Shown here one piece after another: positions 1-64,000 of a stretch of 64,000 nt of DNA. Made by a program: the position numbers and the translations under genes. This DNA is from Haladaptatus sp. QDMS2 (GTDB lineage: Archaea > Halobacteriota > Halobacteria > Halobacteriales > Halococcaceae): NCBI RefSeq assembly GCF_029338295.1, contig NZ_CP119791.1, forward strand, positions 62,001 through 126,000, given 5' to 3'. Position 1 is the first letter of the stretch, and each line of letters begins with the position of its first letter. The notes beneath the pieces are model-generated. The model made no database searches, was not told the DNA's origin, and saw nothing but the letters and a program-made list of their open reading frames with translations.

Positions 1-1
1 G

Positions 2-907
2 GTCACGTTCAAAGAAGACGGGTTCAAACACGACCCCAAGAACAACCGCGTCCGGCTCAGCAAAGGGTCGAACCTCAAAGCACACTTCTCAGACTTCCTC
101 CTCTGCGAGTACCAGACCCGCCCTGATGTTGACCTCTCGGAAGTCAACTCGGTGCAGAACGTTCGCGCCGTCTGGAACGGCGACGAATGGGAACTACACT
201 TCGTTTGTAAGGTCGAACTCGAAACGAACGACTCAGCAGGCGACGGTGTTGCTGGAATCGACCTTGGCATCAAGAACATCGCCACAGTCGCGTTCCCCGA
301 CGAATACGTTCTCTACCCCGGCAACTCGCTCAAGCAAGACAAGCACTACTTCACGCGAGCCGAGTACGACACCGAGGGCGAGAACGGCCCGTCCGAGAAG
401 TCGATGTGGGCGCGTCGGAAACTTGCAGAGCGTGAAACGCACTTCTACCACACGCTGACGGACACCATCATCACCGAGTGTGTCGAGCGTAGTGTTGGAA
501 CGCTCGCGGTGAGTTGGCCCGAAGACGTGCGAGAATCCGACTGGGGCAAGACTGGCAACAAGAAGTTGCATACGTGGGCGTTCGACCGCATCTACCAGTA
601 CCTCAACTACAAAGGCGAGATTCGCGGTGTTGGGGTACTGAAAGAGAATGAGTGGAACACCTCGAAGACGTGTTCGGCGTGCGGTGACGATACGAAAGGG
701 AACCGCAAGCACCGTGGGTTGTACGTCTGCTCGTCGTGCGGGTTAGTCGGGAACGCAGATTGCAATGGGGCAGAGAACATGCGTCAGAAGATAACTCCGA
801 GTCCTCACGGTGAGGATAGGAGTAACGGCTGTGTGGCACAGCCCTCGGTACACTTGTTCGATTCAGAAAGTGGGGCTTTCGCCCCGCGAGAACAGGTCGT
901 GTCGTAG
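2..907 (+). CDS. tnpB: TnpB, IS200/IS605-family RNA-guided nuclease (5' partial)
   Basis: Transposon-associated DNA nuclease guided by the omega RNA made from its own right end. The reading frame is open from the window edge, so the N-terminus lies outside; about 301 residues are visible, whereas the family is usually near 400 or more. The RuvC acidic residues can be placed: Asp in GIDLGIKN, Glu in SWPEDVRE and Asp in GNADCNGAEN. A zinc ribbon (CSACG ... CSSCG) sits between the last two. No tnpA is visible. The 3' end of the gene is packed with hairpins that belong to the overlapping RNA. Family assignment is firm; activity is inferred from the intact catalytic residues. Confidence 0.93.
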   Translation, partial: VTFKEDGFKHDPKNNRVRLSKGSNLKAHFSDFLLCEYQTRPDVDLSEVNSVQNVRAVWNGDEWELHFVCKVELETNDSAGDGVAGIDLGIKNIATVAFPDEYVLYPGNSLKQDKHYFTRAEYDTEGENGPSEKSMWARRKLAERETHFYHTLTDTIITECVERSVGTLAVSWPEDVRESDWGKTGNKKLHTWAFDRIYQYLNYKGEIRGVGVLKENEWNTSKTCSACGDDTKGNRKHRGLYVCSSCGLVGNADCNGAENMRQKITPSPHGEDRSNGCVAQPSVHLFDSESGAFAPREQVVS

Positions 908-969
908 ACCGGCAAATATCCCACCTGCGGTACGGGAAGCCCCGTCGTTCACGACGGGGAGGATGTCAC
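800..969 (+). ncRNA. Putative omega RNA / structured right end of the IS element
   Basis: Four perfect hairpins follow one another through the tnpB 3' end and its trailer: 802-816 (TCCTCAC/GTGAGGA arms), 827-843 (GGCTGTG-TGG-CACAGCC), 872-885 (GGGGC-TTTC-GCCCC) and 940-959 (CCCCGTCGT/ACGACGGGG). In this family the right-end transcript is the guide scaffold and the guide is the DNA just beyond the element. Sense-overlapping transcripts at tnpB 3' ends are known from haloarchaea. Exact ends are inferred; I place the element end at GGATGTCAC, 961-969. Confidence 0.6.
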
Positions 970-2019
970 AGTTACGCCGGAACGCGACACAACCCGTCTG
1001 CCACCCCGCCCCGCGAGCAACCGGAGGCGGCGTGGTCATTTGTTGATGCTTCTGAGCAAATCAATTCACTCGTCGTCAGTCAGGATGCCGTGTTCGCCCG
1101 AACACGGGCCGAACTCGTTGCCATCGACAAGGAAACAGGTCAGGAACGCTGGCGAAAGCAACGAGATGGCTGGGGATACGTCAGCTATATGGAAGGGCGG
1201 GTGTACGACGTGTCTCGGGACACTGTCATCGCACTCGATGGAGACGGCGCTGAACAGTGGTCAATCTCCATCGAGAAATTCCATCACGCTCGGCTCATCG
1301 AGCGTGAGGGGTGGGTCTACGTGCTTGCGCGAAACCGATTCGCCTGTGTACACGCTGATTCGGGTGAAATCCTGGTCGAAACAGCCCTCGACGATGACGA
1401 TATGAGCCACTACTTCCCCGTTACCGACGGCCATCGCATCTTCGCGGGCGACTCCAAACTCTTTGGGTACGAGGTTGTTGACAACCGATTCGAGAAGCGA
1501 TGGGAGTCGCAGATGGCTCCACACCGCCTGTACGGGTTCATGGCTACCGATAACGGCCTCCTCTTTCGAGCTGGCTTCAATACACTCGTGTCGGACGCTG
1601 CGCGAGGTCGATTGTCCATTCACGACGTCGAAGACGGCAGTCTGCGGGCCGAACAGACGTTCGAGACGGTCCCGCGTTCCCCTGCTGTCGTTGACGGGAT
1701 CGTCTTCGTCTCGACGTCAACCGTGAGCAGCGACAATATCGGCGACGATGGCAAACTCGTCGCACTCTCCTCCGAAGGAGAATTGCTCTGGGAGTACACA
1801 CCGGAAGCCAGTCTGCAACCACCAGTGGTCGCGAACGACACGCTCTACACTGGTCCCTTCGCCAATCGCGAGGCACCACTCATCGCCTTCGACGCCATCT
1901 CTGGCGAAGAACTGTGGCGTGAAGACCCAGATACGCTGCAGGGGTCTGTCGAACTTGCAATCGCCGGAGACATGCTCTACGTCGCAGATGGAACACGAGT
2001 GCGGGCACTCCGCACATAG
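970..2019 (+). pseudogene. PQQ-like beta-propeller protein, 5' end lost at the IS junction
   Basis: The frame that gives a PQQ-type propeller (repeats of the form AIDKETGQERW, IALDGDGAEQW, IAFDAISGEELW) continues upstream of the first usable start (GTG 1090) through recognisable propeller sequence (YAGTRHNPSA, then AAWSFVD) back to the right end of the IS element, with no start codon. The gene therefore seems cut by the insertion, losing its start and the signal peptide or lipobox expected of haloarchaeal members. About 350 residues remain and the C-terminus looks intact. Such proteins are usually exported and of unknown ligand. A shortened product from GTG 1090 cannot be excluded. Confidence 0.72.
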
Positions 2020-2025
2020 CTGCCG

Positions 2026-2088
2026 CTCGCTTGCAAAAAGCTGGACCAAAAATACAGTCGTTCAAGCGAGAGGAGTCCGTTCGACCAC
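2026..2088. repeat. Direct repeat copy 1: duplicated 3' end of the radical SAM gene
   Basis: Matches 2123-2185 at a fixed offset of 97 bases: 42 identical bases, then a short variable stretch, then 17 identical bases. On the minus strand the copy re-encodes the last codons of the downstream gene (GTVVERTPLA and the stop) followed by the same T-runs that could act as a terminator. Confidence 0.85.
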
Positions 2089-2122
2089 CGTCCCCTCCCA
2101 CCTTTTTACGGCGCTCGCTGCA

Positions 2123-2185
2123 CTCGCTTGCAAAAAGCTGGACCAAAAATACAGTCGTTCAAGCCAATGGAGTCCGTTCGACCAC
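2123..2185. repeat. Direct repeat copy 2: native 3' end and terminator of the radical SAM gene
   Basis: Holds the stop codon (2159-2161) and final codons of the minus-strand radical SAM gene plus its downstream T-rich stretch (ATTTTTGG, GCTTTTTGC on the minus strand). This is the probable native terminator; 2026-2088 is a second, slightly diverged copy. Confidence 0.8.
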
Positions 2186-3151
2186 AGTTCCGTCGACCGT
2201 CGGATACTGCTCGATAATCTCGCCTTTCTCCACGTCGCCCTCTTGGACCATCTCCTCTAAGAGCCACCAGGCGATTTCGACGTGGTTCTCTTTGACGGTG
2301 TAGAACTCCTCGGGGACGCCGAGAGCTTCGAGTTCCGCGGGTGTAATCCACGTCTTGCCGTAGACGAGCGTGCCGTCGTCGGTCACGTCGTCGAATTCGC
2401 GGCGGAGGTTCTTCGCCATGCGCTTTAAGCGGTTTCGATGCTGGGCGGCGTCCTTGAACACGGAGGTACAGAAGTACACCTTCGGGTGGACGGCCATCTC
2501 CTCTAAGATGTCGTGGGAGCCTTCGACGGCGCTCATGTGGCCCTCACGGAGTTCGTAGCCCTCGGCCTGCATGCGCTCGTAGTTGCCCTCGCTCATCTCG
2601 AACTCGTTGATGTTACAGAAGTCCGCCGCGCCCTCGTCGAGGAAGTCGATGAACTCGCGTTCGGCGCGGATGCCCGGAATCTCGAACGCCGGGGTGAGGC
2701 CTTCTTCGCGGGCGATGTAGAGGATTTCCTCCCATTCGGTGCCGTGCATGTCGCCCCAGAGTTCGTACGGCGGGTGGAAGCGAATCTCGTCCAGTCCGGC
2801 CTCGGCGAGGCGGCGCATATTTTCGCGCCCGCCGGTGATGCCCGTGTAGAGGTGGGTGTGGTGGTCCTCGCCGAACTCGTCTTTGAGCAGGCGCAGGTAG
2901 CGACACGTCTTGTCCATCGCCTCCTGTGGTTCGCCGCCAGTGATGGAGGTGCCGAGGGCGTCCATCCGCTTTGCTTCGGTGATGACGTCTTCGTCGGACT
3001 CGACTGCACGCTCGTTTGCGTACACCTGGGTCACGTTCTTGCGGTTCTCCCCAAGCGGACAGTAGAAGCAGTCACGCTGGTCACAGTAGCCGTAGACGAA
3101 CAGCACCATTTTGCCCCCTTTGGCACACTGTTCGCAGCCCTTCGAAATCAT
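2159..3151 (-). CDS. Radical SAM protein, COG2108 type
   Basis: 330 residues. The cluster-binding motif near residue 23 is CDQRDCFYC, that is CX4CX2C rather than the usual CX3CX2C, followed by a TGGEP segment typical of SAM binding. An extra Cys pair (CEQC) lies at residues 6-9. This matches an uncharacterised archaeal group related to pyruvate formate-lyase activating enzymes. No substrate can be inferred; neighbours do not help. The gene is transcribed away from the MFS gene at 3240, and its 3' end is duplicated downstream. Confidence 0.8.
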   Translation of the reverse strand: MISKGCEQCAKGGKMVLFVYGYCDQRDCFYCPLGENRKNVTQVYANERAVESDEDVITEAKRMDALGTSITGGEPQEAMDKTCRYLRLLKDEFGEDHHTHLYTGITGGRENMRRLAEAGLDEIRFHPPYELWGDMHGTEWEEILYIAREEGLTPAFEIPGIRAEREFIDFLDEGAADFCNINEFEMSEGNYERMQAEGYELREGHMSAVEGSHDILEEMAVHPKVYFCTSVFKDAAQHRNRLKRMAKNLRREFDDVTDDGTLVYGKTWITPAELEALGVPEEFYTVKENHVEIAWWLLEEMVQEGDVEKGEIIEQYPTVDGTVVERTPLA

Positions 3152-3208
3152 CCGTTATCGCCAGTCTTGCCGGTCGAGCCCTAAAAACTGTGCGACTCGT
3201 GCGGACGA

Positions 3209-3214
3209 TTTATC
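3209..3214 (+). promoter_or_regulatory. TATA-like box TTTATC, leaderless promoter
   Basis: Centred about 28 bases before the ATG at 3240, the spacing expected for a haloarchaeal leaderless transcript. It supports 3240 over upstream in-frame starts for the transporter. Confidence 0.5.
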
Positions 3215-3239
3215 CTCCCTGTTGACGTGCACCACTGTA

Positions 3240-4550
3240 ATGGCCGACAGCTCGCGGCGCACCATCAGCATCGTCTTCACGGTGGTCTTTCTCGACCTGC
3301 TCGGCTTCGGCATCATCATCCCTATCCTCCCGTTTTACGTTCGGGCGTTCGGGGCCGACGAACTCGTCATCGGGCTGCTCGCGGCCTCCTACTCGGCGAT
3401 GCAGTTTCTCTTCGCGCCAGTCCTCGGGAACCTTTCTGACCGTCGGGGACGGCGACCCATCATCCTCATCTCGGTGTTCGGCAGCGCCATCGCGTGGACG
3501 CTGTTCGGACTCGCGGAAGGCCTCGCCTTGCTGTTCGTCTCGCGGATGCTCGCCGGCGCGATGGGCGGCAACATCGCCGCCGCGCAGGCCTACGTCGCCG
3601 ACGTGACGCCGCCCGAGGAGCGCGCGAAGAGTCTCGGTCTGCTCGGCGCGGCGTTCGGGCTTGGCTTTATCTTTGGGCCGGGTATCGGCGCGGTATTCAC
3701 CTTTCAGGTCGTCGTGGACTTCTTCCAGGGGCTCATCCCGTGGGTCACCATCAATCAGTTCTCGCTGCCGAGTTTCGTCGCGGCGTTTCTCGCGCTCATG
3801 AATTTCCTCGTCGCGTATCGGTTCCTCCCCGAATCGCGGGAAATCGCGGACGAGCCGGTCGCCTACGAATCGCAGCTTACGCAGCTCAAAAACGCCATCC
3901 TGAACGAGGACCTTCGGGGCCTTCTCGTCGCGTTTTTCCTCATCTCGTTTGCCTTCTCGGGGGTCCAGATCATGTTCATCCCGTACGTCGCCGACATCTA
4001 CGGCTACAGCGAGTCACAGAGCGCGCTATTGCTCACCTACATCGGCGTCCTCGGCGTCATCGTTCAAGGGGGCCTCATCGGCCGACTTACGAACCGCTAT
4101 ACAGAGAGCAGGCTGACCGTCTTCGGGGCCGCCCTGCTCACCGTCGCGCTGTTCGGGATTCCAAGCGCGCCCCTCCTCGGCGAACTGGTCTTCCCGAGTC
4201 TCACCGGTGTCGCCTCGTTCCTCACGAACCAACTGCTCGCGCTGCTCGCCGTCCTCGCCGTCCTCTCGCTCGGCAACGGCATCGTGAACGTCTCGCTCAC
4301 GACCATCGTCTCCCAGAAGGCGAGTGCGGACCGACAGGGGAGTGCCCTCGGCCTCACGCAGGGGTCGGGGAGTCTCGCACGCACTTTCGGCCCCGTCCTG
4401 ATGGGCGGCATCTACGCGACCATCGGCTACTGGTCGCCGTTCGTCCTCGGGGGCGTCCTGCTCTTGCCGGTTCTTGCAATCGCGTTACAACTCGCCCGAA
4501 ATGACGACGCAAAACGGGCGACAGCAACCGAATCTGAACTGACACACTGA
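3240..4550 (+). CDS. MFS transporter, DHA1/tetracycline-efflux type
   Basis: 437 residues with about 12 hydrophobic segments. Motif A ([11 protein letters not shown]) sits after the second helix, as in drug/H+ antiporters of the major facilitator superfamily. The start at 3240 (MADSSRRT) is supported by the TTTATC box 26-31 bases upstream; the frame is open further upstream, but that part is not membrane-like. Likely proton-coupled efflux; the substrate is unknown. Confidence 0.85.
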
Positions 4551-4593
4551 CGCCAGAAAACAATTATACGGACGCTCACCCTAGCCTCCAGTA

Positions 4594-5679
4594 ATGCTGC
4601 TCGTGCTGTGCATCGACCTGGACGACGACCTCGGCCGGAAGACAGGCCTGTCTACGCCCGTCATCGGCCGCGACGCCGTCGAAGCCGCCGCCGTTGCACT
4701 CGCCACCGCAGACCCCGAGGACTCCGACGTGAACGTCCTGTTCGAGGGCATCCACATCCTCGACAGCATCGAGGACGAAACCGTCGAAGTCGCCGCGGTC
4801 ACGGGCCTCGAAGGCAGCGACATCGCCGCGAACCGCAAGGTCGGCGAGGAAGTCGATACGGTCCTCGCGAGTCTCACGACGGGCGAGGACATCCGCGCGC
4901 TCGTCGTGACCGACGGGGCACAGGACGAGTCGGTGATTCCGGTCATCCGCTCGCGGGTGCGCATTGACGGGGTTCGCCGAGTCATCGTCCGGCAGGCCCA
5001 GGACTTAGAGTCGATGTACTACACCATCAAGCAGGTGCTGAACGACCCCGAAACCCGGGGGACGATTCTCGTTCCGCTCGGCATCCTCCTGCTCATCTAC
5101 CCCCTCGCCATCATCGCGGACAAACTCGGCCTGCCGGGGGCCGTCTTCGGCATGACCTCCGGCCTGCTCGGCCTCTACGTCCTCTTCAGAGGCCTCGGCT
5201 TAGAGGAGACCATCGACCGCTCGATAGACCGCCTGCGCCGGGGGCTCTACGCCGGGCGGGTCACGCTCATCGCCTACGTCGTCGCGGGCACGCTGCTCCT
5301 CATCGGCGGGGTCAGCGGGATGGAGATGCTGACCCAGATTCAGGAAGCGACGCCAGGTGGCCAGCCAAACGCCCTCTACGTCATCGCGGCGTTGCTATAC
5401 GGCTCTGTGCGCTGGTTCGCCGCGGCGGGCATCACGACCAGTCTTGGTCGGGTGACCGACGAATACCTCGCTGCGACGTTCAAGTGGCGCTACCTGAACG
5501 CGCCCTTCTACGTCCTCGCCATCGCCATCGTCCTCCACGCCGTGAGCGCCTACTTCCTCGGCATCGTGACGCTGTCGTTCCTCGCGGCGGCCCTTACTGG
5601 TGGGACGTTGCTCGCGCTCGCCTCGACGCTCGCCTTCGCGGTGGCGGAAACCCACTTTGCCCGACCGGTCGAAGCCTGA
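4594..5679 (+). CDS. DUF373 family membrane protein
   Basis: 361 residues. The first 150 or so are soluble and begin with a Rossmann-like strand rich in Asp (LCIDLDDDLG); five or six hydrophobic helices follow from about residue 155. This two-part layout is that of the archaeal DUF373 family, whose function is unknown. A T/A-rich stretch (ATTATAC) about 27 bases before the ATG suggests a leaderless transcript. Confidence 0.85.
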   Translation: MLLVLCIDLDDDLGRKTGLSTPVIGRDAVEAAAVALATADPEDSDVNVLFEGIHILDSIEDETVEVAAVTGLEGSDIAANRKVGEEVDTVLASLTTGEDIRALVVTDGAQDESVIPVIRSRVRIDGVRRVIVRQAQDLESMYYTIKQVLNDPETRGTILVPLGILLLIYPLAIIADKLGLPGAVFGMTSGLLGLYVLFRGLGLEETIDRSIDRLRRGLYAGRVTLIAYVVAGTLLLIGGVSGMEMLTQIQEATPGGQPNALYVIAALLYGSVRWFAAAGITTSLGRVTDEYLAATFKWRYLNAPFYVLAIAIVLHAVSAYFLGIVTLSFLAAALTGGTLLALASTLAFAVAETHFARPVEA

Positions 5680-5684
5680 GAGCC

Positions 5685-5691
5685 TTTTTAC
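5685..5691 (+). promoter_or_regulatory. TATA-like box inside a small inverted repeat
   Basis: TTTTTAC lies 25-31 bases before the ATG at 5716. The box is the loop of a perfect 5-base inverted repeat (AGCCT 5681-5685, AGGCT 5692-5696), so the same spot could also serve as the end of the DUF373 transcript. Confidence 0.4.
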
Positions 5692-5715
5692 AGGCTGGCC
5701 GCCTACATCTCCCGC

Positions 5716-6003
5716 ATGAACATGCGCCCGACCGTCTACCAGGTTGATGAGTACGAACCACAGGAGTTCGACTGCGTCCTCGTCCAGGAAGGGGTAGCCG
5801 TCTGCCTGCGAAAAGACCCGCGACTCGCCCGCGTGATTCCACTCGACAAGGTGAATCACATCGATGGGGATCCGCGAATGCTGCTCTCGGGGCCAGAAAT
5901 CCCCGAATCGTTCTATGGCGGCGGAATCTGTGGCTACATCGACACCTCGGAGTACCCGGAAATCGAGGCCCACCTCGCCGACATCGAGCGCGAGGAGTAC
6001 TGA
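5716..6003 (+). CDS. Conserved small soluble protein, unknown function
   Basis: 95 residues, acidic, no membrane segment. Begins MNMRPTVYQV; the second Met (5722) is an alternative start. It has alternating strand-like segments (FDCVLVQEGVAVCL, ARVIPLDKV), suggesting a small beta-rich fold. It has its own TATA-like box and faces the GrpB gene end to end. I do not recognise a characterised family. Confidence 0.6.
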   Translation: MNMRPTVYQVDEYEPQEFDCVLVQEGVAVCLRKDPRLARVIPLDKVNHIDGDPRMLLSGPEIPESFYGGGICGYIDTSEYPEIEAHLADIEREEY

Positions 6004-6052
6004 GTAACAGCTTCCGTCTCGCGATTGACGCCAGCGCCGTCACCGACTACGC

Positions 6053-6574
6053 CTACCCTGTCTGCGAGTCGAGCACCGACTGGACGAATTCTGCTTTCTC
6101 GTTCGTATACGTCTCGCGGTCGTCTGCGTACTGCTCGGCCAGTTCTCGTTTCAGCGCGGCGTACGCTTCGGCCAACTCGGGGTTTGCCAGCAAGGCATCC
6201 CGGAATGCGACGTAATCCTCGAATCGCTCTGTCCCTTCTTCGACCACCGCGAGGTGGTGGGTGCGACCCGAGTCCGGACCGCGAGTGAAAAACAGCCGTT
6301 TTTCGAGGGGGTCGTCGGCGTCGTACTCGTAGCCGAGGCTCTGCAGTTTGGGAATCAGTTCCTCGGCGCGGGCTACATCCGACACGACGACGAGCACGTC
6401 GAGAATCGGTTTCGCGGGGATGCCCGGAATCGCCGTACTTCCGACGTGCTCGATGCGCTCGATTCGGTCACCGATAAGCGACCGCAGTTCGCGGGCAGTA
6501 ATCGAAAACGCCTCGTGCCACGCCGGGTCGTGCTCGCACAGTTCGACCGTTCCGCTTTGCAGGCCGAGGGTCAT
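6053..6574 (-). CDS. GrpB family protein (nucleotidyltransferase fold)
   Basis: 173 residues. Diagnostic segments are YDPAW-like (EHDPAWHEAF), HVGSTAIPGIPAKPILD and FTRGPDSGRTHHLAV, all conserved in GrpB/UPF0157. The family has a nucleotidyltransferase-like fold but no settled reaction. The start overlaps the stop of the upstream polyprenyl synthase gene by four bases (ATGA), so the two are probably co-transcribed and translationally coupled. Confidence 0.88.
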   Translation of the reverse strand: MTLGLQSGTVELCEHDPAWHEAFSITARELRSLIGDRIERIEHVGSTAIPGIPAKPILDVLVVVSDVARAEELIPKLQSLGYEYDADDPLEKRLFFTRGPDSGRTHHLAVVEEGTERFEDYVAFRDALLANPELAEAYAALKRELAEQYADDRETYTNEKAEFVQSVLDSQTG

Positions 6575-7413
6575 CGTTCGCGGACGACGACGAACTCAGC
6601 GAGGTCCCGGAGGTAGTCGAGTGCCTGCGAGTCTGCAGCGTCCACCCGGTCGAGGGCGTCAAGGGCGGCGTCGGAGTAGGCGCGAGCGCGGTCGTTCGCC
6701 TCCTCGGGCGTAAGGTTCGTAATCTGGACGAGCGACGGGCGGTCCATCTCGGCGTCGATGCCGGTCGGCTTGCCGAGTTCCTCTGCGTCCGCGACGGCGT
6801 CCAGCACGTCGTCGCGAATCTGGAAGGCGATCCCCACCTTCTCTGCGTACTCGCCGAACGCATCGACCGTCTCCTCGTCCGCCTCTGCGGCGATGGCTCC
6901 GACTTCGGCGGCGGCACGAAACAGCGACCCCGTCTTACGACGGGCGAGCACCATGTACTCGGCTTCGGTTTCGGGTTTCGCCACCAGTTCGGTCGCCTCG
7001 CCCTCACCGAGTTCGACCATCGCCTCGGAGACGGCTTCCATGGCCCGGCCGTTCGTCGAAAACAGCGAGAAAGCCTCGCCGAGCAGGCCGTCCGAGGCGA
7101 TGATAGAGGGGCCGTAGCCGAACTCAGACCACGCGCTCGCGACGCCGCGACGGATGTCCGAGTCGTCGATGATGTCGTCGACCACCAACGAGGCGTTGTG
7201 GACGAGTTCGATGCCGACGCCGAAATCGACGGCGTCCTCAGCGCTACCGCCGACGGCCTCACACGAGAGGACGGTCACCATCGGCCGAACGCGCTTGCCC
7301 CCTGAGAGGGCGACGTGCTGCATCTGCGCCGCGAGCGCCGGTGGCTCGATCTCGTCGAGCACCGCCTCCAGTCGTGTCTCGACCAGCTCGCGCCGACGCT
7401 CCAGATACTCCAT
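6571..7413 (-). CDS. Polyprenyl synthetase (probable geranylgeranyl/farnesyl diphosphate synthase)
   Basis: About 280 residues from the chosen start MEYLERRREL (7413); an in-frame extension to 7473 is possible but lacks family character. First aspartate-rich motif DDIIDD followed by RRG, and a second motif RDDVLDA, identify a trans-isoprenyl diphosphate synthase, which condenses isopentenyl diphosphate with allylic diphosphates for ether lipids, carotenoids or quinone tails. Chain length cannot be read safely from the sequence. Haloarchaea carry several paralogues. A T-run about 30 bases upstream of the start may be part of the promoter. Confidence 0.88.
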   Translation of the reverse strand: MEYLERRRELVETRLEAVLDEIEPPALAAQMQHVALSGGKRVRPMVTVLSCEAVGGSAEDAVDFGVGIELVHNASLVVDDIIDDSDIRRGVASAWSEFGYGPSIIASDGLLGEAFSLFSTNGRAMEAVSEAMVELGEGEATELVAKPETEAEYMVLARRKTGSLFRAAAEVGAIAAEADEETVDAFGEYAEKVGIAFQIRDDVLDAVADAEELGKPTGIDAEMDRPSLVQITNLTPEEANDRARAYSDAALDALDRVDAADSQALDYLRDLAEFVVVRER

Positions 7414-7588
7414 TACCGAACTCTGAGGGTGGACGAAAAAAGTACGTGACGGTTCACTCGACAGGTTGCCCACAATTTCGCGTCGCCCGGAACTGTGAGA
7501 CCAGTCCGTCGACCAAGGTGGACGCCAACACGTGGGTTGTCGCCGAACGAACGGTTAAGCCGCTCCTTCGAGTACTTCCTTCGAGACA

Positions 7589-9094
7589 ATGACTCCCACA
7601 TTTGACGTCGTCGAGACGACCGTCGAGGACATCCACGCCGCCTACGAGGCGGGAGACCTCACCTGCCGGGACCTCGTCCAGGCCTATCTGGACCGCATCG
7701 AGGCCTACGACAGCGCCGGGCCGGAACTCAACTCCATCATCACGGTGAACGACCACGCCCTCGAACAGGCCGACGAACTCGACGCCGCCTTCGAGCAAGA
7801 CGGCTTCGTCGGCCCGCTGCACGGGATTCCCTTCGTGGTCAAAGACCAGGTGGAAACTGCGGACATCACGACTACGTTCGGCTCCGAAGCCTTCGCCGAC
7901 TATCAGCCCGAAGCCGACGCGACGCTCGTCACGCGCCTTCGCGACGCGGGAGCCATTATCCTCGCAAAGACGAATCTCCCCGACTGGGCGACGTCGTGGT
8001 TCGGCTACTCCTCGGTGACCGGGCGCACGAAGAACCCCTACGATCTCGCTCGCGACCCGGGTGGCTCCTCCAGCGGAACCGGGGCGGCGGTGGCGGCGAA
8101 CCTCGGAACCGTCGGCATTGGCGAGGACACGGGCGGGTCGATTCGCTTGCCGTCCGCGTACAACAATCTGTTCGGCATCCGCGTGACGCCGGGCCTGCTC
8201 CCCCGAACCGGAATGTCGCCACTCGTCGTCTCACAGGACACTCCCGGCCCGATGGCGCGCACCGTGCGGGAACTCGCGCTCGTCCTTGACGTGGGCGTCG
8301 GCTACGACGCCGCAGACGAGTACACTGCGGTCACGGAACTCACCGACGACGCGGGGTCCTACGCCGACAGCCTCGACGCCGACGCCCTCTCCGGGGCGCG
8401 AATCGGTGTCCTTCGCGATGCATTCGGCGCAGCAGACGACCCCGACAGCGGCCCGGTCACGGCACTCGTAAACGACGCCATCGAGACGATGGAAGAAGCA
8501 GGCGCGACGATTGTCGAGCCGGTGAGCGTCCCGAATCTGGACGAACACCTCGATGCGACCTCGCTCTACATCCTCCAGTCCAAACGCGACCTGAACGAGT
8601 TCTTCGCCGCCCGCGACGACGCGCAAGTCGATTCGGTCGCCGAACTCTACGAGTCGGGACAGTACCACGAGATTCTCGACCTGTTCATCGGCATCGCGGA
8701 AGACGGCCCGGACGACCCGACCGAGGACCCCGACTACTGGAAGAGCGTCGCGGCGCAACTCAAGTTCCAGCGCGACGTGCTGAACGTCTACGCCGAACAC
8801 GACCTCGACGTGCTGCTCTGTCCCGACGTGCAGGTCGTCCCGCCGACGGCCGAGTCCATCGAAGCGGGCAAACTCGACACCCTGACGTTCCCGACCAACA
8901 CGATTCTCGCCTCTCAGTCCGGCCTCTGTGCGATTTCGGTTCCCGCCGGCCTGACCGACGACGGCCTCCCCGCAGGCGTCGAACTCATCGGAAAACCGTA
9001 CGACGAGACGACGCTCCTCTCGCTGGCCTACGCCTTCGAGCAGGTTGCGGACACGCGCGTTCCGCCCGAGACGGCGCCGCCGCTCGACGACTGA
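7589..9094 (+). CDS. Amidase, amidase-signature family
   Basis: 501 residues. The Ser-cisSer-Lys triad can be placed: Lys in FVVKDQ, cis-Ser in the GGSSSGTG stretch and the nucleophile in DTGGSIRLP. Layout is that of a stand-alone amidase rather than GatA: a non-GatA C-terminal region and no gatC neighbour. Hydrolyses an amide bond of unknown substrate in the cytosol. A GTTAAG box lies about 33 bases before the ATG. Confidence 0.88.
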   Translation: MTPTFDVVETTVEDIHAAYEAGDLTCRDLVQAYLDRIEAYDSAGPELNSIITVNDHALEQADELDAAFEQDGFVGPLHGIPFVVKDQVETADITTTFGSEAFADYQPEADATLVTRLRDAGAIILAKTNLPDWATSWFGYSSVTGRTKNPYDLARDPGGSSSGTGAAVAANLGTVGIGEDTGGSIRLPSAYNNLFGIRVTPGLLPRTGMSPLVVSQDTPGPMARTVRELALVLDVGVGYDAADEYTAVTELTDDAGSYADSLDADALSGARIGVLRDAFGAADDPDSGPVTALVNDAIETMEEAGATIVEPVSVPNLDEHLDATSLYILQSKRDLNEFFAARDDAQVDSVAELYESGQYHEILDLFIGIAEDGPDDPTEDPDYWKSVAAQLKFQRDVLNVYAEHDLDVLLCPDVQVVPPTAESIEAGKLDTLTFPTNTILASQSGLCAISVPAGLTDDGLPAGVELIGKPYDETTLLSLAYAFEQVADTRVPPETAPPLDD

Positions 9095-9165
9095 GGCGGC
9101 GTCCGCTCACTGCTATTTTGGCTTCGAAAAATCAGTAAAATCTGGGCTAAAAAACGGCGACGTGG

Positions 9166-10119
9166 TTACTTGAACTGCTCGGTCAGCGCAGGGACGACGT
9201 CGAACAGGTCGTCGACAATCCCGTAGTCGGCGATGTCGAAGATTGGCGCGTTCGGGTCGGTGTTGATGGCGATGATGGTGTCAGAGCCCTTCATCCCGGC
9301 GACGTGTTGGACTGCCCCAGAGATCCCGATGGCGATGTAGACGTCGGGGGTGACGACCTTGCCGGACTGGCCGACCTGGCGGTTCTTCGGCAACCAGCCG
9401 TTGTCCACGATTGGCCGCGAGGACGAAAGGGTCGCGCCCAGGGCGTCTGCGAGTTCCTGGACGAGTTCGATGTTCTCCTCTTCTTTGATACCGCGGCCGA
9501 CGGAAACGAGGATGTCCGCGTCGGTGATGTCGACGTCGCCGCCGCCGACTTCCTCGAAGCCGGTGACGGTCGACTTGACGGCCGACTCGTCGATGGACGC
9601 TTCGAAGGAGACGACGTCTGCGTCACCGGTCTCCTCTGCGCCCGGCCACTCGCCGGGGCGGATGGTCAGGGCGACGTGGTCTGCGTCGACTTCCACCGTC
9701 GTCTCGACCTTCGAGCCGTACTGCTCGCGGGTCGCTTCGAGCGTCCCGTTATAGGAGAAGTCGATGGCGTCGGTGACCAGTGGCAGGTCGAGGTGGTTGG
9801 CGACGGCGGGTGCGTAGTCGAGGCCGTTTACGGAGTTCGGCATGAGCAGGGCACCCGGCTGGAGCTCGTCGTAGAGCTGGGTGATGACCTGCGTGTACAC
9901 GTCGTGGTTGAACTCTTCGCCTTCGTCGACGGTGTGGATTGTGTCCACGCCTTCGCGGTTCAGTTTGTCCGCGAAGCCGGAGACGTCGCCGGAGATGACG
10001 GCGAGGTGGAGGTCGCCGCCGAGTTCGTCTGCGAGCTGGCGGCCAGCCGTGATGAGTTCGTAGCTGACGTCGCGGAGTTCGCCGCGGCGGTGTTCGGTGA
10101 TTGCGAGTACGTCGCTCAT
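9166..10119 (-). CDS. etfA: Electron transfer flavoprotein, alpha subunit
   Basis: 317 residues with the ETF alpha C-terminal FAD domain: [46 protein letters not shown] and [10 protein letters not shown]. It forms the FAD-carrying heterodimer with EtfB and passes electrons from acyl-CoA and related dehydrogenases to the quinone pool. Its start overlaps the etfB stop by four bases. No FixC/FixX partner lies in the window. Confidence 0.95.
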
Positions 10120-10910
10120 GCCTGACCAACTCCTTTGTCGCGGAGGAATTCAGCAAGTTTCCCGGCGGTCTCGTCGGCGCTGCCCTCCCAGATGGTAGCG
10201 TCGCTCTCGGATTCTGGTTCGTACATGGAGGTGAGCGTAATCTCGCTCTCAGTGACCGAGGCGTCGAGCCCGAGGTCCTCGAAGGACTTCGGCGCGATTT
10301 CCTTGCTCTGGGCCTGCCGGATGCCGCGCAGCGACGCGTAGCGCGGTTCGTTGATACCCGTCTGGATGGTGAGAACCGCTGGCAGGTCGACGTCGGTGAG
10401 TTCCTCGACGCCGCCTTCGAGTTCCCGACGCAGGTGGGCGACGCCACCGTCGACATCGAGGTCGAGGGCGTTCACGACGGCCGCCCACTCGAAGCCGATA
10501 GCGTCGGCGAGCGAGACGCCGGTCGCGCCGAAGGCGTCGTCGCCGGCCTGGACGCCCGTCAGAACGAGGTCTGGCTGTTCGTCTTCGACCACGGCGGCGA
10601 GGATGTCGGTTTTGGTGGCGACGTCCACGAAGTCAGCACCGTCGAGGGCGTCGTCCCAGACGCGGATGGCGCGGTCTGCGCCTTTCGCGAGGGCCATGCG
10701 GATGGTTTCTTCTGACCGTTCGGGGCCGATGGTCACAGTAACGACTTCGACGTCGTCGTTTGCCTCGGCGATTTGGACGCCCTCCTCGACGGCGTAGTCG
10801 TCCCATTCGTTCAGGTCGTATTCGAGGTAGCGTTCGTCGATTTTGAGTCCGTCAATCTCGAACTCGTCTTCGACTTCTGCCACCTCCTTTACGGTGACAA
10901 GGACTTTCAT
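10116..10910 (-). CDS. etfB: Electron transfer flavoprotein, beta subunit
   Basis: About 264 residues. Begins MKVLVTVKEV, the usual ETF beta start; an ATG two codons upstream (10916) is an alternative. Contains the AMP/nucleotide-binding stretch ARGADRAIR-like (LAKGADRAIRVWD) and LVLTGVQAGDDAFG. First gene of an etfB-etfA operon with an ATGA overlap. Confidence 0.94.
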   Translation of the reverse strand: MKVLVTVKEVAEVEDEFEIDGLKIDERYLEYDLNEWDDYAVEEGVQIAEANDDVEVVTVTIGPERSEETIRMALAKGADRAIRVWDDALDGADFVDVATKTDILAAVVEDEQPDLVLTGVQAGDDAFGATGVSLADAIGFEWAAVVNALDLDVDGGVAHLRRELEGGVEELTDVDLPAVLTIQTGINEPRYASLRGIRQAQSKEIAPKSFEDLGLDASVTESEITLTSMYEPESESDATIWEGSADETAGKLAEFLRDKGVGQA

Positions 10911-10976
10911 GCTCATCCTAGGTCAAGCCCTACGCTGGTTAAACGTTTTCCAAACGTCTAACGAGGGACGCCGGGT

Positions 10977-12074
10977 TTAATTTTCGCCGCCGTGCTCGCG
11001 GTCAGGAAGGCTGATGAGGTTCTCACGGCCGATTCTGAGCTTTTCGATGCGGCCGGCCTCGTCCATCGCAGAGAGCAACTGGGAGACTTTCGCGTTCGAC
11101 CAGCCCGTCTCCTTCACGATGGTCGCTTGCTTCATCCGGCCGCCCTCGGCCCGCAGGAGGCGTTCGACGCGCTCTTCGTCGCTCAACAGGTCGAGGTCCA
11201 CCTCGGGTTCGTCGTCCGGTTCCGTGTCTTCCGGCTCGGGGTCGGTCTCCTGAGTCGTCGGTGTACTCACTGCTGTCGTTTCGCCGCCGTTCGTGCTCGA
11301 CGTGGGCGTGGCCGGCGCGTCGTCTCTGTCGTGGCGGATGAACCACATGTACGCGGCGAGGCCGATGACCACGAACGCGAGGATGCCGAGGCCGAGTAGC
11401 GGCAAGTCGTTTCCTTCTGGGTCAACGCCGGGCGTCTCCGTGTCCGAGGGTCGGTACGTGACTTCGAGGTCTTCGGTGGTGAACGTGGTTGGGCCCTGCC
11501 AGCGCAGCGTCTCGTTGCGGAAGCCAATCGGCGCGCTGCTCACGGCGTAGCCCTCCGGCGGCCGAATAATCAACTGCTGGTCTGCCCGGAGTTGTGGCAG
11601 CCACGTCCCGCTCGACGTGTTGAACGCATCACCGACGCGGTATTCCTCTGCGGACACCTCTGCGAAATTCGTCCAGGTAAAAATGAGCGACAGCGTTCCC
11701 GTCTCGTTCTCGACGCTGTGGCTGTAGGCGACCCCCTTGATGGCCATTTCACGGCCCGTGTGCTCGCTTGCGAGTTTGCTCGCTCGCTTGAACACGTCGA
11801 CGGAGAAGCCCACCTCCGATTCGCCATCCTCGAAGGAGGCGGCGAGTTTCTCGAACGCCTGTGTCTCGTTTTCGGTTTCGAGTGCGAACTGCGTCGAGAC
11901 GGTCCAGCGGGCGTCTCCGTTCGGCTGTAGGTCGACGGTCATGGTCACGCCTTCGTTTGCCGGTTCGTCCTGGAGAGCAGTGGCTGGATGCCCGGGAACG
12001 TCGGCTACCACTCCCGGCACCGCAAAACTGAGGATGACGAGGAGGGCACAGCTTGCGGCAATGCGTGACCGCAT
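10977..12074 (-). CDS. Exported-sensor/membrane-anchored winged-HTH protein
   Basis: 365 residues. Signal peptide (about 1-24), an extracellular beta-rich domain (40-210; DUF7345-like), a membrane helix (224-246), an acidic Thr/Pro-rich linker and a C-terminal winged helix (298-358). The winged helix (RMKQATIVKETGW, VSQLLSAMDEAG, RIGRENLISLP) is closely similar to that of the protein at 29634, at nearly the same residue position. Topology suggests a one-component regulator sensing something outside the cell and binding DNA inside. Transcribed divergently from the secreted protein at 12231, a plausible target. Function is inferred. Confidence 0.78.
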   Translation of the reverse strand: MRSRIAASCALLVILSFAVPGVVADVPGHPATALQDEPANEGVTMTVDLQPNGDARWTVSTQFALETENETQAFEKLAASFEDGESEVGFSVDVFKRASKLASEHTGREMAIKGVAYSHSVENETGTLSLIFTWTNFAEVSAEEYRVGDAFNTSSGTWLPQLRADQQLIIRPPEGYAVSSAPIGFRNETLRWQGPTTFTTEDLEVTYRPSDTETPGVDPEGNDLPLLGLGILAFVVIGLAAYMWFIRHDRDDAPATPTSSTNGGETTAVSTPTTQETDPEPEDTEPDDEPEVDLDLLSDEERVERLLRAEGGRMKQATIVKETGWSNAKVSQLLSAMDEAGRIEKLRIGRENLISLPDREHGGEN

Positions 12075-12230
12075 ACCTGTTTCTGCTCAGTACGGGGGCA
12101 AAACGCTTTCTATCGAGAATAAAACGTCTCAGGCGTCTTTAAACAGTCTCGGGGCCGCTCAGACGCTCGCTGAACCACTGACGAAGCTTCAACTGCCTTT
12201 TTGTACTGGCACTGGTAACAAGAATACTAG

Positions 12231-13424
12231 ATGCGCCGCACGTTCGCTTTCGCTCTCGCGCTGGTCGTCTTGCTCTCCTCCAGCGCGGTGGCCGTCCCCG
12301 TCGCCGGGCCGACCTACGCACAGGTCGAACCCGTCGTCCCCGCCGACAATACGACGGCCTACCTCACCATCGCCGAGGGCAACGTCGAACGCACCGGCTA
12401 CGGCATCGCGTCGCTCGACGTGGCTGCGACGCTCTCTGCGCAAAACGACGGCTTGCACGCGAGGCTGAATTCACTGACGCTCGAAGAGCGACTCGCAACT
12501 GCTGGAAGCGAAGAAGAACGACAAATCATTATCCAGAGCGAGGCAGACCAGTTAACCGCGGAAGTAAACGCCCTCGAAAAGCGCAAACTCGACGCGCTCT
12601 CCGCGTACAATAGCGGCGACCTCACCTCGGACCAGCTACTCCGCGAACTCGCCACCATCTGGATGGTGGCCACCGCGCTCGAAGACCGGGTCGACACCGT
12701 CGAATCTGCGGCCGACGACATCACGCGCTCTCGCATCGCCAAGGAGATTTCCCTCGCCAGAGCGTCACTCCTCGAACTGCAAGGCCCCATCCGCGAACAC
12801 TCCGCGCTGGTCGTCGAAGGGCGCGCGACGCCACGGACCGTGTACCTCGAAACCTCTGACTCCGCTATCGTCCTCGCGACCATCGCGGGCGACGAGTACG
12901 TCCGCGAAGTGTCTGTCCCCTCCGCCCGCAACCCGACGGCTCCAGACCAGTACGACGGCGACCTCGATAAGGTGGAGTCACGCGCAGAGGAACTCCACCC
13001 GTGGGCGCTCGAAAACAGTCGAAGCAGAAACTACGGGTCGCCCGAACTCGGCTTCGTCGGCATCTATCCGTTCCAGTTCCCACACAGTCAGGGAATACTC
13101 CAGAGTTACCTCGACGGCGGAACCGGCGAAATATTCTACGAGATACAGCACAAGGACCTGGACGAAGTGCCCACGAACGCACCGCAGACCACGACCAACG
13201 ACAGCCTCACGCTGACCGTCGAGACGACCCACGGGAGCGGCCCGATGAATCTCACGCTCGTCGATGCGGACACGGGCGACCCCGTCGATGGCACGATTTC
13301 GATAAACGGCCAGCAGGTAGCAACCACCGGTGAGGACGGCACCGTCTGGGTCATCCAACCGCGCGACCGCGGGACGGTCATCGCCTCGGCCAACGGCCGC
13401 TCGGTTCGCGCGTCCGTCGCGTAA
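12231..13424 (+). CDS. Secreted haloarchaeal protein, unknown function
   Basis: 397 residues. Signal peptide at 1-24 (FALALVVLLSSSAVAVPVAG), then a long helical, coiled-coil-like segment (70-180, many Glu/Leu), and a C-terminal carboxypeptidase-regulatory-like beta domain (LTLVDADTGDPVDGTISING). Such end domains are common in haloarchaeal surface proteins. It precedes a pilin-like gene by 31 bases in the same direction and stands opposite a membrane HTH protein. Confidence 0.7.
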   Translation: MRRTFAFALALVVLLSSSAVAVPVAGPTYAQVEPVVPADNTTAYLTIAEGNVERTGYGIASLDVAATLSAQNDGLHARLNSLTLEERLATAGSEEERQIIIQSEADQLTAEVNALEKRKLDALSAYNSGDLTSDQLLRELATIWMVATALEDRVDTVESAADDITRSRIAKEISLARASLLELQGPIREHSALVVEGRATPRTVYLETSDSAIVLATIAGDEYVREVSVPSARNPTAPDQYDGDLDKVESRAEELHPWALENSRSRNYGSPELGFVGIYPFQFPHSQGILQSYLDGGTGEIFYEIQHKDLDEVPTNAPQTTTNDSLTLTVETTHGSGPMNLTLVDADTGDPVDGTISINGQQVATTGEDGTVWVIQPRDRGTVIASANGRSVRASVA

Positions 13425-13455
13425 CTTTTTATCGAAAGCCGAGGCCAGGGGCCTT

Positions 13456-14193
13456 GTGTCCCGTCGTGGAACCTCGCCCGTGCTCGGCGTCGTCCTCCTG
13501 ACCCTGCTCACCGTCGTCGGTGCGGGGTTCGTCGGAGCGACGGTCCTGCAGTCCAGTCCGGCCTCGCCTGCGCCGCAAGCGGTCATCGACGTGACCGTGA
13601 ATCCCGACACGGGCCAGTTCACGTTCGTCCTCCGTGGCGGCGATTCGCTCTCGATCGCCGCGCTCTCGATTCAGATTTCGATAAACGACGAGCCACTCGC
13701 CCAGCAGCCACCAGTTCCGTTCTTCGCGGCCACCGGCTTCGAGAGCGGGCCGACCGGTCCGTTCAACGTCGCCTCGGACGACGAGTGGTCGGCGGGCGAG
13801 GAGGCGACGGTCGCATTCGCGGCGACGAACCGCCCAGCTGTGGCTCCGGGGGATACTGTCACCGTCCGCATCATCTCGGAAAACAGAACGGTCGCCGTCG
13901 CGGAGGTGGTCGTTCTAGTTCTCGGGTGCGCGGGCGACGGTGACGATGGCGATCTCGGGACTGTAGCTCGGCCCCATGAGCGTGTGCTCTACGTCCACGA
14001 AGCCGGCCTCGCTGAACATCCGGTCTGCCTCGGCCTCGTCGTAGAACAGCATCATCGCGTCCGCGAGCTTGCCCATGACGAAGTTCCGCGGGTGGTTCGG
14101 GCCGACGATGAGTACTTTGTTGCCGGGTTTGACGACGCGGCGAATCTCGCGCAGGGCCGTGACTGGTTCCGGCCAGTATTCGATAGAGCCTGA
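13456..14193 (+). CDS. Type IV pilin-like protein; probable frameshift near its 3' end
   Basis: GTG start; the N-terminus SRRGTSPVLGVVLLTLLTVVG is the haloarchaeal type IV pilin signature: a prepilin peptidase site before a hydrophobic helix. The pilin domain ends around base 13910 (ISENRTVAVAEVV). The frame then runs on for about 91 codons, entirely antisense to the methyltransferase gene at 13915-14538, and those residues look like noise. A TAG at 13916-13918 in the adjacent frame would end the protein exactly where expected, so a single-base indel is likely. True product is about 154 residues. Confidence 0.7.
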   Translation: MSRRGTSPVLGVVLLTLLTVVGAGFVGATVLQSSPASPAPQAVIDVTVNPDTGQFTFVLRGGDSLSIAALSIQISINDEPLAQQPPVPFFAATGFESGPTGPFNVASDDEWSAGEEATVAFAATNRPAVAPGDTVTVRIISENRTVAVAEVVVLVLGCAGDGDDGDLGTVARPHERVLYVHEAGLAEHPVCLGLVVEQHHRVRELAHDEVPRVVRADDEYFVAGFDDAANLAQGRDWFRPVFDRA

Positions 14194-14538
14194 CGACCAG
14201 ACCTTGTCGAACTGGCCGTCGCGGAAGGGCAGACGCTCTGCGTCGCCCCGGTAGAACTTCACCGTGTCGCGCTTGCCGAGCTTCGCCCACGCCTTTTCGA
14301 GCTGGTGGATGCTCTGGTCCAGGCCGTGAACGTCGTCGGTGTACTGGAGGATTCCCTCGGTGGCGAAGCCGGTCCCACAGCCGACGTCGAGGACGCGGTC
14401 GCCGTCTTGGATGTCGATCAATTCGAGGGCCTCAGCACGCATCTCCTCGTTCCAGATGTACGGGTTCACCTGGTCGTACACCTTGGAGAGGTACTTGTAG
14501 AACAGGCGGGCACGGCCCTTGTGCTCGAGGACTCCCAT
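13915..14538 (-). CDS. Class I SAM methyltransferase, VTE3/MPBQ-methyltransferase-like
   Basis: 207 residues. SAM-binding motif I VLDVGCGTG, then GSIEYWPEPVTALREIRRV and VLIVGPNHP, which resemble plant VTE3 (2-methyl-6-phytylbenzoquinol methyltransferase). Plant VTE3 is thought to have archaeal relatives. Haloarchaea make menaquinone and methylmenaquinone, so a quinone-ring methylation is the best guess. Stands alone, convergent with the pilin-like gene. Confidence 0.8.
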   Translation of the reverse strand: MGVLEHKGRARLFYKYLSKVYDQVNPYIWNEEMRAEALELIDIQDGDRVLDVGCGTGFATEGILQYTDDVHGLDQSIHQLEKAWAKLGKRDTVKFYRGDAERLPFRDGQFDKVWSSGSIEYWPEPVTALREIRRVVKPGNKVLIVGPNHPRNFVMGKLADAMMLFYDEAEADRMFSEAGFVDVEHTLMGPSYSPEIAIVTVARAPEN

Positions 14539-14684
14539 TGGTCGAGCCTAGGGAAGGGTGCGGCATAACTCTGCGGATATATGACCGCCAGTCCGTGGTG
14601 ATGTGTCACGATTCCTCCCGTACGTACGCGAACGTATTCGCAACTACCATATAGGCGCTTGTGCAAGTTTCGGCTGATATAAGA

Positions 14685-15017
14685 ATGGCTAGGCCAGAGG
14701 TTCTCGACCGAATCAAAGAGGCCGAGCGGGAGGCCGATGAAATTGTAGAACAGGCCGAGACCGCGCGCAAAGAACGGATTGCGGAGGCACGCGAGCGTGC
14801 TGAAGCGATTCGCGAAGAGGCCCACGAGGAGGCCCGCGAGCTTGAAGAAGAACGACTTGCCTCGGCAGAGGAAGAGATCGAAGCCGAACGCAAGGAAATT
14901 CTCGCAGCAGGTGAAGCGGAACGTGAGGCCCTCGAAGAACGCGCGCAGTCGCGGGTAGACGACGTCGTCTCCTTCGTCGTCGAAACCTTCGAGGAGGCGG
15001 TTCATGCTCAGACCTAA
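14685..15017 (+). CDS. atpH: A-type ATP synthase subunit H
   Basis: About 110 residues, nearly all charged alpha-helix (repeated EAREEA, ERAEA patterns), the peripheral-stalk H/G-type subunit that pairs with subunit E. Start MARPEVLDR at 14685 chosen over an in-frame GTG at 14661 because it begins the conserved sequence. First gene of the ATP synthase operon; its end overlaps atpI by 14 bases. A TATATAGG-like stretch lies about 35 bases upstream. Confidence 0.9.
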   Translation: MARPEVLDRIKEAEREADEIVEQAETARKERIAEARERAEAIREEAHEEARELEEERLASAEEEIEAERKEILAAGEAEREALEERAQSRVDDVVSFVVETFEEAVHAQT

Positions 15018-17145
15018 GCAAATGAGCCGTGTCTCGGTGACCGGCTCAAAATCCGTCATGGGCGAGGTCATCGAGACTGTCCACGACCTGAACATGGTGC
15101 ACCTCTCCGAGTACGACGGTGCCTGGGACGGGTTCGCTCCCGGCGACCCAGTCTCCGGTGCCGACGACGCTTCGGAGAAACTCGTCACCGTGCGCTCGAT
15201 TCAGAGCATCCTCGACGTCGACGCGGAAGATGCGGGACCGACGCGCATCGTCACCGACGACGCCCTCGAAGAGGAACTCGAAGAGATTCGTACCGAAGTA
15301 AATCGACTCGACGACCGTCGGGACGAGCTTCGAGACGAGCTCCGCGCGGTCGAAGATCGCATCGACACGATGGAACCGTTCGCCGCACTCGGCATCGACC
15401 TCGACTTGCTGTCGGGGTACGACTCGGTGTCCGTCACCGTGGGCGAAGGGAAAGCCGACGTCGTCGAGCGGGCACTGCTCGCAGCAGACGACGTCAAAGC
15501 CTTCGAGATGTACACGAGCGACAAGGCAATCGCCGTCGTCGCTCGGCTCGCAGACGACGCGACGCTTGACGACATCCTCGTCGGCAACGCGTTCACGCCG
15601 CTCGACATCCCCGATGCAGAGGGGAGTCCTGCGGAGTACATCGAAGAACTCCGCCACCGCGCCCAGCAGCTTCGCTCGAAGCTCAACAGCGTGGAGTCGG
15701 AAATCGAGAGTCTGAAACTCGATGCAGCGGGCTTCCTGCTCGCCGCAGAGGAGCGACTCTCCATCGACGTCCAGAAGCGCGAGGCACCACTGACGTTCGC
15801 GACGACCGAGAACGCGTTCGTCGCCGAAGGCTGGGTGCCAACCGAGCGCTACTCGACGTTCGCAAGCGCGCTCAAGGACGCCGTCGGTGACCACGTGGAA
15901 ATCGACGAACTCGAGCGTGCAGACTACGACGAAGAAGGCCACGCACACGCGACAGAACCAGCAAAGTCTGGCGCAGGTGCGGCAGCCACCGACGGTGGCA
16001 CCACGATGGGCCACGGCAACCCGCCGGTCATCCAGGACAACCCTGCTGGCACGGTCAAGCCGTTCGAAGCCCTCACGGGTGTCATCAACCGGCCGAAGTA
16101 CTCGGAACTCGACCCAACGGTCATCCTGTTCCTGACCTTCCCGGCCTTCTTCGGCTTCATGATTGGTGACCTCGGGTACGGACTGATTTACATGGGGCTC
16201 GGCTACCTCATCTACAGTCGGTTCGAGAACGAAGTCGTCAAGAGTCTCGGCGGAATCGCGATGTGGGCCGGTGGATTCACGGCGCTGTTCGGTATCCTGT
16301 ACGGCGAAATATTCGGGTTACACCAACTCGGGGAAATCGTCTGGGCAGGACACCCGCCAATCCACAAAGGTCTGCAGCCGGAATACGCTGATTACGCCTC
16401 GACGTGGCTCGTCCTGAGCCTGCTGCTCGGGCTTGCTCACATGACCATCGGGTACATCTTCGGCTTCGTCGACTTCCTCTCACACGGTGTCAAAGACGCC
16501 GTCCTCGAGAAGGGGTCGTGGGTCGTCCTGATGCTCGGCGTCTGGGGCTGGATTTTCAGCCAACACGCCGCCGACTCGAAGCCCGAATTCATGTTCACCG
16601 TGTTCAACGGGCAGCCGTTCGCCCTCGGCTTCGGTGGCTTCTCGGAGGCAACTGGTCTCGCTATGCTCGGTGTCGCGGGTATCGGCCTCGTGATGCTGCT
16701 GGCTGGTGAGGGCGCCATTGGCCTCCTCGAGAGCCTGAACGTCGTCGTGAACGTCCTGTCGTACACGCGTATCGCCGCGGTGCTGCTCGCGAAGGCGGGC
16801 ATGGCATTCGTGGTGAACCTGCTCGTGTTCGGCGCGTACGTCCACGACGGCGCGTTCCACCTGATCTTCTTCAGCGAGAAGTCGTTGGCGGAGATTCCTG
16901 CAGAAGAAGTAATGTTCGCCGGGATGCTCAACGGTTCCTCGCCAACTGAGCTGTTACTCGGCGCCATCGCCGGACTTGTCATCCTCGTCATCGGGCACCT
17001 GCTCGTGTTGGTGCTCGGTATCACCAGCGCCGGTCTACAGGCCGTGCGTCTGGAGTATGTCGAGTTCTTTGGGAAGTTTTATGAAGGCGGTGGGGAGAAG
17101 TACCAACCGTTCGGCTACGAGAGAACGTACACCACTGAGGACTAA
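15004..17145 (+). CDS. atpI: A-type ATP synthase subunit I (membrane stator)
   Basis: 713 residues. N-terminal half soluble with coiled coil (LDDRRDELRDELRAVEDRI); C-terminal half has about eight membrane helices from residue 375. The essential half-channel arginine is in SYTRIAAVLLAKAG near residue 588. It forms the ion path with the K ring. A His/Gly/Ala-rich linker (residues 308-340) separates the halves and is longer than in many non-halophiles. Confidence 0.95.
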   Translation: MLRPKQMSRVSVTGSKSVMGEVIETVHDLNMVHLSEYDGAWDGFAPGDPVSGADDASEKLVTVRSIQSILDVDAEDAGPTRIVTDDALEEELEEIRTEVNRLDDRRDELRDELRAVEDRIDTMEPFAALGIDLDLLSGYDSVSVTVGEGKADVVERALLAADDVKAFEMYTSDKAIAVVARLADDATLDDILVGNAFTPLDIPDAEGSPAEYIEELRHRAQQLRSKLNSVESEIESLKLDAAGFLLAAEERLSIDVQKREAPLTFATTENAFVAEGWVPTERYSTFASALKDAVGDHVEIDELERADYDEEGHAHATEPAKSGAGAAATDGGTTMGHGNPPVIQDNPAGTVKPFEALTGVINRPKYSELDPTVILFLTFPAFFGFMIGDLGYGLIYMGLGYLIYSRFENEVVKSLGGIAMWAGGFTALFGILYGEIFGLHQLGEIVWAGHPPIHKGLQPEYADYASTWLVLSLLLGLAHMTIGYIFGFVDFLSHGVKDAVLEKGSWVVLMLGVWGWIFSQHAADSKPEFMFTVFNGQPFALGFGGFSEATGLAMLGVAGIGLVMLLAGEGAIGLLESLNVVVNVLSYTRIAAVLLAKAGMAFVVNLLVFGAYVHDGAFHLIFFSEKSLAEIPAEEVMFAGMLNGSSPTELLLGAIAGLVILVIGHLLVLVLGITSAGLQAVRLEYVEFFGKFYEGGGEKYQPFGYERTYTTED

Positions 17146-17163
17146 GTAAAACCACAAATCACA

Positions 17164-17427
17164 ATGTTCGAAACTATCATGACTCTGATGAGCGTCGTAC
17201 TGCAAGAAGGAAGCACTGAGGCTGTCGCAGCCATCCCACCAACGGCTGCCGCCGCCCTCGCTGTCGGTCTCGCTGCGTTCGGTGCAGGCTACGCAGAGCG
17301 CGGTATTGGCGCCGCTGCAGTCGGCGCAATCGCAGAAGACGACGAGATGTTCGGTCGCGGGCTCATCCTCACGGTCCTTCCTGAGACGCTCGTGATTCTC
17401 GCACTCGTTGTCGTGTTCGTGGTCTAA
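17164..17427 (+). CDS. atpK: A-type ATP synthase subunit K (proteolipid ring)
   Basis: 87 residues, two membrane helices after a hydrophobic N-terminal stretch. The ion-binding carboxylate is Glu74 in VLPETLVILAL. The first helix carries the Gly/Ala-rich packing face (GLAAFGAGYAERGIGAAAVG). A short single-hairpin c-type subunit. 18 bases after atpI. Confidence 0.93.
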   Translation: MFETIMTLMSVVLQEGSTEAVAAIPPTAAAALAVGLAAFGAGYAERGIGAAAVGAIAEDDEMFGRGLILTVLPETLVILALVVVFVV

Positions 17428-17447
17428 ACACCCCTTCTCTTTCACCC

Positions 17448-18026
17448 ATGAGTCTCGAGACAGTTGTTGAGGATATCCGGGAAGAAGCCCGCGCGCGTGC
17501 GGAAGAGATACGCGCAGAGGGCGAGGAGCGTGCCGAAGAGCTTGTCTCTGAGGCCGAATCCGACGCCGCGGAGATTCTCGACGAACGAGAGCGGGAAGTA
17601 GAGCGCGAAATCACACAGATGCGAGAGCAGCAGCTATCGAGTGCGAAGCTAGAGGCCAAGCAAAAGCGCCTTGAAGCACGCCGCAACGTCCTGGCACAGG
17701 TTCGCGAGGACGTCGAAGTGGCAATCGCAAACCTCGAAGGCGACACTCGTGAGGAGCTCACCCGTGAGCTGCTCGATGTCGCAAGCGAGGAGTTCGACGA
17801 CGGCGACGATGTCACGATCTACGGCCGTGCCGACGACGCTGCACTGCTCGAAACCCTTGCAGACGAGTACGACTACGCCTACGCTGGCGAATACGACTGC
17901 CTCGGCGGCGTCGTGCTCGAGAGTGAGAAGTCGCGTATCCGTGTCAACAACACGTTTGACTCGGTACTCGACCGTGTCTGGGAGAACAACCTGAAAGAAA
18001 CAAGCGAGCGGTTATTCGACCAATGA
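17448..18026 (+). CDS. atpE: A-type ATP synthase subunit E
   Basis: 192 residues. N-terminal coiled coil of the peripheral stalk (REEARARAEEIRAEGEERAEE), then a globular C-terminal domain ending ESEKSRIRVNNTFDSVLDRV, the conserved E-subunit signature. Overlaps atpC by four bases (ATGA). Confidence 0.93.
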   Translation: MSLETVVEDIREEARARAEEIRAEGEERAEELVSEAESDAAEILDEREREVEREITQMREQQLSSAKLEAKQKRLEARRNVLAQVREDVEVAIANLEGDTREELTRELLDVASEEFDDGDDVTIYGRADDAALLETLADEYDYAYAGEYDCLGGVVLESEKSRIRVNNTFDSVLDRVWENNLKETSERLFDQ

Positions 18027-19084
18027 AGGCACGGGTGACCGACACCAGTTCGAACTACGAGTACGTCACTGCACGTGTTCGGTCGCGCCGGGCAGCGCTG
18101 TTCAGCGAAGAGGACTACCGCAAACTCGTCCGGATGGGTCCTGGCGAGATTGCGCGCTTCATGGAGGAGACGGAGTACGAAGAGGAGATGAATGCACTCG
18201 GCTCCCGCTACAGCGGCGTCGACCTCATCGAGTTCGCCCTCAACCGGAATCTGGCGAAGCACTTCAACGACCTGCTTCGCTGGGCGGACGGCAAACTCTA
18301 CGACTACATCGCCCGGTACCTCCGGAAGTTCGACGCCTGGAACGTCAAGACGATTATCCGCGGCATCTACGCGGACTCTGCCCGCGAAGACGTCGAGGCC
18401 GACCTCGTGCGTGCAGGCGAATTCGACGACGACTTCCTCGCCCGTCTCACCGAAGCGACGGACATCGAGGACGTCGTGGACATGCTTTCGGGCACGATTT
18501 TCGGCAAGCCACTCGCTGCCGCGTACCCCGAATACGAGGAAAAGGGCGTTCTCGTCCCCCTCGAAAACGCCATCGACCGTGCCTTCTACGGCACGCTCGT
18601 GAACGCGCTGCCGCCGGAACCGGACCGCGCGACGGGACTCTACGTCGAGTTCCTCCGCGCAGAGATTGACTTCCGTAACGTCCGCAACGCGCTTCGTCTC
18701 GCACGAAGTGGTGCGGACATTGACCCGTCTGAATACTTTATCGACGGCGGACGACTCTTCTCTGCGACGGAAATGCGCCAACTCGTCTCCAACACTGACG
18801 AGCTGGTCGCACGCATCCGCGACGGACCGTACGGCGACGACCTTTCTGCGGCCCTCGACCAGCTCGAAGCCGCAGACAGCCTCATCGCGTTCGAGCACGC
18901 GCTCGACGAGGCCCTGCTCGAATACTCCGACCACCTGAGTCACGCCTTCCCACTGTCGGTGTGCCCGGTGCTCGCGTACATCCTCGCCAAAGAGCGCGAG
19001 GTCGAGAACATCCGCGCCATCGCGCGCGGCCTCGAGGCAGGACTCGAAGCAGACGAAATTGAAGACGAACTGGTGATACAATGA
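18023..19084 (+). CDS. atpC: A-type ATP synthase subunit C
   Basis: 353 residues; helical funnel-shaped central-stalk subunit that seats on the K ring (V-ATPase d/AC39 family). Diagnostic start SSNYEYVTARVRSRRAALF and end CPVLAYILAKEREVENIRAIARG. Start and stop overlap neighbours by four bases on each side. Confidence 0.93.
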   Translation: MKARVTDTSSNYEYVTARVRSRRAALFSEEDYRKLVRMGPGEIARFMEETEYEEEMNALGSRYSGVDLIEFALNRNLAKHFNDLLRWADGKLYDYIARYLRKFDAWNVKTIIRGIYADSAREDVEADLVRAGEFDDDFLARLTEATDIEDVVDMLSGTIFGKPLAAAYPEYEEKGVLVPLENAIDRAFYGTLVNALPPEPDRATGLYVEFLRAEIDFRNVRNALRLARSGADIDPSEYFIDGGRLFSATEMRQLVSNTDELVARIRDGPYGDDLSAALDQLEAADSLIAFEHALDEALLEYSDHLSHAFPLSVCPVLAYILAKEREVENIRAIARGLEAGLEADEIEDELVIQ

Positions 19085-19404
19085 GCCAGGAAATTGCCGT
19101 GATTGGAAGCCCCGACTTCACGACGGGCTTTCGGCTTGCGGGTGTCCGCAAGTTCGAGAACGTCGCAGAAGAGGACAAAGAGACAGAACTGGACGACGCC
19201 GTCCAGCGCATCCTCGACGACGAGAATGTCGGGATTGTCGTCATGCACGACCCCGACCTCGAATACCTCTCACGCAACGTTCGCAATAACGTCGAAACAA
19301 GCGTTGAACCGACGCTCGTGACGCTCGGAGGTGGCGCCGGCAGTGGCGGCCTCCGCGACAAGATCAAGCGGGCTATCGGTATCGACCTGATGGAGCAAGA
19401 CTAA
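19081..19404 (+). CDS. atpF: A-type ATP synthase subunit F
   Basis: 107 residues; central-stalk regulatory subunit. Begins IAVIGSPDFTTGFRLAGVR, the conserved F-subunit start, and has the strand IGIVVMHDPDL-like (VGIVVMHDPDLEYL). Overlaps atpC; three bases separate it from atpA. Confidence 0.93.
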   Translation: MSQEIAVIGSPDFTTGFRLAGVRKFENVAEEDKETELDDAVQRILDDENVGIVVMHDPDLEYLSRNVRNNVETSVEPTLVTLGGGAGSGGLRDKIKRAIGIDLMEQD

Positions 19405-19407
19405 ACC

Positions 19408-21168
19408 ATGAGCCAAGCAACCGAATCCGACACCGTACGACAAGATGGTGTCATCGAGAGCGTGAGCGGTCCCGTTGTGACCGCCACGGACCTCGAAGCC
19501 CGAATGAACGACGTCGTGTACGTCGGCCACGAAGGTCTGATGGGCGAGGTCATCGAAATCGAAGGTAACCTGACGACGATTCAGGTCTACGAGGAAACGT
19601 CCAACGTCGCACCCGGCGAACCGGTCGAGAGTACCGGCGAACCGCTCACCGTCGACCTCGGACCGGGGATGCTGTACTCCATCTACGATGGTGTCCAGCG
19701 CCCACTCGACGTCCTTGAAGAGAAGATGGGTGCCTTCCTCGACCGTGGTGTCGACGCCCCTGGTGTCGACCTTGAAAAGACGTGGGAATTCACTCCTACC
19801 GTCGACGCAGGCGACGAAGTCGCACCGGGCGACATCGTTGGCACGGTCCCAGAGACCGAGAGTATCGAGCACAAAGTGATGGTCCCGCCAGACTTCGAAG
19901 GCGGCGTCGTTGCCTCCACCGAATCGGGCAACTTCAACGTCGAAGAGCCGGTCGTCGAACTCGAAAACGGCGAGGAAATCACGATGCGACAGGAATGGCC
20001 AGTGCGTAAGGCACGCCCAACGGTCAGCAAGAAGACCCCACGCGAACCACTCGTCACGGGTCAGCGTATCCAGGACGGCCTGTTCCCAATCGCGAAAGGT
20101 GGGACGGCCGCAATCCCAGGCCCATTCGGGTCCGGGAAGACGGTTACCCAGCAGCAGCTTGCCAAGTGGTCCGACGCAGACATCGTTGTCTACATCGGCT
20201 GTGGTGAGCGCGGTAACGAGATGACCGAGGTTATCGACGACTTCCCGAACCTGGAGGACCCAAAGACCGGGAAGCCGCTCATGAGCCGTACCTGCCTCAT
20301 CGCAAACACGTCCAACATGCCCGTCGCAGCGCGTGAGTCCTGTGTGTACACGGGAATCACTATCGCTGAATTCTACCGCGACATGGGATACGACGTTGCA
20401 CTGATGGCAGACTCCACGTCTCGCTGGGCAGAGGCAATGCGTGAAATCTCCTCGCGTCTCGAAGAGATGCCCGGTGAAGAAGGGTACCCAGCGTACCTTT
20501 CGGCACGTCTTTCCCAGTTCTACGAGCGTGCAGGAATGTTCGAGAACATGAACGGCACGGAAGGGTCGATTTCCGTTGTGGGTGCAGTCAGCCCACCAGG
20601 CGGTGACTTCTCCGAACCAGTTACGCAGAACACTCTGCGTATCGTCAAAACGTTCTGGGCACTCGACGCAGACTTAGCAGAGCGTCGTCACTTCCCATCC
20701 ATCAATTGGAACGAGTCCTACTCGCTCTACCGTGAGCAGCTCGACCCATGGTTCGTCGAGAATGTCGCCGAAGACTGGCCAGAAACGCGCCAGTGGGCGG
20801 TCGACGTGCTCGACGAGGAAACGGAACTCCGAGAGATTGTCCAGCTCGTCGGTAAGGACGCCCTCCCAGCAGACCAGCAGCTGACCCTCGAAGTCGCTCG
20901 CTACCTACGTGAGGCATTCCTCCAGCAGAACGCATTCCACGACGTGGATACGTTCTGCCCACCGGAGAAAACCTACCGCATCATTCTGGCAATCAAGACG
21001 TTCAACGATGAGGCGTTCAAGGCACTCGAAGCCGGTCTCCCAGTCGAGGAGATTACGGCTATCAGTGCAGCGCCACGTCTGAACCGTATCGGAACGGCTG
21101 AGGACTACAACGAGTTCATCGACGACCTCGAAGCCGAAATCACCGAACAACTCCGGGAGCTCTACTAA
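19408..21168 (+). CDS. atpA: A-type ATP synthase catalytic subunit A
   Basis: 586 residues. Walker A GPFGSGKT near residue 240, the A-subunit bulge region before it, catalytic Glu in GCGERGNEM and Walker B-like [14 protein letters not shown]. Hydrolyses or makes ATP at the A/B interface. The gene uses CCA and GCA codons far more than its neighbours, as does atpB. No intein interrupts the P-loop, a site where archaeal A subunits sometimes carry one. Confidence 0.97.
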
Positions 21169-22574
21169 TGAAAGAGTACCAGACAATCACCGAAATCAGT
21201 GGCCCGCTGGTGTTCGTCGAAGTCGACGAACCAATTGGGTACGACGAAATCGTCGAAATCGAGACGCCTGAAGGCGAGATCAAGCGTGGTCAGGTGCTCG
21301 AATCGAGTACTGGTCTCGTGGCCATTCAGGTCTTCGAAGGTACAACCGGTCTCAACCGCAAGGCATCCGTCCGCTTCCTTGGCGAGACGATGAAGATGCC
21401 AGTGACCGAGGACCTTCTCGGGCGCGTCATGGACGGGTCGGGCAAGCCAATCGACGGCGGCCCTGACATCGTCCCAGAAGAGCGCCGCGACATCGTGGGT
21501 GAAGCAATTAACCCGTACTCGCGTGAGTACCCAGAGGAGTTCATCCAGACGGGTGTCTCCTCCATCGACGGCATGAACACCCTCGTGCGCGGCCAGAAAC
21601 TGCCGATTTTCTCGGCATCTGGTCTGCCACACAACGACCTCGCACTCCAGATTGCTCGTCAGGCGACCGTGCCTGAGGAAGCAGGCGACGAAGGCGAGGG
21701 CACCGAGTTCGCCGTGATTTTCGGTGCGATGGGTATCACCGCAGAAGAGGCAAACGAGTTCATGGAAGACTTCGAGCGCACGGGCGCACTCGAACGCTCT
21801 GTGGTCTTCATGAACCTGGCAGACGACCCCGCAGTCGAGCGGACGGTCACGCCGCGCCTCGCACTCACCACCGCAGAGTACCTGGCCTTCGAGAAGGGCT
21901 ACCACGTGCTCGTCATCCTGACGGACATGACCAACTACTGTGAGGCACTCCGTGAAATCGGTGCCGCACGTGAGGAGGTTCCTGGTCGACGTGGGTACCC
22001 AGGTTACATGTACACTGACCTTGCTACGCTCTACGAGCGTGCAGGCCGCATCAAGGGTCGTGAGGGGACGGTTACGCAGATTCCGATTCTCACGATGCCT
22101 GGTGACGACGACACGCACCCAATCCCTGACCTGACCGGCTACATTACGGAAGGGCAGATTGTGATGGACCGTGACCTGAACAGTCAGGGTCTCGAGCCAC
22201 CAGTGAACGTGCTCCCATCTCTCTCCCGTCTCATGGACGACGGTATCGGCGAAGGTCTCACCCGTGACGACCACGCCGACGTCTCTGACCAGATGTACGC
22301 CGCGTACGCAGAGGGTGAGGACCTTCGTGACCTCGTGAACATTGTCGGTCGCGAGGCACTCAGCGAGCGTGACAACAAGTACCTCGACTTCGCAGAGCGC
22401 TTCGAAAATGAGTTCGTCCAGCAGGGTACACACACGAACCGTTCGATTGAGGAAACCCTCAACATCGGCTGGAACCTGCTCTCGATGCTGCCAAAAGAAG
22501 AGCTCAACCGCATCGACGAAGAGCTCATCGAGAAGTACTACGAGGAAGCAGACGCTATCGAGGCGGAGGCATAA
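21168..22574 (+). CDS. atpB: A-type ATP synthase regulatory subunit B
   Basis: 468 residues; non-catalytic B subunit. It lacks a Walker A motif (the region reads [11 protein letters not shown]) and has the conserved [22 protein letters not shown] segment. TAATG junction with atpA (one shared base) implies coupled translation. Codon choice is like atpA. Confidence 0.97.
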
Positions 22575-22600
22575 GGGCATCCCGCCCGTAGGAGTCTACC

Positions 22601-23281
22601 ATGGCCACTGACGTCAAACCAACTCGGAAAAACCTGATGGCGATCGAAGATCGCATCGACCTCTCCGAGCGAGGCCACGGCACGCTTGAGAAGAAGCGTG
22701 ACGGCCTCATCATGGAGTTCATGGACATCCTCGACCAGGCCCGGGACGTCCGCGCCGGTGTCGAGGAGAACTATCAGCGCGCCCAGCGGACCATCAACAT
22801 GGCCCGCGCGATGGAAGGCGACGTCGCCGTTCGTGGTGCCGCCGCCGCCCTCAAGGAACACCCAGAGATTACGACCCAATCGAAAAACATCATGGGCGTC
22901 GTCGTGCCACAAATCGAGTCGTCGCGCGTCAAAAAGACGCTCGACCAGCGTGGCTACGGCGTGCTCGGAACCAGCGCTCGCATCGACGAAACCGCAGACG
23001 CCTACGAGGAATTGCTCGACAGCATCATCCTCGCGGCCGAGGTGGAGACGGCGATGAAGAAGATGCTCGACGAAATCGAGACGACCAAGCGTCGTGTCAA
23101 CGCACTCGAGTTCAAGCTGCTGCCCGAACTGTACGAGGGCCAAGAGTTCATCGAGCAGAAACTCGAAGAGCAAGAGCGCGAAGAGATCTTCCGACTGAAG
23201 AAGATCAAAGCGAAGAAAGAGGAAGAGGAGAAAGCAGCCCGCGAGGCCGACGAGGCCCAGCCGGTGCCTGCTGACGACTGA
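22601..23281 (+). CDS. atpD: A-type ATP synthase subunit D (central shaft)
   Basis: 226 residues. N- and C-terminal helices form the rotating coiled-coil shaft; conserved [13 protein letters not shown] start and [15 protein letters not shown] near the end. The tail is a run of Lys/Glu followed by an acidic end, a haloarchaeal extension. Last core gene of the operon. Confidence 0.95.
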
Positions 23282-23308
23282 CTTCGCAAACCACCATTCT
23301 CATTGTTT

Positions 23309-23325
23309 CACGGCGAGAAGCCGTG
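23309..23325 (+). promoter_or_regulatory. Perfect hairpin before the zinc-ribbon gene
   Basis: CACGGC (23309-23314) and GCCGTG (23320-23325) form a 6-base stem with a GAGAA loop, three bases before the ATG at 23329. It could slow transcription out of the ATP synthase operon or hide the next start. No T-run follows, so it is not a classic terminator. Confidence 0.35.
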
Positions 23326-23328
23326 GCT

Positions 23329-23721
23329 ATGGACTGTCCGAACTGCGGGTCGCCCGTCGTCGCGTTCGAGGTGCCCGAGGACTTGCGTGACACCGTCGCC
23401 GGCGAAGAACCAGTCGTCGCGCTGTGTACGCGCTGTCTCACGCTCTCGCCGGCGACCACGCCCGACGCAGACCCCGACTTCTCGCGGGTGAGTCGGGAGT
23501 TCCCGACGCTTCGTGGCGCGAGCGTCCCGATGGCGCTGTTGCTCGGGTTGCTCTCATCGCTCGCAGTGAATCGGGCAGAAATCGAGCGCCTCGTCGAGCG
23601 TGTCGAGCGGACGGGTACGGACCCCCTGCTCGTGTTAGACCGTCTTGCACGCGACCCAGACATCGAGGCGGCAACGGACCTCCGGGGCAGACAGACGCAA
23701 CTCGAACAGTTTCTCGACTAG
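23329..23721 (+). CDS. DUF6276-like small zinc-ribbon protein
   Basis: 130 residues. CPNCG near the N-terminus and CTRC about 30 residues later make a CxxC/CxxC zinc ribbon; the rest is helical. Start ATG 23329 preferred to GTG 23323, which lies in a hairpin stem. Follows atpD by 47 bases in the same direction and may be read through from the ATP synthase operon. Function unknown. Its stop overlaps the convergent regulator gene by four bases. Confidence 0.75.
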   Translation: MDCPNCGSPVVAFEVPEDLRDTVAGEEPVVALCTRCLTLSPATTPDADPDFSRVSREFPTLRGASVPMALLLGLLSSLAVNRAEIERLVERVERTGTDPLLVLDRLARDPDIEAATDLRGRQTQLEQFLD

Positions 23722-24506
23722 CGGAACTCGTCGGTGATGTCGAACGCCTCCTCGCGGAGTGATTCGTAGTAGTTCTCAGCCCACTCGACGGCGGCGGGGG
23801 TGTCGTTCGTGATGACGCCTTCCATTCGGCCGTCGTTGTAGATGATGACGCTCACGAGGGTTGGGCCGTCTTCGTGGGTGGTGAGCGCGAACCCGAAGGG
23901 AACCGTATCGGTCTGGAGAACGCGAAAGTTGCCGGTCTCGACCATCTTCTCCATGGCTTCTCGGTTGTCTTCTGCGAAGTAGTTGAGCAGTGACTCCTGA
24001 TGGATTTTCTCTGCGTCGAGGCCGTCCTGGATGCAGTCTAAAAACCAGTTCAGCGTGTTCGCCTGCGAGATGGTGTGCGTGACGCCTCGGTGGGTCGTTG
24101 CAGACCGCAACTGCGCTTCGAGGTGGTTTACGGGTTCGTGGGCCGCCGGCGGGGTCGATTCGTAGACGGTACATCCAGAGAGCAGGTCGGTCGTGATGGG
24201 GGCGTCCGCCGAGAGGTGCGAGAGGAGCTCTTTGGCTTCGTTCACGGTGGCCGATTCGTCGATGAACTCGTAGTAGACTTCAACGGCGAGGCGCCCGCTC
24301 AGCGTCGCCTGATACCCCTCGGTGCCGCGTTCGGCGAAGCCGTGGGTCATGAGTTCGCGCAGGCCGCGGTCCACGGTCGACCGCGAAACGCCGAGGCGGT
24401 CTACCAGTGCCGGCTTCTGTGCCGGCTCGTCGATGATGGCCTCCAGCAGCTCGCCGCGCCGGGTCAGTACTGACACCAATGCTTCTGGGGGTTCTGTCGA
24501 GGCCAT
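23718..24506 (-). CDS. HTH transcriptional regulator with FilR1-type sensor domain
   Basis: 262 residues. N-terminal winged helix with the recognition helix in LGVSRSTVDRGLRELMTHG; the remaining 170 residues resemble the middle/C-terminal domain of archaeal FilR1-like regulators (conserved strands around FGFALTTHEDGPTLVSVIIY). The ligand is unknown. No obvious divergent target; upstream lies the 3' end of prf1. Confidence 0.8.
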   Translation of the reverse strand: MASTEPPEALVSVLTRRGELLEAIIDEPAQKPALVDRLGVSRSTVDRGLRELMTHGFAERGTEGYQATLSGRLAVEVYYEFIDESATVNEAKELLSHLSADAPITTDLLSGCTVYESTPPAAHEPVNHLEAQLRSATTHRGVTHTISQANTLNWFLDCIQDGLDAEKIHQESLLNYFAEDNREAMEKMVETGNFRVLQTDTVPFGFALTTHEDGPTLVSVIIYNDGRMEGVITNDTPAAVEWAENYYESLREEAFDITDEFR

Positions 24507-24600
24507 CTGTTCCTGACCGGTCTTGCGAGTGGACAGGTAATAATTTTCTGGTACTTATGTTAGAGAACAGCAATACCGTGGGTGGGCAGAGAGAGTGTGG

Positions 24601-25845
24601 TTAGACGCCTGTTGCGTAGCGGAGGATGCCCGCAATGCCGCCGAAGGCGTGGAGCAGTTGGTCGCCTTCTTCGAAGTCGGTCGAGATGAACTTCGTCTCC
24701 GTCCCGCGCTCTTCTGCGATGGACATGAGGTGCTCGATGGCGTCTTCGCGCTCTTTGACCTCGGCTTCGCTGCCGTCCTCGCACGTGTGCGTCGGCGTGT
24801 TCTTGCGGCGGTCTAGGAGTTCGTACTCCTCGGTGCCGTCTGCACACTCGTAGGTCACGACGTCCTTACGGAGGTCTTCGCTGATGAGGAGTCGGTCGAC
24901 AGAGCCCATGATGAGGTTGCGTCGGGTGGCGTCGAACCCGTAGGTCGCGAGGTCGCCCTCGTTGAGTTCCTTGAAGAACTCGTCCATCTGGGTCTTGTCC
25001 TTCATCACCTCGTGGTCTGCGAGGGCGTCCTGTGCGGCGTCGACCAGTTCGCGCAGGCCACTTTCGTCGGTGTAGGCGACGTCGAACTTGTCGATGACGA
25101 TTTGCTGAATCTCGTGGTGGAGGTAGTCGCCGTCTAAGAACTCGTCTTTCGTGGGGGAGGGGCCGCCGACGAGGACGCCGTCCATGTCGTGACGGTAGGG
25201 GACGAACAGGTCGTTTGCCATCTCCGCGACTTCCTGATAGAAGTTGTCGATGGCTTCGAGACGCAGGCGAGCGAAACGCTGGGCGGACTGGCCACCTTTG
25301 CGCTGCTTGCCGGGGACGAGCGACGAGGCGGACTTGATTGCCTCGATGCGCTTGCCTTTCAGCCACCCGACGGTCGCTTCGCGGCGGTCTAAGACCACGA
25401 GACCGATGAGGCCCTTGTCCACGAGCATGTCGGCGAGCGGGTCGGTGAGGAACGCGGAGTCACAGTGATAGCGGAACGATTCGACGGGTTCTGGCGGACT
25501 CTCTAAGACCTTCGTGACCATGTCGGTTTGGCCGCCGCCGGTGTCGATGGCCCCCGAGAACAGGACGAGCCCGTTTTCGGGTGGGTAGACGTCGTAGTAG
25601 CGAAGGCGGTCTTTGATGCTGGTGAGCGCGTCCTGCACCGCGGTTCGCGTCTGCTTCGATTTGATGTTGGACGCCTCGCTGTGCTCCTGGGTGACGTGCG
25701 CGACGACGTCGCTTATCTGCTTGTCTTCTGGAACGTAGATGGTGACGAGTTGCGTCCCGGAGCCGGAGTATTGCTCCAGTTCCTCGATGACCTTCTGGAA
25801 CTCGTATTTCCGCCGGTCATCCATCTCTTCTCCCTGCCTACTCAT
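24601..25845 (-). CDS. prf1: Peptide chain release factor aRF1
   Basis: 414 residues. NIKS at 60-63 reads the stop codon; GGQ at 184-186 triggers peptidyl-tRNA hydrolysis; C-terminal domain binds RF3/ABCE1-type partners. Archaeal/eukaryotic eRF1 family, recognising all three stops. A small palindrome (TTACC-TAG-GGTAA, 25845-25857) straddles the start codon edge. Confidence 0.97.
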   Translation of the reverse strand: MSRQGEEMDDRRKYEFQKVIEELEQYSGSGTQLVTIYVPEDKQISDVVAHVTQEHSEASNIKSKQTRTAVQDALTSIKDRLRYYDVYPPENGLVLFSGAIDTGGGQTDMVTKVLESPPEPVESFRYHCDSAFLTDPLADMLVDKGLIGLVVLDRREATVGWLKGKRIEAIKSASSLVPGKQRKGGQSAQRFARLRLEAIDNFYQEVAEMANDLFVPYRHDMDGVLVGGPSPTKDEFLDGDYLHHEIQQIVIDKFDVAYTDESGLRELVDAAQDALADHEVMKDKTQMDEFFKELNEGDLATYGFDATRRNLIMGSVDRLLISEDLRKDVVTYECADGTEEYELLDRRKNTPTHTCEDGSEAEVKEREDAIEHLMSIAEERGTETKFISTDFEEGDQLLHAFGGIAGILRYATGV

Positions 25846-25926
25846 TACCTAGGGTAAACCTGTGGCCGCGTAAGTAACCTTTGACCCGCTACGAACGCGC
25901 TCAGGGCGGCGTTCATCACCCGATTC

Positions 25927-25932
25927 TTTATA
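25927..25932 (+). promoter_or_regulatory. TATA box TTTATA
   Basis: Centred about 26 bases before an ATG at 25955 and 38 before the ATG at 25967, which are both in frame for the MinD-like gene. By spacing the transcript would begin near 25955. Confidence 0.5.
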
Positions 25933-25966
25933 GTGACCTTTGCCGTGTGTATGGATGACACGCGCA

Positions 25967-26860
25967 ATGGCTGGGGAACTCTACGCGGTGGCAGGCGGCA
26001 AAGGCGGCGTTGGAAAGACGACGACGGCGGCGTGCTGTGCCCTCCTCGCTCACGAGGCCGGACACGAGGTGGTCGTCGTGGACGCCGACCTCGACATGCC
26101 GAACCTCGCCGCGCTCTGTGGCGTTTCGGTGGCCGGGCCGACGCTTCACGACGTCCTCGCAGACGAGGCGGCCCTCGCCGATGCCATCGTTTCCGGTCCG
26201 ACCGGCCTCGCGCTCGTTCCCGGTGACCGTCGTCTCACTAAGTACGCGGACGTTGACCCGGCGGGCCTCGGGGCTGTTCTCTCGGAACTCGCAGCCGACT
26301 ACGAATACGTGTTCGTCGATACCGGCGCGGGAATCACCCACGAAGGGGCGATTCCGCTGACCGTCGCGAGTGGGGTTCTGCTGGTCACGACGCCGGTTCC
26401 GGTCGCCGTGGACGACGCCGCCCGGACGGCGGCGCTCACAGAACGCCTCGGCGGCACGGTCAGCGGCGTGGTGGTCACGCGGGCCGGCGACCACGGCCTT
26501 TCGACCGAGGAAATCAACGCCCGCATCGGGTACGACGTGCTCACGACCGTTCCGACGGACCCCGCAATCGAAGCGGCCCTCGCCGAGGAACGCCCGCTCT
26601 CGTCGGCCGACGGGCCGGCGATGACGGCCTATCGTGACCTGGTCGCTCGGCTGGTCGGCGACGACAGCGCGCCCGAGGCGGATGCGTCCACGGAAGCCGC
26701 ACCGACGACGCCGAGCGAGGAGACGGCCCCGGAACCACAGGCGCGTTCGACCGACGAGCCAGACCCGCTCGACGAGGAAGCCGCGCCCACAGCGTCCACA
26801 GAGCCGTCGAAAACAGAGTCCCGCGGCCTCCTCTCTCGACTGGCCGGGCTGTTCGGCTGA
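25967..26860 (+). CDS. MinD/ParA-like P-loop ATPase with C-terminal amphipathic helix
   Basis: About 297 residues from MAGELYAV; the in-frame ATG at 25955 is a serious alternative given the TATA position. Deviant Walker A GGKGGVGKTTT (residues 10-20), DADLDMPNL, and the DTGAG switch. After the ATPase core comes an acidic Pro/Thr/Ala linker of about 60 residues and then SRGLLSRLAGLFG, an amphipathic helix like the membrane-targeting tail of MinD. Likely a membrane-cycling positioning ATPase. Haloarchaea have several MinD paralogues. A small membrane protein gene follows 39 bases on. Confidence 0.85.
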   Translation: MAGELYAVAGGKGGVGKTTTAACCALLAHEAGHEVVVVDADLDMPNLAALCGVSVAGPTLHDVLADEAALADAIVSGPTGLALVPGDRRLTKYADVDPAGLGAVLSELAADYEYVFVDTGAGITHEGAIPLTVASGVLLVTTPVPVAVDDAARTAALTERLGGTVSGVVVTRAGDHGLSTEEINARIGYDVLTTVPTDPAIEAALAEERPLSSADGPAMTAYRDLVARLVGDDSAPEADASTEAAPTTPSEETAPEPQARSTDEPDPLDEEAAPTASTEPSKTESRGLLSRLAGLFG

Positions 26861-26899
26861 AAGAAAACATCTAAGCAACCCCTGGCCTCACAGACGCGT

Positions 26900-27010
26900 A
26901 TGGAGAAAAATGAGTCCGTTCGACTGAGTTGGATACTGTTGTTCCTGCTGCTCGCCATCGGCTTCGGGGCGATGGTCCTGCTCGGTGCGGGTGGCAGCCT
27001 TACGGCGTAA
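26900..27010 (+). CDS. 36-residue single-helix membrane protein
   Basis: Starts MEKNESVRLS, then a hydrophobic helix (WILLFLLLAIGFGAMVLLGA) and a short tail ending in TAA at 27008-27010. Codon third positions match neighbouring genes. It lies between the MinD-like gene (same strand) and argS (opposite strand, 8 bases away). Too short for usual gene callers, but the charged head plus clean helix looks like a real small protein. Function unknown; a membrane partner for the MinD-like ATPase is a guess from position only. Confidence 0.6.
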   Translation: MEKNESVRLSWILLFLLLAIGFGAMVLLGAGGSLTA

Positions 27011-27018
27011 CCCGATTT

Positions 27019-28767
27019 TCACATCGACGTCGGCGCGGCAATCCCGAGCACGGAGAGAGCGTTCGCGATGGTCGTCCGGGAGGCGGCGACGAGCGCGAGA
27101 CGCGCCGACCGCACCGTTTCGTCCTCCTCTGAGAGCACTGGGCACTCGCGGTAGAAGCGGTTGAACGCCTCTGCGAACTCGCGGGTGTAGGTCGCCACGA
27201 TGTGTGGGCGCAGTTCCTCGGCGGCTTCTTCGATGACGGCGGGGAACCGGGCAATCTGCCGGATGAGTGCGCGTTCCGGTTCGGTCGAGAGCACACTGGC
27301 ATCGATTTCTGTCGGCACGTCGGCCTCGTCTAAGATGCCACACGCGCGAGCGTGGACGTACTGGACGTACGGCGCACTCTGGGCTTCGAAGTCGAGGGCC
27401 TGTTCCCACTCGAACGTGATGCCCTTCGTTGGCTGTTTCGAGACGATGTCGTAGCGAACCGCGCCGATGCCGACCTGTTCTGCGATGCGCTGGATGTCTT
27501 CTTCGGTGAGTTCGTCGTCGCGCAGGCGGGTGTCGAGGCGGGATTCGACCTCGTCGCGGGCGCGAGCGATGGCCTCGTCTAACAGGTCGTCTAAGTCGAT
27601 GCCCGTCCCGCGGCGGGTGCTCATGCCGCCTTCGGGGAGGTTGACCCACGAGTAGTGAATCGACTGGAGTTTGCTCGTGTCGTTGCCGAGGATGTCGAGG
27701 GCATACTTGAGCTGGTCTGCCTGCAGTTTGTGATCTTCACCCAGGAGCGTCACGGCGCGGTCGAAGTTCTCGAACTTCCACTCGTGGTGGGCGAGGTCGC
27801 GCGTCGTGTACAGCGAAGTGCCGTCAGAGCGCAGGAAGACGAGGTTCTTCTCGATGCCGAACTCGTCGAGTTCGAGTTGCCACGCGTCGTCTTCGAAGAC
27901 GGCGTATTCTGACTCCTTCAGGCGGGTGACCACGTCGTCGCAGGAGCCATCGCGCATGAAGGTAGTCTCCTTGACGAAGCGGTCGAACTCGGCCGGCAGC
28001 CGCTCCAGCGTGTTCTTCATGCCGCCGAGGACGGTGTCGACGACGTACTGGACGCGCTCGTAGGTGTCCTCGTCGCCCTCCTCGATACCTTGCAGGATGG
28101 CCGCGATTTCGGCTTCTGCTTCCTCGACTGCCTCCGGGTCTGCCCCCTCTAAGAAGGCGTTGCCCTTGCGGTAGTAGCGCACGAGGTCGTATTCGGGGCT
28201 GTCGCGTTCTGGTTCCTCATCCAGGTCCTCCTCGTCGAACGTCTCGTAGGCCCACGTGAACACGGCCATCTGGCGGCCCGCGTCGTTTACGTAGTAGTGG
28301 GTCTCCACGTCGTTACCGGCGAAGTCGAGGACGCGACTGAGTGCGTCTCCGATGATGGGATTGCGGGCGCGGCCGACGTGAATCGGTCCCGACGGATTGG
28401 CGCTCGTGTGCTCGACGACGACAGAGTCGCCGGTCGGTTCGAGGCGGCCGTAGTCGTCGCCCTGGGCGGCGTCGAGGGTTCCCTCGTAGTACTTCTCGGT
28501 CGGGAGGAAGTTCAGGTACGGGCCAAGTGTCTCCACCGATGCGAGGTACTCGTAGGGGTCGGTGTCGATGGCGTCGGCGATGTCCTGGGCGATTTTCGGC
28601 GGTGGTGCGCCCGCTTCGCTCGCGAGGCGAAACGAGGCGCTCGACGCCAGCACGGCGTCTACGTCTTCGGGTGGCTCTTCGATTCCCAGGTCCTCCGCCG
28701 GAAGCGAAAGCTGGGTGAGCGCGTCGGACAGGGCCGCTTGCACGTCTGCCCGAAATGAGAGGAACAT
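27019..28767 (-). CDS. argS: Arginyl-tRNA synthetase
   Basis: 582 residues, class Ia. HIGH-type motif HVGR at 130-133 in [15 protein letters not shown]; the KMSKS position reads GGMSTRRG, as in many ArgRS that lack a canonical KMSKS. N-terminal additional domain and C-terminal DALR anticodon-binding domain (ends [12 protein letters not shown] ... LSVLGI) are complete. Confidence 0.96.
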
Positions 28768-28806
28768 ACCTGCAGTTTACCAGCAGGCGGTATAAGAAAA
28801 CGGGTT

Positions 28807-29250
28807 TCAGCCGAGATTCTCGAGTGGCTGTTCGGCCGCGAGTTTCTCGAGCAGGTCGGGCACGCTCTCGGTGCCGTCGGGTTTCGAACACGGGTAGACG
28901 CCGCGAATCTCACCCTGGTCGCGCACCAACACGCACATGATGGGCAGGGTGAGTTTCTCCTGCTCGTGGCTCCGACCGGGACGCGTCTTGAAGAACGGTT
29001 CCATCGAGCATTCTGCGTCACAGAGCGCCCGCTCGATCTCCGCGACGGTCCGGAGCGTCTGCTCTTCGGTGTCGTCACCGACGCCGACGCGACTGCTCCA
29101 CAGGTTGACAGATACGTCCGCGAGCGTGTCACCGTCTGCGTATTCACGCAGTGTTTCGACCATTTCACGCTGGCGTTGCTGTGCTTCCCACGGCACGAAC
29201 GCCCGCATGTACACCTCCACCTCCAGTTCCCTCGTGAGCGCGAGACTCAT
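28807..29250 (-). CDS. Conserved haloarchaeal protein, unknown function
   Basis: About 147 residues from MSLALTREL (29250); an upstream in-frame Met at 29274 is possible. Soluble, mixed alpha/beta, with a Cys pair (CDAEC) in the middle and one Cys near the end (YPCSKPDG). Sits upstream of argS on the same strand with 39 bases between. I do not recognise a characterised family. Confidence 0.6.
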   Translation of the reverse strand: MSLALTRELEVEVYMRAFVPWEAQQRQREMVETLREYADGDTLADVSVNLWSSRVGVGDDTEEQTLRTVAEIERALCDAECSMEPFFKTRPGRSHEQEKLTLPIMCVLVRDQGEIRGVYPCSKPDGTESVPDLLEKLAAEQPLENLG

Positions 29251-29274
29251 TGTGGACTGTACTATGTGAACCAC

Positions 29275-29633
29275 CCATATTAATGTTTTCTCGCAAATAG
29301 TTTGGTTGAAATAATATTCCTTTAGGGGACATTAATCGCTCCGCCTTCCGGTGATTTCGAACTGGGCGTCAGACACATGGCAGGCTGTGGGACACTCTCT
29401 AGCACGCCCGCCGGTTGGCGATGTTGACTCTTCCGACACGGGTCACTTGTCGCGGGGGATACATCGAGTTGCGCTTGCAGATTCCTGCCAGCACAATTGA
29501 TTGTACGAGTGTTAGAAATATTCGCATTTATTGCACAAAATATCTAGAAAACACCCTCGAAAGTATACGAATTTCAACACAATGGCCATAACATATAATT
29601 GTTCTACTATTCGATTCACAATCAATTTGCCCC
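29275..29633. other. 359-base intergenic region, A/T-rich
   Basis: Divergent promoter region between the small gene at 28807 and the calcium-repeat regulator at 29634. Holds a TATA-like ATATAA at 29593-29598, 36 bases before the ATG, giving a short leader. A/T-rich patches lie at 29277-29330 and 29500-29600. No ORF, tRNA or clear repeat found. Confidence 0.5.
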
Positions 29634-30800
29634 ATGCCTCACTCCAACGCGTTCAAATACCTCCCCCTGTTGGCGGCGCTACTCGTTGCCATCGCGTTTT
29701 TTCCGATGGTGGCAGTCGCAGACCAACAGATTCCGAAATCCGTCGCGCTCTCCGGTAGCGACGGGCCACCTGGCACGACTGACGCCGCGCTCGAATTCGC
29801 CGTCCCGACGCCGATGGACGCCGACGTTGACGGCGACGGCGTAAACCAGGCGACTGAGACTCGCCTCGGAACGGACTCCACCGCGAGTGACACCGATGGC
29901 GACGGACTCGAAGATGGCGCCGAACGACGCCACGGTACCGACCCGACGCAAGCGGACACGGACGGTGATGGCGTCGACGACGGAACCGAGATTCACCAGT
30001 CGCTCGACGCGCTGGCAGCCGATACGGACGGCGATGGGCTCACCGACCGCGAGGAACTGGACGGACCGACGGACCCGACGGCCGTCGATACCGACGGTGA
30101 CGGCCTCAGCGACGGCGAAGAGCGAAAACAGGGAACGGTTGCGACCCAACCCGACACCGACGGCGATGGGCTGACTGACAGTGCCGAGGTGAAACGTACC
30201 GGGTCGAATCCGCTGGTCACCGACTCGGACGGTGACTTCCTGAGCGACCAGAGCGAACTGAGCCTCGGCGGCGACCCGACCAATTGGCTGTCCCCGATTA
30301 CGGTTCCCGGCACCTTCGCTGGCTTCCTCTTCGGCGTGGTGCTTTCGGTCGGCATCTCGAATCGCCGGCTCCGGCCCGGTCGGCTCCTCGACGGAGCGGT
30401 TGCCCTCCACTCGCGAATCGAGCGCGGAGACGACGCCGCACAGGCCACAACGCACAGCGCCGAACCGGTTACCGAGCCTTCGGCGGACGAACCGTCCACC
30501 GACAAGCCAGCGGACACCATCTACTCCGACGAAGCCTTCATCGAACACCTCCTCTCCGCGAGCGACGGCCGACTAAACCAGGCGGCTATCGTCTCGCAAA
30601 CCGACTGGTCCAAGTCGAAGGTTAGCCGCCTGTTATCGGCGATGGCAGACGACGGGGACGTGGTCAAAATCCAACTCGGCCGCGAGAACCTCATCTGTCT
30701 CCCGGGCGCGGAACCGGCCATCGTGAGATCCACTGGCCGAGACGACCGACGCGATTCGGCCCCGCCCACCTCGTTTGGCAACGCGGCTAACTCGGAGTAG
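29634..30800 (+). CDS. Calcium-repeat (TSP3-like) extracellular domain, membrane helix, cytosolic winged HTH
   Basis: 388 residues. Signal peptide/anchor (1-29); seven Asp-rich repeats of the form DTDGDGLxD...E spaced 22 residues apart (63-210), a thrombospondin type-3-like calcium-binding array; membrane helix (222-242); acidic linker; winged helix at about 300-357 (RLNQAAIVSQTDW, VSRLLSAMADDG, QLGRENLICLP). The winged helix is a near twin of the one at 10977-12074. The layout suggests a membrane regulator reading external divalent cations and controlling nearby envelope genes, of which it is the first on this strand. Function inferred from layout only. Confidence 0.78.
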   Translation: MPHSNAFKYLPLLAALLVAIAFFPMVAVADQQIPKSVALSGSDGPPGTTDAALEFAVPTPMDADVDGDGVNQATETRLGTDSTASDTDGDGLEDGAERRHGTDPTQADTDGDGVDDGTEIHQSLDALAADTDGDGLTDREELDGPTDPTAVDTDGDGLSDGEERKQGTVATQPDTDGDGLTDSAEVKRTGSNPLVTDSDGDFLSDQSELSLGGDPTNWLSPITVPGTFAGFLFGVVLSVGISNRRLRPGRLLDGAVALHSRIERGDDAAQATTHSAEPVTEPSADEPSTDKPADTIYSDEAFIEHLLSASDGRLNQAAIVSQTDWSKSKVSRLLSAMADDGDVVKIQLGRENLICLPGAEPAIVRSTGRDDRRDSAPPTSFGNAANSE

Positions 30801-30951
30801 GTCCGTCTCCGCTCCGGACGTGAGTTCGTGAGTGGCAACAATGTTTCACGCACCCACAGCTCACATCGGGAGGTGAGCGAGCGGGATAGCCGGCGGAAAT
30901 TCCACGTTATCGCGGGACGCAACGGATGAAACAATCTCCCATTTATATAGC

Positions 30952-30957
30952 AGCACT
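30952..30957 (+). promoter_or_regulatory. TATA box TTTATA
   Basis: Lies 27-32 bases before the ATG at 30984 in a CATTTATATAGC context, the clearest promoter in this stretch; indicates a leaderless or near-leaderless transcript for the sulfotransferase-like gene. Confidence 0.55.
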
Positions 30958-30983
30958 CGCCATCTCATCGCATAACCTCCTCC

Positions 30984-32411
30984 ATGCGCTCAAAGCGAAC
31001 CTTCCGAATGGTATTCTCCGTCCTGCTCGCAGTGTCGGTTCTCACTGTTGGATACGGAGCCGCAACGGCGTCGAACAACGGGTCGTTCGAAAACCACCTC
31101 AACGAGTCTGGCGCACCCGATATGGATGCGCAGATTGCCCCCGAGTCAGACGGCATCACCGTCGTCGCAGCGGACTCGAATCAGTGGGAGGGCAATCCCA
31201 CCGAGGGCCACCGGGCAACTTCCGAACTGGTCGCGTTCAACCCCGACGGTACGACGCTGTACTTCAACGGTACCCACGACCGATACTGGGACGTAGACCC
31301 GGTTCCCGGCACCGAAGCGACAGTCGAGTACGCCTTCTCCCACCACTACGAAAACGGTGGCTGTCCGACCGAGTGGGACGCAGCGTCCTACGGCGTCGAC
31401 CAGGAGACGTGGGACCACTACGAGCGCGTCCACGGAACCGAGGCGTGCACGCTGAACGGTGTCGAGCGGGTGAACCTCAAAACGGGCGAGGTGACCACCG
31501 TCTGGACGCAGTTCACGCCGGGCAAGGAGGCGTCGCGCTACCACGACGTCGACCGTCTCGACGAGAATCGACTCGTCGTCGCCGACATCTACCTAGACCG
31601 CGTGTTCGTTGTGAACACCGAGACCAACGAGACGGAGTGGACGTGGAACGCCACCGAGGTCCACGAGACGAGCTCCGGCGGTCCGTATCCGAAAGACTGG
31701 ACCCACATCAACGATGTCGAAATCCTCGACGACGGCCGCATCATGGTCGACATGCGCAATCACGACGAAATCATCTTCCTGAACGACGCGGGCGCAATCG
31801 AGGACATGACGCTCGGTGCCGACGACAACCACGACATCCTCTACGAGCAACACAATCCCGACTACATCCCGCCGAATCGGGGCGGCCCTGCGGTAATCGT
31901 CGCCGACTCTGAGAACAACCGCGTCGTCGAGTATCAGCGCGAGAACGGCGAGTGGAAGCAGACGTGGCTGTGGCAGGACGCGCGGATGCAGTGGCCCCGC
32001 GACGCAGACCGCCTCCCGAACGGCAACACGCTGATTACTGACTCGAACGCGGACCGCGTCTTCGAAGTGGACCAGCGCGGGAACATCGTCTGGAGCGTAA
32101 ACATCGCCTTCCCGTACGAGGCAGAACGCCTCGGAACCGGTGACGAGAGCGCGGGTGGGGAGAGCGCCAGCGCGCTCGGCCTCGAATCGCACTCCTCGTC
32201 GATGACCGGCAAGGCACTCATCGGCCTCAAGAGCCTGATTCCCGGCAAGTACCTCAACGGACTCATCTACATCACGCCGGTGTGGATGGGCTTCGTCGAA
32301 ATCCTTGGCCTCCTCGTCGGCGTGCTCGCTGGCCTCGCGTGGGCGGGCGCGGAGGTCCGTTGGGCGATCCGTGACCGTCGAACTGAGCGCGGCCACCTTT
32401 CCTCCGAATAA
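30984..32411 (+). CDS. Aryl-sulfotransferase-like (ASST) membrane-anchored beta-propeller
   Basis: 475 residues. N-terminal signal peptide (FSVLLAVSVLTVGYGAATA), then a propeller with repeats such as LVVADIYLDRVFVVN, VIVADSENNRVVEYQ and TLITDSNADRVFEVD, and the segment DWTHINDVEIL with a His typical of arylsulfotransferase-family propellers. A C-terminal helix near 425-455 anchors it. The family transfers sulfate between phenolic esters or is uncharacterised; substrate unknown. In the run of envelope genes it may decorate an exported glycan or lipid. Confidence 0.75.
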   Translation: MRSKRTFRMVFSVLLAVSVLTVGYGAATASNNGSFENHLNESGAPDMDAQIAPESDGITVVAADSNQWEGNPTEGHRATSELVAFNPDGTTLYFNGTHDRYWDVDPVPGTEATVEYAFSHHYENGGCPTEWDAASYGVDQETWDHYERVHGTEACTLNGVERVNLKTGEVTTVWTQFTPGKEASRYHDVDRLDENRLVVADIYLDRVFVVNTETNETEWTWNATEVHETSSGGPYPKDWTHINDVEILDDGRIMVDMRNHDEIIFLNDAGAIEDMTLGADDNHDILYEQHNPDYIPPNRGGPAVIVADSENNRVVEYQRENGEWKQTWLWQDARMQWPRDADRLPNGNTLITDSNADRVFEVDQRGNIVWSVNIAFPYEAERLGTGDESAGGESASALGLESHSSSMTGKALIGLKSLIPGKYLNGLIYITPVWMGFVEILGLLVGVLAGLAWAGAEVRWAIRDRRTERGHLSSE

Positions 32412-32801
32412 CGGTCTCGTTTTCACCAACCGTTCACCTTTCCACAGCCTCGAACCTTCCTCCGCCATGGTCGGTGTGCGTTGGCTCTCATCCGCTCGTG
32501 ACTGGCTGGGCGGAGACCGGCGGTTCACCCGCGATTCGTGGGTGATTTGCAGACATTACGTCCGGAGTAATGTCCTATTTCATGCACTGGTTCGCTCCTG
32601 ACTCCCGCTACTTCGATAATTCGGGCGTTTCTCGCATCGTTCACGTCTCGAATATTGTCTCTCTCGCTGATTCGTTTCGGCCGAACCGTCCGTTGCAACT
32701 CATGCAACAATCGTACCGGGTAATCTGCATACCCACTGTTCCTCCTCGTACGGTCCCTGCTCCAGTGGCAGACCGGCCCCCTGAAGACTCTCTCCAAACC
32801 A
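32412..32801. other. 390-base intergenic region
   Basis: Between two co-directional genes. No supported ORF (the short frames lack codon bias). Contains a small inverted repeat GTTGCA/TGCAAC at 32692-32708. No convincing TATA box about 27 bases before the ATG at 32802, so the glycosyltransferase transcript may have a longer leader. Confidence 0.4.
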
Positions 32802-34700
32802 ATGGCCACCGACAAACGGACGTTCGAGATCGCACGCCCAGACTCCCTCGACGCGGACGGATACGTCTGGCTCCTACCAGCCGTACTCGCGGGGAGTCTC
32901 GTCCACCTCATCTACCTCGGAACCCACCCCTACCCGGCGTTCGGTGCTGGCCTGTTCTTGCTGATGGCAGAACAGGTGAGCCACCACGGCTACGCGCTGC
33001 CGTCAGCCATCCCTCACTACGCGAGTTCGATTCCGTTCGCGTATCCCCCGCTGATGTTCTACGTCGTCGCGGCGCTGCGAGACCTAACCGGGGCGGATCC
33101 GCTGTTCATCAGCCGCGTTCTCCCCGGCCTCGTCACGACCACCGCGCTCGTGCCCTGTTACCTGTTCGTCAGAGAACTCCTCGACTCCGGGCGCAAGGCC
33201 GGTCTCGCGACGTTCGTCGTCGCCGTCTCGCCGCCCATTCTCCAGTGGCACATCTCGGCCGGCGGTATCGTCCGGGCACCGGCGTTCTTGTTCCTCGTTT
33301 CCGGGCTGTACACCGGTCTGATGCTGTTCAAAACCCGTCGCCCGAAGTGGCTCGTGGCTTCGCTCGGCCTCTTTTCGCTCACGATTCTGACCCACCCCAC
33401 CTACACGATATTCTTCGTTCTGAGCTATCTCTGTCTGTTCGCTGGATTCTCCCGGACCATCTCCGGGCTTCGGGACGGCGCCATCGTCGGCGTCGGCGGC
33501 CTCGTCCTCACCGTCCCGTGGTGGGGACAGGTACTAGCGACCCACGGCACGGCGGTGTTCTCGGGCGCCGCAGGTACCCACGGCGGCCTCGCCCAAAAAG
33601 TCCCGGCTGTGCTGAGTGACGTCGTCTCGACGCTGGTACCGGGCGGGCCCGCAATCTCGCGTGGCACCCACTCGGCGGAACTGGTCAGCATCCAGCCGTG
33701 GTTCGGCGACCTGAGCGTCGTTGGATTCCTGCAACTCGTCGGCGGCGTCGTCCTCTTCGTCGGCGCGGCCGCGTCACTCGTCATCGCCGACGAGGACACA
33801 CAGTCGAAACTCGCCGCCTTCGTCTCCGCGCAAGTCGCCGCCACTCGCGGCGAATTTGCCAACCTTCCCGTCTTCGGTGACGGGTCCCATCCACGGGTGA
33901 CCGCGTTCCTCCTCGGATGGCTTTTCCTGACCGTCACCGTCGTCTCGCAACACCGGTTTGCCTATCTGATTCACTCGATACTCGTTGCGATTCTCGTCTA
34001 CGAGTACCTCCTTCCGACGCTCGACGACATCGCACCGCGACCCACGCGACAGCAGGTCGAATTCGGCGTCCTGCTCGTCCTCGCCGTCTCCTGTCTGAGC
34101 GTTGGCGGCCTCTACGCCGCGAGCCAACTCGATAGCCACGGAGGGAGTGCGTCGCTCCCCGAGTTTATCGACGACAGCGACGCGGCGGCGATGTCATGGG
34201 CGGCGGAGAACACGGACCCGTCGGCCCGATTCCTCGTGATGGGTGACGCAGCAGAGTGGTTCCCCCAATCCACCGACCGCGCCATCACGACCGGGCCGTG
34301 GGGCATCGAGTGGAAGGGTTCTGGCGCGTACAGCACGCAACTCGCCCAGTTCATCGACGTCTCGACGTGCGCCGACGCGGCGTGCGTGAGCCAGCAGGTC
34401 GAACGGGCGGGTGTCCACCCCGACTACGTCTACGTGCCGACTGACGGCTACACCGTCCGCGGCATGGAAACCGACCCAGCCCCCGGTCTGTACGCCTCGC
34501 TCGTCGCTGCTGAAGACTACACGCTGGTCTTCGAGAACGACGGCGTGGCGATTTTCCGGGTGACAGACGCCGCCAGCGCCGATTCGCTGGCCGCAACGCA
34601 GTCGCCACCGTTGCTCGGTCCCAGCGGTGGCGCTGCAATCGACCACCACGGGACCGAGAGAGAGACAGCAACTGTCAGAGCACCTTATGACCGCAACTAA
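32802..34700 (+). CDS. GT-C-type (PMT/ArnT-like) membrane glycosyltransferase
   Basis: 632 residues. About ten membrane helices in the first 430 residues, with an acidic-loop region after the first helix and a soluble extracytoplasmic C-terminal domain (from about 440: DDSDAAAMSWAAENT) as in dolichol-phosphate-sugar-dependent transferases. Donor and acceptor unknown. Overlaps the sulfatase-fold gene by 14 bases, so the two are an operon. Confidence 0.75.
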   Translation: MATDKRTFEIARPDSLDADGYVWLLPAVLAGSLVHLIYLGTHPYPAFGAGLFLLMAEQVSHHGYALPSAIPHYASSIPFAYPPLMFYVVAALRDLTGADPLFISRVLPGLVTTTALVPCYLFVRELLDSGRKAGLATFVVAVSPPILQWHISAGGIVRAPAFLFLVSGLYTGLMLFKTRRPKWLVASLGLFSLTILTHPTYTIFFVLSYLCLFAGFSRTISGLRDGAIVGVGGLVLTVPWWGQVLATHGTAVFSGAAGTHGGLAQKVPAVLSDVVSTLVPGGPAISRGTHSAELVSIQPWFGDLSVVGFLQLVGGVVLFVGAAASLVIADEDTQSKLAAFVSAQVAATRGEFANLPVFGDGSHPRVTAFLLGWLFLTVTVVSQHRFAYLIHSILVAILVYEYLLPTLDDIAPRPTRQQVEFGVLLVLAVSCLSVGGLYAASQLDSHGGSASLPEFIDDSDAAAMSWAAENTDPSARFLVMGDAAEWFPQSTDRAITTGPWGIEWKGSGAYSTQLAQFIDVSTCADAACVSQQVERAGVHPDYVYVPTDGYTVRGMETDPAPGLYASLVAAEDYTLVFENDGVAIFRVTDAASADSLAATQSPPLLGPSGGAAIDHHGTERETATVRAPYDRN

Positions 34701-36168
34701 GCACAAAAACATCGTCATCGTCGTGATGGACACCGTCCGGAAGGACGCCCTGTCCGTGTACAACGCCAACCGTTCGACCTCACCGAACCTCGAACAGTTC
34801 GCAGCAAACGCCGTCGTCTTCGACCAGGCCGTCTCGCCTGCGCCGTGGACGCTTCCGGTCCACGCCTCGCTGTTTACGGGCGAGTATCCGAGTCAGCACG
34901 GGGCGAGTCAGGAAACGCCGTACCTCGCGGATTCGATAACGCTCGCGGACACGCTCTCGAACGAGGGCTACTCGACCGCGTGTTTCACGTCGAACGCGTG
35001 GATTACGCCGTACACCGGTCTCACCAGCGGGTTCGCCGTCCAGGACAACTTCTTCGAAGTGCTCCCGGGCGACTTCATTTCGGGACCGCTCGCGAAGTGC
35101 TGGCAGGTCTTCAACGACAACTCGACGCTGCGCTCTGTCACCAATCGCCTCGTCGAACTCGGAAACGACATTCACGAACACCTCGCGCAGGGCGATGGCG
35201 CGGACTCGAAGACGCCGGCCGTCGTGGACAAAGCCATCGACTTCATCGACCGGACGGAAGGCCCCTCCTTTACGTTCGTGAACCTGATGGACGCCCACCT
35301 GCCGTACTACCCGCCCGAGGAGTACCGGGAACTGTACGCCCCTGACGTCGACCCGACCGAGGTGTGTCAGAACTCGAAGGAGTACAACTCCGGAGCGCGA
35401 GACATCGACGACGACGAGTGGGAGGCGATTCGCGGCCTCTACGCCGCGGAAATCCGCCACCTCGACGCCGAACTCGGTCGCCTGCTCGATTGGCTTCGCG
35501 AGAACGACGAGGAGGACACGCTCGTCGCTGTCTGCGCGGACCACGGCGAACTTCACGGCGAACACGGCCTCTACGGCCACGAGTTCGGAATTTACGACCC
35601 GCTCGTGAACGTCCCGCTCATGGTCTCCCACCCCGACCTCGAGGCCGGGGAACGTGACGACCAGGTCGAACTGCTCGACCTCTACCACACGGTACTCGAC
35701 CACGCCGGCGTCTCGCCGCGCGAACCGGCGGTTCCGCTCGACCGTCGCCGGTCGCTTCTCTCGGCCGACTACCGCGATTTCGCCGGTGGCGAGTACGCCT
35801 TCATCGAGTACGACCAGCCGGTCATCGAACTGTCGCAACTCGAAACCAAGGCGTCGAACGTGGGCATCACGCTCGACGAGAACTCTCGGTACTACTCGCG
35901 GATGCGCGGGGTGCGTCGCGCTGACGCGAAGTTCATACAGAACGAAGGGCTTCCGGACGAACTGTACTTCATCGACGACGACCCCGAAGAACTGCACGAC
36001 CGTGCGGGCCGAGACCGCACGGCGGAACGCGAACTCGAGTCGGCGCTCTCCGATTTCGAAGCGACGACCGGGTCGAACTGGACGGCCCAGACCGATTCGG
36101 ACGGGTCGATAGACGAGATGAGCGTCGAGGCGAAATCTCGCCTTCGGGAACTCGGCTACCTCGAATAA
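34687..36168 (+). CDS. Sulfatase/alkaline-phosphatase-fold enzyme with Thr at the nucleophile position
   Basis: 493 residues from MTATKHKNIV (34687). Metal ligands are visible: Asp in VVMDTVRKD and the pair in CADHGELHGEHG. The nucleophile motif reads WTLPVHASLFTG, with Thr55 where sulfatases have the Cys/Ser that becomes formylglycine. Thr is the nucleophile in phosphoethanolamine and lipoteichoic-acid-type transferases. So annotation as a sulfatase is uncertain; it may move a phospho-group. No signal peptide or helix is evident, so it would act inside the cell unless anchored by a partner. Confidence 0.8.
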   Translation: MTATKHKNIVIVVMDTVRKDALSVYNANRSTSPNLEQFAANAVVFDQAVSPAPWTLPVHASLFTGEYPSQHGASQETPYLADSITLADTLSNEGYSTACFTSNAWITPYTGLTSGFAVQDNFFEVLPGDFISGPLAKCWQVFNDNSTLRSVTNRLVELGNDIHEHLAQGDGADSKTPAVVDKAIDFIDRTEGPSFTFVNLMDAHLPYYPPEEYRELYAPDVDPTEVCQNSKEYNSGARDIDDDEWEAIRGLYAAEIRHLDAELGRLLDWLRENDEEDTLVAVCADHGELHGEHGLYGHEFGIYDPLVNVPLMVSHPDLEAGERDDQVELLDLYHTVLDHAGVSPREPAVPLDRRRSLLSADYRDFAGGEYAFIEYDQPVIELSQLETKASNVGITLDENSRYYSRMRGVRRADAKFIQNEGLPDELYFIDDDPEELHDRAGRDRTAERELESALSDFEATTGSNWTAQTDSDGSIDEMSVEAKSRLRELGYLE

Positions 36169-36170
36169 TC

Positions 36171-37235
36171 GTGCCCTCACCACCAGACACACAGGCGGCC
36201 GGCGGCGACCCCACAGCGCAACCGCCGTCGACGCTCGCGTTCGACCGGAAGACCATTCTCAAAATCGGGATCGGTTTTCTCGTCGCCGTCGCGGCGCTCT
36301 ACCTCGTCGGGAAGGCGTCGGGGCTCCGGGCCGTCGAAGAGTCGCTGATTTACGGCGACCACCAGTGGCTCGTCGTGGCTTGTCTCTCGACGTTCCTCGG
36401 ACTCGTCGCCTGGAGCAAGGTCTGGCAAATCGTTCTCTCCATCGTCGGCATCGAAGCGAGTCTGCCCCGCGTCACCTCGACGTTCTTCGCGGGCACGTTC
36501 GCGAACTACATCACCCCGCTCGGACAGGTGGGCGGCGAGCCGCTTATCGCCTACGTCATCTCGACAGAGATGGATACGAACTACGAGAACAGTCTGACGA
36601 GCGTGGTCACCGCAGACCTGTTGAACCTCGTCCCATTTTTCGTCTTCTCGGTGGTCGGCATGGGCGTCCTCCTCGTCAGGGCGGAACTCCCGCCGGTCGT
36701 CCAGACGTCGGCCTACGGGCTCGTTGCGCTCGTCGTGGCCGTGCCGGTGACGAGTTACATCGGGTGGAATCACCGGACCGGGGTCAAGCGGGCGGTTGCA
36801 GCCGTCGTACGCCCCGTCGCACGCTTCACAGACCGCATGCAGGTGGACAGCCTTCTCGCCCGCGTCGACCGCTTTTACGAGACGCTCGACGTCATCGCGA
36901 CGGCACCGCGCCGTCTCGCCTACGCCCTCGTCTTCTCGTTCGTCGGCTGGGTGTTCTTCGTCCTGCCGCTCTACTTCTCCGGGCTGGTCCTCGGCGTCTC
37001 GCTCGACCTGTGGCTCGTCCTCTTTATCGTCCCGGCGAGCACACTCGCCGGATTCGTTCCGACCCCCGGGGGCCTCGGCGGCGTGGAAGTCGCACTCGTT
37101 GCGCTCCTCGTCGGCATCGTCGCCCTCCCCGCGAGCCAAGCGTTCGCGCTCGCAGTCCTCTATCGCGTCGCGAGTTACTGGTTTACCCTCGCCGTCGCCA
37201 TCGTCCCGACCTTCTACGCAATCGCGAGAGCATAA
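36171..37235 (+). CDS. Lysylphosphatidylglycerol-synthase-type membrane protein (AglD/flippase-like family)
   Basis: 354 residues, GTG start two bases after the previous stop. Eight or so membrane helices with the family signatures TPLGQVGGEPLIAY and PTPGGLGGVE. Haloarchaeal relatives such as AglD act in protein N-glycosylation at the membrane, and others are proposed lipid-linked sugar flippases. Position directly after GT-C and sulfatase-fold genes supports a glycolipid or glycan role. Confidence 0.82.
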   Translation: MPSPPDTQAAGGDPTAQPPSTLAFDRKTILKIGIGFLVAVAALYLVGKASGLRAVEESLIYGDHQWLVVACLSTFLGLVAWSKVWQIVLSIVGIEASLPRVTSTFFAGTFANYITPLGQVGGEPLIAYVISTEMDTNYENSLTSVVTADLLNLVPFFVFSVVGMGVLLVRAELPPVVQTSAYGLVALVVAVPVTSYIGWNHRTGVKRAVAAVVRPVARFTDRMQVDSLLARVDRFYETLDVIATAPRRLAYALVFSFVGWVFFVLPLYFSGLVLGVSLDLWLVLFIVPASTLAGFVPTPGGLGGVEVALVALLVGIVALPASQAFALAVLYRVASYWFTLAVAIVPTFYAIARA

Positions 37236-37308
37236 GTTATGACACGTTCACTCCACACATACCGTTCGACCGTGACCATCCCGCCGTCGGCAATTCGGGT
37301 GACTGCCC

Positions 37309-37830
37309 GTGTTTGAGCTTTCGCTCATTCCGCCAGAACTGGGGACGCTCGGCCTCGAAATCATCCAGAAGTACGGGATGGTCGCGCTGTTCGTCCTGTT
37401 CATCCTCGAAGGCGCGATGTTGCTGTTTATCGCGCCGAGCGAGAGCCTCGTCCCCGTCGCCATCGCCTCGATGTCCACGACCGAGGAGTACGCACTCGTC
37501 ATCGTTCTCTCGGTGGCTGGAGCGACCATCGGACAGTACGCCTTGTTCACGCTCGCAAAGCGTCGCGGAAAGGAGTATCTCGTCGAAAACCGGTGGTTCC
37601 GGGTCGACGAAGCGCGCATCGACACGTACGAAAACTGGTTCGGGCGCTGGGGCCCGGGCATCGTCCTGCTCAGCAACACGCTCCCGTTCGTGCGCGGCCT
37701 GTTCACCGTCCCCGCGGGTGTCGCGGAACTGAGCGACCGAGAGTTCGTGGCCTATTCGGCGCTCGGAACGCTGTGTTTCGAGACCATCCTCGCGTTCGCC
37801 ACCCTCGGCGTACTCAGCCACTTCGGCTAA
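37309..37830 (+). CDS. DedA/VTT-domain membrane protein
   Basis: 173 residues, GTG start. Contains the DedA-type stretch APSESLVPVAIASM, then ENWFGRWGPGIVLLSNTLPFVRGLFTVPAG, with the conserved Arg and Pro of the family. DedA proteins are linked to undecaprenyl-phosphate or phospholipid scrambling and to membrane homeostasis in bacteria; the archaeal role is open. Same strand as the envelope genes around it. Confidence 0.82.
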   Translation: MFELSLIPPELGTLGLEIIQKYGMVALFVLFILEGAMLLFIAPSESLVPVAIASMSTTEEYALVIVLSVAGATIGQYALFTLAKRRGKEYLVENRWFRVDEARIDTYENWFGRWGPGIVLLSNTLPFVRGLFTVPAGVAELSDREFVAYSALGTLCFETILAFATLGVLSHFG

Positions 37831-37848
37831 TCTGGCTCCATCGCATCC

Positions 37849-38301
37849 ATGCTGGACCACACGCTCTATCTCGTCTTCGCCATCGCGACTCACGGACTCG
37901 TCGGCTACGTGCTGGTTCGCACCCTGACCACCGCCCCGCCCGCAGCGGGTTTTCTGTTCGCTGTCGCTCCTGACGTGGACCTATTTTTTCACCACCTCTG
38001 GACGTTTCCGCTCGTCCATCGTGGCCTCCTCCACACTCCTGTATTCCTCGGAATACTGGCCGTCTCGTTCCTGCTGGTCGGCGCGTCCAGACGGCTGCTC
38101 TTCGCACTCTGTGTCGCCTTCGGGTCCCATCTCGTCATCGACTCGTTCACCAATGCGGGCATCCTGTGGCTGTACCCATTGACCGTCGAACACTACGCCT
38201 ACGACGTCGATATTCACAGCGTTGCTGGCAACCTCGCCGTCTGGACCGTCTCGCTCGTCGTCCTGGTACTGGATGGTCACGTCCTCTCACGTCGAAGCTA
38301 A
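37849..38301 (+). CDS. YdjM-type membrane metal-dependent hydrolase
   Basis: 150 residues with four hydrophobic helices and the metal-binding pattern of the family: DVDLFFHH, HRGLLHTP and SHLVIDSF. Proteins of this group are membrane-bound putative phosphohydrolases of unknown substrate. 18 bases after the DedA gene. Confidence 0.78.
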   Translation: MLDHTLYLVFAIATHGLVGYVLVRTLTTAPPAAGFLFAVAPDVDLFFHHLWTFPLVHRGLLHTPVFLGILAVSFLLVGASRRLLFALCVAFGSHLVIDSFTNAGILWLYPLTVEHYAYDVDIHSVAGNLAVWTVSLVVLVLDGHVLSRRS

Positions 38302-38446
38302 TTCTCGCCGTAAACCCGGTTCAAACTGCCGAAACCTCGCTCGCTCACACTGCGGAGACGTGCCGGTTCGAATCGATAATGGTCGTTCGAAAAAAATTAA
38401 TCGAAACCTTAGTAAATATTCATACAGTCGGCCCATACACCTACCT

Positions 38447-39907
38447 ATGTCAACGGAACACGGGGGCCAGTCGACTTCGGGGCCGAACCGCCGGTTCGTC
38501 TTCGTGGCTGCTGGACTCGCGGCACTCAACGGACTACTGTTCGGCTTCGACACAGGGGTCATCTCGGGGGCGTTCCTCTACATCAAAGACGCGTTCGTCA
38601 TGTCCTCGTTCGTAGAGAGCGTGGTCGTGAGCGGCGCACTCGTCGGCGCGGTCATCGGTGCGGCCGTCGGTGGTCGCCTCGCAGACCGCATCGGTCGCCG
38701 GTTGCTCATCATCGTCGGGGCGGTGGTGTTCTTCCTCGGGTCGTTCATCATGGCCGTCGCGCCGACCGTCGAAATCCTCATCGCCGGGCGCATCATCGAC
38801 GGCATCGCGATTGGCTTCGCGTCGATGGTCGGCCCGCTCTACATCGCCGAAATCTCCCCGCCGAAGATTCGCGGGTCGCTCGTCTCGCTCAACCAACTCG
38901 CCATCACGACCGGGATTCTCGTCTCGTACTTCGTGAACTACGCCTTCACCGACGGCCCGATTCTCGCGCTCGCCCAGGACGTCCTCGGTGCGGCGGGCTG
39001 GCGCTGGATGCTCGGGGCCGGGATGGTCCCCGCTGTGGTCCTCGGCGTCGCCATGATGTGGATGCCGGAGAGTCCGCGGTGGCTCGTAGAGGAGGGCCGC
39101 GAACGCGAAGCGAAATCCGTCCTTGCGCGGACCCGCGGCGACGAAAACGTCGAGGCGGAACTCGAACAGATTCAGGAGACGGCGCGAAAACAGGCCAGCA
39201 CCGGCCTCTCGGACCTCGTGGAGCCGTGGATTCGCCCGGCGCTCGTCGTCGGCATCGGTCTCGCCGCTTTCCAGCAGGTGACCGGCATCAACACGGTCAT
39301 CTACTACGCGCCGACCATCCTCGAATCGACCGGCTTCGACAGTTCCGCGTCCATCCTCGCGACGGTCGGCATCGGCGTCGTGAACGTCGTGATGACCATC
39401 GTGGCGGTCCTGCTGATGGACCGCGCGGGTCGTCGGCCGCTCCTCCTCGTGGGCCTCGGCGGGATGACGCTCACGCTCGCCGGCCTCGGCCTCGCCTTCT
39501 TCTTGCCGGGGCTGTCCGGCGTCATCGGCTGGGTCGCCGTCGCCAGCCTGATGCTGTACGTAGCCTTCTTCGCCATCGGTCTCGGGCCGGTGTTCTGGCT
39601 GCTCATCTCCGAAATATACCCGCTTCGCGTGCGCGGGACGGCGATGGGCGTCGTCACCGTGGTCAACTGGGCGGCGAACCTGCTCGTCGCGCTCACGTTC
39701 CTCCAGCTCATCGACGTCGCCGGTCGTCCCGGCACGTTCTGGCTGTACGCCGCACTGAGCATCGCCGCCCTCGTGTTCACCTACTATCTCGTTCCCGAGA
39801 CGAAGGGGCGTTCGCTCGAAGAAATCGAGGCCGATCTTCGCGGAAACGCCTTCGGTGACGCCTCCACGGGCGGCGCGGCGAGCGGGTCCGCGTCGCGAGA
39901 CGACTGA
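38447..39907 (+). CDS. Sugar porter, MFS family
   Basis: 486 residues from MSTEHGGQ (38447); an A/T-rich box (AAATATT, 38414-38420) sits about 30 bases upstream. Twelve helices and the sugar-porter signatures GRLADRIGRR, PESPRWL, QQVTGINTVIYYAPTI and VPETKGRSLEEIE. Proton-coupled uptake of a hexose or similar sugar is likely. Last gene of the co-directional envelope run. Confidence 0.9.
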   Translation: MSTEHGGQSTSGPNRRFVFVAAGLAALNGLLFGFDTGVISGAFLYIKDAFVMSSFVESVVVSGALVGAVIGAAVGGRLADRIGRRLLIIVGAVVFFLGSFIMAVAPTVEILIAGRIIDGIAIGFASMVGPLYIAEISPPKIRGSLVSLNQLAITTGILVSYFVNYAFTDGPILALAQDVLGAAGWRWMLGAGMVPAVVLGVAMMWMPESPRWLVEEGREREAKSVLARTRGDENVEAELEQIQETARKQASTGLSDLVEPWIRPALVVGIGLAAFQQVTGINTVIYYAPTILESTGFDSSASILATVGIGVVNVVMTIVAVLLMDRAGRRPLLLVGLGGMTLTLAGLGLAFFLPGLSGVIGWVAVASLMLYVAFFAIGLGPVFWLLISEIYPLRVRGTAMGVVTVVNWAANLLVALTFLQLIDVAGRPGTFWLYAALSIAALVFTYYLVPETKGRSLEEIEADLRGNAFGDASTGGAASGSASRDD

Positions 39908-40343
39908 TTCACAGCTGAGTGGTTTTTGAATCAGTTTCCACACTGAGAGACTGGTTTCTCATCCCCCCTCGAATTTTCCACAATCGGGTGAAATCCCCGG
40001 AAGAAACAGGGATATTGGAAAATAAATCTGATTGTGGAAATCTAGTACGTCATCTGAGACGTTGACTATACGTTACTGATGGCGCGAATATCGCTACCTG
40101 AGGCTGTCAGAAGGCCGAATTTGAATACTGGGGATATTCAAGTAGTGCTGCTGGTCGGGCTACACCGTGGTTCTCAGACTCCACAATCGGTTGCAGTCTG
40201 TCGATTCCAGATTTTCATCTCAGAATGAGTGGATATGGCGGTCCGTTTTCACTCTATTCCCAATTTCCAATTTGCCAAAATTGTGGTGATAGAGGTGTTC
40301 TACGTAGGAAAGTCACTTCTTAAAATGTGCCCTCTCGTCCACT
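39908..40343. other. 436-base non-coding patch with alternating TCCACAATC repeats
   Basis: No supported gene. The 9-mer TCCACAATC occurs at 39977-39985 and 40181-40189 on the plus strand and inverted at 40030-40038 and 40407-40415, the last inside the recombinase remnant. The first pair extends to a perfect 11-base inverted repeat (TTTCCACAATC 39975-39985, GATTGTGGAAA 40030-40040) and the second pair to 11 bases (TCCACAATCGG / CCGATTGTGGA). Weaker relatives: TTTCCACACTGAG at 39935 and TTCCACACTCAG at 40353. Lower G+C than the flanks. Confidence 0.65.
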
Positions 40344-40895
40344 TTGGCGGAGTTCCACACTCAGATTAAATCTGGCCTTACAGCCTCCCTTGCGGGGACT
40401 GAAGCCGATTGTGGAGATTTCACATTTGCACCCTATCTCGCAGCTTGGTTAGCGGACCATCCACGTTCTGACAACCCTGAAGCCTACGTGTTCGTTGGCG
40501 ACCCAGACCACTTCCAGACGAGTCTTGACGAACCCTTGTGTCAAGGAACGATACGTCGCATGCTCCAAACAACTGCTGAGCATGCAGACGTAGAAAAGCC
40601 GGTGAATCCACACAACTTCCGTCACTACTGGACGACGATAATGAAACAGGAATACGGACTCAATGACGAGGAACTCAAATTCCTCCTCGAGCATCAACGG
40701 TCGGGAAATGGAATGAACGAGGTCTACAATCACTCCGTGGATTCAAAGCTGCGAAGGAATATCGCCGAAAAACGCGACGGAACTATTTCATCGCAGCCAA
40801 AGCCCTTGACTCCAGCCCACTGTGCTGAATGCAATGAACAACTAGCCGACCACTGGGTTTTCTGTCCCTACTGTGGGACAGCATACGGTCCATAA
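40344..40895 (+). CDS. Truncated tyrosine recombinase (C-terminal catalytic half) with zinc ribbon
   Basis: 183 residues from a TTG; a stop codon (40305-40307) blocks the frame just upstream, and family members are about twice this size. The second half of the active site is present: HNFRHYWTT (HxxR), LLEHQRSG (the His/Trp box region) and the Tyr in MNEVYNH. The first catalytic Arg and the core-binding domain are missing. A C-terminal CAEC ... CPYC zinc ribbon is typical of haloarchaeal integrases. Probably a remnant of an integrated element; lower G+C than neighbours. Confidence 0.75.
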   Translation: MAEFHTQIKSGLTASLAGTEADCGDFTFAPYLAAWLADHPRSDNPEAYVFVGDPDHFQTSLDEPLCQGTIRRMLQTTAEHADVEKPVNPHNFRHYWTTIMKQEYGLNDEELKFLLEHQRSGNGMNEVYNHSVDSKLRRNIAEKRDGTISSQPKPLTPAHCAECNEQLADHWVFCPYCGTAYGP

Positions 40896-40968
40896 TCGTC
40901 GATTGGAGTAGCTCACCTCCTGTGCGGGTGGAAAGAGTGTTGTAGATCGCGCGTACACACTCATAGCA

Positions 40969-41949
40969 ATGAGTAACTCGGATGGACCAAGCCAGGTGGG
41001 GACTCCGAACTACCACCACGAGAACCACACTGCCGCTCAAACATGTGGTTGGACCGCGAACGCCCTGCGTGGCGAGGGTCGCTGTTATAAGCAAATATTT
41101 TATGGAATCGAGTCACACCGCTGCATTCAGATGACGCCAGTGGTCAAATGCAACGAGCGCTGTGTCTTCTGCTGGCGCGACCACCGCGGGCACGCCTACG
41201 AACTGGACGACGTCCAGTGGGACGACCCGGCGGCCGTCGTGGAGGCGAGCATCAAGCTCCAGCGAAAACTCCTTTCGGGATTCGGCGGCAACGACAACGT
41301 CCCCCGCGAACTGTTCGACCAGGCGATGGAACCGCGCCACGTCGCCATCTCGCTGGACGGCGAACCGTCCCTCTACCCGTATCTCCCCGAACTCATCGAC
41401 GAGTTTCACGCCCACGACATCACGACGTTCCTCGTCTCCAATGGGACCCGTCCCGGCGTCATCGAACGTTGTGACCCGACGCAACTCTACATCAGCGTGG
41501 ACGCCGCAGACCGCAAGACGTTCGACCACACGGTTCGCTCCGTCGAGGAGGACTCGTGGGACCGCCTCATCGACACGATGGACGTACTCGCGGAGAAGAA
41601 AGACACCCGCACCGTCCTCCGGACAACGCTCGTCAAGGGCGTGAACATGGCAAATCCCGACTGGTACGCTGCCCTTTTCGACCGCGCGGACCCGGATTTT
41701 GTCGAACTCAAGGCGTACATGCACGTCGGCCACTCGCGGGGCCGACTGAACCGCGACTCGATGCCGAGCCACGAGGAGGTCGTCGAGTTCACAGAACAGG
41801 TTCAGGCGTTCATGCCCGAACACACCGAGTTGAAAGACGTCCCTGCTTCCCGCGTCACGCTGCTCGCGAAAGACAGCGATACGTGGGTGCCGAAACTGAA
41901 GAAGGACAGCGACTTCTGGGCGCGTGACCCGATTACGGGGCAGTCCTGA
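40969..41949 (+). CDS. taw1: tRNA 4-demethylwyosine synthase (TYW1 archaeal homologue)
   Basis: 326 residues. Radical SAM motif C61-C65-C68 (CNERCVFC) and a second set of cysteines at 26, 39 and 52 that in this family hold another iron-sulfur cluster. Makes the tricyclic ring of wyosine at G37 of tRNA-Phe from N1-methylguanosine and pyruvate. Its last codons (RDPITGQS and stop) are repeated 1233 bases downstream, bracketing a toxin-antitoxin pair. Confidence 0.95.
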   Translation: MSNSDGPSQVGTPNYHHENHTAAQTCGWTANALRGEGRCYKQIFYGIESHRCIQMTPVVKCNERCVFCWRDHRGHAYELDDVQWDDPAAVVEASIKLQRKLLSGFGGNDNVPRELFDQAMEPRHVAISLDGEPSLYPYLPELIDEFHAHDITTFLVSNGTRPGVIERCDPTQLYISVDAADRKTFDHTVRSVEEDSWDRLIDTMDVLAEKKDTRTVLRTTLVKGVNMANPDWYAALFDRADPDFVELKAYMHVGHSRGRLNRDSMPSHEEVVEFTEQVQAFMPEHTELKDVPASRVTLLAKDSDTWVPKLKKDSDFWARDPITGQS

Positions 41950-41951
41950 CC
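41926..41951 (+). repeat. Direct repeat, left copy (3' end of taw1)
   Basis: 26 bases starting GACCCGATTACGGGGCAG, covering the last taw1 codons and stop. Identical to 43159-43184 except one base (T/C at 41944/43177). Likely an attachment-type site or a duplication made when the HEPN/MNT pair arrived. Confidence 0.85.
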
Positions 41952-41980
41952 CTCCTCTGACCCCTCTGTCACCCGTACAG

Positions 41981-41986
41981 TTTTAC
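41981..41986 (+). promoter_or_regulatory. TATA-like box TTTTAC
   Basis: Lies 25-30 bases before ATG 42011, which fixes that start as leaderless. It directly precedes the tandem palindromes at 41993-42025. Confidence 0.5.
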
Positions 41987-41992
41987 CATGGT

Positions 41993-42025
41993 ATTCCTAA
42001 TAGGAATTGTATGCCTAATGGGAAT
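41993..42025 (+). promoter_or_regulatory. Tandem palindromic operators over the TA promoter and start codon
   Basis: ATTCCTAATAGGAAT (41993-42007; ATTCCT/AGGAAT arms) is followed 18 bases on by ATGCCTAATGGGAAT (42011-42025), which matches in 13 of 15 positions and contains the start codon. They fill the space between TATA box and first codons, so a bound protein would block transcription. The antitoxin's own winged helix is the likely binder. Confidence 0.7.
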
Positions 42026-42679
42026 ACATCTACTGAAATCGCTCTCACGTATCCGTTTCCAGCGGAGCGGGTATTCCGCTATCAGGCGATGCAGGAGGTA
42101 CTCTCAGTCCTCATCGAACAACCGTACGACGAGTTCACGATATCTGAACTCGCGACGCTCATCGAGGGAAATCAGGCAACAGTCTCCAAAGCGGTCAAAT
42201 TACTCGCCGCGGTCGGGGTCGTCGAAACACACAGAGAGGGTCGAAAGCAGTACGTGAGCATCAATCGAGCGCGGCTCACCAAACCTGACCCGTTCCTGTC
42301 GATTCCACAGGTGGAATTTCAGAAACCAGTTCGGGCGTTCGTCAATCGGATTCGGGAGGAAGTCGATGAACTGGTGGGGGTAGTGCTCTTCGGGAGTGTC
42401 GCTCGTGGTGAGGCCGATAGAGTCAGCGACATAGACCTCCTCATCATCGTGGCGGGAGATAAAACGGCGGGGCGACGAGCTGCTCAATCGATTATTCGTG
42501 ATCTTCAACAGACGAAATTCGACGGAAATCGGTATTCGTTCCAGCCCCTCGTCGAATCAACAGCCAGTGCTCGGAGAATTGGTGAGCGGTTGCGCCCACA
42601 GTTTCGCGACGGAATCACGCTTGTCGATTCTGATGCACTTGCTGCGCTTCGTCTCGAGGTGCTCTCAGATGGTGAATGA
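42011..42679 (+). CDS. Winged-HTH / MNT nucleotidyltransferase antitoxin
   Basis: 222 residues. N-terminal winged helix (about 25-90; TISELATLIEGNQATVSKAVKLL) fused to a minimal nucleotidyltransferase: GS at 128-129 in GVVLFGSVARGEADRVSDIDLLIIV, with the catalytic Asp pair DID at 140-142. In known HEPN/MNT pairs the MNT enzyme silences the HEPN toxin by adding AMP. The start at 42011 is fixed by the promoter. Stop overlaps the HEPN start by 11 bases. The fused HTH plus tandem palindromes implies self-repression. Confidence 0.85.
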   Translation: MPNGNTSTEIALTYPFPAERVFRYQAMQEVLSVLIEQPYDEFTISELATLIEGNQATVSKAVKLLAAVGVVETHREGRKQYVSINRARLTKPDPFLSIPQVEFQKPVRAFVNRIREEVDELVGVVLFGSVARGEADRVSDIDLLIIVAGDKTAGRRAAQSIIRDLQQTKFDGNRYSFQPLVESTASARRIGERLRPQFRDGITLVDSDALAALRLEVLSDGE

Positions 42680-43154
42680 CGACATTCGAGAGAGACTCGT
42701 GGCTGCCGAACGTCGATTCGAGGAGTCACCGGTAACTATCGAACACGGTCTCAACGTTTCTGACCCCGAGTTAGTGCAACTTCGAAGAGCTTGTCGATTG
42801 CTCGCGGCTGGATTGCAACTTCTCGATCGTGGCTACTACACCGTGGTTATCGAGTCGTCGTTCGTCGCAATCGAGCGAACGATACAGTTTCGGTTAATTC
42901 ACGATGGGGCGATGGCGCCAGAAGAAATGATTAGCAACCATCGTCGGCTATACCAACGCGGGGCGGAAATCGGCCTCTACGATGAACCGTTCTCCGAGAA
43001 GCTCGCTGACTTGTGGACGCAAAATCGTACAAAAACGTACTACCGGCTCGGAATCGCCACGAAAGAGCAGGCAGCGGCGATGCAACAACTCGCTATCGAC
43101 TTTCACCAACACTACGTCTCGACCAGTCAGTGTAAACACGAATGTCTCTGTTAG
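42669..43154 (+). CDS. HEPN-domain toxin partner
   Basis: 161 residues, all helical, with the HEPN order of helices. The usual RNase motif Rx4-6H is at residues 120-125 but reads RTKTYY, with Tyr in place of His. The overlap with the MNT gene and the size identify a HEPN/MNT pair. Ends with a Cys/His-containing tail (CKHECLC). Whether it still cuts RNA is open given the Tyr. G+C is lower than in the surrounding genes, consistent with acquisition. Confidence 0.8.
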   Translation: MVNDDIRERLVAAERRFEESPVTIEHGLNVSDPELVQLRRACRLLAAGLQLLDRGYYTVVIESSFVAIERTIQFRLIHDGAMAPEEMISNHRRLYQRGAEIGLYDEPFSEKLADLWTQNRTKTYYRLGIATKEQAAAMQQLAIDFHQHYVSTSQCKHECLC

Positions 43155-43158
43155 TCGC

Positions 43159-43184
43159 GACCCGATTACGGGGCAGCCCTGACC
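43159..43184 (+). repeat. Direct repeat, right copy (displaced taw1 tail)
   Basis: Repeats 41926-41951 with one mismatch and still reads RDPITGQP-stop in the taw1 sense, but is 1233 bases beyond the gene. It starts five bases after the HEPN stop codon. Confidence 0.85.
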
Positions 43185-43268
43185 CCCTGACCAATTTCGC
43201 TGCGACCGGAGCGTATAGATAGCTCCCCGTCGTCCGTTCAGGTAGTTCAACTCCTTCCAACGGGCTTT

Positions 43269-43288
43269 GCGTTCCATTTTTGGAATGC
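43269..43288 (+). promoter_or_regulatory. Inverted repeat upstream of ribK (candidate RbkR operator)
   Basis: GCGTTCCA (43269-43276) and TGGAATGC (43281-43288) with a TTTT spacer form a near-perfect inverted repeat, one mismatch per arm. It ends 18 bases before the TATA-like CTTATC (43306-43311), itself about 27 bases before ATG 43336. The position suits a regulator bound at the promoter. Confidence 0.45.
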
Positions 43289-43335
43289 TTCTCACTTCCG
43301 TTACGCTTATCCTTCGTGCGATAGAATCCTCAGGT

Positions 43336-44043
43336 ATGACTGGAATCGCGCGGCTCGAAATCGGGCACGACGCCCTCGCGACGCTCAAACTCCTCGCCCT
43401 CGACGGCGCGTTAGAGGGCGACGTCAAGGCGTCGTGTGCCAACCTCGCGGCCCGACTCGACGCCTCGAACCAGACCGCCTCCCGTCGCCTCCAGCGATTA
43501 GACGAGGCGGACTTCATCGAACGCGAAATCGTGAGCGACGGCCAGTGGATTTCTATCACCGACGAGGGCGAACGCGCCCTACGCCGCGAGTTCGCAGACT
43601 ACCGGCGCATCTTCGAGCGCGACACGCGAATCGACCTCTCGGGGACCGTCACCGGCGGGATGGGCGAGGGTCGCCACTACATCTCCCTGCCCGGCTACCA
43701 CGAGCAGTTCGTCGAGCGCCTCGGCTACGAACCGTTCCCGGGGACGCTCAACGTGAATCTCACCGCAGAGAGCGTCCGCGCTCGCTCCGGCCTGCACGCG
43801 CTCGACCCCATCCCAATCGACGGCTGGGAGGACGACGAGCGCACCTACGGCCCAGCGGTGTGCTACCCCGCGAAAGTCGAGACGGCAGACGGGAAGACGT
43901 ACGAACCCGCCCACGTCGTGGCGCCAGAGCGCACCCACCACGACGAAGACCAGCTCGAACTCATCGCGTCGGTGAAGCTCCGTGACGAACTCGACCTCGC
44001 TGATGGCGACCACGTCACGGTCCACGTCGTGGAGGTGAACTAA
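43336..44043 (+). CDS. ribK: CTP-dependent riboflavin kinase with N-terminal winged HTH (RbkR type)
   Basis: 235 residues from MTGIARLE (43336). Winged helix at 1-90 ([19 protein letters not shown]) followed by the DUF120 kinase domain ([31 protein letters not shown]). Makes FMN from riboflavin using CTP; the HTH form is known in archaea as RbkR, which also represses riboflavin genes. In operon with ribB (TAATG, one shared base). Confidence 0.93.
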
Positions 44044-44699
44044 TGGCTCAGACCGCCACGGAACTGGCTCGCGTCATCGCGGCGTTCAAAGCCGGCGGCC
44101 CGGTGCTCGTCCACGACGCCGCAGACCGCGAGGGTGAGACTGACCTCATCTACCCCGCGACGAGCGTCACGCCGAGTGACGTCGCCCGAATGCGAAACGA
44201 CGCTGGCGGCCTCGTCTGCGTCGCCCTCTCGGATGCGGTTGCAAGCGAATTCGACCTCCCGTTCATCCAGGACGTCCTCGACCACCCCGCGGCCGAGGCC
44301 CACGACCTGCGCTACGACGAGCGGTCGTCGTTCTCGCTCACGGTGAACCACCGCGACACCTTCACGGGCATCACCGACGAGGACCGGGCGGTCACGATTT
44401 CGGAACTCGGACGCGCTGCCGCGGATGCTGCGGCCGTCGATTTCGCCGCCGAGTTCCGCGCTCCCGGCCACGTCCACCTGCTTCGGGCGGCCCCCGGCCT
44501 GCTCGCGGAGCGAAAGGGCCACACCGAACTCGGCATCGCGCTGGCCGAGGCGGCGGGTGTCGAACCCGCCGTGGTCGTCTGTGAGATGCTGGACGACGAG
44601 ACGGGCAAGGCACTTTCGCCCGCCGATGCGCGGGCCTACGCAGAGCGCCAGGGCTTCCCGTACATCGAGGGGTCGCGGCTGGTCGCAGAACTTTCCTGA
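44043..44699 (+). CDS. ribB: 3,4-dihydroxy-2-butanone 4-phosphate synthase
   Basis: 218 residues. DREGETDLIYPA holds the acidic metal/substrate residues, followed by MRNDAGGLVCVALS and GHTELGIALAEAAG. Makes the four-carbon riboflavin precursor from ribulose 5-phosphate. Second gene of the ribK-ribB operon. Confidence 0.95.
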   Translation: MAQTATELARVIAAFKAGGPVLVHDAADREGETDLIYPATSVTPSDVARMRNDAGGLVCVALSDAVASEFDLPFIQDVLDHPAAEAHDLRYDERSSFSLTVNHRDTFTGITDEDRAVTISELGRAAADAAAVDFAAEFRAPGHVHLLRAAPGLLAERKGHTELGIALAEAAGVEPAVVVCEMLDDETGKALSPADARAYAERQGFPYIEGSRLVAELS

Positions 44700-44770
44700 C
44701 GGCGGGCAATTTTTCGACGTACTGTCACCCTGCTCTGCGTCCGAGAAACGATGATGATGGTTTCTGAGTC

Positions 44771-44776
44771 TTTATT
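44771..44776 (+). promoter_or_regulatory. TATA-like box TTTATT
   Basis: Centred 27 bases before ATG 44801; supports that start and a leaderless transcript for the aminotransferase. Confidence 0.5.
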
Positions 44777-44800
44777 GCGGTGGCGTCCATTTCTCGGGGT

Positions 44801-45742
44801 ATGAGTGGCTTTGCAGACATGGACGTTGACACTATCTGGATGAACGGCGAGTTCGTCGACTGGGACGACGCGAAGATTCACGTGATGTCCCACGGACTCC
44901 ACTACGGGACGGGCGTGTTCGAGGGCGTTCGCTCCTACGACACCGAACGCGGCCCCGCAATCTTCCGCTGGGAGGAGCACTTAGAGCGCCTCTACAACTC
45001 GACGAAGCCGTACAACATGGAAATCGACCACTCGCCCGAGGAACTCACCGAAGCGACGATCGAACTCCTCAAGCGCCAGAACCTCAAATCGTGTTACATC
45101 CGGCCCATCGCCTTCTACGGCTACCACGCCCTCGGCGTGAGCCCCGGCGACTGCCCGACCGACGTGGCCATCGGCGCGTGGCCGTGGGGCACCTACCTCG
45201 GCGACGACGCGCTCGAAAACGGCGTGGACGTCATGGTCTCCTCGTGGCGCAAGCACTCCTCCAGCCAGATTCCGACCAACGCGAAAACCACGGGCCTCTA
45301 CGTCAACAGCCTCCTTGCCGGTGAAGAGGCCCGCCGCAATGGCTACGCAGAAGCCATCGTCCTCAACAAGGAGGGCAACGTCGCAGAGGGTCCCGGCGAG
45401 AACATCTTCCTCGTCCGCGACGGCGAAATCTTCACGCCCGGCCTCGCAGAGAGCATCCTTGACGGCATCACCCGCAACACGGTCATCACGCTCGCTCGCG
45501 AACAGGGCTACACCGTCCACGACAACGCGACCATTTCGCGGGGCGAACTGAACACCGCAGACGAACTGTTCTTCACCGGCAGCGCCGCCGAAGTCACCCC
45601 GATTCGCAAGGTGGACAACGTCGTCATCGGCAACGGGTCGCGCGGCCCGGTCACCGAGGACCTCCAGAGCGCCTTCTTCGACCTCGTCGAACGGCGCACC
45701 GATTCACACGACGACTGGTTCCTCTACGTCGACGAGCAGTAG
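44801..45742 (+). CDS. ilvE: Branched-chain amino acid aminotransferase
   Basis: 313 residues, fold-type IV PLP enzyme. Conserved HGLHYGTGVFEGVRSY, the PLP lysine in NAKTTGLYVNSLLA and GPGENIFLV. Moves the amino group between glutamate and branched-chain 2-oxo acids. Start at 44801 is supported by the TATA-like box; MDVDTIW at 44819 would be the shorter alternative. Confidence 0.93.
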   Translation: MSGFADMDVDTIWMNGEFVDWDDAKIHVMSHGLHYGTGVFEGVRSYDTERGPAIFRWEEHLERLYNSTKPYNMEIDHSPEELTEATIELLKRQNLKSCYIRPIAFYGYHALGVSPGDCPTDVAIGAWPWGTYLGDDALENGVDVMVSSWRKHSSSQIPTNAKTTGLYVNSLLAGEEARRNGYAEAIVLNKEGNVAEGPGENIFLVRDGEIFTPGLAESILDGITRNTVITLAREQGYTVHDNATISRGELNTADELFFTGSAAEVTPIRKVDNVVIGNGSRGPVTEDLQSAFFDLVERRTDSHDDWFLYVDEQ

Positions 45743-45784
45743 TTCGCCCCCACATTCTTTTGCCGTCGCCACCGATTGACCACC

Positions 45785-46135
45785 ATGCATGAGGCCGCCG
45801 CCCGCGAGTTCTACGCCGCCATCGACGAGGGGGACTACGACCGCCTCGCCACCCTGCTCACGCCCGCGTTCGTCCACGAACGCCCGGACCGAACGCTCTC
45901 GGGACGCGATACCTTCGTCTCCTTCATGCGCGACGACCGCCCGCTCACCGAGACGAGCCACGAGATTTCGGCGGTGTACGCGGGCGAGTCCGAGGTGGCC
46001 GTCCGTGGCACCCTCCGAAGTGCGACTGGGGAGTCGTTGTTGAAGTTCGTTGACGTCCACGAACTGTCAGACGACCGTATCGAGCGAATTACGACCTACA
46101 CCACGCAGACAGCGGCACAACTGACGGAGTCGTAG
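45785..46135 (+). CDS. NTF2/SnoaL-like small protein
   Basis: 116 residues from MHEAAAREFYAAIDEGDYDRL, the usual start of the NTF2-like cone fold, ending VDVHELSDDRIERI. Could be an enzyme, binder or accessory domain; no ligand residues are recognisable. Stands between ilvE and the ferritin-like gene. Confidence 0.75.
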   Translation: MHEAAAREFYAAIDEGDYDRLATLLTPAFVHERPDRTLSGRDTFVSFMRDDRPLTETSHEISAVYAGESEVAVRGTLRSATGESLLKFVDVHELSDDRIERITTYTTQTAAQLTES

Positions 46136-46174
46136 CGTCCACAAAAATCCACTTCGGTAGCACAGTGATGCGAA

Positions 46175-46930
46175 TTACGACGACGATCCGTTGGTCGAAT
46201 CCACCACGAACTGGCTGACGGCGTCGAGCACGTCCGCCTGCGAGGCCGCGGCGTCGAAGGCGTCCGGAAACGGCGATTCGCCGTTCAGCGCGTTGAACAT
46301 GGCGGCGTGACGCGCCTCCACGCTGTGAATCGAGAGCGCCGCGCCGAGCAGATCGGGGCTCTGGACGAACGGAGCGGCCCCTCTGTAGGCCGCGACGCCG
46401 GTGTTTTCGAGCACCTGCGCGAGCGCGAAGAAGTCGGCGACGGTTTCGACGCCGAAGTCGTAGGTTCCTTCCGAGGCCGGCGTTCCACCGAGCAGTTCGA
46501 CGGCCTGCGTCAACACGTCGACGTGGGTCGCTTCGTGGTCCGCGACTTCGCCGATGAAGCCGTACACCATCGCGAGGTCCTCGTCGCTCGCGTCCGCGAG
46601 CACGTCTGCGTCTGCTAAGTCCGCCGCCGTGAACTGCTCCAGTGCTTCGCGGTAGAACACATTCTCTACGTGTTCGAGCGAGAGGGCGTAGTTGAGCACG
46701 TCTACGTCGGTGCCGAGAACGTCGTCGAACAGCTGGGTCGGCGTCGTCTCGTCGTCTTCCTGTGCGAGGGCGAAGCCGGTGGCGCCACCGAGGGCCAGCA
46801 ACGTGCCCCCAATCAGCGCCGACCGGCTCATAAAGCGTCGGCGTGAGCTGTTTGACTGGTCCAGTTGTTCCTGTACAGAGCGGGCGATTTGCTCTGCAAT
46901 CTCTTGTGTGGTGGTGTCCGATTCGGGCAT
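46175..46930 (-). CDS. Tat-exported ferritin-like domain protein
   Basis: 251 residues. Twin-arginine signal SRRRFMSRSALIGGTLLALGG at about 29-49. The mature part is a four-helix ferritin-like bundle with metal-ligand candidates Glu/His in SLEHVENVFYREAL, VADHEATHVDVL and HSVEARHAAMF. Similar to exported Dps/ferritin_2-type proteins of halophiles; iron binding is plausible and unproven. Confidence 0.82.
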   Translation of the reverse strand: MPESDTTTQEIAEQIARSVQEQLDQSNSSRRRFMSRSALIGGTLLALGGATGFALAQEDDETTPTQLFDDVLGTDVDVLNYALSLEHVENVFYREALEQFTAADLADADVLADASDEDLAMVYGFIGEVADHEATHVDVLTQAVELLGGTPASEGTYDFGVETVADFFALAQVLENTGVAAYRGAAPFVQSPDLLGAALSIHSVEARHAAMFNALNGESPFPDAFDAAASQADVLDAVSQFVVDSTNGSSS

Positions 46931-47144
46931 GATTGATGTCGGGTACGTTTCGACACTGAGTCACACGCGCAGATACTGGATTGTTATCCGCCGAATCTGC
47001 CAATTTAACTGTCAGCTACATCTGATGGTGCGAAAATCCCCTCTCTCGGCGAATACTGACTTCGTGCCATCGCAGACTGAGTTACTCGCGCGTACGTCTG
47101 GAATCGCGGAACGTAAATTCGGCAGCTGACTCCCGTCACCCGAA

Positions 47145-47333
47145 TTAGAACATATCGCTCGCGTAGTTTGCGAACAGTCCGACCACCACGAACGCGAGTG
47201 CAAGGAAGAGTGTCAGGCGTCCCAACAGCACGAATTCGCCGGTCTCGTAGCTGACGTAGCTCACGAGCCCCAGGAGGGAGAAGAGGCCGAGGCTCAGAAA
47301 CTTCAGTTCGAGGAGGTCACCGACGAGTGTCAT
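47145..47333 (-). CDS. Small two-helix membrane protein
   Basis: 62 residues from MTLVGDLLEL (47333; a Met three codons earlier is possible). Two hydrophobic helices (residues 11-28 and 36-55) with a short loop SYETGE. Lies just downstream of serS on the same strand. No known family recognised. Confidence 0.6.
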   Translation of the reverse strand: MTLVGDLLELKFLSLGLFSLLGLVSYVSYETGEFVLLGRLTLFLALAFVVVGLFANYASDMF

Positions 47334-47375
47334 CGTCGACACTCACGGACCGACCAGCAAAGAAGTCAGGGGGCG

Positions 47376-48737
47376 TTACTCGCGCTTGCCCGCGCCGAGT
47401 GCCGACTCACCGACCGGTTCGTGGCCCTCGATTTGCTCCTGGCCGCCCATGTACGGACGGAGGGCTTCGGGGACGGTGACGGTGCCGTCTGGGTTCTGGT
47501 AGTATTCGAGGATGGCGACCAGTACGCGCGGGAGGGCGAGGCCGGAGGCGTTCAGCGTGTGGAGGTATTCAGCAGAGCCGTGGCGCTCTGGCCGGTAGCG
47601 CAGGCCGGCGCGGCGGGCCTGGAAGTCCTCGAAGTTGGAGGCCGATGAGACTTCGAGCCAGCGGCCACCTTCGTCGGGGCCGGCTTCCATGTCGTCGCCG
47701 GGGGCCCAGACTTCGATGTCGTAGGTCTTCGCGGAGGCGAAGGTGAGGTCGCCGGTACACAGCGAGAGGATACGGTAGGGCAGTTCGAGGCGCTTTAGCA
47801 CCTCTTCAGCCTCGTCGAGCAGGCTTTCTAAGCGGTCGTAGCTCTCTTCGGGCCGGACGAAGTTCACGAGTTCGACCTTGTTGAACTGGTGGACGCGGAC
47901 GATGCCGCGGGTTTCCGTGCCGTGTTCGCCCGCCTCACGCCGGAAGTTCGGCGTAACGGCCTGATGCTTGAGCGGGAGGTCCTCGTCTAAGAGAATCTCG
48001 TCGCGGTACATGTTCGTGACTGGCACCTCTGCGGTTGGACAGAGCCAGAGGTCTTCGCTTTCGAGTTTGTACATGTCCTCCTCGAACTTCGGGAGCTGGG
48101 ACGTGCCGACCATTGCGTCCGTGTTGACCGGAATCGGTGGCTGGACGTCGACGTAGCCCTGCTCGCGGTGGATGTCGAGCATGAACTGGATGAGGGCGTG
48201 TTCTAAGCGTGCGCCGTCGCCTTTGAGGAAGAAAAAGCCGGAGCCAGCGACCTTCGCGCCGCGGGCCTCGTCGATGATTTCTAACTCCTCGCCGAGTTCG
48301 TAGTGTGGCTTCACCGAGGCGGGCAGGATGCGCCGGTCGTCGAAGCCCCAGCGGCGCTCTTCGACGTTGTCGGATTCGTCTGCGCCGACGGGGACGCTCT
48401 CGTGGGGGACGTTCGGGAACTCGAGCAGTTCCTGTTCGAGCTGGGCTTCGAGTTCGTCGGCCTTCGACTCGATGCTCTCTAACTGCTCTTTGAGCTGGCT
48501 GGAGCGGTCGATGCACTCCTGGGCGGCCTTCTCTTGGCCCTCGCGTTTGAGCTGCCCAATCTGGCTGGACACCTCGTTGCGTTCGTGTCGCAGGTCGTCG
48601 CCGCGGCTCTTCAGGTCACGCCACTGCTCGTCTATGTCGAGCACGTAGTCGAGGTCCACGTCCCCGGCCATGCCACGGGCCTCCAGGGCGGTTTCGACCT
48701 CCTTTGCGTGCTCGCGAAGGTATCGCCTCCCAAGCAT
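47376..48737 (-). CDS. serS: Seryl-tRNA synthetase
   Basis: 453 residues from MLGRRYLREH. N-terminal tRNA-binding coiled coil (residues 30-110), class II motifs 1-3 (motif 2 FRREAGEHGTETRGIVRVHQF, motif 3 ASGLALPRVLVAILE). This is the bacterial/eukaryal-type SerRS, not the rare methanogen type. The start six codons after an upstream Met gives the conserved beginning. Confidence 0.95.
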   Translation of the reverse strand: MLGRRYLREHAKEVETALEARGMAGDVDLDYVLDIDEQWRDLKSRGDDLRHERNEVSSQIGQLKREGQEKAAQECIDRSSQLKEQLESIESKADELEAQLEQELLEFPNVPHESVPVGADESDNVEERRWGFDDRRILPASVKPHYELGEELEIIDEARGAKVAGSGFFFLKGDGARLEHALIQFMLDIHREQGYVDVQPPIPVNTDAMVGTSQLPKFEEDMYKLESEDLWLCPTAEVPVTNMYRDEILLDEDLPLKHQAVTPNFRREAGEHGTETRGIVRVHQFNKVELVNFVRPEESYDRLESLLDEAEEVLKRLELPYRILSLCTGDLTFASAKTYDIEVWAPGDDMEAGPDEGGRWLEVSSASNFEDFQARRAGLRYRPERHGSAEYLHTLNASGLALPRVLVAILEYYQNPDGTVTVPEALRPYMGGQEQIEGHEPVGESALGAGKRE

Positions 48738-48823
48738 TCTTGCGCGAGGCTTCACGACGCCGGGGCAAAACCGTGTCGCTTGTCGCCCCGAGAGCTTTTT
48801 CCTACCCAGCGCGTGGGTGGCGT

Positions 48824-49741
48824 ATGGGAATCGGAGACGTTTACGAAGTCACGACCGGTGACTGTTCTGACCTCTACTACGTCGATACTGGAATGTACGA
48901 CGTTCCACAGTACGGCGCTGTGTACATCTTAGACGCAGACCGTCCGGCAATCGTCGATACCGGCATCGGGACGCGCTACGAGAACATCCTCGACGCACTG
49001 GACGAGTTGGACATCGCCCGCGAAGACGTCGAATACATCCTGCCGACGCACATCCACTTGGACCACGCCGGGGGTGCGGGCTATCTGGCCGAGGAACTGC
49101 CGAACGCTACCGTCGGCGTCCACGAAATCGGCGCACCACACCTCGTGGACCCGACCCGTCTCGTCGAGGGAACCAAACAGGCCGTCGGCGACGCCTGGGA
49201 GTTCTACGCAGAGCCGAAGCCCGTCCCCGAAGACCGCATTCGCGAACTGACAGATAGCGACGTGATTGACCTCGGGAACCACACGATCGGCGTCCACCAC
49301 GCGCCTGGTCACGCACCCCACCAGGTAATCTTCCACGACCCGCGCAACGACGCCGTGTTCACGGCGGACGCCGCAGGCATCTACCACCAGGACGCAGACC
49401 GCGTGCTCATCACGTCGCCACCGCCGAACTTCGACTTAGAGCAGTGTATCGCCGACGTGAAACTCATCGACGCGCTCCAGCCCTCGACGCTGCTCTACGC
49501 CCACTACGGGCCAGCGGAGGCTGACACCCGCCTCGAAGACTACGCAAAACTGCTCAACGAGTGGGTCGAACAAATCGCCCTCGCGAAGGACGAACTCGGC
49601 GACGACGAGGCGGTCATCGCCCACTTCCTCGACGCGACCGACTTGGACGAACTCTGGGGCGAGCGCAAGGCGAGAGACGAGGTTTCGATGAACGTAAACG
49701 GCGTGTTGCTGGCCCTCTCGCGGCGAGAATCGGCAAAATAA
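48824..49741 (+). CDS. Metallo-beta-lactamase-fold hydrolase
   Basis: 305 residues from MGIGDVYEVT. The HxHxDH metal motif is THIHLDH; further ligands in GHAPHQVIF, FTADAAG and YAHYGP. Probable hydrolase of a small molecule or thioester. It is 37 bases upstream of an acyl-CoA synthetase on the same strand, so an acyl substrate is possible. Confidence 0.88.
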   Translation: MGIGDVYEVTTGDCSDLYYVDTGMYDVPQYGAVYILDADRPAIVDTGIGTRYENILDALDELDIAREDVEYILPTHIHLDHAGGAGYLAEELPNATVGVHEIGAPHLVDPTRLVEGTKQAVGDAWEFYAEPKPVPEDRIRELTDSDVIDLGNHTIGVHHAPGHAPHQVIFHDPRNDAVFTADAAGIYHQDADRVLITSPPPNFDLEQCIADVKLIDALQPSTLLYAHYGPAEADTRLEDYAKLLNEWVEQIALAKDELGDDEAVIAHFLDATDLDELWGERKARDEVSMNVNGVLLALSRRESAK

Positions 49742-49778
49742 GCGCGAAAGTTTTCTTCGGTGCGCGCCTTTTTGGGCC

Positions 49779-51713
49779 ATGGACTGGCGGTCGGTCGAAC
49801 GTGAGTATTCAGACGAGGTTATCGGTGAGACGACGCTCCCCGTGCTGTTCGAGGAGAGTGCGACCCAGAACGCAGACCGGCCCGCACAACTGTTCAAAGG
49901 CGCGACAGCAGACAGTTCGCTGTTCGACACGGTGATAGCGGACGCCCCTACCGGCGAGTACGGGTCGCTCACCTATCGCCAGCTGCAGACAATCGTCCAC
50001 CACCTCGCCGCCGGATTTTACGACCTCGGAGTTCGGAAGGGCGACCGCGTCGGCATCTTCGCCCACACCCGGATGGAGTGGGCCCAGTGCGATTTCGCCA
50101 TTCTCGCGGTCGGCGGCGTCGTCACCACCATCTACCCTGACTCGACTCCCCGCCAGTTGACCTACCTGCTCGAGGATTCGGGTGCGACGGGCGTCGTGGT
50201 GGAAAACGCCGCCCTGCTCGAAGCGGTCCTCGAAACCGAGGCTGCCCTCGACTTTATCGTCGTCATGGACCGGTTCTCGGGGTACAGCCACCGTGACGAT
50301 ATCCTGTCGCTCGCCGACCTCCACGAGCGCGGAGCCCAGACCTACGACCCGGCGGCGTACCAGTCGTGGCTCGACGCCGGGTCGCTTTCCGACCTCGCGA
50401 GCATCGTCTACACCTCCGGGACGACTGGGACGCCGAAAGGTGTCCCGCTCACCCACGGCAACTTCCGGGCGAACATCAATCAGGTCAGACGCCGGTTCGG
50501 CCCCCGCCCGGACAAGGGCGATCTGCCGGCCATCTCGGCTGACTCTCGCTCCCTCTCGTTCCTGCCACTCGCCCACGTCTTCGAGCGCCTCGGCGGTCAC
50601 TTCTTCATGTTCGCCTCGGGCGTCGCCGTCGCCTACGCGGAGAGTACCGAAACGCTGCGCGAGGATTTCGGGCTGGTTCGACCGACCGTCGCCACGAGCG
50701 TCCCGCGGATCTACGAACGCTTCTACGATGCCGTCTGGTCGCAGGCCGCAGAATCGGCCGTGCGCCTCCGTATCTTCGAGTGGGCGAGCGACGTGGCCCG
50801 TCGATGGGCGACGACCGCCGACCCCGACCTCTCGTTGCGCTTGAGCCACGCGCTCGCAGACCGCCTCGTCTACCGCCGGGTACGCGCCGGCCTCGGCGGG
50901 GACGTCGAAATTCTCATCTCCGGCGGCGGCAGTCTCTCGACGGACCTCGCAGAACTGTTCTTCGGCATGGGACTTCCCATCTACGAGGGCTACGGCCTCA
51001 CGGAGACGGCACCCGTCCTGTCCACGAACCTCGTCGAAAACCCGCAGTTTGGCACCCTGGGACTCCCCGTCACCGACGTCGAGGTGCGTATCGACACCGC
51101 AATCGACGCAGACGGCCTCGTTCCGGAGTCCGGCGGCGAACTCGGCGAACTCCTCGTGACGGGGCCGAACGTGTTCGACGGCTACTGGAATCGCCCCGAG
51201 GAGTCCGCACAGGTGTTCACCGACGACGGCTGGTTCCGCACCGGCGACATCGTCGAACGACGGCCCGACGACTACCTGGTCTTCCGTGGCCGGGTGAAGG
51301 AACTGCTCGTCCTCTCGACGGGCAAGAACGTCTCGCCCGGCCCCATCGAGGACGCCTTCGCGACCAGTTCGCGGGTCGAACAGGCGATGGTGCTCGGCGA
51401 CGACGAGAAGTTCGTCTCCGCGCTCATCGTCCCGAACATGGCGGTACTCCGCGAGTGGGCCACAGACGAGGGTATCGCGCTCCCGGCCGACCCGTGGGAG
51501 GCGTGTGCTGACCCGCGCGTCGTAGCCTGGATTCAACGAGACGTAGAACGCGTCAACCGGTCGCTCGAAGCCTACGAGCAGATAAAGCGGTTCACCCTCG
51601 TCCCAGAGGCGTTCACCGAGGCCAACGATTTGCTCACGCCGACGCTGAAACTAAAACGTCGCAATATCGTGACGCGTCACGCGGACAGTGTTGCGGCCAT
51701 GTATGCCGATTAA
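49779..51713 (+). CDS. Long-chain acyl-CoA synthetase (AMP-forming)
   Basis: 644 residues. AMP-binding core YTSGTTGTPKGVPLTHGN, then GYGLTETAPV, GWFRTGDIVERRPDDYLVFRGR and a C-terminal catalytic Lys region near LTPTLKLKRRNI. Activates fatty acids to CoA thioesters via acyl-AMP. Resembles the bacterial-type long-chain enzymes with a large N-terminal domain. Confidence 0.92.
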   Translation: MDWRSVEREYSDEVIGETTLPVLFEESATQNADRPAQLFKGATADSSLFDTVIADAPTGEYGSLTYRQLQTIVHHLAAGFYDLGVRKGDRVGIFAHTRMEWAQCDFAILAVGGVVTTIYPDSTPRQLTYLLEDSGATGVVVENAALLEAVLETEAALDFIVVMDRFSGYSHRDDILSLADLHERGAQTYDPAAYQSWLDAGSLSDLASIVYTSGTTGTPKGVPLTHGNFRANINQVRRRFGPRPDKGDLPAISADSRSLSFLPLAHVFERLGGHFFMFASGVAVAYAESTETLREDFGLVRPTVATSVPRIYERFYDAVWSQAAESAVRLRIFEWASDVARRWATTADPDLSLRLSHALADRLVYRRVRAGLGGDVEILISGGGSLSTDLAELFFGMGLPIYEGYGLTETAPVLSTNLVENPQFGTLGLPVTDVEVRIDTAIDADGLVPESGGELGELLVTGPNVFDGYWNRPEESAQVFTDDGWFRTGDIVERRPDDYLVFRGRVKELLVLSTGKNVSPGPIEDAFATSSRVEQAMVLGDDEKFVSALIVPNMAVLREWATDEGIALPADPWEACADPRVVAWIQRDVERVNRSLEAYEQIKRFTLVPEAFTEANDLLTPTLKLKRRNIVTRHADSVAAMYAD

Positions 51714-51733
51714 TGTCGAATTGAAAAGGTGCG

Positions 51734-51739
51734 TTTATC
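51734..51739 (+). promoter_or_regulatory. TATA-like box TTTATC with an 11-codon upstream ORF
   Basis: Spacing places transcription start near 51762-51765, where an ATG (51765) opens an 11-residue frame ending TGA at 51798-51800. That frame overlaps the GTG start of the antiporter at 51779 in another frame. Confidence 0.4.
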
Positions 51740-51778
51740 AGTCGCCCGTCCGTTACCGCGACTAATGGAGGCGAAACT

Positions 51779-53641
51779 GTGGCAGAAGGCGGCTCACTGA
51801 TTCCACTCGTCGCTGCTATCATCGGGATTGGCGTCGGAGCGCAGGTGCTCGCAGACCGCTTTCGGGTACCCAGTATCATCTTCCTCATCGCCTCCGGTAT
51901 CATCCTCGGGCCGGAAGGACTGAACTTCGTCACGCGAGAATCGTTCGGTGGCGGGCTCTCGACTATCGTTGGCCTCTCCGTGGCCATCATCGTCTTCGAG
52001 GGCGCATTCCACCTGCGAATCAACAATCTGCGAGAAGCCCCTGCGGCAACGATTCGCTTGGTGACCATTGGGGCGATTATCGCCCTCGCGGGGACGGCGG
52101 CCGTCGTCCACTTCGCCCTCGGGGTGTCGTGGACGGTTGCCGCGCTCATCGGTGCGTTGCTCGTCGCGACGGGACCGACGGTCATCGCTCCCATCCTCGT
52201 GGTCGTTCCCGTACGCGACCGCGTGGCGACGGCGCTCGAAACCGAGGGCATCGTAAACGACGTGACGGCGGCCATCCTCGCGGTCGTCGTCTTCGAAATC
52301 ATCCTCGTCGGCGACGCCACGCCCTTCGAGTTCATCCAGTTGTTCGTCGAACGACTCGGCGTCGGCATGGTCATCGGCGCGGCCGTCGCGGGCGTGCTTT
52401 GGTACCTGCTTCGGTACGTGGACCTCTCGCCCGCGAACGCCCCGCAGAACGCCCGCTTGCTGACGCTTGCGGGGGCGCTCGTGGCGTTCGCCGCGGCGGA
52501 CGCCGTCCGCACCGAGGCCGGCATTGCGGCGGTAGCGACGGCAGGCATCCTGCTCGGCAACACGGACATCCCGTACGAAGAGCAGATCTCCGAGTTCAAA
52601 GGCGACATCACGCTGCTCGTCCTCTCGTTCGTGTTCATCGCGCTCGCGGCGTTGCTCGATTTCGAGACACTGCTCGGCCTCGGCGTTGCGGGGCTCGTCG
52701 TCGTGGTCGCGGTCGCGCTCGTCATTCGGCCGCTACTCGTGTTCATCTCGGCGGCGGGCGACCGCTTCACTCGCGGTGAAAAGCTGTTCATGAGTTTCGT
52801 CGGACCACGCGGGATTATCCCCGCATCCGTGGCGACGCTGTTCGCCGTCGAACTGCAGGCGGCCGGGTTCGACGAGGCGGCGACGGTCCTCGTCGGCACG
52901 GTGTTCCTCGTCATCCTCACCACCGTCGTCTTCGAGGGTGGCTTCGCTCGGTACATTGCAGAATATCTGGACGTGATACCAATGCGCGTAATTATCGTCG
53001 GCGGCGGAAAGGTGGGCCGTGCGCTCGCCGAACGCCTGGTCGACCGTGGCGAGAACGTAGTGATTATCGAACAAGACACCTCGGTCCTGCAGATTGCCCG
53101 CGACGCGGGATACACCGTCCACAACGGCGACGGGACGGACACGGACGTGTTGCGCGCTGCAGGTGCGGACAACGCGAAAATCATCGTCGCGGCCACTGGG
53201 GACGACGACGTGAACCTGCTTGTCTCGCAACTGGCGAGTTCGAAGTTCGACATCGACCGCATCATGGCCCGGGCGAACAACCCGGACAACGTCGATGCGT
53301 TCGAGGAACTCGGGGTTCGGACCATCTCGTCTGCGCTCGCGACGGCCTACGCGCTCGACAACCTCATCGAGCGTCCCGCGCTCTCGAACTGGATGACCGA
53401 AATCGGCCGCTCGGGCGACGTCCAGGAGACGGAGGTCACGGCTGACGACCTGGTCGGCAAGACCATCGGTGAAATCGACACCGAACTCCCCGATGGCGTG
53501 CTCATCGCGCTGGTCAGCCGCGACGGCAAAAACCAGATGCCAGACGAGGACTTCACCCTCCAGAACGGCGACCACGTTACGCTGCTCGGGCGCAAGGAGT
53601 CGGTTCGCACTGCGCTCAAGACGTTCAACCCGCGCGAATGA
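51779..53641 (+). CDS. CPA1-type cation/proton antiporter with TrkA-N and TrkA-C (RCK) domains
   Basis: 620 residues, GTG start. Twelve or so membrane helices (1-400) with GPTVIAPIL and ETEGIVNDVTAAI holding the Asp/Asn pair used for ion exchange in NhaP-type transporters. A cytosolic Rossmann domain (VIIVGGGKVGRALAERL, about 403-520) that binds NAD(H) or nucleotide and a TrkA-C domain follow. Exports Na+ or K+ under nucleotide or redox control. Confidence 0.92.
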   Translation: MAEGGSLIPLVAAIIGIGVGAQVLADRFRVPSIIFLIASGIILGPEGLNFVTRESFGGGLSTIVGLSVAIIVFEGAFHLRINNLREAPAATIRLVTIGAIIALAGTAAVVHFALGVSWTVAALIGALLVATGPTVIAPILVVVPVRDRVATALETEGIVNDVTAAILAVVVFEIILVGDATPFEFIQLFVERLGVGMVIGAAVAGVLWYLLRYVDLSPANAPQNARLLTLAGALVAFAAADAVRTEAGIAAVATAGILLGNTDIPYEEQISEFKGDITLLVLSFVFIALAALLDFETLLGLGVAGLVVVVAVALVIRPLLVFISAAGDRFTRGEKLFMSFVGPRGIIPASVATLFAVELQAAGFDEAATVLVGTVFLVILTTVVFEGGFARYIAEYLDVIPMRVIIVGGGKVGRALAERLVDRGENVVIIEQDTSVLQIARDAGYTVHNGDGTDTDVLRAAGADNAKIIVAATGDDDVNLLVSQLASSKFDIDRIMARANNPDNVDAFEELGVRTISSALATAYALDNLIERPALSNWMTEIGRSGDVQETEVTADDLVGKTIGEIDTELPDGVLIALVSRDGKNQMPDEDFTLQNGDHVTLLGRKESVRTALKTFNPRE

Positions 53642-53714
53642 CATGAACTGCATGTGCGTCGCTGCACGTTTATAATAAATTTTTATTAGCGTGGGGCCGT
53701 CTGTTTGGCCGAGA

Positions 53715-55400
53715 ATGATACACACGAAAGGTCCCCTCTTGACCGTCGATGTCGGGTCGCGCGAGTTCGAGACCACGAACGTAGACGCGATTCTCGAAGC
53801 CTACGTCGGCGGTCGCGGCGTCGGCACGAAACTCGCCCACGACCGCATTCCATTCGATGCAGACCCGCTCAGCCCAGAAAACAGCCTCATCTTCGCTACC
53901 GGCCCACTCCAGACCTCCCAGATGAGCTTCACCGGTCGGATGAGCTGTACTGGACTCTCGCCGCTCACGAACGGCCTGCTCTCGTCTAACGCCGGCGGCT
54001 TCATGTCCCGACCGTTCGCCGATACGGGGTACAGCGCAGTCCAGTTCACGGGCGCGAGCGACGAACTGCTCGCCGTCCACGTCCGCGACGACGGCGTCAC
54101 CTTCGAGGAAGTACCCGACCTCGCGGGAGCGAAACTCGACGAGGTTACGGCGTGGTTAGACGAGGCCCACGACCTCGGGCCGGAACACGCCGCCGCAATT
54201 GGACCGGCAGGCGAGAACGGCGTCCGCTTCGCCTCCATCATGACCTCGGAGAACCGGGCGTTCGGCCGTGGTGGCCTCGGCGCGGTGTTCGGTGCGAAGA
54301 ACGTCAAAGTCATCACCTTCGACGGTGACTCGCGCCCCGACATCGAGTTGGACGTCGACATCACCGCGGAGATTCACCAGAAGGCCGCCAACGCTGACAG
54401 TCCAATGAAGTCGGCGGGAACCACGTCGGTCACGAACTACGCCAACTCGGTCGGGGCGCTCCCGACGAAGTACTTCGAGGAGACTTCCTACGAACACGCG
54501 CACAAAATCGGCGGGTCGGCCGTCGCAGAGAAGAAGTACAAAAAGGGCACCTGTTCTGCGTGTGCCTTCGCGTGCAAACTTCCCACGCGCGACGAGGAAA
54601 GCGGCCTCGAAACCGAGGGGCCGGAGTACGAGACGGTGATGGCGTTCGGGTCGAACGCGCTCGTGGACGACGTGGTGAACGTGATGAAGTCGAACGACCT
54701 CTGTAACAAACTCGGGATGGACACCATCTCGTGTGGCGACGCCGTCTCCGCCTACCTCGCCGCCCACGACGAGTTCGGCAACGTCGACCTCATCCACGAA
54801 CTCGTCGAGAAAATCGCCTACCGCGAGGATGAAGGCGACATGCTGGCGGAAGGCATCGCCCGATTCCACGAGGAACTCGGCGTCGAAAACTGGACCATGA
54901 AAGGCATGGAGTTCTCGGCCCACGACGGGCGCACCCTGAACGGCCAGGGCCTCTCGTTCGCGACGGCGAACCGCGGGGCAGACCACATGTACGCCGAAAT
55001 GTACAACCTCGAATACCCGCTCGTTGCGCCGCCACAGGCGCTCGACCCGGACGGCCTCGACGGCAAACCAGCGGTGCTCGTCGAACACGAGAACCTGAAC
55101 GCGCTCAAAGACGCGGGCGTCCTCTGTAAGTTCGGATCGTCGTTCATGAAGGAAGAACGCTACGAGAAACTGTTCGACGCGAGTTACGCTGCCCTCCTCG
55201 AAGTGGGCGACCGCATCGTCACGCTCGAACGCCACTTCAACAACAAGCGCGGCTTCGACCGGGCTGACGACGACGCGCTGCCCTACGAACTGGACGGGTT
55301 CGACGAGGCACTCTCCGAGTACTACGAACTCCGAGGTTGGTCGGACGACGGCGTCGTGCCCGACGCGAATGTGGGAGACACGCCTGCTGCGGCCGATTAG
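53715..55400 (+). CDS. Aldehyde:ferredoxin oxidoreductase family protein (tungsten/molybdopterin)
   Basis: 561 residues from MIHTKGPLL (53715); an in-frame earlier start at 53691 is less likely. [4Fe-4S] ligands C280, C283, C287 (CSACAFAC) and the later Cys in DLCNKLGMDTIS. YVGGRGVGTK near the start and EGPEYETVMAFGSN fit the family. Oxidises an aldehyde, passing electrons to ferredoxin. A TTTTTATT stretch is about 30 bases upstream. Its stop overlaps the convergent BtrH-like gene by four bases. Confidence 0.9.
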   Translation: MIHTKGPLLTVDVGSREFETTNVDAILEAYVGGRGVGTKLAHDRIPFDADPLSPENSLIFATGPLQTSQMSFTGRMSCTGLSPLTNGLLSSNAGGFMSRPFADTGYSAVQFTGASDELLAVHVRDDGVTFEEVPDLAGAKLDEVTAWLDEAHDLGPEHAAAIGPAGENGVRFASIMTSENRAFGRGGLGAVFGAKNVKVITFDGDSRPDIELDVDITAEIHQKAANADSPMKSAGTTSVTNYANSVGALPTKYFEETSYEHAHKIGGSAVAEKKYKKGTCSACAFACKLPTRDEESGLETEGPEYETVMAFGSNALVDDVVNVMKSNDLCNKLGMDTISCGDAVSAYLAAHDEFGNVDLIHELVEKIAYREDEGDMLAEGIARFHEELGVENWTMKGMEFSAHDGRTLNGQGLSFATANRGADHMYAEMYNLEYPLVAPPQALDPDGLDGKPAVLVEHENLNALKDAGVLCKFGSSFMKEERYEKLFDASYAALLEVGDRIVTLERHFNNKRGFDRADDDALPYELDGFDEALSEYYELRGWSDDGVVPDANVGDTPAAAD

Positions 55401-56413
55401 ACCAGCGATTCGAGGTCGGTCAACAGGGATTCTTCTTTCGTCGCTATCGCTGAGACAGCGTCGCCAATCTCCGTGAGCTGCGCTCGCAGGTCGGCTTCGT
55501 CCTCGGCTTTGCTCGCGGCTTTCAACTGCTCGCCGACCGCCGTCCAGTCGGCGGCAATCTGAGACATGCGCTCGCCGTGCGAGTCGTCGAGTTCGGGAAC
55601 CTGCTCGGCCATCGACGCGAGGAACGCGGCGTAGAGCCGCCGGAAGGTGCCGCCACCCGTGCCGCGGCGTTCGACGTTCTGGTAGGCGAACCGCGCCGTC
55701 CACGTGATTTCGCGGAATTCGCCGAGGTCGGGAAATACGGGGAGTTCGTCCGCGAACCGGCGGATGCCGGGCAGGCCGTGTGCTGCTTCCACCCCGCCGA
55801 GCGACCACGGCGCGGATTCGGGGTTCTGCATGTAGGCTGCCGTCGTCCGAATCGCCTGTGTCGCCGCCTGTTCGAGGCTCGCCTGCGGCTCGGGGTCCGT
55901 GACGACGATGTGTCGTCTGGCGAGCGGAACCATCGCCTGTGAGGTCCACGCTTCGTCGAACTGCTCTCGGGAGAGGGTCTGCACTTCGTCGAACTCGCTA
56001 TCCGAAATCTGCACGCTCTCGTCGTCGTAGCCTACGAGGAGGACGGTGTGTGGCGAGAAGTGGGTGTCCGTGTTGTAGTAATCGAGGTAGAATAAATCCA
56101 CGAAGCACATGACCGGATTGCCGTCATCAAGGTCGGCCTCGACGGCGGCCCATGCTTCCTCGTGGCTCTGTCCCTCACGCTCCTCGTGGGGGATTTCGAG
56201 GTTAGCGAAGAAGGCCGATTCGAGCCACACTGGACGGCCGAAAAAGGCGCGATACGGTGGCTCCTCGGTGATGAAGTAGGTAAAGCCGAGGCCGGAGGCG
56301 AGGCCGAAGCACTCGGCCTCTGAGAGGCCCCAGCCGTAGAAATCGGAGAGATTGCGAAGCGAGGTAGACCCGCAGTGGTGTCCGGTTTCGTGGGTGTAGC
56401 CGGAGAGGTGCAT
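55397..56413 (-). CDS. BtrH-like Cys-protease-fold protein with DUF4872-type C-terminus
   Basis: 338 residues from MHLSGYTHETG (56413). The catalytic Cys is in HHCGSTSLRNL, His in FSPHTVLLVGYD, as in the papain-like fold of BtrH, which transfers an acyl group in antibiotic synthesis. The C-terminal helical part (from about 200) is the DUF4872 type. The substrate here is unknown; the gene follows the nitrite reductase unit on the same strand. Confidence 0.75.
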   Translation of the reverse strand: MHLSGYTHETGHHCGSTSLRNLSDFYGWGLSEAECFGLASGLGFTYFITEEPPYRAFFGRPVWLESAFFANLEIPHEEREGQSHEEAWAAVEADLDDGNPVMCFVDLFYLDYYNTDTHFSPHTVLLVGYDDESVQISDSEFDEVQTLSREQFDEAWTSQAMVPLARRHIVVTDPEPQASLEQAATQAIRTTAAYMQNPESAPWSLGGVEAAHGLPGIRRFADELPVFPDLGEFREITWTARFAYQNVERRGTGGGTFRRLYAAFLASMAEQVPELDDSHGERMSQIAADWTAVGEQLKAASKAEDEADLRAQLTEIGDAVSAIATKEESLLTDLESLV

Positions 56414-56456
56414 ACGTCGCGTTTTCGGCGGGCAAGCGATAACGATTGTGACCCGA

Positions 56457-56552
56457 TCAGTCGACTTCGGGGTCGGCCTCGAAGAGTTCGGGGGCCACGT
56501 CAGCGGAGACGTGCTGTAGGGCCGGTGGACGGTCACGAGTCGCGTCAGTCAT
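56457..56552 (-). CDS. 31-residue acidic small protein, coupled to nirA
   Basis: Starts MTDATRDRPPALQHV and ends EADPEVD with TGA at 56457-56459. Its ATG overlaps the nirA stop (ATGACTGA), so ribosomes finishing nirA can re-start on it. Codon use is that of a haloarchaeal gene. Function unknown; position suggests a nitrite-reductase or nitrogen-related accessory. Confidence 0.5.
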   Translation of the reverse strand: MTDATRDRPPALQHVSADVAPELFEADPEVD

Positions 56553-58314
56553 CGGCGGAGAGCGGCGTCCCGTCGTGGGCCGTCGGAGCGGGACTTTCAC
56601 CGGTGGCAAAGGGGTACCACGACTGTTTTGCGTCGGTCAGACATGGGTCCTTGTAAGTCGTTTCTTCGGGTTCACAGAGTTCGACGATGGCCTCTGGCCC
56701 GGTCGCCTCGACCCACTCGCGAAACGACTGCCCCTCCTCGCGGAGGGCGGCGAACGACTCCATCAAGTTCTTGATGGCGCCGGGAATCTCGTCTGCGGGG
56801 ATGCGCTGGCGCACCCACTCGACGAACGAGGGTTCCGCACCGATACCGCCACCGACGCCGAGGTCCATCGCTTCGACCATCTCCCCATCTTTCCGAGCAC
56901 GCATCCCGAGCAACCCGATGTCGGCGGTGTTTGCCTGCCCGCAGTCGGCCGTACACCCCGAGTAGTGGATGTGGACGTTTTCCACGTCGTCGGGCAGCGA
57001 GACGTTGTCTCGAAGCCACCGCAGTAGCCGGGCCGTCCGCGCCTTCGTCTCGGTCAGCGCGAGCGAACAGAACTCCGTGCCGGTACACGCGATGGCCCCG
57101 CGCTGGAACGGGTTCGGCTCGGGGGTGTGCTTCGCGAGGAGCGGGTCGCCGAGGAGGTCGTCGAGTGCGCTCTTCGGCACGTCCATGATGAGTGGGTTCT
57201 GCCGGCGGGTCAGGCGTACCTCACCGCTACCGTACTCGTCTGCGAGGTCGGCGAGTGCGAGGGCATCGTCCGCAGTGAGTCGACCGACGGCCACGCTCAA
57301 GCCGACGTAGTAACGCCCGTCTGCCTGCTCGTGGACGCCAACGTGATCTGCCTTCCCCTCGCTCGGCGGCTTCCCGGCGTTGTACGTGTACGCTTCTCTG
57401 ATGTCTGTCCCCGCTGTCCTGAGCGCGCCATCGACGTATTCGGCTTCGAGCAGGTCACGAATCTTCTCTGTGCCCCACTCGGTGACGAAGAACCGACTGC
57501 GATTTTTCGAGCGAACCTCCCGATTGCCGTGGTCGTGGTACAGTTCGACGAAGCCGCGGACTACGTCGTAGGCCTCCTCGGGGGTGACGAACACGTCGAG
57601 TGGCTGAGCCACCTTCGGTTTGCGACCGCCGAGACCGCCGCCGATGCGGACGTTAAAGCCCATCACCGGTTTGCCGTCCTCCTCCTTCCGGGCGGGTTCG
57701 AGGCCGATGTCGTTGATGCTGTCCTGGGCACAGCCCTCCCGACAACCGGTGATGCTGATGTTGAACTTCCGGGGCATATTCGCGAGCGAGTTGTCGGTTC
57801 TGAGTTCCGTCCGAACCCGTTCGAGAATCGACTTGGTCTCGACGAGCTCGTGGGTGTCTTTTCCGGCGACCGGACACCCAGAGATGTTTCGCATCGTATC
57901 GCCCCCCGACGAGCGCGTCGAGACGCCTGCCGCCTCCAGTCGCTCCCAGATGGCGGGCACGTCTTCGAGCTTCATCCAGTGAAGCTGAATCGATTGTCGG
58001 GTGGTAAGGTCGAGCCAGCCGTTACCGAACTCGGGGTTCGAGACCGGACCCGTCGAGAAGTCGCGGGCCACCTCGGCGATAGCCCGCATTTGCCCGGGTT
58101 CGAGTCGCCCGTTCGCGTTCGTCAGTCGCATCATGAAATAGCTCTCCTGGCCCCGCCGCTGATGGAATAGCCCCCAGAACTTGAACCGGGTGAACCACGC
58201 GTCGCGTTCGTCATCGGGAATCGAGTCCCAGCCAGTTTCAGCGAACGAGAGGAGTTCCTCACGCACGTCGTCTCCGTACAGACCGTCCTTCCAGTGTTCT
58301 TTTTTGTGTACCAT
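56545..58314 (-). CDS. nirA: Assimilatory ferredoxin-nitrite reductase
   Basis: 589 residues, two-fold repeat of the siroheme/[4Fe-4S] reductase family. Cluster/siroheme ligands are CTGTEFC and, 40 residues on, CTADCG. Ferredoxin-type, six-electron reduction of nitrite to ammonium. A related sulfite-reductase role is possible but nasA, narK and mobA are adjacent. Its upstream region (58315-58557) shares elements with that of nasA. Confidence 0.92.
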   Translation of the reverse strand: MVHKKEHWKDGLYGDDVREELLSFAETGWDSIPDDERDAWFTRFKFWGLFHQRRGQESYFMMRLTNANGRLEPGQMRAIAEVARDFSTGPVSNPEFGNGWLDLTTRQSIQLHWMKLEDVPAIWERLEAAGVSTRSSGGDTMRNISGCPVAGKDTHELVETKSILERVRTELRTDNSLANMPRKFNISITGCREGCAQDSINDIGLEPARKEEDGKPVMGFNVRIGGGLGGRKPKVAQPLDVFVTPEEAYDVVRGFVELYHDHGNREVRSKNRSRFFVTEWGTEKIRDLLEAEYVDGALRTAGTDIREAYTYNAGKPPSEGKADHVGVHEQADGRYYVGLSVAVGRLTADDALALADLADEYGSGEVRLTRRQNPLIMDVPKSALDDLLGDPLLAKHTPEPNPFQRGAIACTGTEFCSLALTETKARTARLLRWLRDNVSLPDDVENVHIHYSGCTADCGQANTADIGLLGMRARKDGEMVEAMDLGVGGGIGAEPSFVEWVRQRIPADEIPGAIKNLMESFAALREEGQSFREWVEATGPEAIVELCEPEETTYKDPCLTDAKQSWYPFATGESPAPTAHDGTPLSADD

Positions 58315-58409
58315 GTTTATTTCCCAAACGAATGTCTATTTTTGAATCTGATTGTTCGACATTCGGCTCTATTTTTCCTGTCAGGATGTGCGCAACGAGA
58401 CTATTTAAT

Positions 58410-58518
58410 GATAATCGTTGAAATAATAAATTTAATAGTGTCTTTAGTTGTCGGATGGCCAGTTTAATAGTGAATAAGGGTTGTATAAGGATGTATTCTG
58501 TCTACTTTCTGGACGAAT
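58410..58518 (-). promoter_or_regulatory. nirA upstream elements shared with nasA
   Basis: Within a 243-base A/T-rich gap. GATAATCGTTGAAA at 58410-58423 matches 12 of 14 bases of 62697-62710. TATTCTGTC (58494-58502) and TTTCTGGACGAAT (58506-58518) recur upstream of nasA (62781-62789; 62805-62817 with one change). All are written on the plus strand and lie in the same orientation relative to both genes. Confidence 0.55.
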
Positions 58519-58557
58519 ATGTGTTCGCACGTCTACTAATATTTTGAATCAATGACA

Positions 58558-59196
58558 TTATCGGTTTGGCACGTTCGGGCGGTTCGCGCGGGCAATCGCG
58601 CCTCGCAGATCGGCGTGGGTATTGACGTTCGTGAAGGCGTCTCGTCCGGCGTGGGCCGTGGCTTCGCGTTCCGGAATCACGACCGGGTCGAGCAGTGCAA
58701 CCAGGTCGTAGAGACTGCCGTCTCGCTCCCGAACCACCTCCGTGCAAACCGATTCGGCAGCCCGGACGTGTACGACCGCCGGAAACGGCGTGATGTGGTC
58801 ACGAAAGCGAGTGACAGTCCCCGTCTTTGTGTCCGCTCGCGAGAACAGGAAGTCGAGAAATCCAGCGGAAAGAAACGGCATATCACAGGGCACGGCTGCC
58901 GCGTACTTCGCCTTCGTCGCTCGCAGACCGGTTCGGATGCCGGCCACCGGTCCACGGTCTGGAACGCGGTCGACGGCGAAGCGCACGACGTGGTCGGCGA
59001 GGGCTGACTCGATAGCCTCTCGTTGGGCCCGCCGACAGTTGACGACGACCTCGTCGACCGCCGGCGCGACCGCTTCCACGACGTGCCAGATGAGCGGTTT
59101 ACCGAGCAGGGACGCCAACGCCTTGTCCTGGTTCTCGAACCGGGCGGACCGCCCGCCGGCGAGGACGATTCCGGCGCGTCCCGTATCCGCTTTCAT
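58558..59196 (-). CDS. mobA: Molybdenum cofactor guanylyltransferase
   Basis: 212 residues. Nucleotide-binding start GIVLAGGRSARF and PCDMPFLS. Attaches GMP to molybdopterin to make the bis-MGD cofactor that nitrate reductase needs. Fifteen bases after narK, so in one operon with nasA-narK. Confidence 0.9.
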   Translation of the reverse strand: MKADTGRAGIVLAGGRSARFENQDKALASLLGKPLIWHVVEAVAPAVDEVVVNCRRAQREAIESALADHVVRFAVDRVPDRGPVAGIRTGLRATKAKYAAAVPCDMPFLSAGFLDFLFSRADTKTGTVTRFRDHITPFPAVVHVRAAESVCTEVVRERDGSLYDLVALLDPVVIPEREATAHAGRDAFTNVNTHADLRGAIARANRPNVPNR

Positions 59197-59211
59197 CGAG
59201 GGATGCTCCGT

Positions 59212-60501
59212 TCAGTCATCGCTCGAACCAAAGCCACCGAATCCATCGACGTGGGCACGCTCTGCGATGACGGGCCGGGCGACGTAGGCGTTGAGCAGGA
59301 CGATTGGCACCATGATGGTGGCCACGATGATGTAGCCGCCGTGGATGGCGCCGACCGACGCCGCGTAGGAGTAGACGAGCGGGAATCCGATACCGCCGAA
59401 CGTCCCAATGCCGCCGACGATGCCCGCTGCCGCCCCGGAGTTGTTCGGGAACATCGCGGGAACCTGCGCGAAGATGGCTCCTTCGCTGAACGCACAGGCC
59501 ACGCCGACGAGGAACCCGACGGCCACCGTGAGCAGGACGCTCCCCGTTTGCCCTGCGAGCGTGAGCGCGCCGAGCGAGACAACGATGGCGCTCAGGCAGA
59601 CGACCGTCCACTGTTCGCGGTAGCGACCGGTGAAGACGGGGAGGACGTTGCGTTCGGTTCTGACCACCCAGTCGCTGACGAACCCGCCGATGGGCCGTAA
59701 GAGGCCGGCGGCGAGCGAGAACGTAGCCGCAAATGTACTCGCCACCACGAGATTCGAGCCGAACCCTTCCCGGAAGTAGGTGGGAAGCCACCCGTTCATC
59801 GAGATCTCGAGGCCGAAGCTCATCACGTAGCCAAGCGCGAGGGCGATGACGCCGTAGCGGGTCGCCGTGTGGGCGACGGCTTCGAGGGTGGCCGCCTCAC
59901 GGTTCTTCGTGGCACGTTCCTCGGTGGCGGCGTCCTGGCCGAGCACGTAGTAGGTGACCGCCATCACGAGGGCGACGATGCCGGTATAGAAGAACGCGGC
60001 ACGCCAACCGGTGTCGAACAGGGGGCCACTCCAACCGTCGAACAGCCGCGGGAGGATGAGTGCCCCGCCTGCCGCGCCGGCGTTGCCGATGCCGGCGTAG
60101 ACGCCCTCCGCGGTCCCGAGTTGTTCTTCGGGGAACCATTGGGCGACGTGCTGGATGCCGACGACGAAGGTGATGCCCGCGGAAGCGACGACGAGTCGTT
60201 CGATGAAGAATACCTCGTAGCTGGTGGCGAAGGCACTCGCGATGCTGAATACACCCACGTAGCCAAGGACAATGGCGAATACCGTCGGCGCACCGTAGCG
60301 GTCAGAGAGCCATCCTGTGAGCATACGACCGGGCGGGGCGGTCCAGATGGCCGCGCTCGCGAGGATGCCGAGGTCGGTGAGGGAGAGGCCGAACTCGTCG
60401 GCGATGGCCCCGGTAAACGGGGCGAAAGAGAACCAGATGAGAAACGAGAGGTTGAACGCCGCCGTGGCGAGCACGAGCGTCCGCCACTTGGTCATCCTCA
60501 T
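59212..60501 (-). CDS. narK: Nitrate/nitrite transporter, NarK family
   Basis: 429 residues from ATG 60501, which overlaps the nasA stop by four bases; MTKWRTL at 60495 is an alternative. Twelve helices of the major facilitator fold and nitrate-signature-like Gly-rich segments ([35 protein letters not shown]). Takes up nitrate. Second gene of the nas operon. Confidence 0.9.
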
Positions 60502-62579
60502 CTGCGTCCCTCCGGCGAGGAGATGGCTGCCTTCTCGTGGAGCGCGGCAGACGGCGCGGAAAGGGCCACTGCACACTGTTTGTAGTTCGGTTCGTTCGAT
60601 CGCGGGTCTCTCGCGGCGATGGTCAGCTCGTTGGTCATCGGATGGTGAATCGGGAGCCAGACGAGTCCAACAGGGATGGCATCGTCCCGTTCGACCCGCG
60701 CCGGAATCGCACCCCGGCGCGAGGTGAGCACTGTCTGGTCGTCAGTAATCTGGTTATCGTACGTTCCTGCGGTGGCCGGGTTGATGCGCATTCGAACGGG
60801 CGCACCGTCGCCGTCGCGCGACCGGACACCGGTGTTGTAGCCGTCGGGCTCGCGGCCCGTCGTCAACACGAGGGGGTAGTCGTCGCTCGCTGGTTCGGGA
60901 AGTGCAGCGGGAAGAGTGGCGGAAAATCGTGCCTTCCCCGACGGGGTCGGAAACCGCCACTCGCCGTCTGCGTAGTACCGATAGCCACCCGAAGATTCCG
61001 CGTCGGGCGCGGGCCAGCGCACGGCCAACTCGGCGTTCAGCCGGTCGTAACTGATGCCCGAGCAATCGGCGTTCGTCCCCGCGGTGAGAGCGCGGAACTC
61101 GTCGAACACGGCGAACGGCTCGGGGCGGTGGCTCGGGAACACAGATGGTGCGAGACGCGCACCGACTCCGGCGATGATATCGCGGTCGGAGCGAACCCCG
61201 GACGGGGTATCCGTCGCCGGGCGCACCCGCGAAACGGTCCGTTCCATGTTCATGGCGGTGCCGTCTGATTCTCCCCACGTCGCCGCTGGCAGCACCACGT
61301 CTGCGTACTCGACCGTCTCCGAGCGAAAGGCGTCCTGGACGACGAGAAACGTCTCCTCGAACGCTCGACGTGCGGCCGACGCATCTGGCAATCCAGCGAC
61401 GGGGTTGGTCGCCACAGTCCAGAGGACCGACGGCGCTGTCTCCACGATACCGACCGGGCCGGGACCGCTCTCTGCGGGCAACCGTGAGACTGGGACGCCC
61501 CAGTGGTCGGCGACGGTTTGTCGCTCGTCGGGGTCCTCGTACGACCGCTGGCCGGGCCAGGACCCCTTCGAGGAACAGACGCGCGTTCCCATCGAGTTGG
61601 CCTGTCCGGTGAGCGAGAACGGTCCGGTTCCCGGGCCGAGATTTCCGGTGGCGAGACAGAGGTCGACGAGTGCACCGGAGGTGGCCGTCCCCCGAACGCT
61701 CTGGTTGACCCCCATCCCCCAGTAGATGAGCGTGTCGCGTTCGAGTGCGGCAGCGAGTCGCGCCACGACTGCTTCGGAGACGCCCGCCTTCTTCGCCGCC
61801 GCCGCGACGGTCGGCAATCGGGCCACCAGCGCGTCGAATCCACTCGTGTGCGCCTCGATGAACGCCCGGTCCACGCGATTGGTTTCGACGAGGGAGGCAA
61901 GGACGGCGCGGGCGAGTGCCTCGTCGCCGCCGGGAGTGAGCTGGACGTGGCAGTCGGCCTGTGTCGCAGTCTTCGTCCGGACAGGATCGACGACCAGCAG
62001 TTCGCTGTCGTCGGCGCGGGCAGACGTGTAAATCCACCTGAACATGACAGGGTGGGCGACCGCGGGGTTGGCCCCCCAGACGATGTGCGACGACGCCTTG
62101 GGGATGTCGTCGTACGTTGGCGGTGGCGCGTCGCTCCCGAAGGCATCATAATAGGCGGTTACGGCGCTCGCCATGCACAGCGTGGTGTTCGCGTCGTAGT
62201 TGCGCGTCCCGACCACGCCCCGAGCGAGTTTTCCGAGGAGGTAGGCCGCCTCGTTGGTCTGCTGGCCACTGCCGAGAATCGCCACGTCGTCAGGCTGCGT
62301 GGCCATCGCGTCCTCAATGGCCGTCGAAACTCGGGTGAGGGCGGCTTCCCATGTCGTCCGAACGAGCTCGCCGTCCTTGCGGACGAGGGGTCTCGTCAGC
62401 CAGTCACCCCCGGGATTCGCTGTCTCGCGAATACCTCGGCCACAGGCGAGACCTCTGTTCACCGGGTGGTTCGCGTCGCCTCGCACTGAATCGATGCCGT
62501 AACCGATATCCGCTCCGACCTGAAGGTGGCCACACCCCACGGCACACCGCATGCACGTCGTGGGAACGGGGTCGCTCAC
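60498..62579 (-). CDS. nasA: Assimilatory nitrate reductase, molybdopterin type
   Basis: 693 residues. [4Fe-4S] ligands C9, C12, C16, C46; bis-MGD binding segments ([40 protein letters not shown]). Reduces nitrate to nitrite in the cytosol, presumably with ferredoxin since no flavin/NADH domain is fused. First gene of the nasA-narK-mobA operon. Confidence 0.92.
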
Positions 62580-62935
62580 ACGGCCACCTCCGATTGACCA
62601 AACAGACTAATCCTACGTTCGTCGAACAACAGTAAAAATTCCGTTAACTCATTTCGATATTGCATGCTTTAGCGTGACTGATTCGAGTAATAAAACGATA
62701 ACTGTTGAAAAAAGAATTTTCTGACGAATTTTTAGAGACGCGTGTCTGGTTTATAATGAACTTTAAACTCCTAAGTCACATATTCTGTCCAGATAATTGG
62801 ATATTTTCTGGATGAATGCAACAAAATACTTTGGCCAACGTCCGTGTACATCTCTATGCGCGAACTCGAATCTGCGCACGAACTTCGGTGAAAAACGACT
62901 CGGCCGAGCACTGGGTGCTCACAGGGGTCGTCGCT
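62580..62935 (-). promoter_or_regulatory. nasA upstream region, 356 bases, A/T-rich
   Basis: Contains GATAACTGTTGAAA (62697-62710), TTTCTGACGAAT (62718-62729), TATTCTGTC (62781-62789) and TTTCTGGATGAAT (62805-62817), shared with the nirA upstream region. ATTCTGTCCAGA (62782-62793) and TCTGGATGAAT (62807-62817) form an imperfect inverted repeat. No ORF seen. The distal end carries the thiolase gene's 3' flank. Confidence 0.55.
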
Positions 62936-64000
62936 CTATCGGCTGAACTCGATAGCGGCCCCTTGGCCAAAGCCGACGCACAGCGTCGCGAGCCCGTTCT
63001 CTGCGTCCTGCTTGATCATCTCGTGGATGAGGGTGACCGGGAGGCGTGCGCCACTCGCGCCGAGTGGGTGGCCGATAGCGATTGCGCCGCCGTTTACGTT
63101 GAGTTTCTCCTGGTCGATGCCGAGTTCGTTCGCGGAGTAGACACACTGGCTCGCGAACGCCTCGTTGATTTCGTAGAGGTCGTAGTCCTCGATGTCGGTG
63201 CCCGAGCGTTCGAGCAGGCCGCGGGTCGCCGGAACGGGGCCGATGCCCATCACGGTCGGGTCGACGCCGGCGACGTTGTTGTTGCCGACTTCGGCGAGGA
63301 TGTCGAGGTCGCGTTCCTCTGCGAAGGCCTTCGAGGTGACGAGCAGGGCTGCTGCGCCGTCAGAAATCTGGGAGGCGTTGCCGGGGGTGACGGTGCCGTC
63401 TGCTTTGAAGACGGTCGGGAGGCCAGCGAGTTTCTCCGCGGTCGTGCCGGGGCGGAGACCCTCGTCTTTGGTGACTTTCTCCTCGCCGTTGTCGATTGGG
63501 ACGATTTCGTCCTCGAAGCGGCCGGATTCAGTTGCCTCGACGGCGCGCTGCTGGCTGCGTGCGGCGAACTCGTCTTGCGTCTCGCGGGAGATGTCGTACT
63601 CCTCTGCGACCTTTTCTGCGGTCATGCCCATCTGGAGTTCGGCGACGTTGTACACCTCGTTCATGCGTGGGTGGGTTTTGTGGGTGTTGCCGCCCATCTC
63701 GACGCGGGACATGTTCTCGACGCCGCCCGCGATGATGGCGTCGCGCTGGCCGGCGCGGATGGCGTCGGAGGCGGAGATGAGCGCCTGCATCGAGGAGGCA
63801 CACCAGCGGTTGATGGTCGTCGCGGGGACGGATTCGCCGAGTTCCGAGAGGAGCGCGATGACGCGGGCGACGTTGTTGCCCTGTTCGTCGCGCTGCTGGG
63901 CACAGCCCCACATCAGGTCGTCGATGTCCTCGCCTGCGAGGTTCGTTCGGGCGAGAATTTCGTTGATGAGCGGAATCGAGAGGTCCTCAGAGCGAACGTC
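62936..64000 (-). CDS. Thiolase (acetyl-CoA C-acyltransferase), N-terminus outside window
   Basis: About 354 residues visible, open to the window edge; some 30 residues are missing. Active-site Cys in [10 protein letters not shown], His in [12 protein letters not shown] and second Cys in [11 protein letters not shown]. Cleaves or forms acyl-CoA carbon-carbon bonds in fatty acid oxidation or related pathways. Sequence just inside the edge ([13 protein letters not shown]) continues the family. Confidence 0.93.

Follow-up and report, generated by a model that had tools for sequence, protein, structure and literature searches.

The stretch of DNA analysed here (the window, 64,000 nucleotides from Haladaptatus sp. 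QDMS2) holds a run of co-directional genes, which raises the question of whether they belong together and what they might do to the cell surface. A sequence-only reading had seen in them a single cluster of eight whose products could make a surface compound linked to sugar or lipid, move it across the membrane and modify it, perhaps with sulfate.

Gene content, spacing and recurrence

An ORF check in Haladaptatus sp. QDMS2 found the genes at 29634-38301 intact and all on the + strand, and together with the sugar porter that follows there are eight intact + strand ORFs, which profile searches assigned to the families named earlier, confirming the one-strand run from regulator to sugar porter. 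The features are as follows.

29634..30800, + strand: likely membrane one-component regulator (Pfam TSP3_bac 1.8e-28, DUF7343 1.9e-23)
30984..32411, + strand: ASST-like beta-propeller, candidate PAPS-independent sulfuryl transferase (Pfam Arylsulfotran_2 and Arylsulfotrans above cut-off)
32412..32801, + strand: intergenic region of 390 bp, partly conserved (alignment with G001)
32802..34700, + strand: GT-C membrane glycosyltransferase (AlphaFold model, PDB fold matches)
34687..36168, + strand: SULF, sulfatase-fold enzyme of the alkaline phosphatase superfamily (PF00884 2.9e-40)
36171..37235, + strand: LPG_synthase_TM / flippase-like membrane protein (PF03706 4.5e-41, TIGR00374 2.4e-35)
37309..37830, + strand: DedA-family (VTT) membrane protein (PF09335 2.5e-12)
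37849..38301, + strand: YdjM-family small membrane protein (PF04307 1.3e-12)
38447..39907, + strand: sugar-porter MFS, a neighbour judged to lie outside the block (missing from the syntenic G001 block)

The claim that several genes overlap or lie only bases apart was also correct: the GT-C and SULF genes overlap by 14 bp, followed by gaps of 2 bp (SULF-flippase), 73 bp (flippase-DedA) and 18 bp (DedA-YdjM). The SULF start is most likely ATG 34687, not GTG 34627, and SULF residues are numbered from this ATG. Because 390 bp separate the ASST-like and GT-C genes, the two may be separate transcripts, and this gap, in which a 26-bp run (GTTGCAACTCATGCAACAATCGTACC) is kept in an alignment with the sibling species G001, is a possible promoter or regulatory region of the GT-C operon. 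In G001, a genus sibling with a syntenic block, TYW1 directly follows YdjM and the sugar porter is absent; the porter also has its own upstream gap of 145 bp (true ATG at about 38447, not TTG 38222), and on these grounds it was ruled out as a pathway member. The proposed cluster of eight is thereby reduced to seven genes (29634-38301), with a possible transcript break between the ASST-like and GT-C genes.

Linkage was defined as occurrence within 10 kb in 41 genomes and compared with the expectation under random placement. The block families are adjacent in pairs more often than by chance, in several genera. SULF, present in 25 of the 41 genomes, lies near an AglD-type flippase in 7 genomes (0.28 expected, 5 genera) and near DedA in 11 (0.18 expected, 6 genera), while the ASST-like gene is linked to GT-C in 6 genomes (0.16 expected) and to DedA in 9 (0.64 expected), and the families concerned occur in more than one gene order and strand arrangement. 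For instance, GT-C is paired with an ASST-like gene in G005, G007, G009 and G011, the flippase-like gene adjoins SULF also in G022, Haloarcula pellucida and Halomicroarcula rubra, DedA and ASST occur as a separate pair, and YdjM, a family found in f7 clusters as well, adjoins an ASST-like gene in G024. Conservation of the neighbourhood among haloarchaea, proposed earlier as a check, was thus seen for the sub-pairs ASST-GT-C, SULF-flippase and DedA-ASST, which recur separately across families, but the full block was found only in the window species and one sibling (G001), and SULF is elsewhere mostly solitary, at a NifU-like/DNA-polymerase-D locus. Measured against the refuting condition named earlier, scattering of the genes in relatives, the outcome is mixed.

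In the genomes tested, aglB never has a member of the block's five families within 10 kb (SULF in 0 of 25), and in the window genome aglB is about 1.1 Mb from the block (C1:1201420). Some SULF paralogs, not orthologs, are aglB-linked (8 genomes, 0.42 expected). In the f7 and f14 families the SULF ortholog is clustered after two diacylglycerol-glucosyltransferase-like GT4s, plus a flippase. These GT4s match the models for IagA/BgsA glycolipid-anchor glucosyltransferase (7e-81), processive DAG glucosyltransferase (6e-58) and MGlcDAG synthase (1e-26), and the flippase that for GlcN-PG flippase (3e-19), all below equivalog cut-offs; a PDB sequence search with the GT4 gave no significant relative. 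The f5 family has the same GT4-GT4-short AlkP-flippase core without SULF, and in the window genome the diglycosyl GT4 pair lies away from the block.

Folds, active sites and predicted topology

The first protein consists of a signal/TM segment, extracellular TSP3 (Ca-binding type) repeats, a TM segment and a cytoplasmic DUF7343 winged helix, and is likely a local regulator. Its ortholog (55%) occupies the same place in G001 and none was found in the other clusters compared, i.e., it is conserved at the genus level only.

The ASST-like protein scored 30.9 bits (cut-off 27) and 24.9 bits (cut-off 24.2) against the Pfam ASST models, and its f7 homolog 36.0 bits (cut-off 24.2). Residues H187, H241-x-N243, R258 and H290 are invariant in 15 homologs and correspond, in the same order, to the five-residue set reported for the EcAST active site (His252, His356, Asn358, Arg374, His436); the H-x-N and R were aligned with Cpz4, the remaining two being matched by order only. 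In the fold search Cpz4 (9kf6/9kf4) ranked 7 and 15 (TM-score 0.47-0.49), and other propellers matched too. Topology prediction gave one TM segment at each end and the propeller outside. Judged from these sequence features the protein is a candidate PAPS-independent sulfuryl transferase. For most bacterial ASSTs the natural substrates are reported to be unknown, and no papers on haloarchaeal arylsulfotransferases were found in the literature searched; the block documents that ASST-like proteins with the complete set of active-site residues exist in archaea, in association with glycan genes.

A PDB sequence search gave no significant relative for the GT-C protein, and its family was settled by a fold search with the AlphaFold model, in which the significant matches were STT3/AglB, PglB, DPY19, AftA, ArnT, ALG9 and PMT. 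The G001 ortholog (71%) adjoins SULF. Modelled in this way, the enzyme probably transfers a sugar or oligosaccharide from a lipid-phosphate donor at the outer face; its activity is uncertain because the usual acidic residue is missing at the start of the first outer loop, where the site reads FGAG (Glu57 is invariant in six close homologs and Asp in a paralog).

In SULF, D15, T55, D285 and H286 are invariant, and the fold and metal-ligand pattern of the alkaline phosphatase superfamily (N-terminal Asp, DHG) are present. All orthologs examined read W-T-L-P-x-H, with Thr at the nucleophile position and His replacing Arg, and this Thr aligns with the Cys of Cys-Gly-Ser-Ser-Arg in 4UPL. In formylglycine (type I, S1) sulfatases the Cys/Ser of C/S-x-P-x-R is converted to formylglycine, so a true sulfatase of this type was ruled out by the replacement of the nucleophile Cys by Thr; the earlier sulfatase-fold label is right as to the fold (PF00884) but not as to the nucleophile. 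SULF is predicted to be soluble, without TM segment or signal, and inside the cell. Its best matches are sulfatases, with EptA-type models matching weakly. The orthologs form one clade (54-84% identity) apart from the aglB-linked paralogs (support 82, quick tree), and orthology to the latter was excluded by this separation and the lack of aglB linkage.

In the flippase-like protein only PF03706 was found (residues 34-342 of 354), and in the absence of a GT2 domain it was rejected as AglD proper (Dol-P-mannose synthase); the name AglD-type is apt only for the C-terminal, LPG_synthase_TM half. A glycolipid-flippase model gave no match to the window protein, which by its domain is a candidate glycolipid flippase. 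DedA carries a VTT domain (PF09335 above cut-off) and is a candidate polyprenyl-phosphate or lipid translocase; UptA identity is not claimed, as the UptA equivalog models (1.5e-14) fall far below their cut-offs.

Proposed function and its alternatives

Sulfated diglycosyl archaeols are major haloarchaeal membrane lipids and key taxonomic markers, and in the literature searched no gene was assigned to their sulfation. In the window genome (99.96% complete), profile searches detected neither a PF01747 ATP sulfurylase nor CysD above cut-off and recognised no true APS kinase, only weak P-loop matches; genuine APS kinases are confined to 3 of the 41 genomes and lie there next to conventional sulfotransferase-like genes. 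Haloferax volcanii, which makes a sulfated glycolipid and supports Agl30/31 activity, also had no PF01747 match in the same search, and the missing ATP sulfurylase therefore counts less against sulfation. Since almost every genome searched has PF01507 paralogs, this family says nothing about sulfate activation. Two named SULF carriers, Halomicroarcula rubra and Haloferax larsenii, have sulfated diglycosyl archaeol; this match with chemotaxonomy rests on two species and lacks a negative control. Haloferax larsenii has it as its main glycolipid and lacks PGS, which disfavours SULF as a PGS synthase (SULF and S-DGD without PGS). Haloarcula argentinensis has no S-DGD.

Taking the observed gene content, order, recurrence, folds and conserved catalytic residues together with a predicted topology in which the ASST-like protein faces outward and SULF is intracellular, we tentatively favour, as possible rather than probable, an operon for envelope tailoring that works at both membrane faces on glycolipids of the membrane or on lipid-linked sugars, with sulfuryl transfer as the likeliest chemistry. 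The sulfur chemistry, lipid acceptor, flip direction and regulation of this scheme are what we infer. Inside, soluble SULF, a candidate glycolipid or lipid-linked sugar sulfotransferase by analogy, would put a charged group, most likely sulfuryl, on the sugar headgroup of a glycosyl-archaeol or of a dolichol-linked carrier, and the AglD-type protein would flip the product. Outside, the GT-C would add or transfer a sugar from a lipid-phosphate donor, the anchored ASST-like propeller could pass sulfuryl from one surface compound to another in a ping-pong reaction on histidine, and DedA may return the spent lipid carrier, while the TSP3-DUF7343 protein would couple expression to the outer surface. 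In favour of the scheme are the pair linkages, the glycolipid GT4s beside SULF in f7 and f14, the two named carriers, the Halobacterium sulfatase-fold sulfotransferases and the invariant ASST residues; against it are the undetected sulfate-activation genes of the window genome, the missing glycolipid-flippase match of the window flippase, the distant diglycosyl GT4 pair, the limitation of the full block to two species with SULF usually solitary, and the missing acidic residue of the GT-C. The earlier idea of building, flipping and decorating is partly supported, on the basis of topology, GT-C fold, flippase/DedA recurrence and glycolipid GT4s, but without the sugar porter, and sulfation of the product, as a possibility, fits the evidence. 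A more far-reaching version, distinctly unlikely, is a two-step trans-membrane relay: SULF would sulfate a glycolipid or lipid-linked sugar on the cytoplasmic side, flipping by the AglD-type protein would follow, and the ASST-like propeller would then take the flipped sulfo-lipid as sulfuryl donor for S-layer glycans or other surface sugars outside, where PAPS is not available. Caprazamycin sulfation is a two-step process; the relay, if true, would be its archaeal counterpart, with a membrane lipid as sulfate shuttle.

The GT-C model, nearest to STT3/AglB and DPY19, the AglD-AglR-AglS logic established in Haloferax and the aglB-linked SULF paralogs (8 genomes vs. 0.42 expected) would suit a Dol-P-sugar dependent protein/N-glycan capping module like AglD/AglR/AglS, where the GT-C caps S-layer glycans, the flippase carries Dol-P-sugar, DedA recycles Dol-P, and SULF and the ASST-like protein modify the glycan. 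We consider this rather unlikely, as the five families never lie within 10 kb of aglB in the genomes tested, the flippase has no GT2 domain such as that of AglD, and the SULF clade is separate from those paralogs (support 82, quick tree) and linked to glycolipid GT4s. Unlikely, too, is SULF as a phosphotransferase or phosphodiesterase that adds or removes phospho-glycerol or other phospho groups on a glycolipid, e.g., glycocardiolipin, with no sulfur involved and another role for the ASST-like protein: it agrees with the Thr at the nucleophile position (as in LtaS/EptA/OpgB), the weak EptA-type matches, the linkage to an LTA glycolipid-anchor GT4 and the lack of recognisable PAPS synthesis in the window genome, but proteins related to LtaS/EptA work outside the cell and have a membrane anchor, whereas SULF is soluble without signal, its best matches are sulfatases, haloarchaeal sulfatase-fold proteins were shown to be sulfotransferases, and the ASST catalytic residues are intact.

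Co-directional placement of unrelated membrane genes by accident would explain why the full block exists in only two species and why ASST-GT-C, SULF-flippase and DedA-ASST also exist as separate pairs, yet is very improbable, since in several genera the pairs are found far more often than random placement would give, in varied orders and strands. Least probable is a scavenging module, suggested by family names alone and the downstream sugar porter, in which ASST and a sulfatase would remove sulfate from sulfated sugars outside the cell for import by the porter; the porter is not kept with the block, SULF is soluble and has neither signal nor sulfatase nucleophile, the block has no catabolic gene, and the recurrent partners are glycosyltransferases and flippases. 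Under the favoured glycolipid-tailoring reading, the block offers candidate genes for haloarchaeal sulfated glycolipids, and SULF is a directly testable candidate for their sulfation, Haloferax being genetically tractable.

Comparison with known systems

By description, the closest functional precedent for SULF is Agl30 (VNG1056C) and Agl31 (VNG1057C), sulfatase-fold sulfotransferases of Halobacterium salinarum N-glycosylation, which share with it a haloarchaeal alkaline-phosphatase/sulfatase fold directed at lipid-linked sugars, Agl31 being soluble like SULF; they lie in the aglB cluster, where SULF orthologs were found in 0 of 25 genomes. The ASST-like protein resembles EcAST and Cpz4, the latter sulfating a sugar hydroxyl in caprazamycin biosynthesis, in the propeller, the Pfam ASST match and the His / His-x-Asn / Arg / His set, with Cpz4 among the best fold matches, but differs in its low identity (about 13%) and two TM anchors, and no counterpart of the reported N-terminal beta-sandwich of EcAST was seen. 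The bacterial glycolipid and LTA-anchor pathways (Mgs/Dgs, IagA/BgsA, GlcN-PG synthase and flippase) combine a GT4 pair with an LPG_TM flippase, a combination that accompanies SULF in f7/f14 and occurs without it in f5, whereas in the window block GT-C replaces the GT4 pair, and ASST-like, DedA and YdjM proteins are added. With AglD-AglR-AglS Dol-P-mannose capping in Haloferax volcanii the block shares the logic of flipping and outer-face transfer, but it has no GT2 domain or aglB linkage and a different flippase candidate. As the sequence-only reading had supposed, no described pathway with this gene set was found in the literature searched; the block is a combination of known enzyme families, without description there, that most likely brings glycolipids to the cell surface and decorates them, probably with sulfate.

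Gene block in the window and its conservation

The genes discussed here form an association for glycolipid or lipid-linked glycan tailoring that is real, recurrent and flexible, and that is probably sulfating, with tailoring enzymes that would act on both membrane faces and a flippase between them. The family labels proposed by the sequence-only reading for the eight ORFs (called here TSP3/DUF7343 regulator, ASST-like propeller, GT-C glycosyltransferase, sulfatase-fold protein SULF, AglD-type flippase, DedA, YdjM and sugar porter) agree with Pfam. The relevant features of the window are:

29634-39907 (+): eight intact ORFs
32802-34700 (+): GT-C, membrane glycosyltransferase
34687-36168 (+): SULF, most likely starting at ATG 34687 and overlapping the GT-C stop by 14 bp
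38447 (+): refined ATG start of the sugar porter
40344-40895 (+): integrase/recombinase C-terminal-like fragment in the interval from sugar porter to TYW1, within a 2-kb stretch whose GC is lower (0.549)
10977-12074 (-): second membrane protein (signal, extracellular region, TM) whose winged helix at the C-terminus is similar to DUF7343 of the TSP3 regulator

From GT-C through SULF, flippase and DedA to YdjM the packing is operon-like, the overlap being followed by gaps of 2, 73 and 18 bp. A 390-bp gap, containing a run also kept in the sibling species, separates GT-C from the ASST-like gene upstream of it. In that genus sibling (G001) the entire block from regulator to YdjM is syntenic, flanked by argS on one side and directly by TYW1 on the other. 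The porter and the integrase-like fragment, which in the window sit between YdjM and TYW1, are likely an insertion, as neither was seen at this position in the syntenic G001 block, from which the sugar porter is absent. No SULF ortholog was found in the third genus member (G002). Orthologs occur in 25 of the 41 genomes compared (54–84% identity). Most commonly the ortholog has no block partners and occupies a single locus flanked by a NifU-like gene and DNA polymerase D, a setting shared by Haloferax larsenii and Halegenticoccus soli. Since SULF is widespread and mostly alone at one locus, the window block seems to have been assembled secondarily around this broadly conserved gene.

Recurrent linkage and glycolipid genes

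Gene coordinates were tested against random placement at a 10-kb distance. The expectation assumes random placement and independent genomes, so that genus counts are the safer measure. The results were: SULF with AglD-type flippases in 7 genomes vs. 0.28 expected (five genera), SULF with DedA in 11 vs. 0.18 (six genera), SULF with the ASST-like gene in 8 vs. 0.63, ASST-like with DedA in 9 vs. 0.64, and ASST-like with GT-C in 6 vs. 0.16 (two genera). By this test aglB was near none of the five block families; SULF paralogs were near aglB in 8 genomes (0.42 expected). In Haloarcula pellucida and Halomicroarcula rubra the flippase starts 1 bp after SULF.

In families f7 (two genomes) and f14, two GT4 genes and a short AlkP-like gene share one direction, and the same SULF ortholog extends this run; the flippase is divergent, and DedA and the ASST-like gene come after it. 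In NCBIfam, the models matched by one GT4 are IagA/BgsA glycolipid-anchor and processive diacylglycerol glucosyltransferases, while the second GT4 matches monoglucosyldiacylglycerol synthase. The flippase matches glucosaminyl-PG flippase. All scores fall below the equivalog cut-offs, and the assignments are therefore at family level. Genomes of family f5 carry the same core (GT4, GT4, short AlkP, flippase) without SULF; in the window genome, such a GT4 pair lies away from the block, at G000:C1:1739855-1742056. The short AlkP-like protein (~286 aa, DYCLVLDACRYDVF near its start) is a conserved feature of loci L244, L245 and L036-L038, where its gene has the GT4 pair on one side and the flippase on the other. 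In genus g2, the distance from ASST-like paralogs (L241, L242) to the core diglycosyl-archaeol-type GT4 pair is ~7 kb.

Published polar lipids agree with a SULF-glycolipid link in the checkable cases, two species that both carry SULF: sulfated diglycosyl archaeol S-DGD-1 is among the major lipids of Halomicroarcula rubra (PMC8600319), and S-DGD is the dominant glycolipid of Haloferax larsenii, with PGS absent (PMC10704169).

Sulfate supply

The window genome yielded no PF01747 ATP sulfurylase match, no CysD above the cut-off and no convincing APS kinase, which weighs against classical PAPS sulfation. True APS kinases were present in three genomes, each beside conventional sulfotransferase-like genes (recognised by eye); one of the three additionally has an ATP sulfurylase-like gene (also by eye) there, in an aglB contig. 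This contig region (L230, G027:C31:8000-27900), which also holds AlkP-fold proteins, is a candidate compact sulfated N-glycan cluster. The same search likewise gave no PF01747 match in Haloferax volcanii, which makes S-DGD, and the sulfuryl donor route in this haloarchaeal group may therefore be non-canonical.

Likeness to known enzymes

The families of the block are already known; we found no description of their combination, nor of the role in glycolipid sulfation that we infer for SULF. For GT-C, a PDB sequence search found no relative, and the significant fold matches of its model were GT-C enzymes, STT3/AglB first. The usual acidic residue is missing from the canonical position in the first outer loop; Glu57 is invariant among six close homologs. 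All three genus members have a GT-C paralog with a second, short STT3-like protein no more than ~3 kb away (in the window genome at L136, G000:C1:288000-304000; also G001 and G002).

SULF is predicted to be soluble, without TM or signal. Profile alignment places Thr at the position of the sulfatase Cys (formylglycine precursor) and His at that of their Arg; the W-T-x-P-x-H motif is kept in all orthologs seen, and Thr or Ser also occupies the nucleophile position in several aglB-linked paralogs. The orthologs form their own clade apart from the aglB-linked paralogs (support 82, quick tree). At L137, L138 and L119 of genus g2, ASST-like paralogs adjoin an unusual sulfatase-fold protein with the motif GPATPYAFP, not PAPWTLPVH. 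The nearest demonstrated function for this fold in haloarchaea is sulfotransfer, by VNG1056C and VNG1057C, renamed Agl30 and Agl31, whose introduction into Haloferax volcanii led to sulfation of its glycan (PMC11980604); they can be related to SULF only through their fold.

The ASST-like propeller would face outside, because its sequence is positively charged at both termini, before TM1 and in the tail after the C-terminal TM. Its AlphaFold model (pLDDT 81.5) has the solved sulfotransferase Cpz4 among the best fold matches, alongside many other propellers. H187, H241-x-N243, R258 and H290 are invariant in the family alignment, the same kinds of residues in the same order as those reported for the PAPS-independent sulfotransferase EcAST (His252, His356, Asn358, Arg374, His436; PMC13426309), and in an HMM alignment the His-x-Asn and Arg superpose on those of Cpz4.
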